Assembly (NCBI GenBank): GCA_020850695.1
Contig: JADZEF010000080.1
Location: forward strand, 1 to 33,580
Direction of reading: 5' to 3'
Source: Planctomycetaceae bacterium
GTDB taxonomy: Bacteria > Planctomycetota > Planctomycetia > Planctomycetales > Planctomycetaceae
Length of the DNA stretch: 33,580 nt
Shown: piece after piece, positions 1 to 33,580 of the stretch
Layout: each line of letters opens with the position of its first letter
Position numbering within the stretch: position 1 is the first letter of the stretch
Made by a program: the position numbers and the translations under genes
The notes under the pieces: model-generated
What the model was told of the DNA's origin: nothing
Databases searched by the model: none
The model's input: only the letters and a program-made list of their open reading frames with translations

Positions 1-2
1 AC

Positions 3-557
3 GCCGTCAACGCGCTGATGGAGCGGCACCGCGAGGCGCTGCGGCAGATGGTGCAGTTCCGCATGGACCGGGCCGTGGCCCGGCGGGTCGACGCGAGCGA
101 CGTCGTCCAGGATGTGCTCCTGGAAGCGGCGCAGCGGCTGGGCGACTATCTCAAGCATCCCGGCATGCCCTTTCATCTCTGGCTGCGGCAGATCGCCAAG
201 GACCGGATGATCGACCTGCACCGCCGGCATCGCGAGGCGCAGCGGCGGAGCGTCGACCGCGAGCAACCGCTGGCGGCCGCCGGACTCGATCAGTCGTCGA
301 TCGACATGGCCTCGCGGTTCATCGATGCGGAACTCACGCCGGCCGCCGCCTCCATCCGCAAAGAGCTGGAGCAGCGGTTCTTCGACGCCCTCCAGCAGCT
401 CGACGAGGATGACCGCGAGGTCCTCGTCATGCGACACTTCGAGCAGCTCGGAAATTCCGAAGTCGCGCAAGCCCTCAACCTGAGTGCGGCGGCGGCCGGG
501 ATGCGTTACCTGCGAGCGCTGCGACGCCTGAAAACACTGCTCGGTGAGCCAGAATAG
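3..557 (+). CDS. ECF RNA polymerase sigma factor, 5' end cut off
   Basis: An alternative sigma factor of the extracytoplasmic-function class, which directs core RNA polymerase to a small regulon. The frame is open to the left edge, and the residues before the first ATG (position 18) already read as helix (AVNALMERHREALRQM), so the true start probably lies outside the window. Region 2 is seen as DASDVVQDVLLEAAQRL followed by PFHLWLRQIAKDRMIDLHRRH. Region 4 is seen as FFDALQQLDEDDREVLVMRHFEQL followed by a helix-turn-helix (NSEVAQALNLSAAAAGMRYL). The DASDVVQ-V-L wording is typical of the large planctomycete ECF groups, which often sit next to a Ser/Thr kinase. No kinase follows here, so the partner, if any, is upstream. 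No anti-sigma factor is visible. Family call is secure; regulon unknown. Confidence 0.9.
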   Translation, partial: AVNALMERHREALRQMVQFRMDRAVARRVDASDVVQDVLLEAAQRLGDYLKHPGMPFHLWLRQIAKDRMIDLHRRHREAQRRSVDREQPLAAAGLDQSSIDMASRFIDAELTPAAASIRKELEQRFFDALQQLDEDDREVLVMRHFEQLGNSEVAQALNLSAAAAGMRYLRALRRLKTLLGEPE

Positions 558-649
558 CCACAAGCACTGCGTCGTCACGAATGAATTGCCGCTTTCATGG
601 CGCAACAACTCTCCGATCGCGCAGCCCGTGATCGAAGTCATCAGGCGGT

Positions 650-796
650 CTCCCCACCTCTGCGTCTTCCCTCGGCGGCCTCTGCGTTCATGCCTTGGGA
701 TTTCAGTCTTTTCTGATAGCGCCCAGAGTTTCGACAAAGCGAAGACCTGAAGACTGAACGCAGAGGTCGCCGAGGGAAGACGCAGAGATTGGGGAG
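650..796. repeat. Long inverted repeat in the spacer after the sigma factor
   Basis: Arm 650-690 and arm 755-796 are near-perfect reverse complements over about 41 bases, differing by one substitution plus a small change near the outer end. The arms carry the CTCTGCGTCTTCC / CTCTGCGTTCA wording that I remember as dispersed in planctomycete spacers. A short inner stem (CAGTCTT/AAGACTG) lies in the 64-base loop. The element fills most of the 361-base spacer between the sigma factor (stop 557) and the next start (919). It could fold into a strong hairpin and act as a terminator or RNA-processing site. No protein is supported in this spacer. Confidence 0.85.
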
Positions 797-918
797 AGTC
801 TTTGATGGATGCGAGCTCCAGGTCATCGAGAGACCCCTGCGTCGCATCAGTGCTTGCCGTTCTGTACACTTCGCTCGCAGCTGAGACTTCACCCGGAAAC
901 GCGCTTATCGAGGGACCC

Positions 919-2061
919 ATGTCCGATCTTCCGCAGACATCGCGTCGCGAGCTCCTTCAACTGGCCGGCGGAGCGGGACTGCTCTCTCTTGTCGGTGCGA
1001 ATTCCGCCGCCGCGGCCGACAGCCCGCCGCCGAAGCGGACCTTCCGCATCGGCGTCGTCTCAGCCGCCATCCACGGCAAGCCGCAGCCGCACAACGGACA
1101 CACGTGGCACTTCGCCCAGTACCTGCATCCGACGTGCGACCTCGACGCGATGAAGCGGCTCTACCCGTACGCGCACGATTACTTCAAGAAAACGGTCCGC
1201 AATCCGAAGCTTAACTTCGACATGCTGCCGTTTCCCGACACGAAGATCACGCATTACTACGACGCCGACCCGTCGGTCATCGGTCCCTTCACCGAAGTCT
1301 TCCCCGGCGTGAAGGCCGCCAAGTCACTCGAAGAAATGGTGCAGGAAGTCGACGCGATCTGGATGGGGGATGCCTCGGGTTACGGCGAGGACCATTTTGA
1401 TCTCGTCGCCCCCGGCCTGGCGAAAGGGCTGCCGACGTTCTGCGACAAGCCAATCGGCGGCGACGCGAAGGGGACAAAGAAAATCCTCGACTTCGCGAAG
1501 CAGCACAAAGCGCCGATCATGTCGTCGAGCCTCTTCCGGCACGAGTTCGGCATGGAAGCAGCGCTCCGCATGCGCGACTCGGGCGAGTTCGGCCCGATCG
1601 AGCACATCACGGCGACGCTCCACAGCCGCTACGCACTCAACGGCTGGATGATCTACGGGCAGCACCCGGTGTGGACGGTCATGACACTGATGGGCCCCGG
1701 CGTCGATGCGGTGAGCATGTACGAGTACAAGGACACCTGCCACGCCCTCATCACCTGGAAGGACCGCTATCCGTGCCATGTGTGGTATGGCGAGCCCTTT
1801 GAGAAGTTCGAGTATTGCCGCACCACGGTCCACTTCAAGAAGAAGATCTTCCAGTTCACCCCGTCGATCGAGGGAAGCTTCGACGTCGGCCATCACTACG
1901 AGATGTTCCGCATGGCGGCGACGTTCCGCCAGATGCTGCTGACGGGAGTCGAGCCGGTCCCGCACCAGGAGATCCTCGAAGTGACGGCCATCGTCCATGC
2001 GGGGGCGAAGTCGCTGAAGGAGAAGGGGCGGCTGGTGGAACTCGCCGAGGTCATGGGCTGA
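919..2061 (+). CDS. Tat-exported Gfo/Idh/MocA-like oxidoreductase
   Basis: A 380-residue protein of the Gfo/Idh/MocA type (NAD(P)-dependent sugar or cyclitol oxidoreductases), predicted to be exported folded by the Tat system. The start at 919 is chosen because it directly precedes the signal: SRRELLQLAGGAGLLSL at residues 8-24, ending near AAAADS. A GAGGG sequence lies 4 bases before it; the frame extends further up from a TTG (802) but that part reads as spacer. The nucleotide-binding strand is FRIGVVSAAIHG, without the usual GxGxxG. The family's E-K-P motif is present as CDKPIGG, followed by the C-terminal substrate domain (HSRYALNGWMIYGQHPVW). Substrate cannot be told. The closest thing in this window is the minus-strand gene at 6441-7745, which shares the unusual start of the Rossmann domain. 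Confidence 0.8.
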   Translation: MSDLPQTSRRELLQLAGGAGLLSLVGANSAAAADSPPPKRTFRIGVVSAAIHGKPQPHNGHTWHFAQYLHPTCDLDAMKRLYPYAHDYFKKTVRNPKLNFDMLPFPDTKITHYYDADPSVIGPFTEVFPGVKAAKSLEEMVQEVDAIWMGDASGYGEDHFDLVAPGLAKGLPTFCDKPIGGDAKGTKKILDFAKQHKAPIMSSSLFRHEFGMEAALRMRDSGEFGPIEHITATLHSRYALNGWMIYGQHPVWTVMTLMGPGVDAVSMYEYKDTCHALITWKDRYPCHVWYGEPFEKFEYCRTTVHFKKKIFQFTPSIEGSFDVGHHYEMFRMAATFRQMLLTGVEPVPHQEILEVTAIVHAGAKSLKEKGRLVELAEVMG

Positions 2062-2081
2062 GTCGCGGAACGGGGCCATGG

Positions 2082-2119
2082 CCACACCCCTGTTTCCGGA
2101 AACTCTCCCGGAAAGTCCC
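2082..2119. repeat. Dispersed TTTCCGGAA element, copy 1
   Basis: A C-rich lead (CCACACCCC) followed by TGTTTCCGGAAACT and CCCGGAAAGTCCC. Related copies lie at 6384-6417, 7764-7800, 7851-7893 and 11171-11212. This copy starts 20 bases after the stop of the oxidoreductase gene. TTTCCGGAAA is itself a 10-base palindrome. Confidence 0.7.
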
Positions 2120-2137
2120 ATTCAAGACGTGGGATCG

Positions 2138-2236
2138 ATGGGGGCACGCCCTGACGCTCAGGGAAGGGCGTGGTCGGAAGTCACACGCGCCGTCCAACCA
2201 CGCCCTTCGAAGACTCAGGGACGTGCCCCCCCCATG
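2138..2236. terminator. Long imperfect stem-loop between convergent genes
   Basis: Arm 2138-2174 pairs with arm 2197-2236 with a few bulges: the outer part is a GATGGGGGCACG-type run against CGTGCCCCCCCCATG, and the inner part AAGGGCGTGGT against ACCACGCCCTT. The loop is about 22 bases. It sits between the 3' ends of the plus-strand oxidoreductase (2061) and the minus-strand kinase (2260), where a bidirectional transcription terminator is expected. There is no clear T-run, so intrinsic termination is an inference. Confidence 0.55.
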
Positions 2237-2259
2237 TGCTACAGTCGCGTCGCCGCGGT

Positions 2260-5200
2260 TCAGTTCGAATCGAGCCACGTCTTGAGCTCGACGGGGTCGA
2301 CCGGCTTCGTCATGTGAGCGTCGCACCCCGCCTCGCGCGAGCGGGCCCGGTCGGCCTCCTGTCCCCAGCCCGTCAGCGCGACAATCTTCATGGCGCGGCC
2401 TCCCGGCAATTCGCGAATCTGTCGCGTCGCCTCGTGGCCGTTCAATCGCGGCATGCCGATATCCATGAGGATCACATCCGGCTGAAACTCGGACGCCATC
2501 TCGACCGCGTCGGCGCCGTCGTGAACGATCCGCACGTCGTTCCCCATCAACCGCAGCATCTGGGCCATCGATGTCGCCGCATCGCGGTTGTCATCGGCAA
2601 TCAGCATTCGGCGGCGGTGCCGGCCCACGCTGCCGCCGAGGGAAGCGGACGGCTCGGAATAGATCACTTCGACCCGAGGAAGCACCGGCAACCTCACCGT
2701 AAAGCAGCTCCCCTTTCCTTCCCCCTCGCTGGTCGCGCTCACCGTCCCGCCGTGCATTTCGACGAGCCCTTTGACCAGCGCAAGCCCGATGCCGAGCCCC
2801 CCGGACGACCGTTCGAGGCTCCGCTCGACCTGGCTGAACATGTCGAAGATCGTCGGGAGCGCCGCAGCGGGGATTCCGATGCCGGTATCGCGAATCTGCA
2901 CGACCGCCCGCTCGCCCGCCTGGCTGGCGGTGACCGTGATGTGCCCCCCGGGCTCCGAGTACTTCGCCGCGTTGTGCAGGATGTTCCCGAAGACCTGGGC
3001 CAGCCGCGTCATGTCGGCGTCCAGGAGGATCGGCTCGGACGGGAGATTGATTTCCAGCATGTGCCCGGCCGACTGCAGGATGGGCCTCGTCGTCTCGATC
3101 GCACTGTGCAGCGCGTCGGCCAGGGCGATCCGCTGTCGCCGCAGCTCGATCTTGTTGCGGCTGATCCGCGAGACATCCAGGAGGTCGTCGATCAGCCGCA
3201 CCATGTGTTCGAGCTGCCGCTCCATGATGCCCAGCACTTCGCCCTGCGAGTCGTCCGGTCCCGCGCAGAGCCGCAGGATGGCGACGCCGTTGCGAAGCGG
3301 GGCGAGCGGGTTTCGCAGCTCGTGGGCCAGCAGCGCGAGGAATTCGTCCTTGCGGCGATCCTGCCCGCGCAGCTCGTCGTTGAGCCGGGCGTTCTCGATG
3401 GCGACCGATGCAATGTGTGCCAGTTGCACCAGGATCGACTCGTCGGTCTCGTCGAAGTCGCCGTGTTCCTTGTCGGAGAGCTGGATCAGCCCGAGGTTTC
3501 TGCCGTTGCGGCCGATGAGAGGGACGGCGAGCCAGCCCCGCATCGGCGGGTGCTTCTCCCCTTCCCCGCTGAAGTTCCGCCAGGCGGGGTGGCTTTCCAG
3601 TTCAGCCTGCGTCAGGCGTATCGGCTGGTTCGAGGAGGTCACCAGCGTGTAGATTCCCCGGCCGTTGGGAGGAGTCGCGTAGTTCGCCCAGGCGGCGTAC
3701 TTGTCCGACATCGCGACCGTGCTGATCGTGTGGTTCCAGTCCTCGTCGATGAGGCTGGAGACCGCCTGGTGCGCCCCGATGATTCGACGCGATTCGCCCG
3801 CAATCACCCGCAGGACGCTGTCGAGCGACCCGGACGAGTGGATCGTCAGCGACGCCTGCGCCACTTCACGGACGAGCCGGGCATGCTCGCGCTCCGCTTC
3901 CACCGCCCTGGCCAGCCGGATCTGGTCGAGCTTCTGGGCGGTGACGTCGAGCGTCACGCCGTCGAACCGCACCGGCGTTCCGTCGGCCCCGAAGACGGTC
4001 CCTCCCAGCGCACGAATCCATTTGAAGTCGCCGGTCGCCGGATTGACCGTCCGGTAATGGACGTCGTACGTCGTGCGATGACTGATGGAAGCCGCGATGG
4101 CCTGCCGCGTCGACTCGCGGTCTTCGGGATGGATCCGGTCGTAAAACGTTTCAATCGTGACCTGGGCGTCGGCGGCGAGCCAGAAGTGCTCCTTGACCCT
4201 CGCATCCCAATTGAGCACGTCGAATGGAAGGTCGCAGTACCAGAACCCGACTCCCGACATCCGGACCGCATAATCGAGCCGGTTCCGGCTCTCCTCCAGG
4301 GCGCGGGCGGCCGCCTTCCGCTCGGTGACGTCCCGCGTGATGGCCATCTGATGGAACCGCCCGTCCGGCGCCGGGATCGGCACGGCGGTCGTTTCCATGA
4401 ACCGGTGCGTCCCCCGGAGCCCGGTAATCTCGAACTCCATTGTTCCCGATTCGCCGCGGCAGACCCGCTCGTTGAACGCGCGGAAGGCGTCCCGGTACTC
4501 GGGGTTGATGACGTCATAGACGCAGTGGCCGAGGACCATTCCGGCCGCGGGAGCCTCGACCATGGCGAGACCCGCCCGGTTCATCTGCAGCAACGTCCCG
4601 TCCGCATCGACCAGTTTCACGCATTCGGGAGTCGCCTCGACCATCGTGCGGTAACGGGACTCGCTCTCGCTCAGGTTGCGGGTGACGCGGGCCCGCTCCA
4701 GGGCTTCCCAGCATCGGTCGGCCACGGTCAGCACGAGCGAGACGTCATCGGCGGACCATTCCCGCGGCGTCTTCTGGTGAACGGCCATCGCCGCGGTGAA
4801 GCGGCCCCCTTTGTGGAGCGGGACGCAGATGACGGCCTGGATCTGCGTCTGACGGTAGGCGGCCAGGTCGCCCGGAGCCCGGGGATCGGTGTCGATGTTT
4901 TCGACGACGTACGGCTCGTTGGCCCGCATCAGGCGTTCGACGTCCGTGCCAAACGCGGCGACCGGCCAGCGGCCGACGATGCTCGGCACGCCGCGCGGAT
5001 GATCCCCCGTGATGACGAAGACTGACTCATCCTCGACTTCGGCGTAAGCGCAGCGGTCGACGTCGAGATGCTCGGCGAGAAGCCGCGCCGACGTCGACAT
5101 GATGGCGTCGGGGTCGGTGAGAGGTTGTGTGGCGGCGGCGAGATCGGAGAGGAACTTGTTGCGGCGGGCCGTTTCCTGCAGCAGCCGCTCATGCTGCTTG

Positions 5201-6054
5201 CGGGCGGTGATGTCGCGGGCGATCTTCGAGGCCGCCACGACCTCTCCTTCGTCGTTCTTGATGGGGGAGACGGTGAGGGAGATATCGATCCGCCGTCCAT
5301 CCTTGGCGACGCGGACCGTCTCGAAGTGCTCGACCCGTTCTCCGCGGCGGATCTGATCGATGATGTACCGCTCTTCGTCATGGCGCTCCGGCGGGATCAG
5401 GGTCATGATCGACCGGCCGACGATCTCCCCTGCCGAGTAGCCGAAGAGCCGCTCGGCCCCCTGGTTCCATGTCAGGATCGTCCCCTCCAGCGTCTTGCTG
5501 GCGATGGCGTCCTGCGACGACTCGACGATGGCCGCAAGGCGGGCCCTGGCGACTTCGGCCCGCTTCCGCTCGGTGACGTCGCGGAAGACGAGGACCGCGC
5601 CAATGACTCGGCCGCTCGTGTCACGGATCGGGGCGGCGCTGTCGTCAATGGGCCGCTCGGTTCCGTCGCGCGCGATCAGGACCGTGTGGTTGGCGAGCCC
5701 GACGATCGCCCCTTCCTGAAGAGCCCGCAGCGCCGGATTGTCGACCGGCTGCCGGGTCGACTCGTTGACGATGTGGAAGACACTGGGGAGCGGCTGTCCC
5801 TCGGCGTCGGCCTGCGGCCACCCCGTCAGTGTCTCAGCGACCGGATTGAGGAAGGTGACGCGGCCCAGTTCGTCGGTGCAGATGACGGCGTCGCCGATGC
5901 TGGCGAGCGTGACCTGCAGCCGCATCTGATCTTCGGAGATCCCCGGCGTCCGATGGCCGTCGGCCGCCTGAGCCTTCGGAATTCCATCCCCGTTTGTCCG
6001 CGGGTCGGAACTCAGCAACTCCGCGTTGCGGTGCGGGTCGCCCTTCGCACTCAT
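2260..6054 (-). CDS. Multi-PAS/GAF hybrid sensor histidine kinase with receiver domain
   Basis: A 1264-residue two-component sensor. Order of domains by reading: PAS about 45-165, PAS about 172-288, GAF about 300-455, PAS about 465-580, PAS about 590-708, GAF about 730-890, HisKA with the H-box FLALLAHELRNPLAPL (phospho-acceptor His911), HATPase with N-box NILHN (1024-1028), DTGIGIP (1056-1062) and GGLGIGLALV (from 1085), then a C-terminal receiver with acidic pair D1154-D1155, phospho-acceptor D1198, T1228 and K1250. No membrane segment or signal peptide is visible, so it is probably cytoplasmic and senses small molecules, redox or light through PAS/GAF cofactors. ATG 6054 has GGGAG at good spacing. 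No response regulator is adjacent; output must be through the fused receiver, a phosphorelay protein, or an unlinked regulator. Confidence 0.93.
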   Translation of the reverse strand: MSAKGDPHRNAELLSSDPRTNGDGIPKAQAADGHRTPGISEDQMRLQVTLASIGDAVICTDELGRVTFLNPVAETLTGWPQADAEGQPLPSVFHIVNESTRQPVDNPALRALQEGAIVGLANHTVLIARDGTERPIDDSAAPIRDTSGRVIGAVLVFRDVTERKRAEVARARLAAIVESSQDAIASKTLEGTILTWNQGAERLFGYSAGEIVGRSIMTLIPPERHDEERYIIDQIRRGERVEHFETVRVAKDGRRIDISLTVSPIKNDEGEVVAASKIARDITARKQHERLLQETARRNKFLSDLAAATQPLTDPDAIMSTSARLLAEHLDVDRCAYAEVEDESVFVITGDHPRGVPSIVGRWPVAAFGTDVERLMRANEPYVVENIDTDPRAPGDLAAYRQTQIQAVICVPLHKGGRFTAAMAVHQKTPREWSADDVSLVLTVADRCWEALERARVTRNLSESESRYRTMVEATPECVKLVDADGTLLQMNRAGLAMVEAPAAGMVLGHCVYDVINPEYRDAFRAFNERVCRGESGTMEFEITGLRGTHRFMETTAVPIPAPDGRFHQMAITRDVTERKAAARALEESRNRLDYAVRMSGVGFWYCDLPFDVLNWDARVKEHFWLAADAQVTIETFYDRIHPEDRESTRQAIAASISHRTTYDVHYRTVNPATGDFKWIRALGGTVFGADGTPVRFDGVTLDVTAQKLDQIRLARAVEAEREHARLVREVAQASLTIHSSGSLDSVLRVIAGESRRIIGAHQAVSSLIDEDWNHTISTVAMSDKYAAWANYATPPNGRGIYTLVTSSNQPIRLTQAELESHPAWRNFSGEGEKHPPMRGWLAVPLIGRNGRNLGLIQLSDKEHGDFDETDESILVQLAHIASVAIENARLNDELRGQDRRKDEFLALLAHELRNPLAPLRNGVAILRLCAGPDDSQGEVLGIMERQLEHMVRLIDDLLDVSRISRNKIELRRQRIALADALHSAIETTRPILQSAGHMLEINLPSEPILLDADMTRLAQVFGNILHNAAKYSEPGGHITVTASQAGERAVVQIRDTGIGIPAAALPTIFDMFSQVERSLERSSGGLGIGLALVKGLVEMHGGTVSATSEGEGKGSCFTVRLPVLPRVEVIYSEPSASLGGSVGRHRRRMLIADDNRDAATSMAQMLRLMGNDVRIVHDGADAVEMASEFQPDVILMDIGMPRLNGHEATRQIRELPGGRAMKIVALTGWGQEADRARSREAGCDAHMTKPVDPVELKTWLDSN

Positions 6055-6440
6055 TCACCTGCTCCCGGTTGTTCGACGGCGAAATGTGCGCCGTGGGTCA
6101 TCCCGGTCGCTGACGGACGCCGAAGTTCTGAAAAGAAGTGCCGAAAAATAGAGGGAAATCCGAGTCCGTCGCCTGTGAGCATTCCAGGTGGCGGGTCTGA
6201 CCGAAGGAAATCCCCGAATCCACGGACGAACGCGGCAGTCAAACTCTCACACCAGCCACCCCACTGGGGGACCGGAACACGCAATGGAAAAGAATCCTGG
6301 AAGAAACAAACCGTAGACCCAAACACGAGGTTCCGCCATCGGGGAACGCCTGACCGGAGAGGATTCGCGGCGACCCCGGATGCAGGAAACTCGACCGGAA
6401 AGTCGACCGGAAACCCCGCCCCTGTGCCGAGCGCCACGCG
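6055..6440. other. Gene-free spacer upstream of the kinase, with TTTCCGGAA-type element copy 2
   Basis: No convincing coding region; the frames crossing it are extensions of antisense shadows. It must hold the promoter for the kinase (start 6054, minus strand). At 6384-6417 there is a variant of the dispersed element with the unit CGACCGGAAAGT and flanking GGAAAC copies, on the same strand orientation as copy 1, lying 24 bases from the stop of the next minus-strand gene (6441). Confidence 0.6.
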
Positions 6441-7745
6441 TCATTCGACGTCGGTATATCGTCCCCGGGCGTGGCCGTCCTCTGCGGGGGCCTCGTAGCG
6501 GATGGCCAGAGCCGGCGATTCGACCGGCTTGCCGCCGTCGTGCATCGAGTGGAGGGCGAGGTCGAGCATGGTGCTGGTGAGGAGCGTCCGCTCGACGGGG
6601 TACGGAGACTTGCCCGTGGCGAAGAACTGCTCGATGTTGCGGGTGAGGGGATCGAAAAAGCGGGCGCCCGGCGGCTGCGGGAGGAAGAAGAGGGACGCGA
6701 GCGGCGTGGACACGCCGTCGATGCGGCCGGCGAACGAGAGTTCCGAGCAGGCCTCGGCGAGATTGAGGACGGTTCCCCGGGCGCCATCGGCGTACTCGAT
6801 GAGAATGGCTTGCGGACGCTTCACCTGTTCGCGGGGCTTTCCGTAATTGCGGCTTGGGTTGCGCTGCAGGGCCGCTTCGAGGAGGTCCGCGCTCCAGAGT
6901 CCCTTGTCGGCGGCCTGCCACACGGCCTCTCCTTCAAGACCGACGACTGACTTCACGCCGGTCTCGCTCCCCTTGCGGCGTTCGAGCATGACTTGAAGCG
7001 TTTCGAGCGCGTGAAACAGGTAGATCTCGGGCTGGGCGCGGTCGTAGCCGAACACGACGAGCCCCTCGCGGAACGGCGTCCCGAGCTTCGGGTCGATGTC
7101 CGGGATTCGCCAGGTGACCGGCAGCGACGAGCCCGCCATGAGGGGGAACTTCAGCTCGCGGGCGGTCGCCACCATCCGCGCGGCCTTCTGGTGGTCGTAC
7201 GAGAGATGCTTGTCGACGAACACCGGGACGCTGCGGCCGCTCTGGCGGAAGACCTCGACGATCTGCTCGAACATCTCGTAGCGGGGATATTCGATCTGCC
7301 CGTACTTGTTCACCGGGTAGTCGCCGTGCTCGATGATGAGCAGCACCGCATCGACATCGAGCTTATCGCCGCCGAGGGCCTGGGCAACCGTCTTGCACAA
7401 CTCGACGCCGTGCTTCTGGCAGACCTCGGGACCGAGGTCGTCCTTGGGCTGCTGGTGGTCGAACATCCGCACCAGTTGGAACGGAGGCTGGTGGTGCTTC
7501 CCCTGCCAGGTGTAGCCGTGAATGAACCGCCCGGCGATGTGATAGGCGTGCGACCGCAGCCGGTAGATCGAATTGATCGCGGCGACGCGCGGAAGCCGCT
7601 TGGCGGGCTTTGCGGCGTCCTGGGCGAGCAACGGAGACGTTCCGGGGAACGCCGACGCAGCGAGGGCCGCGGCCGACAGGGTTCCCGCGGTGCATCCGGC
7701 GGCCCGCATCCACTCGCGGCGGTTCAGTCGATCGTCGCCCGTCAT
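6441..7745 (-). CDS. Tat-exported protein, divergent Gfo/Idh/MocA-like
   Basis: 434 residues. The N-terminus carries a twin-arginine signal, NRREWMRAAG at residues 8-17, followed by an Ala-rich stretch ending near LLAQDA. ATG 7745 has AAGGA at 7 bases. The mature start RVAAINSIYRLRSHAYHIAG resembles the first strand and helix of the oxidoreductase at 919-2061 (both lack GxGxxG and have a His-rich segment right after it), and the middle contains VDAVLLIIEHGDYP and VPVFVDKHLSYDH where Gfo/Idh/MocA proteins have their second Rossmann half and E-K-P motif. I infer a divergent member of that fold; catalytic activity is not assured because the K of the E-K-P motif is displaced into VDKH. No substrate can be assigned. 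It is the only gene with the large symmetric repeat immediately upstream. Confidence 0.65.
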   Translation of the reverse strand: MTGDDRLNRREWMRAAGCTAGTLSAAALAASAFPGTSPLLAQDAAKPAKRLPRVAAINSIYRLRSHAYHIAGRFIHGYTWQGKHHQPPFQLVRMFDHQQPKDDLGPEVCQKHGVELCKTVAQALGGDKLDVDAVLLIIEHGDYPVNKYGQIEYPRYEMFEQIVEVFRQSGRSVPVFVDKHLSYDHQKAARMVATARELKFPLMAGSSLPVTWRIPDIDPKLGTPFREGLVVFGYDRAQPEIYLFHALETLQVMLERRKGSETGVKSVVGLEGEAVWQAADKGLWSADLLEAALQRNPSRNYGKPREQVKRPQAILIEYADGARGTVLNLAEACSELSFAGRIDGVSTPLASLFFLPQPPGARFFDPLTRNIEQFFATGKSPYPVERTLLTSTMLDLALHSMHDGGKPVESPALAIRYEAPAEDGHARGRYTDVE

Positions 7746-7763
7746 TCGGCATTCCTTCGTAGG

Positions 7764-7893
7764 GGGGACTTTCCGGGAGACTTTCCGATTCCGGGGGTGG
7801 AGCCGGCCCTTTTAAAAAGTGTGTGTTAACACACTCATTTAAAGAGAGAGCCACACCCCGGTTCCCGGAAAGTCTCCCGGAAAGTCCTGCGGT
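7764..7893. repeat. Symmetric ~130 bp inverted element centred on a perfect palindrome (element copies 3 and 4)
   Basis: Left arm 7764-7800 (GGGGGACTTTCCGGGAGAC and on) and right arm 7851-7893 (its reverse complement with a few changes) are two TTTCCGGAA-type elements in opposite orientation. The midpoint of the pair (about 7828) coincides with the midpoint of the palindrome GTGTGTTAACACAC at 7821-7834. TTTAAA tracts lie on both sides of the palindrome. The left arm begins 19 bases upstream of the start of the minus-strand gene (7745). Confidence 0.8.
7821..7834. promoter_or_regulatory. Perfect 14 bp palindrome, possible operator
   Basis: GTGTGTTAACACAC is its own reverse complement. It lies 76-89 bases upstream of the ATG of the minus-strand Tat protein gene and at the centre of the symmetric repeat. 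The A/T-rich flanks (TTTTAAAAAG, CATTTAAAG) stand out in a G+C-rich genome. It could be a dimeric regulator site or only the hairpin tip of the repeat; the sequence does not decide. Confidence 0.45.
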
Positions 7894-7927
7894 GGTGTTC
7901 GTTGAAATTCTGGTGACAGGAAGGGGG

Positions 7928-8070
7928 TGAATGAGGAACCCAGGAAGGCAGGAAAAAGCGAAGAAGGACAGAGGGCGAGTAACCCGCGAGCTTTCTTGCT
8001 GAGATTCCCGGAGGATCTTTCGCTTCTGCCTTCCTCTGGTTTTTTCCTGCCTTCCTGGGTTCCTCATTCA
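7928..8070. repeat. Perfect 30 bp inverted repeat pair (family 1, copy 1)
   Basis: Arm 7928-7957 and arm 8041-8070 are exact reverse complements over 30 bases; the arm reads TGAATGAGGAACCCAGGAAG then GCAGGAAAAA. Inner bases also pair partly (AGCGAAG against CTTTCGCT). It fills the spacer between the 3' end of the PQQ gene (8096) and the symmetric element. A second copy with the same arms, one base changed, is at 16449-16581. Confidence 0.9.
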
Positions 8071-8095
8071 TCCACGCCTTCGTCTTCGTTTGCCA

Positions 8096-9274
8096 CTATT
8101 CCTTCTTCCCGAAGCACAGGATCGCGCCCTGCTGCGCCTCGGTGCCGATCACCAGGACTCCCTCGCCGACCGCCGGGCCGGCTTTGATCTCGGCCCCGCA
8201 GTTGTACTTCCATTGCTCTTTGCCGGTCTTCAGGTTGAGCGCGTAGAGATTGCGGTCGGACGAGCCGACCCACACTGTCTCTCCCGCGATGACCGGCGAG
8301 CTGTCGACGCGTCCCTTCGTGGCGAACCGCCAGGCTCCCGTTCCGTCCTTGCGGTGGATGCAGTGGATCTGCTTGTCCTGCCCGCCGACGACGATGAACT
8401 GGTCGGTCACCGCGGCCGAGGCGTGGTACGGCGACTCGCGCGCCGGATCCTTGTACCGCCACACGATCTCCTTCTTTTTCCAGTCAATCCCCATCACCTC
8501 GGAGCCGTGCGTGCCGACGTAGAGCATGTTGTCGAAGATCGCCGGCGACGCGACGAGGTACGAATCGAGGTCGAGGTCGCTCGCCTCCTTCCCGGTCTCG
8601 ATGTCGACCGTCCGCAGGTGGTGGTCGCACCCCGCGATAAACGTGTACTTCCCCGCGATGGCGGTCGAGCAGTTGATACGGTCCCCCGTCTGGAACTTCC
8701 AGACCTCCGAGCCGTCGGCCACTTTCAGGCAGTAGAGGAAGCTGTCGTGCGAGCCGAAGATCAGCCGGTCGCCGACGATGGCCGCCGACCCGGCGATCTC
8801 TCCATTCGCGGTGAAGGTCCACTTCTTTTTGCCGGTCGCCCGGTCGATCGAGTGGAACATCCCCTCTTCGTCACCACAATAGACGGTGTCGGCGGTGACC
8901 GTCGGAGCCGACTTGAAGCCGGGGGCGAAGGCCTTCGGATCGGTGCTGTCGATCGAGCGATAGCCCCACACCCGCTCGCCGTCCGACTTATTGAGGCACA
9001 GAACCTCGCCGCCGAGGGTCGGGACGTAGACGAAGTCGCCGACGATCGCCGCGGTCGCCACGACGCCGTATTCGACGGTGACCTTCCACTTCAGTTCGAG
9101 CGGGGTGGGGAGCGTGATGCCGGCAATGCCCCGCTGGTCGTGCCCGTTGCGGAATGTCGCCCAGCTGCTCGCGGTGGGTGCAGCGAGCTTTGGCTCGTCG
9201 GCAAGGGCGGGAATGGCACACGTCGCCAGGACGAAGAGCGAGAGGACGCGACGGAACGTAGCACGGGCACTCAT
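8096..9274 (-). CDS. Secreted PQQ-like beta-propeller protein
   Basis: 392 residues. A Sec signal (RATFRRVLSLFVLATCAIPALA, then DEP) is followed by WATFRNGHDQRGIAG, the usual opening of planctomycete PQQ-type propellers, and by repeated blades of the form VGDxVYxGxxxGxxxxLDxxTGKxxWxF, e.g. near AIVGDRLIFGSHDSFLYCL and GETVWVGSSDRNLYALNLKTG. Such proteins are extracytoplasmic scaffolds or dehydrogenase-like folds; no PQQ-dependent catalytic residues can be claimed. ATG 9274 is chosen because it opens the signal peptide. This start codon and the first codons (MSARAT) lie inside a REP-like hairpin (9258-9330), so no Shine-Dalgarno sequence precedes it and the start may be occluded in the mRNA. 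Confidence 0.88.
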   Translation of the reverse strand: MSARATFRRVLSLFVLATCAIPALADEPKLAAPTASSWATFRNGHDQRGIAGITLPTPLELKWKVTVEYGVVATAAIVGDFVYVPTLGGEVLCLNKSDGERVWGYRSIDSTDPKAFAPGFKSAPTVTADTVYCGDEEGMFHSIDRATGKKKWTFTANGEIAGSAAIVGDRLIFGSHDSFLYCLKVADGSEVWKFQTGDRINCSTAIAGKYTFIAGCDHHLRTVDIETGKEASDLDLDSYLVASPAIFDNMLYVGTHGSEVMGIDWKKKEIVWRYKDPARESPYHASAAVTDQFIVVGGQDKQIHCIHRKDGTGAWRFATKGRVDSSPVIAGETVWVGSSDRNLYALNLKTGKEQWKYNCGAEIKAGPAVGEGVLVIGTEAQQGAILCFGKKE

Positions 9275-9330
9275 GCCCGTGCGAGAGTCCGCGGTCGAGT
9301 CGGACACACGGGCATGAGTGCCCGTGCTAC
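9258..9330. repeat. REP-like double hairpin (family 2, copy 1)
   Basis: Two hairpins in inverted orientation: 9258-9282 and 9306-9330. Each has the 9-base stem GCACGGGCA/TGCCCGTGC with a four-base loop, and the arms are reverse complements of one another in 24 of 25 positions. The outer ends are GTAG/CTAC. The left hairpin contains the ATG of the PQQ gene on the minus strand. The other copy is at 33147-33218. Confidence 0.88.
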
Positions 9331-9384
9331 AGGAACCGTTGGGCGCGCGCCGCTCATCATGATCGACGATTGATGCCCTTTCGT

Positions 9385-9401
9385 GGTGGGCAATGCCCAC
9401 C
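9385..9401. repeat. Small hairpin GGTGGGC-AAT-GCCCACC
   Basis: A perfect 7-base stem with loop AAT. It stands between the alcohol dehydrogenase stop (9424, minus strand) and the REP-like pair. The same GTGGGC-AAT-GCCCAC core recurs at 27710-27724. Confidence 0.65.
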
Positions 9402-9423
9402 CTGCGGCCGCAGGACTTCCCGC

Positions 9424-10656
9424 TCATCCGACATGATGCCCGTTGTTCGAGTAGGCGCATTCGTAAATCCTCCGCAGCGACGATGCATCGACCGGACGCG
9501 GGTTGAACTTGCCCGTCCACTGGGCGGCGGCTTCCTCGGACATCTGCGGGATCAGCCCCGCATCGACTTGGCACTCTTCCAGCGACGTCGGCGAGCCCGT
9601 GAGAGCCACCAGCCGCGTGATGTGATCGGCCAGCAACTGCCCCGCCCGCGGCTCATGCCGGTCGCACAGCCCCGCATCGTGGGCCAGCCGCCCGTACAGC
9701 CGGCCCACCGTCTCGGTATTGTACCGGACGACATGCGGGAGCATCACGCCGATGGCGATGCCGTGCGTGGTGTTGAAGTGGGCCGACAGCGGATTGACCA
9801 GGGCGTGCGTCGCTCCAAGCATCGAGTTCTCGATGGCGGCCCCCGCCAGGTGCGAACCCAGGAGCATCGTTCCGCGAGCGGTCAGATCCTTCGGGTCGTG
9901 AAGCACGCGGGGCAGGCCCCACGACAGCATCCGCCACGCCCGCCGCGCGAAAAGCTGCGAGATGGCGTTGCGGCGGGTCGTCACGTAACTTTCGATGGCA
10001 TGGCTCACCGCATCGATCCCGGTCGCGGCGGTCACCGCCTTTGGCATCGAGACGGTCAACTCGGGGTCGAGCAGTGCGATGCGAGGGGCCGCCTTCTTGT
10101 CCCCGCACGCCATCTTCATGTGCGTCTTCGCATCGGCGATCAGGGCGAACGACTGGGCTTCGCTCCCCGTGCCGGATGTGGTGGGGACGGCGATCATCGG
10201 GAGCATCGGCTTCGTCGCCTTGCCGACCCCCCAATAGTCCCGCATCTCGCCACCGTTGGTGAGAATGAAGTTGATCCCCTTGGCGACATCCATCGCGCTG
10301 CCGCCGCCGAGACCCACCAGGACATCAACCTTATGGTCGCGGGCCAGCGAGAGGCCGCGGGCGACATCATCGGTCGTGGGATTCGGCTGGACCTCTTCAA
10401 ACACGACGACATCGAGCCCCGCATCCCGCAACACCGCCACTCCGCGTTCGGAGTGCCCCGCCTTGTGGATGCCGGGGTCGGTGACGAGCAGGACGCGATT
10501 CCCTCCCACCGACTTCGTCAGTTCGCCCAGTTGCTTGAGGACTCCCGGCCCGTAGACCAGGCGGGTCCGCGGGTCGTAATCGAAGGGTGTCAGCAGGTCA
10601 TCTGCCAGACCGTCCGCCAGTTCGTGGCGCGGCGAGGGGAGATGAGTCCGGTCCAT
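9424..10656 (-). CDS. Iron-containing (group III) alcohol dehydrogenase
   Basis: 410 residues from ATG 10656. NAD(P)-dependent oxidation of an alcohol or reduction of an aldehyde; substrate unknown. The nucleotide-binding domain carries GGGSAMD (residues 117-123) and PTTSGTGSE. The metal site is complete: D215 and H219 in [11 protein letters not shown]284 in GATHALVNP and H298 in TTHGIAIG. Length is a little over the family's usual 380-390, from a short N-terminal extension. An upstream in-frame TTG at 10683 would add nine residues; neither start has a well-placed Shine-Dalgarno sequence, and ATG is preferred. Cytoplasmic. It is not in a visible operon: a hairpin-rich spacer separates it from the PQQ gene downstream. 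No microcompartment genes are seen nearby. Confidence 0.92.
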
Positions 10657-10856
10657 GGGGAGGGTCGCTGGGGCGTAGGGCAAGCACTCCGACGCGACCG
10701 GCTCCGGGAGCAGGGAGCCGCCTCAAAGTGCGGTGCGGGGTGGGTTTCAGGCAGGAAAGCATCAACCGGCGAGCGACAAGCCTGCATTCGACGCATGGAT
10801 TGTAAGTGATCCGACCCGGTGCGGCAATTTCCGCGAAGACATCTGAGGATGAGAGG

Positions 10857-10975
10857 CAGTGAACGCAAAGACGCCAAGGGCGCAGAGGAACGCAAGGGGA
10901 AGGCAGGCAGCGGGAACCACGGAAAGGACGGAAGGTACGGAAAAAAAGAGAGAGGACGGGGAAGGTTTTGCTCAC
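10857..10975. other. Purine-rich repeat-like tract in a gene-free spacer
   Basis: The plus strand is strongly purine-biased, beginning GTGAACGCAAAGACGCC and running through repeated GGAAxGGACGGAAGG units to an A7 run and GAGAGAGGACGGGG. The start matches the wording of the inverted repeats at 650-796 and 26176-26298, but no opposite arm is found here. It looks like a single, decayed arm of that repeat class. No coding region is supported between 10657 and 11242. Confidence 0.5.
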
Positions 10976-11027
10976 GAAGGAAGCGCCGCGGTACCTCAAG
11001 ATTTTCGGTCGTCAATCTGTTGAATTC

Positions 11028-11154
11028 TGCCCCGGAGGGGCAAGGTTGAATAGCCGGGGGCAACGCCCCCGGTTGATGTCCGCTGAGGAGCAGCAAAGCC
11101 CCAACGGGGCGAAGGTGGCTTTCGACCCAGACGACCTCCGCCCCGTTGGGGCTT
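11028..11154. repeat. Cluster of GC hairpins with a 16 bp inverted pair
   Basis: Three structures in a row. TGCCCC-GGA-GGGGCA at 11028-11042; CCGGGGGC-AAC-GCCCCCGG at 11054-11072; and an inverted pair AAGCCCCAACGGGGCG at 11096-11111 with its exact reverse complement at 11139-11154, each arm of which is itself a GCCCC-AAC-GGGGC hairpin. I remember the GCCCCAACGGGGC wording as widespread in planctomycete spacers. Confidence 0.8.
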
Positions 11155-11170
11155 CGCGATTTGGTGGGTG

Positions 11171-11212
11171 AATAGTTTCCGGAAGACTTTCCGGTACCCA
11201 GGGGGTGGCGGT
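11171..11212. repeat. Dispersed TTTCCGGAA element, copy 5
   Basis: Reads AATAGTTTCCGGAAGACTTT then CCGG and ends in a G-rich GGGGGTGGCGGTGG, so it is in the orientation opposite to copy 1. It lies 31 bases before the 3' end of the small membrane protein gene (11243, minus strand). Confidence 0.65.
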
Positions 11213-11242
11213 GGCCGGCCTGATTTCGCGAGGGCTTACAAC

Positions 11243-11545
11243 CTACTCTTCCGACTTGAGTTCGACTCCTGGAGATGGGATTGGCTCGGGCCAGACAGAC
11301 GGCCGAACACACCGATCAATCCAGTGGATGGGTGCGAATAGGTAGTGGGGCCAAGGACGGTAGTTCGCGCCGCGTCTCTGGAAAAACGGGTAGGCCGGGT
11401 CCACCGTGATCATGTGGAGCAGTTCGTCGCTGGTTTGGTCGTGAGTGTTGGACATCGGCGTCACAGTCAGGCAGTACGTCCCGACGTAAACGCCCATCGC
11501 GACGATGACAACAGGCAGGGTTAGTCCGGGCTTGCGTTCGGACAT
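11243..11545 (-). CDS. Small membrane-anchored protein of unknown function
   Basis: 100 residues. One hydrophobic segment near the N-terminus (LTLPVVIVAMGVYVGTYCLT, residues about 8-27), then a soluble part ending in PHYLFAPIHWIDRCVRPSVW. The YVGTYCLTV start and FAPIHWIDR-RP-W end are, from memory, a recurring form of short planctomycete proteins with no assigned role. ATG 11545 has GGAGG at 7 bases, which supports a real gene. It stands alone on the minus strand, with repeats downstream and the divergent hisI gene upstream. Probably anchored in the membrane by its single segment; orientation not determined. Confidence 0.7.
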   Translation of the reverse strand: MSERKPGLTLPVVIVAMGVYVGTYCLTVTPMSNTHDQTSDELLHMITVDPAYPFFQRRGANYRPWPHYLFAPIHWIDRCVRPSVWPEPIPSPGVELKSEE

Positions 11546-11786
11546 GGGCGGAGCCTCCAGCCCCGCATGGTATCACGTCGCATGACCGAGAAGGCCGTCG
11601 AAGAAATCGTGAGTCTTCTCGATCGAAAATGAGCATTCGTTCCAACCGCTCCGTGGCGCTCTCGCCCGCATACTGGTGACACCCCCGCGATTCCGGTAAA
11701 TTTCAGCCAGAAACTTCGACCGAACTCTGGCCGGGCGGGCTGTGTCCCCCCGCCACATTCTCCCTGGAAACACCCCGCTCGCGTCC

Positions 11787-12185
11787 ATGTCGACTTCCAC
11801 CGCCAACGGCCCTGACTTCTCCAAGCTCGAACTGATCCCCGTGATCGCGCAGGATCATGCGACGGGGGTCGTCCTCATGCTGGCCTACATGAACCGCACC
11901 GCGTGGGAGGAGACGCTCCAGTCGGGCCGTGTCTGCTACTTCAGCCGCAGCCGCAACAAGCTCTGGCGCAAAGGCGAAGAGAGCGGCAACGTCCAGGTCG
12001 TCAAAGAGATCTTCTACGACTGCGACGCCGATACGCTCCTCATCAAGGTCGACCAGATCGGCGGGGCCGCCTGCCACGAAGGCTACCAGAGCTGCTTCTT
12101 CCGCAAGATCGACCCGACGACCGGACACGTCGAAACGATCGGCGAGCGGCTGTTCGACCCGAAAGCGGTGTATCAGAAGAAGTAG
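11787..12185 (+). CDS. hisI: Phosphoribosyl-AMP cyclohydrolase
   Basis: 132 residues, the normal length of a monofunctional HisI. It opens the purine ring of phosphoribosyl-AMP in step 3 of histidine synthesis (cytoplasm). Hallmarks: LAYMN (32-36), the segment [14 protein letters not shown] with KGEESGN (47-68), the metal-binding D78-C-D80-A-D82, and the zinc cysteines C96 (in GAACHEG) and C103 (in SCFFRK). ATG 11787 is chosen; a GTG at 11742 would add 15 residues not seen in the family. No HisE domain is fused. It lies upstream of hisG with a 163-base repeat-bearing spacer between, so co-transcription is plausible but the spacer could break it. Confidence 0.95.
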
Positions 12186-12342
12186 CGAGGAGTGAGTAGC
12201 GAGGAGTGAGGAGTAAGCCGGATGTGCCGGCGTGATCCGCGCTCCTCGAATGACATCCGTCGAAACACCATCGAAGCGATCGTCAAACTCACCGCTCGTC
12301 GTTCCTGTCTCCTCACTCCTCAATTCTCGCTCCTCACTCCTT
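12186..12342. repeat. GAGGAGTGAG-type inverted repeat between hisI and hisG
   Basis: Arm about 12186-12214 carries two copies of GAGGAGTGAG; arm 12309-12342 carries CTCACTCCTC-type copies in reverse complement. Pairing is imperfect because one arm has an extra AATTCTCG segment. The arms touch the stop of hisI and the start of hisG, so the whole spacer is bracketed by the pair. Confidence 0.75.
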
Positions 12343-12348
12343 CCCCCC

Positions 12349-13227
12349 ATGTCCGATCGCAAGCTCAAGCTCGGGATTCCTGCCGGCAGCCTTCAGGAGG
12401 CGACCGCCGAACTCTTTCGTCGGGCGGGATACCAGATCACGTTTTCGTCCCGGTCGTACTTCCCGCAGATCGACGATCCCGAGATCGAATGCCTGCTGAT
12501 CCGCGCTCAGGAAATGGCGCGGTATGTCCAGGAAGGGATCCTCGATGCGGGGATCACCGGATACGACTGGGTGCTGGAGACGCAGGCCGACGTCGAAGAG
12601 GTGTGCGAGTTGGTCTTCTCCAAGACGAGCCGCCGCCCCGTCCGCTGGGTCCTGTGCGTGCCGAATGATTCGCCGGTGAAGTCGGTGAAGGACCTCGAAG
12701 GGAAGCGGATCGCCACCGAGGCGGTCGGACTGACGAAGGCCTACCTCGCGAAGCACGGCGTGAAGGCGAAGGTCGAGTTCTCGTGGGGAGCCACCGAGGT
12801 CAAGCCCCCGCGGCTGGCCGATGCGATCGTCGAGGTGACCGAGACCGGCAGCTCGCTGCGGGCGAACAACCTGCGGATCGTCGAAGAGATCCTGCAGAGC
12901 ACGACGCGGCTGATCGCCAACAAGACGTCGATCGCCGATCCGTGGACTCGCGAAAAGCTCGACAACGTCTCGCTGATGCTGAAGGCGGTGCTGGCCGCCG
13001 AAGCGAAAGTCGGCCTGATGATGAACGTCCGCCGCGACCACCTGGAGGCGGTGTTGCGGCTCCTCCCCGCCCTGCAGACGCCGACGGTTGCGTCCCTGTC
13101 TGATCCGGAGTGGGTGGCGGTCCACACCATCCTGGATGAGTCGACGGTGCGCCGGATCATCCCTCAACTGAAGGTGACCGGAGCCCGCGGCATCGTCGAA
13201 TACTCGATCAACAAGATCATCGACTGA
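12349..13227 (+). CDS. hisG: ATP phosphoribosyltransferase, long form
   Basis: 292 residues. Catalyses the first, committed step of histidine synthesis (ATP + PRPP to phosphoribosyl-ATP). The catalytic half starts [15 protein letters not shown] and ends with the PRPP loop [17 protein letters not shown] (161-177). The C-terminal 75 residues ([12 protein letters not shown] to [11 protein letters not shown]) form the regulatory HisG_C domain of the long, homohexameric form that is inhibited by histidine, so no HisZ partner is needed. LGIPAGSLQ is a form seen in planctomycetes, in place of the LAIPKKGRL-like start of proteobacteria. ATG 12349 fits the family start; the frame upstream is repeat sequence. 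No Shine-Dalgarno sequence. Confidence 0.95.
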
Positions 13228-13234
13228 AGCCGGG

Positions 13235-13351
13235 GTTGAGGGTTGAGGGTTGGGCAGGGGCGACGGACAATATCTTCAACCCGTTTTCGCCGCTTGCGGG
13301 TTCGCGGTCTTCCTCGTTCTGGCCTTCAACCCTCCACCATAAACCCTCAAC
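13235..13351. repeat. GTTGAGGGTT-type inverted repeat after hisG
   Basis: Arm 13235-13254 (GTTGAGGGTTGAGGGTTGGG) faces arm 13323-13351, which carries CTTCAACCCTC and AAACCCTCAAC. As in the preceding spacer, the arms lie next to the stop of one gene and the start of the next. Imperfect pairing. Confidence 0.7.
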
Positions 13352-13361
13352 TCCGTCCGCC

Positions 13362-13871
13362 ATGGCCCTCCGGCACAACCACTACGACGCGGCCTTCGAG
13401 GCGTTCCTCCGCCACGAGCGCACGCCGCACGTCGTGGTCGATGAAAAGAAGCGGGCGCTGCTCCTGTCGGCGTCCCTCAAGTCGATGGACTTCATCGTCA
13501 CGTCATCGACGGGCAAGAACCTTCTGGTCGACGTGAAGGGCCGGAAGTTTCCGTCGGGGGGCGAGAACGGCACGCACACCTGGGAGAACTGGGCGACCGA
13601 CGACGACCTCTTGAGTCTGAGTCAGTGGCAGATCGCGTTCGGCGAGAGTTTCCGGGCGATGCTCGTCTTCGCCTACGACATCGTCGACCCGGCGCGGCTC
13701 GACCAGTTCCCGGATCGCTTTCCGTTTCGCGACCGGCAGTACGCCTTCTACGGGGTGTGGGTCGACGAGTATCTCTCCGCGATGCGGGCCCGCTCGCCGA
13801 AGTGGTCGACGTATACGCTTCCCGTCGCCGACTTCCGCCGTCTGCGCCGGCCGATCGCGGCGTTCCTTTGA
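13362..13871 (+). CDS. HYExAFE-family, PD-(D/E)XK nuclease-like protein
   Basis: 169 residues. The N-terminal HYDAAFEAFL (residues 7-16) fits the name-giving motif of the HYExAFE family, which I remember from planctomycetes and which has no established role. A core resembling a PD-(D/E)XK nuclease follows: D43 in SMDFIV, then LLVDVKGRKF with D57 and K59, and a later Q-W-Q. In that fold these residues bind the metal and cut DNA. That this protein is an active nuclease is inference. ATG 13362 is the first methionine after the repeat. The next gene starts 9 bases after its stop, so they are likely co-transcribed, and possibly with hisIG. No signal peptide; cytoplasmic. Confidence 0.75.
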   Translation: MALRHNHYDAAFEAFLRHERTPHVVVDEKKRALLLSASLKSMDFIVTSSTGKNLLVDVKGRKFPSGGENGTHTWENWATDDDLLSLSQWQIAFGESFRAMLVFAYDIVDPARLDQFPDRFPFRDRQYAFYGVWVDEYLSAMRARSPKWSTYTLPVADFRRLRRPIAAFL

Positions 13872-13879
13872 CTGTCCGC

Positions 13880-14296
13880 ATGACGCCAGAGCAGTCCATG
13901 ATCGCTTTCGAAGTGAAGCTCAACGGGAAGCGAATTTGCATTGCGGGTGCGGAGGACCTGCTCGTCCTTTCGACGCACATCACGGGCGTTGGGATGTTGG
14001 GACCGAAGACTGCGCCGGAGCGAATGCATCGACCGAAAACGGAAGTTTGTTTGGGCATCACCGGAATGACTGCTCGCAAAGATCCCGCCGAGGATCTTCA
14101 CGTTCACTGGACGGAGATGGAACCTCTGAAAGCTGGAGATTCCATTGAGGTGACAGTTCTTGACGTGACAGAGGTGGACCCCCCGAGATCATTTCATCCG
14201 GTCCGACCACCATCGAGAAGGAGCAGGGCGAAAAAGGCCGCCGTGCCAAGGAAGACCGGGCGGAAGAAGCCAGGTCGAAAGAAGTCCAAGGGATGA
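13880..14296 (+). CDS. Small protein with basic Lys/Arg tail, function unknown
   Basis: 138 residues. Residues 8-100 form a compact beta-rich part (MIAFEVKLNGKRICIAGAED, then GDSIEVTVLDVTEVDPP). The last 30 residues are a run of Arg/Lys/Pro/Ser (RRSRAKKAAVPRKTGRKKPG), like histone-H1-type nucleic-acid-binding tails. Start is ATG 13880; ATG 13898 (before IAFEV) is an alternative. No Shine-Dalgarno sequence at either. It begins 9 bases after the nuclease-like gene, suggesting one transcript. G+C is visibly lower than in the his genes. I do not recognise the family with confidence. Confidence 0.6.
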   Translation: MTPEQSMIAFEVKLNGKRICIAGAEDLLVLSTHITGVGMLGPKTAPERMHRPKTEVCLGITGMTARKDPAEDLHVHWTEMEPLKAGDSIEVTVLDVTEVDPPRSFHPVRPPSRRSRAKKAAVPRKTGRKKPGRKKSKG

Positions 14297-14404
14297 CGCA
14301 GGCGGGCTTCGAGGTCGAGGTTTGCGGTCCGTGTGGCTACCCGCGATGATGCCCACGGCTCCGAGCGGTGCTCGCCGGACCGAACCTTTTAGGAACAATC
14401 GCGG

Positions 14405-16270
14405 ATGAATGGGCCTTCCGCTCGGAACGGGACTTTGGCGGCGCTTCTGGTGGCGGCGACACTCGCCGGCGGAATCTGGATCCTGGGCGCTCCTTCCCCC
14501 CCTGCTCCGTCCGCCTCTCGCTCAGTGCCGGCCGTCGCCTCACGCAAGCCGCTCGCGGAATACAAAGCGAGCCCGGCGAGGCAGGACTCCGCTCGATCGC
14601 AGGTGGTGGTCGTCGGGGCGGGGATCTCCGGGCTGGCCGCTGCGCTCGAACTCGGTCGCGGCGGAGCCGAGGTGGTCGTGCTCGACATGTCGTCGGTCTA
14701 CGGCGGCCATGCGGTGATGTCGCAGGGAAGCCTCTCGATCGTCGACAGCCCGCTCCAGGCGGCAGCCAAGTCCCTTGACTCGCCGGACCTGGCGTACAAC
14801 GACTTCCTCAGCTTCGGGGACGACTCGGATCCGGAGTGGGTGCGGTTCTATGTCGATCACTCACGCGAGCTGATCTACGACTGGGTGAAGGAACTCGGCG
14901 TGCGGTTCGAGGGGGTGGTGGCCTCGCCGGGTAATTCCGTTCCCCGCGAGCATCAGCCGATGGGCCGCGGGATCGGGCTGGTGACGCCGATCTACCGCGA
15001 GTGCCTCAACCAGCCGACGGTGCGGTTCGTGTGGAACACGAAGGTCGAGCAACTACTGCAGAAGGACGGGCGTGTGACGGGAGTCATCGGCCGCAACCTG
15101 CGGACCGGGGCGGAGCAGTCGTACGAGGCGGGAGCGGTGGTCCTCGCCACGGGGGGCTTTCAGAGCAATCTGGAGATGGTTCGCGAGTTCTGGCCGGCGG
15201 AATTCCGGTTTCCCGATCGGAGTCTCGCGGGATCGGGGCGGAACTCGATCGGACTCGGCCATCGCCTGGCCCAGACGGTCGGCGGCGATCTCGTGAAGAT
15301 GGACCACCAGTGGAACTACTTCACCGGCATCCCTGATCCACGCTATCCGGGAACGAATCGCGGGCTGAGTGCGGCGAACATGTATGGAATCGTCGTGAAT
15401 GAGGAAGGGAAGCGGTTCGCGAACCTGCACGGCTGGGCGAAGTCGGTGATGCCGCCGCTGCTGCGCCAGAAGAATGCGACGCTGTGGTTCGTGTTCGACG
15501 AGGCGATCAAGCCGCAGTTCGTCGTCTCGGGGACCGACTGGGCCGACTTCCGGAAGGTCGAGCGCGAGATCCTCAATAACCCGAAGCTCGTCCACAAGGC
15601 CGACACGCTGGAGGAACTGGAACGGAAGGCGGGGCTTCCGCCGGACTCCCTTGCGGCCACCGTGACGCGGTACAACGGGATGGTCGAAAAGAACGACGAC
15701 CAGGACTTCCAACGTTTCGGGCCGGGCATCACCGAGTGGATTCCGGGGGCGTCGCCAAAGCTCGAAACGCCCCCGTACTACGCGATGCAGGCCTGGCCCC
15801 TCACCCGCAAGAGCATGGGGGGCGTCGCCATCGATCGAAAGTGCCGCGTCCTCGACAGCGACCGCCAGCCGATCGAGGGGCTGTACGCGGTCGGCGAACT
15901 CTCGGGCCTCGCGGGAATCAACGGCAAGGCGGCGCTCGAAGGAACGTTCCTCGGACCGTGCATCGTGACGGGCCGGATTGCGGGACGGACGATTCTGGCT
16001 CAGTACGACCAGGGCGAGCCCCCCGCCGCAGGCGATACCACGCGGGTGACATCGACGCGCTGCCTCGAATGTCATTCGATCGCCGAGCAGGTCGCGTCAC
16101 CGCGGAGCGGTTACTGGCACTTCGAGAACGTGCATCGCGTGGCTCTCGAACGCGGCACCGACTGCCGCCACTGCCACGCCGAACTCGCTCCGTATCGCGA
16201 AGACCAGCACCGCATCAACCCGCTGGCCCTCAGCGCGACGTGCGTCCAATGCCACGTCGCTCGGGAGTGA
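14405..16270 (+). CDS. Membrane-anchored FAD reductase with C-terminal tri-haem cytochrome tail
   Basis: 621 residues. An N-terminal hydrophobic segment (LAALLVAATLAGGIWILG, 11-28) acts as anchor or signal. Residues 65-535 are a FAD_binding_2 flavoprotein of the fumarate reductase / flavocytochrome c type: dinucleotide motif VVGAGISGLAAALE (69-82), glycine-rich VVLATGGF (245-252) and the terminal FAD motif GLYAVGELSG (492-501). The tail holds three c-type haem motifs: CLECH (553-557), CRHCH (587-591) and CVQCH (613-617), so it should be matured outside the cytoplasm. Known soluble flavocytochromes c usually carry their haems N-terminally. By analogy, electrons would pass from the haems to flavin to reduce an unsaturated substrate, or in reverse. 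The substrate is not predictable. Confidence 0.85.
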   Translation: MNGPSARNGTLAALLVAATLAGGIWILGAPSPPAPSASRSVPAVASRKPLAEYKASPARQDSARSQVVVVGAGISGLAAALELGRGGAEVVVLDMSSVYGGHAVMSQGSLSIVDSPLQAAAKSLDSPDLAYNDFLSFGDDSDPEWVRFYVDHSRELIYDWVKELGVRFEGVVASPGNSVPREHQPMGRGIGLVTPIYRECLNQPTVRFVWNTKVEQLLQKDGRVTGVIGRNLRTGAEQSYEAGAVVLATGGFQSNLEMVREFWPAEFRFPDRSLAGSGRNSIGLGHRLAQTVGGDLVKMDHQWNYFTGIPDPRYPGTNRGLSAANMYGIVVNEEGKRFANLHGWAKSVMPPLLRQKNATLWFVFDEAIKPQFVVSGTDWADFRKVEREILNNPKLVHKADTLEELERKAGLPPDSLAATVTRYNGMVEKNDDQDFQRFGPGITEWIPGASPKLETPPYYAMQAWPLTRKSMGGVAIDRKCRVLDSDRQPIEGLYAVGELSGLAGINGKAALEGTFLGPCIVTGRIAGRTILAQYDQGEPPAAGDTTRVTSTRCLECHSIAEQVASPRSGYWHFENVHRVALERGTDCRHCHAELAPYREDQHRINPLALSATCVQCHVARE

Positions 16271-16318
16271 GGATCTCCGCTAAAACACTCCGGCGAGTGT
16301 GAGCTAAGTGGAAGGCGT

Positions 16319-16714
16319 CCCGCGAATGGCGCGAATCATCGCGAATGGGGCACAATCAACCGATGGCTGGTTTGACTTGCGCACCCGATTCCGCGTTGCC
16401 TTCGCGTACTGCAGGTTGAATGCTCTGAAGACCATCTCAAGAAGACGCTTGAATTAGGAACCCAGGAAGGCAGGAAAAAGGCAATGAAAGGAGAATCATG
16501 TAAGCGTGAATTCTTCCCGCTGCAGTGCCGCTGCCTGCTCTGTTCCCGGCCTTTTTCCTGTCTTCCTGGGTTCCTAATTCACACTCTTCCGATCTCCTCA
16601 TCCAATCAGTGACCACTTTCTTCCCCTTCTGACGCGGCTCAATCGACACTCGCCATCCTGTTGATCCCTCTTTCTCTCTGGATTTCATTCGCGCCGATTC
16701 GCGCCATTCGCGGG
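16319..16714. repeat. Outer 29 bp arms of a nested inverted repeat
   Basis: Arm 16319-16347 and arm 16686-16714 are reverse complements in 27 of 29 positions, with wording CCCGCGAATGGCGCGAATC. They enclose a second, unrelated inverted pair (16449-16581). Together they fill the spacer between the flavocytochrome stop (16270) and the phosphoesterase 3' end (16752). No gene is supported in this 480-base spacer. Confidence 0.85.
16449..16581. repeat. 33 bp inverted repeat pair (family 1, copy 2), nested
   Basis: Arm 16449-16481 and arm 16549-16581 are reverse complements in 32 of 33 positions. The core AGGAACCCAGGAAGGCAGGA is identical to that of the pair at 7928-8070. The 67-base loops differ between the two copies, so the arms are what is conserved. 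Confidence 0.9.
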
Positions 16715-16751
16715 CAAATGCCATTTCATCGCGCGACTTCACGCCGCACCA

Positions 16752-17705
16752 TCACTTCGCGGCGGCCTTCGGCTGAGATTCGGGGTCGGGCAGCATGCGG
16801 ATCGCGTCGCCTTCGACGCCGTCCAGCATGATGTTGGCGATCACCGGCTTGTCCCCGCGAAGCGTGATCCAAGTGAAGTGATCGAACTCGCCATCCTGCA
16901 TCCCCCGCAACCGCGAGCCACCGCCGGTCGTCGCCAGCATGTAGTATTCCATCCCCTTGCGGACGAACTTCGCATAGTTGTGCTTGTGCCCCGCGAAAAC
17001 CGTGTACTTGCGGCCCGCGAGCGCCGTTTCGATGCCCGCCCACCCGCACTTCTCATGGTCGACCCCGGGGTACGACCACGTCGGCTTGTGCAGGAACACG
17101 AAGGTCCAGCGGACATCGGCGTTCGACGCCAGCACGTCGGCCGCCCACTTCTGCTGCTCCTCGCTGATGCGGTAGGGCATCGTCTTGTCGGTATAGACCG
17201 GCGGGTCTTCCGAATTCACGATCAGGAACAGGACGTCCTTGTAGCGGAACTCGTAGTAGGTGCGGCCGAACTTCCGCTTCCACTCGTCCCGCATCGGGAC
17301 GTTCGCCAGGTCGTGGTTGCCGGGGCACAGGAAGAACGGCATTTCGAGCCTGCCGATGTGCGTCTCGAACTCGGACCATTCGAGCGCCCACTGCCCCGGG
17401 TCTTCCGAGTAACCGTCAATGAGGTCGCCGACCGAGACGACGAACTCGGGCTGCAGCAGGTTCAACTTGCTCACCGCCTTCGGAAAGATTCCGGGGCGCC
17501 GTCCCCCCGTATTGTCCGACACGACGGCGAACTGAAAGCTGTCCTTGCCGTTGTTGAGCTTCAGGTTGGTCCACGGATTGCGGTCCTCGGACTTGATGCC
17601 GAGATCCTTCGGAGCGGCGGGCTCGCCCGGAGCCCCCGTGACCGAAAGCGTGACCAGCAACGCCAGGATAAGCGCCGCACCAGCGCCGGCCGCCAGAGAT
17701 TTCAT
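16752..17705 (-). CDS. Secreted metallophosphoesterase (calcineurin-like)
   Basis: 317 residues with an N-terminal signal (LAAGAGAALILALLVTLSVTG). A two-metal phosphoesterase core follows: VVSDNTGG (D64), GDLID (D94, D97), GNHD (N130, H131), FLHKP (H206) and GHKH (H240, H242). The usual first motif D-x-H reads D-N-T here, so one metal-1 ligand is changed; the rest is complete. Likely periplasmic or surface-located hydrolysis of phosphomonoesters or diesters; substrate unknown. ATG 17705 has GAGG at 6 bases. It is divergent from the SWIM gene with a 216-base shared upstream region, and its 3' end runs into the nested repeat. Confidence 0.88.
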   Translation of the reverse strand: MKSLAAGAGAALILALLVTLSVTGAPGEPAAPKDLGIKSEDRNPWTNLKLNNGKDSFQFAVVSDNTGGRRPGIFPKAVSKLNLLQPEFVVSVGDLIDGYSEDPGQWALEWSEFETHIGRLEMPFFLCPGNHDLANVPMRDEWKRKFGRTYYEFRYKDVLFLIVNSEDPPVYTDKTMPYRISEEQQKWAADVLASNADVRWTFVFLHKPTWSYPGVDHEKCGWAGIETALAGRKYTVFAGHKHNYAKFVRKGMEYYMLATTGGGSRLRGMQDGEFDHFTWITLRGDKPVIANIMLDGVEGDAIRMLPDPESQPKAAAK

Positions 17706-17921
17706 CGTCCGCCTCGAACTGCCCGGAGAACACAGAACCTTGGGAAACGTGATCGAAGGCAGAATAACGTTTCGGGCGGCCCCTCACCATGCCCGTTCGA
17801 TGAGGATGCGGTGAATCTCGCGCAGGCGACACTTGTCCCCGAGTGCACGCCGCACGATAATCCCGCGCGTCGAGACGCTTTCTCCTGCGTCTCTGGCCCA
17901 CAACTCTCGTGGGGTTTCGCC

Positions 17922-19376
17922 ATGCCGCAGATCGACGAATCGATGATCGATTCCTGGGCGCCGAATGCCGACGCATCGAAGAACGGACGCAAGCTGGTCC
18001 TCAAGGGAGCGTTCAGGAAGCTCCATAAGACATCCGACGAGACACTTCTTTTCGGCGAATGCCAGGGGAGCGGCAAAGACCCCTACAAGTGCTCGTCCGA
18101 TTTCATTCGGCCGGACGCCCCGACGCATCGCTGCAACTGCCCGAGCCGCCAGTTCCCCTGCAAGCACTCCCTCGGGCTGATGTACGCCTTCGCCCAGGGC
18201 AAGCCGTTCACCGTCGCCGAGGCACCCGAAGACATCACCTCGAAGCGCGAGAAGATGGAGGTGCGGGCGGAAAAGAAGAAGGAGCGCGACGCGGTGCCCC
18301 CAAAGGTCGACAAGGCGGCCCTCGCGAAGAAGCTGAAGGCCCAGCTGGCGGGGCTCGATCTGCTCGAAACGCTCACGCACGACCTGGTGCGAATGGGGAT
18401 GGGCAACACCAGCGCGAAGACGGCCAGGCAGATCGAAGAGCAGGCCAAGCAGCTACGGAACGCTTACCTGCCCGGGGCTCAGGCCGCGCTGCACGCCTAC
18501 ACAAACCTCTTCAGCGACGAGACGGGGAAGTTCGATTCCGAACTCTCGTCGAAGCAGCGCGAAGCCGTCTACGGCGAGGCGCTCGATCAGCTGACGCGGC
18601 TGTCGGCCATCATCCGCCAGGGGCGCGAGTACCTGACGCGCCGCTGTGACGACCCCGAGTTGGCCCCCGAGACTGAATCGGCGATTGCCGCATGGCTCGG
18701 ACACGACTGGAAGCTGAGCGAACTGAAGGCCGCAGGCCTCACCCAGGCGAACGCCGAGCTCGTGCAACTCGCGTTCAACACCCACGACGATGTCGCCCGG
18801 CAGGAGTACATCGACACCGGCATCTGGATGAATCTCGAGACCGGGAAGATCCAGCTCACGCAGACGTTCCGGCCTTACAAGGCGGTGAAGTTCATCAAGA
18901 GCGACGACAGCTTCTTCCACGTCGCCCAGATCCCCGAACTGTGCGTCTACCCCGGCGATGTGAACCCGCGCGTCCGCTGGGATGCCATGACCCCGCGATC
19001 GCTCGAATCGAGGGACCTCGCCCGCGTCCGCAGCCACGCCGCCAGGGAATTCGCTCCGCTCCTCAAAGATGTGAAGGGACGTCTCAAAGGGGCGCTGGCT
19101 GACAAGCGTCCGATCTACGCGTTCCAGTTCGCCCGCATCGGAGAGGTCGACGGCGAGTACGTCGTCGAAGATTCCAAGGGAGAGCGACTGGTGCTGACCG
19201 ACGTCGGCATGAGCGAGGAACCCGCCAGCTGCTACCTGTTCGGACTGCTCCCTGCGGCGATGTTGAACGGCCAGACGCTGATCGGCCGCTTCTATCACAA
19301 CCTCGACACCCGGCAGCTCCGCGTGAAGCCGCTGGCGATTGTCACAGACTCAGCGGTGGTACGGCTGACGTTGTGA
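17922..19376 (+). CDS. SWIM zinc-finger protein
   Basis: 484 residues, start at ATG 17922 (the longer open frame upstream is antisense to the phosphoesterase). The SWIM finger is C71-N-C73-x6-C80-x-H82 within HRCNCPSRQFPCKHSLGLMY, a zinc-binding module that binds DNA or protein. A charged Lys/Glu-rich linker follows (108-145), then a long helical region and a C-terminal beta-rich region (YAFQFARIGEVDGEYVVEDS). In many bacteria such proteins are encoded next to a MoxR AAA+ ATPase and a vWA protein as a three-part system; neither is present in this window. It ends 3 bases before the convergent histidine phosphatase. Probably cytoplasmic; exact role unknown. Confidence 0.85.
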   Translation: MPQIDESMIDSWAPNADASKNGRKLVLKGAFRKLHKTSDETLLFGECQGSGKDPYKCSSDFIRPDAPTHRCNCPSRQFPCKHSLGLMYAFAQGKPFTVAEAPEDITSKREKMEVRAEKKKERDAVPPKVDKAALAKKLKAQLAGLDLLETLTHDLVRMGMGNTSAKTARQIEEQAKQLRNAYLPGAQAALHAYTNLFSDETGKFDSELSSKQREAVYGEALDQLTRLSAIIRQGREYLTRRCDDPELAPETESAIAAWLGHDWKLSELKAAGLTQANAELVQLAFNTHDDVARQEYIDTGIWMNLETGKIQLTQTFRPYKAVKFIKSDDSFFHVAQIPELCVYPGDVNPRVRWDAMTPRSLESRDLARVRSHAAREFAPLLKDVKGRLKGALADKRPIYAFQFARIGEVDGEYVVEDSKGERLVLTDVGMSEEPASCYLFGLLPAAMLNGQTLIGRFYHNLDTRQLRVKPLAIVTDSAVVRLTL

Positions 19377-19379
19377 GAG

Positions 19380-20009
19380 TCAGTGCAGTTCCGGCGGAAG
19401 ATGGAAGCACGAATTCATCGTCTCGAGGACGATCAATTCCTTCTCCGCCCGGATGACGTTAATACAGCCGTTAGCCTGCCGCAGTCCTTTCGCCTTCCGT
19501 AACTCCAGCCCCAGCAGGTGGGCAGTATAGACGCGGTTGACGATGTTGTGGGCCACCACCGCAATCGTTTCCCCGGCGTGCTTCTCCAGCAGGCACTGGA
19601 ACGCGGGCGCGACTCGCGTCAGCACGTCGCGGTAGCATTCGCCGCCCAGATACGGCGATTCGGCCGGGTCTTCGTTGAACAGCCGGAACTCTTCCGGATG
19701 CTTGAGGGCGATCGAATCCCAGTCCATGCCCTCCCATTGCCCGACGTTGCACTCGGTGATGTCTTCCAGCCGCTCGGGCTCGAAGCCGTGCGGGTGGGCG
19801 ACCGCCTGGGCCGTCTCGACCGCACGCTTCAGCACGCTGCAATAAACGTGGTTCAGCTTCCGCGTCTTCAGGAATTCGCCCACCGCGGCGGCCTGCGCGC
19901 GGCCGGTTGCGTTGAGATTGAGGTCGACCCCGCGTCCCTGGAGGATGTACGGGCGGGCCAGATTCGCGTCCGTGGCGCCGTGGCGGATGAGATAGAGAGT
20001 GGTTGTCAT
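19380..20009 (-). CDS. Histidine phosphatase (phosphoglycerate-mutase-like)
   Basis: 209 residues. The catalytic motif [10 protein letters not shown] puts the phospho-accepting H10 in RHG. Other expected residues are R62 in LKRAVETAQ, the acid E86 in [12 protein letters not shown] and H154 in VVAHNIVNR. This branch includes cofactor-dependent phosphoglycerate mutases, alpha-ribazole phosphatases and broad sugar phosphatases; the sequence alone does not choose. No signal peptide, so cytoplasmic. ATG 20009 has no Shine-Dalgarno sequence. It converges with the SWIM gene, leaving only 3 bases between stops, and is divergent from the next oxidoreductase gene. Confidence 0.9.
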
Positions 20010-20230
20010 CGGAGGAGAGTGAGAACGATCGTCGAGTTTGCGGTTGCCAGGTCGGGAACGAGCCCGGTCGTCCGGCCGCGCGGATCTTATCGGATCCGCC
20101 CCGACGTCGCCTATGCCGGTCCTCCCTGTGCCGTTCGACGGGCGTTCGCATGCCTCGCTGGCGGATCGTCACCAGCGCGTTATCATGCGGATTGGTGAAA
20201 CAACTCTTCCAGTTGCCGGGAGGTCGCTCG

Positions 20231-21589
20231 ATGACGAATGGCTCCAGCCGTCGAACGTTCATGAAGCAGACTGCCGCACTCGGTGCGGCGTGGTGGGTCG
20301 CGAATAACGTGGCCCGCGGCGAAGACAGCAAGAACCCGCTCGAGCAGCTGCGCTTCGGCTGCATCGGCGTGGACGGAAAGGGGTCGAGCGACAGCGACGA
20401 CGCGGGGAAGAACGGCGTCATCGCCGCCCTGTGCGACATCGACTCGAACCGCCTCAACAAGAAGGGGGCGAAGTTCCCCGACGCGGCGAAGTTCTTCGAC
20501 TACCGCGAAATGCTCGACACGATGGGGGACAAGATCGACGCGGTGACGGTCAGCACGCCCGACCACAGCCACGCCCCGGCGTCGATCCTGGCGATGAAGC
20601 ACGGCAAGCACGTCTTCTGCCAGAAGCCGCTGACGTGGTCGGTCATCGAAGCCCGCGGGCTTCGCAACGCCGCCCGGCACTACCGCATCGCCTCGCAGAT
20701 GGGCAACCAGGGAACTTCGGAGACGAAGCTCCGCGAAGCGGTCGAAATCGTCCGGAGCGGGGCGATCGGCGATGTGACCGAGGTCCACATCTGGACCAAC
20801 CGCCCGATCTGGCCGCAGGGGACCGGTCGTCCGACCGACACCGCCGAGCCGCCGCCGAACCTCCACTGGGACCTGTTCCTCGGCCCCGCAGCCGAGCGTC
20901 CCTACAGCCCGGCGTACCATCCGTTCGCGTGGCGCGGCTTCGTCGACTTCGGCACCGGCGCCCTCGGCGACATGGCCTGCCACACGATGAACATGCCGTG
21001 CATGGCGCTTGAACTGTTCGAGCCGACCTCGGTCGAAGCTGAATCGCCGGGCGTCTTCGAGAACGAGTCGTTCCCGAAGTTCTCGCAGATCACCTACCAG
21101 TTCCCCGCCCGCAGCGGCATGCCCGCCTGCAAGATGGTGTGGTACGACGGCGGCAAGAAGCCCCCCGAATCGCTGATGAAGGGCGAAGGCGCTCTGCCGG
21201 GGACCGGCTCGATCCTCGTCGGCTCGAAGGGGACGCTCGTTTCCTACGGCGACTACGGCGGGCAGCGCAATCAGCTGTTGCCGACCAAGGACTTCGAGAA
21301 GTTCGAGATGCCGAAGCCGTTCCTGCCGCGGTCGATCGGCCACTTCGCCGAGTTCGCTGCGGCCTGCCGCGGCGGGTTCCCGGCGATGTCGAACTTCGAG
21401 CATGCGGCCCGCCTCACCGAGACGCTGCTCCTCGGCAACGTCGCGATGCGAGCTGGGAAGAAGATCGAATGGGACGCCACCAACCTGAAGGTGACGAACA
21501 TTCCGGAAGCCAACAAGTACCTGCACCGCGAGTACCGCAAGGGCTGGACCGAGCTGGGCGAAGAGATCGCCAAGTTCGCCAAGGGCTGA
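20231..21589 (+). CDS. Tat-exported Gfo/Idh/MocA oxidoreductase
   Basis: 452 residues. Start at ATG 20231, which has a strong GGGAGGT 6 bases upstream. Tat signal [18 protein letters not shown] (5-22), cleavage near ARGED. Rossmann start [14 protein letters not shown], then [12 protein letters not shown] (107-118) and the E-K-P equivalent FCQKPLTW (129-136). The C-terminal domain has the family's WDLFLGPA and [22 protein letters not shown] segments. This is the standard planctomycete type found in dozens of copies per genome, thought to act on sugars or cyclitols outside the cytoplasm. NAD(P) supply there is unexplained, so the true reaction is open. Two hairpins follow the stop. Confidence 0.93.
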
Positions 21590-21594
21590 TGCGG

Positions 21595-21617
21595 GGACGG
21601 TCGTGTTGACCGTCCTT
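21595..21617 (+). terminator. Hairpin just after the oxidoreductase gene
   Basis: Perfect 8-base stem GGACGGTC / GACCGTCC with a five-base loop, five bases after the stop codon. Only a TT follows, so it is a weak terminator candidate by itself. Confidence 0.45.
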
Positions 21618-21653
21618 CCGATGTCGTCCGTGGTCGTTGCAATCGTCAAAGTC

Positions 21654-21693
21654 GAAGCCGCCTGGAGGAGTTCCTTCAGGCGGCTTCTTTGTT
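21654..21693 (+). terminator. Rho-independent terminator candidate
   Basis: Perfect 11-base stem GAAGCCGCCTG / CAGGCGGCTTC with a 12-base loop, followed by TTTGTTGAG. It lies 65 bases after the oxidoreductase stop and is the clearest intrinsic terminator shape in the window. Confidence 0.7.
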
Positions 21694-21786
21694 GAGTGTT
21701 TCGCTCAAGCAATCCGGGGTGGCTGGGCCTGCGGCTTTGTGTCGCCGGACGTGATCCAACCATCAGATTGCGCCCCCTTCCGTTTC

Positions 21787-21850
21787 GGGGCCAACGGCCC
21801 CCAACTCGATAGCCCAGCCCAAGCGAAGCGCAGGGCTGGGCTATCGAGTT
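21787..21850. repeat. Tandem hairpins, including a perfect 18 bp stem
   Basis: GGGGCC-AAC-GGCCCC at 21787-21801 is followed at once by AACTCGATAGCCCAGCCC (21803-21820) and its exact reverse complement (21833-21850) around a 12-base loop. The GATAGCCCAGCCC wording is, from memory, a repeat dispersed in planctomycete spacers. Confidence 0.85.
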
Positions 21851-22233
21851 CCCGGCCTTCAGCCAGAAGTACTATGCCGTCAAGCCGACCTCCGTCGACC
21901 ATGACTCGCCGTCGTAAAATCACGATCCGTCGATGCTCGTCGGGCCTCGACGCGCATCATTCTGATTTCCCGCACGTCCTCTTCTCCCGCGAGCGAATCG
22001 GCGCGGCCGTCACATTCGGAACGACTCCTTCCACGCGCCTTTTCCGAGCTTTGCTGAGCGAGAGATTCCGGTTGCCGCACCACGACTTGCGTCTGCCGCA
22101 ACGCGGATCGTGCGGGTCGTAGCGAGGGGAATAGCGGAGCTTCAAGTCTCCCCGCGGTGCGGACGATTCACCCGGTAGCCTTTGATGTCGACGCCGCAAG
22201 GATGACACCCCAGGGAACTCACAGAAACACATC
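21851..22233. other. Gene-free stretch before the 179-residue protein
   Basis: Short Arg/Ser-rich open frames cross it, but none has a ribosome binding site or protein-like composition. I see no hairpin as strong as those just upstream. The promoter of the next gene should lie here. Confidence 0.4.
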
Positions 22234-22773
22234 ATGGCAGAGACAGGGAAGTCTGACGGCCTCCGGCTCGGGTTCCTCACGTCCCTCTCGCTGGGCGAAC
22301 GCGGGTTCGTCGGCGGATTGCTCGTGACGAATCACATGGGCCGCCCGCTCGAATTCCAGTGCACGGCCCCCGTGCGCCCCAACCGCACTCAGGAAATCCT
22401 GTACGGTCCCACGCTCGGTCCCTTCCTGCTGGGGGATGTCATCGGGCGGACGCTGATCGAAAAGGCGACGGTCAAACCGACGCTCGTGCTGGTCGAAGTC
22501 CCGCAACTGCTCGAACTGCGGGCCCAGACGTCGATCCCCATCGCGTGCCTGGAATCGACCGACCTCAAGGCCGAGGATGCGGTCCGCTTTCCGGCCGATG
22601 CGCTGCGGTTGCGGCTCGGGATGCAGTCGCTGGTTTTCGCGTCGGACTTTGAGGACGACCTCGAAGCGATTCGCGGAAAGGCGAACCTCGTCCCAAAAGA
22701 GGCTGATCTCAGCGAACCCTTCGGCCGCGTCCGCGACGCCCTTCAGGAAACGGTCGCTGCGAATGCGGCATGA
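22234..22773 (+). CDS. Conserved-looking planctomycete protein, function unknown
   Basis: 179 residues, no signal peptide or membrane segment. The N-terminal block (LRLGFLTSLSLGERGFVGGL, then LVTNHMGRPLEFQCTAPV) is followed by RTQEILYGPTLGPFLLGDVIG, a wording I remember from many planctomycete genomes without an assigned role. The rest is a helical and strand mix with a charged C-terminus. ATG 22234 has no Shine-Dalgarno sequence. It lies on the same strand as the SNF2 helicase gene, with the lower-G+C gene at 22891 between them. A joint job with the helicase is possible but not shown. Confidence 0.75.
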   Translation: MAETGKSDGLRLGFLTSLSLGERGFVGGLLVTNHMGRPLEFQCTAPVRPNRTQEILYGPTLGPFLLGDVIGRTLIEKATVKPTLVLVEVPQLLELRAQTSIPIACLESTDLKAEDAVRFPADALRLRLGMQSLVFASDFEDDLEAIRGKANLVPKEADLSEPFGRVRDALQETVAANAA

Positions 22774-22853
22774 TTCTTCCGTGAGATTGGCTTCCGGCCT
22801 GTCAGTGAGAATCCACGAGAGGCGTCCAAACTTCTCCGTGACTGAATCCGTGT

Positions 22854-22869
22854 CATGACACGTGTCATG
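22854..22869. promoter_or_regulatory. Perfect 16 bp palindrome, possible operator
   Basis: CATGACACGTGTCATG equals its own reverse complement, with CACGTG at the centre; the overlapping TGTCATGACA (22851-22860) is a second palindrome. It ends 21 bases before the preferred start (22891) of the next gene, a place where a repressor dimer would block transcription or translation. It also contains two in-frame ATG codons, so the choice of start and the reading as an operator are linked. Confidence 0.5.
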
Positions 22870-22890
22870 TTGATTCCGAAGCGGGGAACG

Positions 22891-23358
22891 ATGACGGCCC
22901 GATTATTCGCGAGAGCGAGTGATGGCCCCAATCGAAAACTCTATTTCGGCATCATCATCCCTTTGGAGCCCTTCCAGTTTGAAGGGGAGCTCCAAGAGAC
23001 GTCGGTTCGACTTGACTTCATTGATTTCAAGGTCAGTGACTGGCACGAGCTGGAACAGAAACCATTTCGCTTTCCCGTGAATCCCGAAACCGGCTACATC
23101 GACGGATCCGTCTTCATTTGCGGCGTTCATGCTCCTGCGGATGCGACCCATATTCGATTCGGCAAACTCAACGGGTCAATCCTCCCGATGGTCATCGAAC
23201 TCCAATTCGACTTCACGTATGAAGGACCATCAAAACTTGGAAAGCCGTCGATGAAATGGACGGTCGATCTGGAGATCGTTCCCGAAGAACTGGACGCAGT
23301 CTGTGTCCAATACAGCCGCCATCGAAAAAGGATCTCAAGAAAACAGGATAAAGGATAA
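22891..23358 (+). CDS. Lower-G+C gene, function unknown
   Basis: 155 residues from ATG 22891, chosen because GGGGA lies 5 bases upstream and the protein core begins here; ATG 22855 and 22867 upstream are alternatives. The sequence is beta-rich: LYFGIIIPLEPFQFEGEL, FIDFKVSDWHELEQKPF, NPETGYIDGSVFICGVH, then VIELQFDFTYEG and WTVDLEIVPEEL. Rows counted by eye are near 50% G+C, against about 65% in the neighbouring helicase, which suggests recent acquisition. The shape (all-beta, acidic, small) recalls immunity-type or accessory proteins, but I do not recognise a family. It lies between two genes that otherwise look native. Confidence 0.7.
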   Translation: MTARLFARASDGPNRKLYFGIIIPLEPFQFEGELQETSVRLDFIDFKVSDWHELEQKPFRFPVNPETGYIDGSVFICGVHAPADATHIRFGKLNGSILPMVIELQFDFTYEGPSKLGKPSMKWTVDLEIVPEELDAVCVQYSRHRKRISRKQDKG

Positions 23359-23486
23359 GAAATGCCCACAGAAGAATCGGATAGTGTTGGAACAAATTTG
23401 AGATTTTGAACATCCGACGCCTTCCTTCAGTGCGACAGAATTGATCGACAGGCAGGAAGCCTATTCCACGGGGACGGAGTCCGTGC

Positions 23487-25319
23487 ATGACGAGTGACAC
23501 GCTGACCGATTCGACCGAGTTCCGCACGATTCCCCTCGGCATCAATGGCGAGGTGTTTCCGTCGGGAGTGAATGCGGCGCTGCGGCGACCGCTGGCTCCG
23601 GAATCGAAGCCGGTGGGACTGGTCGAGCGCGTCACGCTGTTGCCCGCCTGGAAGCCGACGCGGTTCAAGGTGCCGACGTTCTCGCTCACCTTCGCCGCGG
23701 GGCTGGAGTTCGTTCCGCCGAAGCCCGCGAAGGAAGAAGAAGCGGGCGAATTGTTTCAGGTGCAGGCGCCGGCTCCGCTGATCAGCATGCCCACGGGCGG
23801 CGATGCCCCGCCCCCCACAAAGAAGAAAGCGACGCGGCTCAAGCCGCCCCCTGAAGCGCTGTCGATCGAAGACCGCCTCTTCTACGTCCTCCAGCCCCCG
23901 CTCGAATCGTTCCTGCGCGGGCAGGAACTGGTCATGCCGTTCGAGCCGTTCCCCTATCAGTACGAGGGAATCGCCTGGCTCTTCTCGCAGACCGCCGCCC
24001 TGCTCGCCGATGAGATGGGGCTCGGCAAGACCATGCAGACGATCACGGCCATCCGCCTGCTGCTGCGGAGCGGACAGGTGCGGAGGATCCTGCTGATCTG
24101 CCCGAAACCGCTCATTCCCAACTGGCAGCGCGAGTTCAAGACCTGGGCCGAAGAGATCCCCGTCACCGTGATGGAAGGTGACGGCGCGCGGCGGCGGATG
24201 CTCTGGAACATGCCGGGCGTGCCGGTGCTCATCGCCAACTACGAGCTGATGACCCGCGACATGGAGGAGATGCCCGAGGCCGAGCGGCCGAAGTTTGATC
24301 TCCTGGTGCTCGACGACGCTCAGCGCGTGAAGAATCGCGGCTCCCGCACCGCCGAGACCGCTCGCGGCATCAATCGCCGCCGCGCCTGGGCCCTCACCGG
24401 AACTCCCATCGAAAACCGTCCCGAGGAGATGTCGTCGCTGTTCGAGTTCCTCCAGGTCATTCCGCCGGAAGGGACCCCCGATGTCCGCCAGCTGATGAAT
24501 CTCTCATCGCGGTTCGTGCTGCGGCGGACGAAGAACCTGGTGATGACCGATCTTCCTCCTCGGTTCGACCGCGATGAGTACCTGCTGCTCAATCCTGCCC
24601 AGCAGCACGCGTACAACGCGGCCGAGAAGGAAGGAATCATCCAGCTCAATGAGATGGGGGATTCGATCACCATTCAGCACGTGTTCGAGCTGGTGCTGCG
24701 GCTGAAGCAGATCTCCAACTACGACCCGCTCACGGGCGAGAGCGCGAAGATGGACCGGCTGATGGCCGACATGGAGGAGATTGCGGCGAGCGGCGGGAAG
24801 GCGATCCTGTTCAGCCAGTGGACCAAGTGCATCGACTGGATCAAGCTGAAGATGGACGAGAAGCTCCCCGAAGCGGGGTCGCTGGTCTATCACGGCGGCG
24901 TGCCGACGAAGCAGCGCGAGCCGATCCTCAAGCAGTTCAAGGAAGATCCCAACTCGCACCTGCTGCTGATGAGCTACGGCACGGGGGCGGTCGGCCTCAA
25001 CCTGCAGTTTGCGGGCTACGTCTTCCTGTTCGACCGCTGGTGGAACCCGGCGGTCGAGGACCAGGCGATCAACCGCGCGCACCGCATCGGCCAGAAGACG
25101 CAGGTGATCGTCACGAAGTTCATTTCGAAGGACACGGTCGAGGAAAAGATCGACAAGGTCCTCAACGAGAAGCGCGAACTGTTCGCCCAGATCCTCGGCG
25201 GCGGAGAGCAGACGAACGCGTCGCTGAGCCTCAACGCCAGCGAAATCTTCGGCCTGTTCGACCTGAAGGCCCGGGCCGGCAAGGGAGTGAAGTCGATCGC
25301 CCCGCCGAAGGCGGCCTGA
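23487..25319 (+). CDS. SNF2-family DEAD/DEAH-type helicase
   Basis: 610 residues. ATP-dependent DNA translocase of the Swi2/Snf2 group. After a roughly 150-residue N-terminal part of its own (1-150, including [16 protein letters not shown] and [19 protein letters not shown]) come: Q-like motif [10 protein letters not shown] (156-165), motif I DEMGLGKT (175-182), Ia [13 protein letters not shown], motif II LDDAQ (DDAQ 276-279, where DEAH/DEAQ is usual), motif [24 protein letters not shown], motif [13 protein letters not shown] and motif [14 protein letters not shown] (525-536). Roles in the family: repair, transcription recycling, chromosome remodelling, or defence. No nuclease or methylase neighbour is seen. 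The gene follows a 128-base spacer; GGAG lies 8 bases from ATG 23487. Confidence 0.93.
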
Positions 25320-25352
25320 AATCGCTTTGCGAGTAAGCCAGGGCGGATTTCG

Positions 25353-25367
25353 CCGGAGCCCCTCCGG
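25353..25367. terminator. Small hairpin between convergent genes
   Basis: CCGGAG-CCC-CTCCGG, a 6-base stem in the 119-base spacer between the helicase stop (25319) and the 3' end of the next minus-strand gene (25439). No T-run; weak. Confidence 0.4.
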
Positions 25368-25438
25368 GGCACAGCCCATTGAGTCCTTTCCAGCCCATTC
25401 GCACTCTTCATACCCCTTCCCACCTCTTCGCACCCCGC

Positions 25439-25942
25439 CTACGGCACCGGCCCGTAGTACGGTTCCGGCGAGAAGCCGTAGGGGAGATCGACGAAGCCTG
25501 GCTGGTAGGCGTAGTAGTACGAGCGGCGGGGGGTCCATTCGGGATGGCTGTAGGTGGCCCCGATCGCCCGCGGCTCATACGTACTGCAGCCGTAGGGCCA
25601 GCCGTGGTAGGCGCCGTCGCGGTAGGTCCAGCACTTCTCGTGATGGCGGCCCTTCACCGACTGGTGCCGGCCGTGCCGCAGGTAGAAGAAGACGTTCCAC
25701 TTGTCCCAGTAGGTGGGGGTCGGCTGTGGCAGCGCGACTTCCTCGCCGATGGGAGGCGGAGCCGGGGTCCGCGGCTGCTGCGGAACCGGGGCCTGCTTCT
25801 GGTCCCCGTTGGCGGGTGGGCGGCCGTATTGCTGTGTCTGTTGCGGGGGGACCGGCGGGGGAAGATCGGCGCCGCGCGACGAACCCGCACACAGCCCGCT
25901 GAAGAGGCAACCCCACAGGATCATGCGGTCGAGTCGTCGCAC
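25439..25942 (-). CDS. Secreted Pro/Tyr-rich protein, function unknown
   Basis: 167 residues. The GTG at 25942 is preferred because GGGAGGA lies at good distance and it supplies the basic start MRRLDR of a signal peptide (ILWGCLFSGLCAGSSRG); ATG 25924 is the alternative. The Cys in FSGLCAGS might mark a lipoprotein, but L-x-G-L-C fits the lipobox only loosely. The mature protein has a Pro/Gln-rich segment (about 25-75) and then an aromatic-rich one with WDKWNVFFYLRHGRHQ and repeated Tyr/Pro (SYYYAYQPGF, YGFSPEPYYGP). Likely extracytoplasmic or cell-surface. No family recognised. Confidence 0.7.
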   Translation of the reverse strand: MRRLDRMILWGCLFSGLCAGSSRGADLPPPVPPQQTQQYGRPPANGDQKQAPVPQQPRTPAPPPIGEEVALPQPTPTYWDKWNVFFYLRHGRHQSVKGRHHEKCWTYRDGAYHGWPYGCSTYEPRAIGATYSHPEWTPRRSYYYAYQPGFVDLPYGFSPEPYYGPVP

Positions 25943-26318
25943 GAAAGTCCTCCCGGTGTGGGCGGCGGACCCTGGGCGTTCCGCGCGCGAAGCATCGTCG
26001 GGCCGGCGTCTGGAATGAACCTGAAGACGCGCGGCGGCGGGAAGTTGGACTCCCCTGCCCTTCGATTCGATCGACTCCGGACGACTCGCAACTTGTGCAA
26101 CTCAGGCACAGTCCGCACGAGCCGCACATCCCGCAGGGTTTGACATCGAGCGTTTAACGTATCCACACAGAAAGGCGCTTAGCGCAAAGACGCAAGGATC
26201 CCAAAGGAAAGCACGCAAAGGAGCAGAGTTTCCCTGGCCTTCCATCGCAAATCACATTCTTTGCGAATCTTTGCGCCCCTTGCGTCTTTGCGTTAAAGGT
26301 TCTTCGTGCGAGACATCA
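25943..26318. other. Gene-free spacer with CGCAAAGACGCAAGG inverted repeat
   Basis: No gene supported. At 26176-26298 the core CGCAAAGACGCAAGG (26183-26197) recurs in reverse complement at 26278-26292, with further imperfect pairing inside (GCACGCAAAG against CTTTGCG). The right arm ends 20 bases from the stop of the FMN protein gene (26319, minus strand). The left half of the spacer must hold the promoter of the secreted protein. Confidence 0.7.
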
Positions 26319-27668
26319 TCACGACTTCCCCGGAATCCAGTTCGTTCCCGCGAGCGGGACGCGGGCCATGGCCGCGGCTTCGATCGTCAGGGCGACGAGG
26401 TCCTCGCGCTCCAGATGGTGGACGTTCGACTTCCCGCACGCGCGGGCCAGCGTCGTCAGTTCCATCGTCAGCACCTGGAGATAGTTCTTCAGGCGCCGCG
26501 CTCCCCATTCGGGACGCATGCGGGTTTCCAGATCGGGAGATTGCGTCGTGATGCCGACCGGGCAGCGTCCGGTGTGGCAGTGATGGCAGAAGCCGGGCGC
26601 GGTGCCCAGGGCCGCATAGTCGGCGGTCGCGTCGACATCGTGATCGCCGTCGTGCCAGACCGGGCTATTGCACCCGAGAGCCATGAGCGTCGCCTGTCCC
26701 ACCGCCACCGCATCGGCCCCGAGGGCGAGGGCCTTCGCGACATCGGCGCCGGTGCGGATGCCGCCGGAGATGATGAGCTGCACTTCGCCCAGCATGTCCA
26801 TCTCTTCGAGGGCTTCGACGGCGAGCGGGAGGGCGGCGAGCGTCGGAATTCCGGCGTTCTCGATGAAGACCTGCTGCGTGGCGGCCGTTCCCCCCTGCAT
26901 GCCGTCGATGACGACGACGTCGGCCCCGGCCTTCACGGCCAGTTTGACGTCCTCTCGGACACGGGTGGCTCCCATCTTGATGTAGATGGGCTTCTCCCAG
27001 TCGGTGATTTCGCGCAGCTCCTGCAGCTTGATCGCGAGGTCGTCAGGGCCGGTCCAGTCGGGGTGGCGGCTGGCCGACCGCTGGTCGATTCCTTCGGGAA
27101 GCGTCCGCATCTTCGCGACACGCGGGCTGATCTTCTGCCCGAGGAGCATCCCGCCGCCCCCCGGCTTGGCCCCCTGTCCGATCACGAGTTCGATGGCGTC
27201 CGCCTTGCGGAGGTCGTCGGGGTTGAAACCGTACCGCGACGGAAGGCACTGATAGACCAGCGTCTTCGAGGAGAGACGTTCTTCGGGGGTCATGCCGCCA
27301 TCGCCGGTCGTGGTTGACGTCCCGACTTCGGTTGCCGCCCGGCCCAGGGCTTCTTTGCCGTTGGCCGAGAGAGCGCCGAAGCTCATTCCGGCGATCGTCA
27401 CGGGCGTTTCGAGCTCGATCGGTTTTTTGGCGAACCGCGTCCCGAGGACTGTCTTCGACACGCACTTCTCGCGGTAGCCTTCGAGCGGATAGCGCGAGGC
27501 GGAGGCCGTGAGGAAGACGAGATCGTCGAACGTCGGCAGCCGCCGCTTCGCCCCGAGTCCGCGGATGTCATAGAGCCCGGTTTCGGCGGCGCGATGGATG
27601 TAGGCCAGCACATCGCGATTGAACGAGGCGCTTTCTTCGAGGCTGGTGGGGCCACGGTAATCGGTCAA
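26319..27668 (-). CDS. FMN-binding glutamate-synthase-domain protein (MgsC/GlxD-like)
   Basis: 449 residues, one continuous glutamate synthase FMN domain. Key parts: TIAGMSFGALSANGKEALG (91-109), IGQGAKPGGGGMLLG (163-177), DVVVIDGMQGGTAA (250-263), the phosphate-binding ISGGIRTGADVAKAL (300-314) and the cysteine cluster CHHCHTGRCPVGI (C361, C364, C369) that should hold an iron-sulfur cluster. In N-methylglutamate synthase and related enzymes this is the catalytic subunit C, working with a glutaminase-like and a small FwdC/GXGXG subunit; neither is present here. The start is TTG 27668, with AGGA upstream and family-like MTDYRGPTSLEESASFNRDV; no ATG occurs before residue 95. Cytoplasmic. Alternative: ferredoxin-dependent GltS-like enzyme of unknown substrate. 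Confidence 0.85.
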   Translation of the reverse strand: MTDYRGPTSLEESASFNRDVLAYIHRAAETGLYDIRGLGAKRRLPTFDDLVFLTASASRYPLEGYREKCVSKTVLGTRFAKKPIELETPVTIAGMSFGALSANGKEALGRAATEVGTSTTTGDGGMTPEERLSSKTLVYQCLPSRYGFNPDDLRKADAIELVIGQGAKPGGGGMLLGQKISPRVAKMRTLPEGIDQRSASRHPDWTGPDDLAIKLQELREITDWEKPIYIKMGATRVREDVKLAVKAGADVVVIDGMQGGTAATQQVFIENAGIPTLAALPLAVEALEEMDMLGEVQLIISGGIRTGADVAKALALGADAVAVGQATLMALGCNSPVWHDGDHDVDATADYAALGTAPGFCHHCHTGRCPVGITTQSPDLETRMRPEWGARRLKNYLQVLTMELTTLARACGKSNVHHLEREDLVALTIEAAAMARVPLAGTNWIPGKS

Positions 27669-27709
27669 GGGACGGTCCTGGCGAATGGCTGAGAATGGAG
27701 TCTTGCAGG

Positions 27710-27724
27710 GTGGGCAATGCCCAC
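27710..27724. repeat. Small hairpin GTGGGC-AAT-GCCCAC
   Basis: Same core as 9385-9401. It lies 41 bases upstream of the FMN protein start and 55 bases from the 3' end of the next gene, both on the minus strand, so it separates the two. Confidence 0.6.
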
Positions 27725-27779
27725 ACTGCTTTGCTAGATCTCTGCGACGGACATGGAGGACAGCGCTCAGCCTACTTCT

Positions 27780-28487
27780 CTACCACCACATCAGAAAGGC
27801 ATCCAGCCCCGAATCACGAATCTCACCCAGCCATCGAGAAAACTCGTCTGCGAATGACCGGCCTTGGTCGCTCAATCGGGCTCGCATCGAAGACTTCACT
27901 TCCGGAGGAAGGTAGTCCGGAATGATCCGCTCGAATCGGCACGCGGCGGCCATGACGGGGATGACGCTCGTCAGCCGTCGGTTCTCCAGAATACTGTAGA
28001 AGGACCAGTCGGAGCGAAACTCATCGCCGAATAGCGGAGTTCCCGACTGAAGACTCGACAGGGACGTGATAAAATCTACCGAGCAATCCCTGGATTTCAG
28101 AAATCCGCACGCTCTGGACTCATCATAGAGGGTTGTGATCGCATCGATCGTATAGACCGAGGAGACTTCGGACAGATCGAGAAGATCCGGCCCTGCCGTA
28201 GCCTGCATTAGGGCCCAGGCAACAAACGCATGGGTTTCCGTCTCGGAGTGAGAGACGATGAGTCCCCCGTTCTCGCTTGTGTGCGGCGCGGGAGCCCCGT
28301 ACTTCACGGGGTAACCGGTGCAGACAAGCGTCTCCAGCCAGGCCTGCGCACTGACGAGGTCGGCTTCATCACTCAACGATTTCGAGAGCAGTGAACGCGC
28401 CGCATCCAGCACATCGGGATTGCCGGAGCCGAGCCCATCGACGAGCGACGCCAGGCGGAAACCGTAAAGGTTCATACGCAGCGACAT
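27780..28487 (-). CDS. Lower-G+C gene, function unknown
   Basis: 235 residues from ATG 28487, which has GGGAG at 7 bases; the frame upstream is antisense to nothing useful and reads as low-complexity Arg/Ser. N-terminus MSLRMNLYGFRLASLVDGLG followed by GNPDVLDAARSLLSKSLSDE; later HAFVAWALMQATAGPDLLDL and a C-terminal helical part. The start recalls, from memory only, small proteins of the DUF7691 type from actinobacteria. Several rows are visibly poorer in G+C than the flanking genes, a hint of transfer. No signal peptide. Stands between the FMN protein and the propeller gene, all on the minus strand, each with its own spacer. Confidence 0.65.
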   Translation of the reverse strand: MSLRMNLYGFRLASLVDGLGSGNPDVLDAARSLLSKSLSDEADLVSAQAWLETLVCTGYPVKYGAPAPHTSENGGLIVSHSETETHAFVAWALMQATAGPDLLDLSEVSSVYTIDAITTLYDESRACGFLKSRDCSVDFITSLSSLQSGTPLFGDEFRSDWSFYSILENRRLTSVIPVMAAACRFERIIPDYLPPEVKSSMRARLSDQGRSFADEFSRWLGEIRDSGLDAFLMWW

Positions 28488-28587
28488 CGAAGTGCTCCCG
28501 CCGCAAGGCCGTGCTATGGACTCATCACCTGCCCCGGTCCATCGATGGTACAGCCCCTCGTCTCGAGAAAGACCGACATCGGTCGCG

Positions 28588-30033
28588 CTACTTCTCGTTC
28601 GCGATGCAGAAGATCTTTTCGCGGGTGCGGATGAAGATGCGACCGTCCGCAATGGCCGGAGTGGCGATGCAACTTCCCCCCATGTCGTTCTTGGCAAGGA
28701 TTTTCATCGCGGGGCCGTCTTCCAGCACCACGATGAAGCCGTTTTCCCCCGTCACGAAGATCTTGCCGTCCGCCGCCACCGGCGACGAGTAGTAGTCGCC
28801 GATGTTGCCGATCCGCTTCAGTTCCCAGAGCGACTTGCCTTCGCTGACATCGAAGCAGCTCGACAGCCCCCCCTTTTTCACGACGAACAGCTTGTCGTTC
28901 ACGACCAGCGGCGACGTGAGGTTGGATGGGGCCCGGTTGTTGAGATTCCAGAGGAGATGGGTACGGGTGACGTCTCCTTTGCCGCCCCCCTTGATGGCCT
29001 GAATGATGTTTCCGCCGCCCGCCTGGTTGTGGGGGGATTGAAACGCGGTGTCGAGTTCGGCCCCTTCGATGGAGCCGTCCTTGTTTTTGTCCGAGGTGTC
29101 AAAGCGGGCGTGGAATTCCTTGGGGACTTCGTCACGGGCCAGCTTGCCGTCCTGGTTGGTGTCGAGCCATTCGAGCAGGGCGAACTTCAGGGTGCGGGTC
29201 GAGTCGCCGTAGCTCTGCACGGCCACGTAGATAATGCCGTCCTTCACGACGGGAGTCGTCATGATCGTGCGGAGCATCGTGTTGCAGGTCCAGCGTTCCT
29301 TTCCATCCTCGGGATTGTACCCCTTCATCATGCCTGATCCGGCCACGACGATGTCGGTCTGGCCGTCGACTTCGCAGATCACCGGCACCGCATAGCCGGC
29401 GAGCATGTCATCCCGGAGCGTCTTCCACTTCTCTTTGCCGGTCGCGGCATCGAGGCAGAGCAGGAAGGGGTTGAGGTCGTCATCCTGGCAGAAGAGGAGC
29501 GTGTCCTTGTAGACGATGGGCGAGGTGGCCGCGCCCCAGTCCATCAGGTAGGCGGGAAGCGGCAGCGCGTGCCGCCACACTTCCTTGCCGTCGGCCACAT
29601 CGAGGGCGAGGAGCCCCAGGGTGCTGAAGTGGACGTAGACCCGCTTGCCGTCGCAGCAGGGGGTCGAAGACGCATGGCTGTTGGGTGGCGTGATCCGCGG
29701 GAGCTTGCCCGTCTCGAAGTCGGTCTTCCAGAGCTGCTTGCCGGTCGCCGCCTCGTGGCAGAAGACCGACAACGTGGTGGGAGCCGTCATTCCGGTGTTG
29801 TAGACGCGGCCGCCCACCACGATCGGGCAGCTCACGCCGTCTCCCAGCTCGGCCAGCCACGCAACTTTGTCGTTGTGCGAGAACTCGGTCGGCAGCCCCT
29901 TGCTCGTCGAGACCCCGCTTGCGTTCATCCCGCGAAACTGGGGCCAGTCTTCCGCCATCGCCGCGACTCTTGCGATGCCGCACAGCAACAACGCACCAGC
30001 CATCGTCCGCATCCAACCACAGCAAAAAGGCAT
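28588..30033 (-). CDS. Secreted PQQ-like propeller with EF-hand pair
   Basis: 481 residues from ATG 30033, which has GGAGGA 6 bases upstream. A signal peptide (MRTMAGALLLCGIARVAAMA) is followed by EDWPQFRGMNASGVS, the classic opening of planctomycete PQQ-like propellers, and by blades such as AATGKQLWKTDFETG and DAATGKEKWKTLRD. Two calcium-binding loops interrupt the propeller: DTNQDGKLARDE (291-302) and DKNKDGSIEGAE (315-326). After them the propeller resumes (SPLVVNDKLFVVKKGGLSSC). Probably a calcium-stabilised periplasmic protein; no enzymatic activity can be claimed. Divergent from the three-gene operon to its right, with 233 bases between. Confidence 0.9.
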   Translation of the reverse strand: MPFCCGWMRTMAGALLLCGIARVAAMAEDWPQFRGMNASGVSTSKGLPTEFSHNDKVAWLAELGDGVSCPIVVGGRVYNTGMTAPTTLSVFCHEAATGKQLWKTDFETGKLPRITPPNSHASSTPCCDGKRVYVHFSTLGLLALDVADGKEVWRHALPLPAYLMDWGAATSPIVYKDTLLFCQDDDLNPFLLCLDAATGKEKWKTLRDDMLAGYAVPVICEVDGQTDIVVAGSGMMKGYNPEDGKERWTCNTMLRTIMTTPVVKDGIIYVAVQSYGDSTRTLKFALLEWLDTNQDGKLARDEVPKEFHARFDTSDKNKDGSIEGAELDTAFQSPHNQAGGGNIIQAIKGGGKGDVTRTHLLWNLNNRAPSNLTSPLVVNDKLFVVKKGGLSSCFDVSEGKSLWELKRIGNIGDYYSSPVAADGKIFVTGENGFIVVLEDGPAMKILAKNDMGGSCIATPAIADGRIFIRTREKIFCIANEK

Positions 30034-30266
30034 CGACAATCCTCCGGAGTCGCACCAGGCCGCTTGAGAGAGCGACGTGTTGAGCGTGGGTTCATCCTAC
30101 TCGCGTCGCGTCGAACCGAAAACCATGATGCGTTCCGCCGCCACGAAACCTCACCTTAAGCAGGAAGACAAAAAGTTCTGCACGCCTGATCCGACTCTGC
30201 TAGACTGCAATCCGCGCGAGGACACCATTGGCCGGTCGTCCCTGGACTAACGACGTCGGAGCCCGC

Positions 30267-31328
30267 ATGCCGACTGCTCTCCAAACAATCCGACGCACGA
30301 TTGTCGCTCGCCGGAATCGACGAGAGAGAGCCGGCTGGCCGATGTGGGCGATCCTTCCGGCCATTCTCACCCTCTCCAGTATGAGCTCAGGCCGACCGCT
30401 ATTGGCCGATGAGCCGATCGCGGCCGAACCCGTGCGCGGCGCGGTTCCACGGGCAGCCTTCGAAGAGCGGGTCTTTGTTCTTCCGCCGATCCGGAACATC
30501 GACGACGCCATGGACGTGGAAGAGCTCGGCGCGGGTGGGGATGTCGAAGACCTGGTGGAACTGAATCAGGAAATGGGGTTCCAGTTCAGCCCCGATGACG
30601 TCGAGATGGCCGTGATCGGGGATGTCAGCGATCGGTCGCAGTTCCGGAACCGGCAGGAGGAGGAGATCGCACGCCAGATTCAGCGGATCGAATCGGCCTT
30701 TCCCCTTCCGGGACCGATGAGGCGAAAGCTGGAAATGGCGGCGCGAGGGGACGTGGCCCGGTTCTACGAAGACCTCGACCGGTTGAAGAGGGATGTCGGC
30801 ACGCAACGACTGCAGATCGACGATCTCCAGAAGTTCCAGCAGCAGTGCATGGAGCTGAACGCACGCGCTGCAGGAAGCCTGCACGGCAGCGATTCGCTCT
30901 TCCAGAAGACGTTCCGCAGCATTCTCGATCCCGATCTGAAGAATCGCCTCGAGATCGCGGCCCGCAAGGCGGCGCGCAAGGAACACACCGAGCGCATCGA
31001 CAAGCTGTTCGAGGAGATCGACCGGGTGATGTCGCTCAAGGCGGCACAACGCGAAAAACTTCATGCCCTGTTCACCAGCCGCATCAAGCCACCGAAGGTC
31101 GACGGACTCGACATCTTCGAAACGGCATCGCTTCAGCGGAACCGTCCGCAGCAAGGGTTTCCGACCGAGTTCCTGCAGTCTCTGGCCGCAATCCCCGACG
31201 ACGAGTACCAGAAGATCGTGACCGAGCGACAATGGACCACGCTCCATACTCTCATCGCCCGTTATCGGAAGCAGGCGCAGCGCCAGCAAATACAACAAAT
31301 ACAAATTGAAGCGGAGGCCATCCCGTGA
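30267..31328 (+). CDS. Secreted helical protein, paralogue A of a three-gene operon
   Basis: 353 residues; ATG 30267 has CGGAG 6 bases upstream. A long basic start (RRTIVARRNRRERAGW) leads to a hydrophobic stretch (MWAILPAILTLSSMSS), so export is likely. The mature part is mainly helical. Two landmarks recur in the third gene: RRKLEMAARGDVARFYEDLD (152-171) and SLHGSDSLFQKTF (204-216), followed by MSLKAAQREKLHALFTSRIK (255-274). The last resembles the L-T-x-x-Q-R motif of Spy/CpxP-type periplasmic chaperones, but the resemblance is short. Its stop overlaps the next start (GTGA). No family recognised; the operon looks planctomycete-specific to me. Confidence 0.8.
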   Translation: MPTALQTIRRTIVARRNRRERAGWPMWAILPAILTLSSMSSGRPLLADEPIAAEPVRGAVPRAAFEERVFVLPPIRNIDDAMDVEELGAGGDVEDLVELNQEMGFQFSPDDVEMAVIGDVSDRSQFRNRQEEEIARQIQRIESAFPLPGPMRRKLEMAARGDVARFYEDLDRLKRDVGTQRLQIDDLQKFQQQCMELNARAAGSLHGSDSLFQKTFRSILDPDLKNRLEIAARKAARKEHTERIDKLFEEIDRVMSLKAAQREKLHALFTSRIKPPKVDGLDIFETASLQRNRPQQGFPTEFLQSLAAIPDDEYQKIVTERQWTTLHTLIARYRKQAQRQQIQQIQIEAEAIP

Positions 31329-32287
31329 TTCCGGGAACGAACATGTCGCCGGATCCGTCCATGAGAAGTCCGATTCCCGCAGAGTTTTCCCGGAGCCCCT
31401 CCGTGATGACCGAAATATTTCGCCCGCCGCGGCGCCGCACAACCCGGCTGGTTCGTCCTCTGTGCATCGTGGTCGTGATGGCGCTTGCGAGCCTCGTCCC
31501 TTCGGCGGCCCGCGCCGAGGACGGTTTCTTCGGCAGGGCGCTGAAGGGAGTTGCGAAGGCGGTCGAAAAGCTTGTCGAAGTCGAGGAACCGCCGGTCGCT
31601 CGTGAGGCTGTCATGCTGGCCTTCCCCGGCAACGCCAACAACGTCGACCGCTTCACGCCGCTGCTCAAGCAGCTGCTGAAGATCGAGATGGCTTACCTCG
31701 TGAAAGTGTGTCATCCGAACGACGAGCAGAAGGCCCTCCTCCGCAAGCAGGGGGATGCCGCGGTCGCCGACATCGCGAAAAAAATGATGGCCGCCCAGAA
31801 CGGCCGTCGCGGAAACGCGGGCTTCCCCGACGCCCGCAAGCTGATGACCGACGCCCTGCACAAGGCCCTGGTGGAAGCGAAATCGGACAAGGCAACGGAC
31901 TACGCGCAGGAAATCGCCGCCCGCGAAGCGGCCCGCAAGGAAGCCGGAGTGGCCATGATGACGGCCCAGATCGACCGCACCCTATTCCTCGCTCCCGACC
32001 AGCACGTCGCCATGGCGAAGGTCATCGAGAAGAACTGGAAGGACGAATGGAGCCGCAACACACAGGCGTTTCTCTACATCGACTACCTGCCGACGCCGGA
32101 CGTCTCGGTGCTCTCCGGAGCAATGAACAACCAGCAGCAGGCGGTGTGGAAGGCGCGGCCGAACTACGGGACGATCTCGTTCGGCTGGGAAGGCGATCTC
32201 GGACTCAACAACGGCTTCGTCGATGCCGGCGTCGACGAGGAGGAGGCCATGGAAGCCGCGCCCGCCGAAGGAGCCGCCGCTCCATGA
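31325..32287 (+). CDS. Secreted helical protein, paralogue B of the operon
   Basis: 320 residues from GTG 31325, which overlaps the stop of gene A (GTGA) and has GGAGG 7 bases upstream, a clear case of translational coupling. ATG 31343, 31361 and 31406 are alternatives; the last would place RPPRRRTTRLVRPLCIVVVM at the very start as a normal signal peptide (cleaved near SAARAED). The body is helical: NDEQKALLRKQGDAAVADIA (132-151) lines up with the KLEMAARGDV segment of gene A, and RTLFLAPDQHVAMAKVIEKN (218-237) with its SLKAAQREKL segment. The SLHG-SLF block seen in A and C is missing. The Ala/Glu-rich C-terminus is probably disordered. Confidence 0.78.
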   Translation: MIPGTNMSPDPSMRSPIPAEFSRSPSVMTEIFRPPRRRTTRLVRPLCIVVVMALASLVPSAARAEDGFFGRALKGVAKAVEKLVEVEEPPVAREAVMLAFPGNANNVDRFTPLLKQLLKIEMAYLVKVCHPNDEQKALLRKQGDAAVADIAKKMMAAQNGRRGNAGFPDARKLMTDALHKALVEAKSDKATDYAQEIAAREAARKEAGVAMMTAQIDRTLFLAPDQHVAMAKVIEKNWKDEWSRNTQAFLYIDYLPTPDVSVLSGAMNNQQQAVWKARPNYGTISFGWEGDLGLNNGFVDAGVDEEEAMEAAPAEGAAAP

Positions 32288-33117
32288 AACCGCACCGTTC
32301 CCTCCTGTTGCTCTTCGCGACGACAGCCCTCTTCGCCGTCCCGCCAATGGCTTCGGCCCTTGATGAAGTCATCGCCGTCGATGCCGCCGTCGAGGCCGAA
32401 GGCGAAGTCGTCGAGAACTTCGTCGCCGAAGTGAACGTCCAGAACATCGATCAATGGGTCTTCCGCAACCAGACGATGGCCCAGGCCCGCACCATGGCGC
32501 AGAACTCGCTCCAGGTGCAGGTCGATTTCGTCAACCTCGCCGGTCCGCTGACCGAAATTCAGCGTCTCAAGTTGATGCTGGCGGGACAGGGAGACATCAA
32601 CCGCTTCTTCGAGGACTACGAGATCCTGCGGGCCTCGTTGCCAAAGGGGCGGGTCGGCCAGAATGACTGGCAGCAGATGTGGCAGCGGATCCAGCCGATC
32701 CAGTTGCGGCAGCAGGCCGGCCTGCATGGTCCGGGGTCGCTCTTTCAGCGGACGGTGAAGGCGCTGCTGACGAGCGAGCAGAAGGCGAAATTCGAGGTCC
32801 TCGACAAGGAGCGCCGCACGAAGCACTACCAGGCGACGATTCGTGTCGCCCTGACGACGATTGAAACGAAAGTTCCCCTGACGGTGGCGCAGCGGAAGCG
32901 GCTCATCGAACTGCTGACGACGAAAACCAGGCCGCCCGAGCGCGTGCTCCCGCAGTACGGAGACTTCTACTACGTCATGAGCCAGCTGGCCGCGCTCCCC
33001 GAGGAGGACCTCAAGCCGATCTTCGAACCCCGCGAATGGAAGCCGTTCAGCACGATGGTGATGCCCTACAAGAACAACCAGATCATGCGCCAGTTCGAGG
33101 CTGCCGAAGTCGAGTGA
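32284..33117 (+). CDS. Secreted helical protein, paralogue C of the operon
   Basis: 277 residues; ATG 32284 overlaps the stop of gene B (ATGA). Signal peptide LLLLFATTALFAVPPMASA. RLKLMLAGQGDINRFFEDYE (94-113), AGLHGPGSLFQRTV (145-158) and PLTVAQRKRLIELL (198-211) match gene A in order and spacing, and the C-terminal LAALPEEDLKPIFEPREWKP matches LAAIPDDEYQKIVTERQWTT of A. These matches make A and C clear paralogues by eye. The three products probably act together outside the cytoplasm, perhaps as a complex. The stop is followed by a REP-like double hairpin. Confidence 0.82.
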   Translation: MKPHRSLLLLFATTALFAVPPMASALDEVIAVDAAVEAEGEVVENFVAEVNVQNIDQWVFRNQTMAQARTMAQNSLQVQVDFVNLAGPLTEIQRLKLMLAGQGDINRFFEDYEILRASLPKGRVGQNDWQQMWQRIQPIQLRQQAGLHGPGSLFQRTVKALLTSEQKAKFEVLDKERRTKHYQATIRVALTTIETKVPLTVAQRKRLIELLTTKTRPPERVLPQYGDFYYVMSQLAALPEEDLKPIFEPREWKPFSTMVMPYKNNQIMRQFEAAEVE

Positions 33118-33146
33118 CGAGTCAGGCGACGAGGGAAAGTCGAAAC

Positions 33147-33218
33147 GTAGCACGGGCCCTCATGCCCGTGCGTCCTTTGGGCAACCTTTTCACGCACGGG
33201 CATGAGGGCCCGTGCCAC
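33147..33218. repeat. REP-like double hairpin (family 2, copy 2)
   Basis: Hairpins 33147-33172 and 33193-33218 in inverted orientation. The stem is GCACGGGC/GCCCGTGC and the flank GTAGCACGGGC matches the copy at 9258, with CCCTCA replacing CACTCA. It lies 29 bases after the operon's third gene and 20 bases before the next start, so it may end or attenuate the transcript. Confidence 0.88.
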
Positions 33219-33238
33219 GTCATCGTCCGGTGCCGCTT

Positions 33239-33580
33239 ATGGTTCGACATCTGCCGCTTCTGACCACGATCCTGATTGTTCTCAGCTCCGGCCCAGCGGA
33301 ACTTCATGCCCAGGCTCTCGACATCCGCACGGGGGACGCCGTCCCGCGCGATGTCCGCGAGATGTACGATCGCGGCCTGCAATACCTCGTGAAGTCGCAG
33401 ACCGAAGCGGGCGACTGGCGAGACGGCCAGGGGGGAGCCGGCGTCACGGGAATGGCGCTGATGTGCTTCCTGGCCTCCGGGGAGGATCCCAACTTCGGCC
33501 TCTACTCAAGCAATATCCGCCGCGCCGTGCGGAGCATCATCAGTCAGCAATCCGCCGAGACCGGCTTCTTCCCCAACAGC
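33239..33580 (+). CDS. Prenyltransferase/squalene-cyclase-repeat protein, 3' end cut off
   Basis: 114 residues visible, open to the right edge, which is why a stop-bounded search misses it. Signal peptide MVRHLPLLTTILIVLSSGPA, cleaved near LHAQA. The mature part starts an alpha-alpha barrel repeat: VREMYDRGLQYLVKSQTEAG, then DWRDGQGGAGVTGMALMCFL and a second helix pair ending SIISQQSAETGFF. This G-x-W / G-V-T-G-M-A-L pattern is that of the terpenoid cyclase / protein prenyltransferase fold, common in secreted planctomycete proteins where cyclase activity is unproven. ATG 33239 has no Shine-Dalgarno sequence; GTG 33230 is a possible earlier start. Confidence 0.85.
   Translation, partial: MVRHLPLLTTILIVLSSGPAELHAQALDIRTGDAVPRDVREMYDRGLQYLVKSQTEAGDWRDGQGGAGVTGMALMCFLASGEDPNFGLYSSNIRRAVRSIISQQSAETGFFPNS

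Follow-up and report, generated by a model that had tools for sequence, protein, structure and literature searches.

Exported helical T proteins of Planctomycetia lie in a MoxR/Bat-type gene cluster with an apparent selenoprotein

Three adjacent genes, A, B and C, near the end of the window (the whole stretch of DNA analysed, 33,580 nucleotides from a Planctomycetaceae bacterium) encode, as judged from their sequences, members of one undescribed family of exported all-helical proteins, termed T. In other genomes, T genes lie inside a conserved MoxR/DUF58/BatA cluster, and the two T clades, T-alpha and T-beta, are probably periplasmic subunits dedicated to an envelope machine of the MoxR/Bat type that is specific to Planctomycetia. 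The same cluster encodes c3, a membrane protein of roughly 1090 amino acids in which one invariant position is Cys or, apparently, selenocysteine.

The T family and its gene arrangement

The original prediction had the three open reading frames, their order and their strand right (Table 1). Export signals in A, B, C and the following cyclase-fold gene are clear by eye, and a hydrophobic leader segment occurs in 40 of 44 alpha proteins, 61 of 75 beta proteins and 41 of 42 cyclase-fold relatives. The predicted overlap sequences GTGA (31325-31328) and ATGA (32284-32287) are both present, and translational coupling of B and C is firm. The A-B overlap itself is only probable because the start of B is ambiguous: GGAGG is well placed before GTG 31325, and the signal peptide falls at the N terminus if translation starts at ATG 31406.

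Table 1. Features at the end of the window
Feature	Position	Strand	Description
Gene A, T-family exported helical protein	30267..31328	+	ORF, 353 aa
Gene B, T-alpha	31325..32287	+	ORF; 320 aa (GTG 31325) or 293 aa (ATG 31406)
Gene C, T-beta	32284..33117	+	ORF, 277 aa; ATGA overlap with B
REP-like long hairpin between C and the cyclase-fold gene	33145..33220	.	Dispersed repeat
Cyclase-fold gene, 5' part, exported alpha/alpha-barrel	33212..33580	+	Start GTG 33212 or ATG 33239

A and C resemble each other far beyond chance (BLASTP E = 1e-27, 27% identity, 225 aa), and B has no pairwise similarity to either by BLASTP, its kinship to them being visible only with profiles. Iterated hidden Markov model searches begun separately from A, B and C returned an identical set of 119 proteins from 42 loci (best nonmember, E = 0.24), and the B-type (alpha) and C-type (beta) profiles aligned with an hhalign E of 3.6e-18. 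Significance in the search with each seed and in the alpha-beta alignment bears out the proposal that the three are true paralogues. Of the landmarks they were said to share, the R-F-x-E-D part of the first is absent from B. Pfam and NCBIfam searches with A, B and C gave chance-level matches only and no family model.

The T-family tree has two deep clades, alpha (containing B) and beta (containing C). B is nearest to the first T gene of the cluster in genome G449 (39 to 41% identity), and the nearest relative of C is the last T gene of that cluster (40%). Gene A forms a long branch that groups with beta, and its placement is unsure; to judge from its sequence, it is probably an extra, diverged T-beta copy. 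Alpha precedes beta in nearly all T loci, and the genes often overlap. The ancestral unit is alpha then beta, and the window trio is such a pair plus an extra copy; what is conserved is not three genes kept together, as had been supposed, but one alpha with one or more betas. Fusions of the two occur in at least two lineages, as in L134_2 (679 aa; alpha domain, 1.7e-57; beta domain, 2.8e-75) and in L061_5/L178_7, and in a further clade a protein of ~510 aa with two T domains adjoins MoxR. A hetero-oligomer of T-alpha and T-beta is favoured because of the alpha-then-beta order, the frequent gene overlap and these fusions. A conserved Cys is found in 41 of 44 alphas, including B; it is missing from half of the betas and from A and C of the window, which speaks against a simple alpha-beta disulfide as a general feature.

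AlphaFold2 predicts B to be all helical (mean pLDDT, 77.7) and C almost wholly helical (mean pLDDT, 88.6). Like the Spy/CpxP/ZraP LTXXQ family (PF07813), T proteins are exported and helical, with L-T-x-x-Q-like motifs at several helix starts, a likeness that the original prediction had offered as a hint. T-alpha and T-beta might, by this likeness, be holdases of the Spy/CpxP type that bind unfolded periplasmic proteins alone, with the cluster merely coregulated. This is quite improbable: the LTXXQ model was reached by one of 33 betas (E = 0.1) and by none of 25 alphas, T proteins are longer and without profile support, and neither the B nor the C structure model matched a PDB entry in Foldseek at E ≤ 0.001. 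The best VIA-align score of the C model (Z = 7.4) is as expected between unrelated helical proteins; its matches include 3g6i and 3kdw (Bacteroides outer-membrane/sugar-binding proteins), over ~170 residues with an rmsd of >7.

A conserved cluster in Planctomycetia

A genuine hairpin lies downstream of C (arms of 29 nt with 97% complementarity; RNA z = -8.8) and is, as proposed, REP-like, with ~136 half-copies in the genome and none for a reversed control. The fourth gene is broken off at the contig end, and a full copy is found on a contig (C15; L161:3-989) that overlaps the window end and runs on into a thioredoxin gene. Its product is the most conserved member of the cluster, with >100 invariant columns, 66% mean column identity and an invariant DADTS among orthologues. 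Weak profile matches and QW-like repeats link it to the squalene-hopene cyclase/lanosterol synthase fold; unlike those enzymes, it is exported, consists of one short barrel (~350 aa) and has DADTS in place of the canonical DxDD, and it scores below family cut-offs (18.1 versus 322.7 bits for TIGR01787; 19.3 versus 26.1 for PF13243).

A genome contig scan with protein C alone recovered no relatives, and the diverse beta alignment offered no searchable stretch; the conserved cyclase-fold protein therefore served as bait. An even, phylum-wide sample yielded one other genome, and a sample of the class Planctomycetia gave the true distribution. The cluster order is MoxR, DUF58, BatA, a second MIDAS-type protein, c3, T-alpha, one or more T-betas, the cyclase-fold protein and a TlpA-like thioredoxin protein. 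Neighbours of the 42 T loci include the cyclase-fold gene in 40, c3 in 39, the thioredoxin protein in 37, the second MIDAS protein in 36 and BatA in 35, and most of 80 further named loci have the same set. MoxR (L162:6836-7864, AAA_3 E = 1e-62; L164:7112-8176, 2e-61) lies directly upstream of DUF58, which matches VWA_2 (1e-9). BatA carries the N-terminal double-transmembrane domain (PF07584, 1e-16; TIGR02226, 4.5e-20), DxSxS is seen in both the BatA-like and the second MIDAS-type protein, and a ResA-like thioredoxin domain ends the thioredoxin protein, c4 (6e-28).

The T set with the cyclase-fold gene recurs in distant genera and families. Neither result that would have counted against the original prediction, a lack of profile similarity among A, B and C or a trio confined to this genome, was seen. 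Of the 44 carriers among 149 genomes, 43 have both T and a close cyclase-fold orthologue, and the system is absent from ~70% of sampled Planctomycetia genomes. In one genome (G392/L174), the cluster runs from c3 to the cyclase-fold gene without an intervening T gene. The near-perfect tracking of T by the cyclase-fold protein, together with the conservation and DADTS motif of that protein, could also fit a terpenoid or lipid enzyme whose substrate or product the T proteins carry or present. Such a pathway is highly improbable, given a short exported protein with weak squalene-cyclase matches and a conserved cluster without prenyl or lipid genes.

The claim that no described system has this make-up did not hold, as in other genomes these genes belong to a MoxR/DUF58/BatA cluster, a system of a known kind. 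This context was hidden because the cluster is split in the window genome, where separate contigs carry the T/cyclase/thioredoxin genes, c3, and BatA (on C182) with the second MIDAS protein; the DUF58 and MoxR genes of the cluster were not located there. The planctomycete cluster resembles the Bacteroides aerotolerance (Bat) operon and other MoxR-proper/VWA clusters in its inner-membrane location and in the shared order of MoxR (AAA_3), DUF58, the BatA N-terminal domain and several proteins with DxSxS. No conserved BatD or TPR (BatC/E) gene was seen among recurrent neighbours (flanks to ~10 kb). Additions of the planctomycete cluster are c3, T-alpha/T-beta, the cyclase-fold protein and a large thioredoxin protein of the TlpA type. 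NorQ/NorD and RavA/ViaA likewise combine a MoxR ATPase with a VWA partner, with a shared mechanism proposed (PMC9976466, PMC10585395), but are two-gene pairs, whereas the planctomycete cluster carries a large exported arm. No paper joining MoxR, DUF58 and Planctomycetes was found in the literature searched, and the main text of the Planctopirus essential-gene paper mentions neither MoxR nor a cyclase.

c3 as an apparent selenoprotein

All 29 in-frame stops in c3 are TGA and fall at the invariant Cys position, and its tree implies at least six Sec/Cys switches. A SECIS-like hairpin, judged by published bSECIS criteria (PMC13188914), lies 22 nt from the UGA, with a 5-bp stem, a compensatory closing pair and a GUU loop; GGCAGTTTGCC is present in 23 of 23 Sec forms versus one of 47 Cys forms. 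An Rfam search of the region matched no SECIS family. Strong tRNA-Sec predictions (≥65 bits) occur in seven of nine Sec-form versus five of 29 Cys-form genomes (Fisher P = 0.002); the Sec-form genomes without one, G470 and G558, are fragmented assemblies. c3 is usually annotated as two separate hypothetical proteins.

Neither form of c3 matched an NCBIfam model. Known prokaryotic selenoproteins, of which 119 families have been listed, share with c3 a UGA at a Cys position and a downstream bSECIS-type hairpin, and by their descriptions none is a counterpart (PMC13188914). Beside these listed families, c3 reads from its sequence as a new selenoprotein family; candidate selenoproteins of two algal planctomycetes are given in a supplement (PMC4807772, S9 Table) and may already include c3.

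A possible envelope machine

MoxR/VWA pairs act as chaperones whose remodelling activity is driven by ATP (PMC9976466), and survival of oxidative stress is affected by the Bat operon (PMC11834572). For the planctomycete cluster, we infer a function in envelope protein maturation or stress tolerance, driven by ATP and coupled to thiol/selenol chemistry. MoxR and three DxSxS (MIDAS) proteins would make up an inner-membrane module powered by ATP, which c3 would connect to the periplasm. There, T-alpha and T-beta would assemble as a hetero-oligomer that, with the cyclase-fold barrel, may bind or scaffold client envelope proteins, while thioredoxin and the c3 thiol or selenol would handle redox. 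Overall, the machine could serve to mature or repair envelope proteins, plausibly when cells face oxidative stress.

T proteins may instead be clients of the MoxR machine, forming the complex on which it acts (for example, a component of the envelope or of a surface layer), an alternative that we consider rather unlikely. MoxR/VWA clusters often adjoin the complex that they mature, as with NorQD and cNOR (PMC9976466), and T-beta is fast-evolving and expanded up to six-fold, in contrast to the good conservation of c3 and the cyclase-fold protein. Nevertheless, copy number is uninformative on direction, and the T genes are placed inside the cluster, with c3 on one side and the cyclase-fold/thioredoxin genes on the other, not at its edge. 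The full arrangement can be proposed only tentatively, at slightly less than even chances: a Planctomycetia-specific, trans-envelope MoxR/VWA machine, with the alpha-beta heteromer and cyclase-fold barrel as its exported arm and the new selenoprotein c3 as its membrane linker, which would tie ATP hydrolysis in the cytoplasm to selenol/thiol chemistry in the periplasm.

Several planctomycete protein families of unknown function gain a conserved, testable context from this cluster, in which a large exported arm is attached to a system of the MoxR/Bat type. An apparent new selenoprotein family is gained as well, in a group with poorly understood envelope biology; if the Sec reading is true, a direct connection of a MoxR/VWA machine with redox chemistry of the envelope becomes open to test.

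Paralogy and pairing of the helical family

The three exported genes A, B and C lie where they were predicted when their reading frames were rechecked in the window, and there is no doubt about the B-C overlap (ATGA). The A-B overlap (GTGA) depends on starting B at a GTG for which a GGAGG is well placed; an alternative in-frame ATG, from which the protein would begin with its signal peptide, would abolish it. The REP-like character of the hairpin preceding the cyclase-fold gene was borne out: the inverted repeat GCACGGGC(A/C)CTCATGCCCGTGC has about 136 half-sites across the window genome, often in inverted pairs with ~22 nt between, and is a dispersed element not private to this interval.

Plain BLASTP matched A with C (1e-27) and found no match of B to either. 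Genes were called in 41 loci of related genomes and the window, and a separate iterated profile was built for each protein. Profiles seeded with A, B and C each recovered the same 119 proteins (family T; next protein, E=0.24), and that of the fourth, cyclase-fold gene recovered a separate family of 42. This common set, together with a comparison of beta and alpha profiles (probability 99, E=3.6e-18), upholds the predicted paralogy. The tree of the 119 proteins has two deep clades, both with 99% SH-aLRT. B belongs to the alpha clade, as the leading T gene of a locus usually does, and C belongs with the later T genes to the beta clade. A lies on a long branch with the beta clade, and its position is unsure. 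In almost every locus, alpha precedes beta, which can be present in as many as five or six copies, whereas the window order is beta-like (A), alpha (B), beta (C). Therefore, the alpha-beta pair, and not the trio originally proposed, is the conserved unit, which has been elaborated locally into a trio.

Across loci, the T genes keep a fixed order with frequent 4-base overlaps. In L134_2 (679 aa), an alpha domain (E 1.7e-57) precedes a beta domain (E 2.8e-75); the same layout is found in L061_5 (590 aa) and L178_7 (597 aa), from one genus of another lineage, and all three fusions adjoin the cyclase-fold gene. In a further clade, a group of genera represented by L166, L167, L170 and L173, a protein carrying two T-like domains (about 510 aa in all) adjoins MoxR and is transcribed divergently from c3-cyclase-c4, and the usual alpha and beta genes are absent. 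Of this evidence, the fusions argue most strongly for a joint function of alpha and beta; order, overlaps and fusions together make a T-alpha/T-beta heteromer probable. The AlphaFold2 models are essentially all helical for both C (pLDDT 88.6) and B (pLDDT 77.7), and Foldseek found no significant match in the PDB for either. A 760-aa T gene in L137, outside the usual operon position and downstream of c4, combines a beta-type domain with a region that appears DUF1559-like by eye.

Coordinates of features in the window, the window genome and related loci
Feature	Location	Position or type
Genes A, B and C	window 30267-33117 (+)	
Alternative ATG of B	window 31406	in frame
REP-like hairpin	window 33145-33220	between C and cyclase-fold gene
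Strong tRNA-Sec gene	G000:C238:2-95	window genome
Interrupted c3 (example)	L052:4925-8203	single in-frame stop
Alpha-beta fusion L061_5	L061:8305-10074	beside cyclase-fold gene

A conserved cluster with MoxR and Bat-like genes

The conserved order is DUF58, BatA-like protein, second DxSxS protein (weakly GATase1-like), c3, T-alpha, T-beta(n), cyclase-fold protein and c4, and extending the loci upstream placed MoxR directly before DUF58. The c3 protein (about 1090 aa) has three predicted transmembrane segments close to the N terminus; c4 (about 940 aa) ends in a ResA/TlpA-like thioredoxin domain. A cyclase-fold profile scan of a species-level collection gave 383 relatives. The best 80 loci of these 383 are from Planctomycetota by title, one being labeled only “bacterium,” and include Singulisphaera, Aquisphaera, Bythopirellula, Adhaeretor, Roseiconus and Schlesneria-like genomes; most carry c3-T-alpha-T-beta-cyclase-c4. 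T genes and the cyclase-fold gene thus do recur together in distant genera, but as alpha-beta(n) rather than as a trio.

Among 149 Planctomycetia genomes of ≥95% completeness, 43 have T and 44 have a close cyclase-fold orthologue; 43 genomes have both. This overlap was tallied from separate lists for T and the orthologue, and a few T matches among the 43 are weak. The remaining genomes have distant cyclase-like paralogues only. Membership of T in a MoxR/DUF58/BatA-type gene system is well supported and very likely. Distant cyclase-fold paralogues, additional to the T-linked orthologue, occur in 147 of the 149 genomes (E about 1e-35 to 1e-55). Two loci, L174 (G392) and L175 (G400), have the cyclase-fold gene and c4 with no recognizable T gene; in G400, a 1294-aa protein stands in the place of c3/T.

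The window genome (8.6 Mb) is in 440 contigs, of which the window is one entire contig (C81). The cyclase-fold gene continues past its end: the first ~284 bases of contig C15 correspond to the window end, and the rest of the protein, to its stop, lies there, followed with a 4-base overlap by the thioredoxin-ending protein c4. BatA and the second MIDAS protein are on C182 and c3, without T neighbors, is on C264; because of this dispersal, the system could not be recognized from the window.

A candidate selenoprotein

In 29 loci (e.g., L052, L063, L055 and L048), c3 is interrupted by a single in-frame stop, TGA in 29/29 and always at a Cys invariant in other c3 proteins (GxC-PGxK...SLPPS versus GGT-(stop)-PGxK...SLPPS). 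Some genomes are represented twice among these loci, leaving 23 distinct sequences. Downstream of the UGA, GGCAGTTTGCC is identical in 23/23 distinct Sec forms, despite codons (AGT and TTG) free to vary, and is present in 1/47 Cys forms. It folds into a SECIS-like hairpin that has GUU as its loop and lies 22 nt from the UGA. The closing pair shows compensatory changes (C-G, U-G, U-A and G-C), and the hairpin is within published bSECIS limits (PMC13188914). The c3 tree requires at least six changes of Sec-form state, all forced by well-supported branches, and strong tRNA-Sec genes occur in 7/9 Sec-form and 5/29 Cys-form genomes. These sequence features strongly suggest selenocysteine in c3.

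No NCBIfam model matched either form, and no entry of a 119-family selenoprotein inventory (PMC13188914), compared by description, fits c3. The family is likely, but not certain, to be undescribed; it may have been named earlier among published planctomycete candidates. Annotation would cut Sec-form c3 into proteins of about 885 and 195 aa. In the window genome, c3 is of the Cys form, yet there is a strong tRNA-Sec gene, so this genome may have other selenoproteins.

Possible function

The original prediction knew of no system of this makeup. The MoxR/Bat core is of an already known kind, but the T family, its cyclase-fold and thioredoxin pairing and the apparent c3 selenoprotein are new relative to the literature searched. 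MoxR/VWA pairs are ATP-driven remodeling machines (PMC9976466), and the Bat operon influences oxidative stress survival (PMC11834572). By analogy with these systems, cytoplasmic MoxR/DUF58 and membrane MIDAS proteins would drive an exported arm in which c3 is joined by the T heteromer, the cyclase-fold protein and the protein with the thioredoxin domain. In this reading T is part of the machine; the main alternative is that T is a client of the MoxR machine. The exported arm would act on envelope proteins, and a role in client maturation or redox is a tentative guess.
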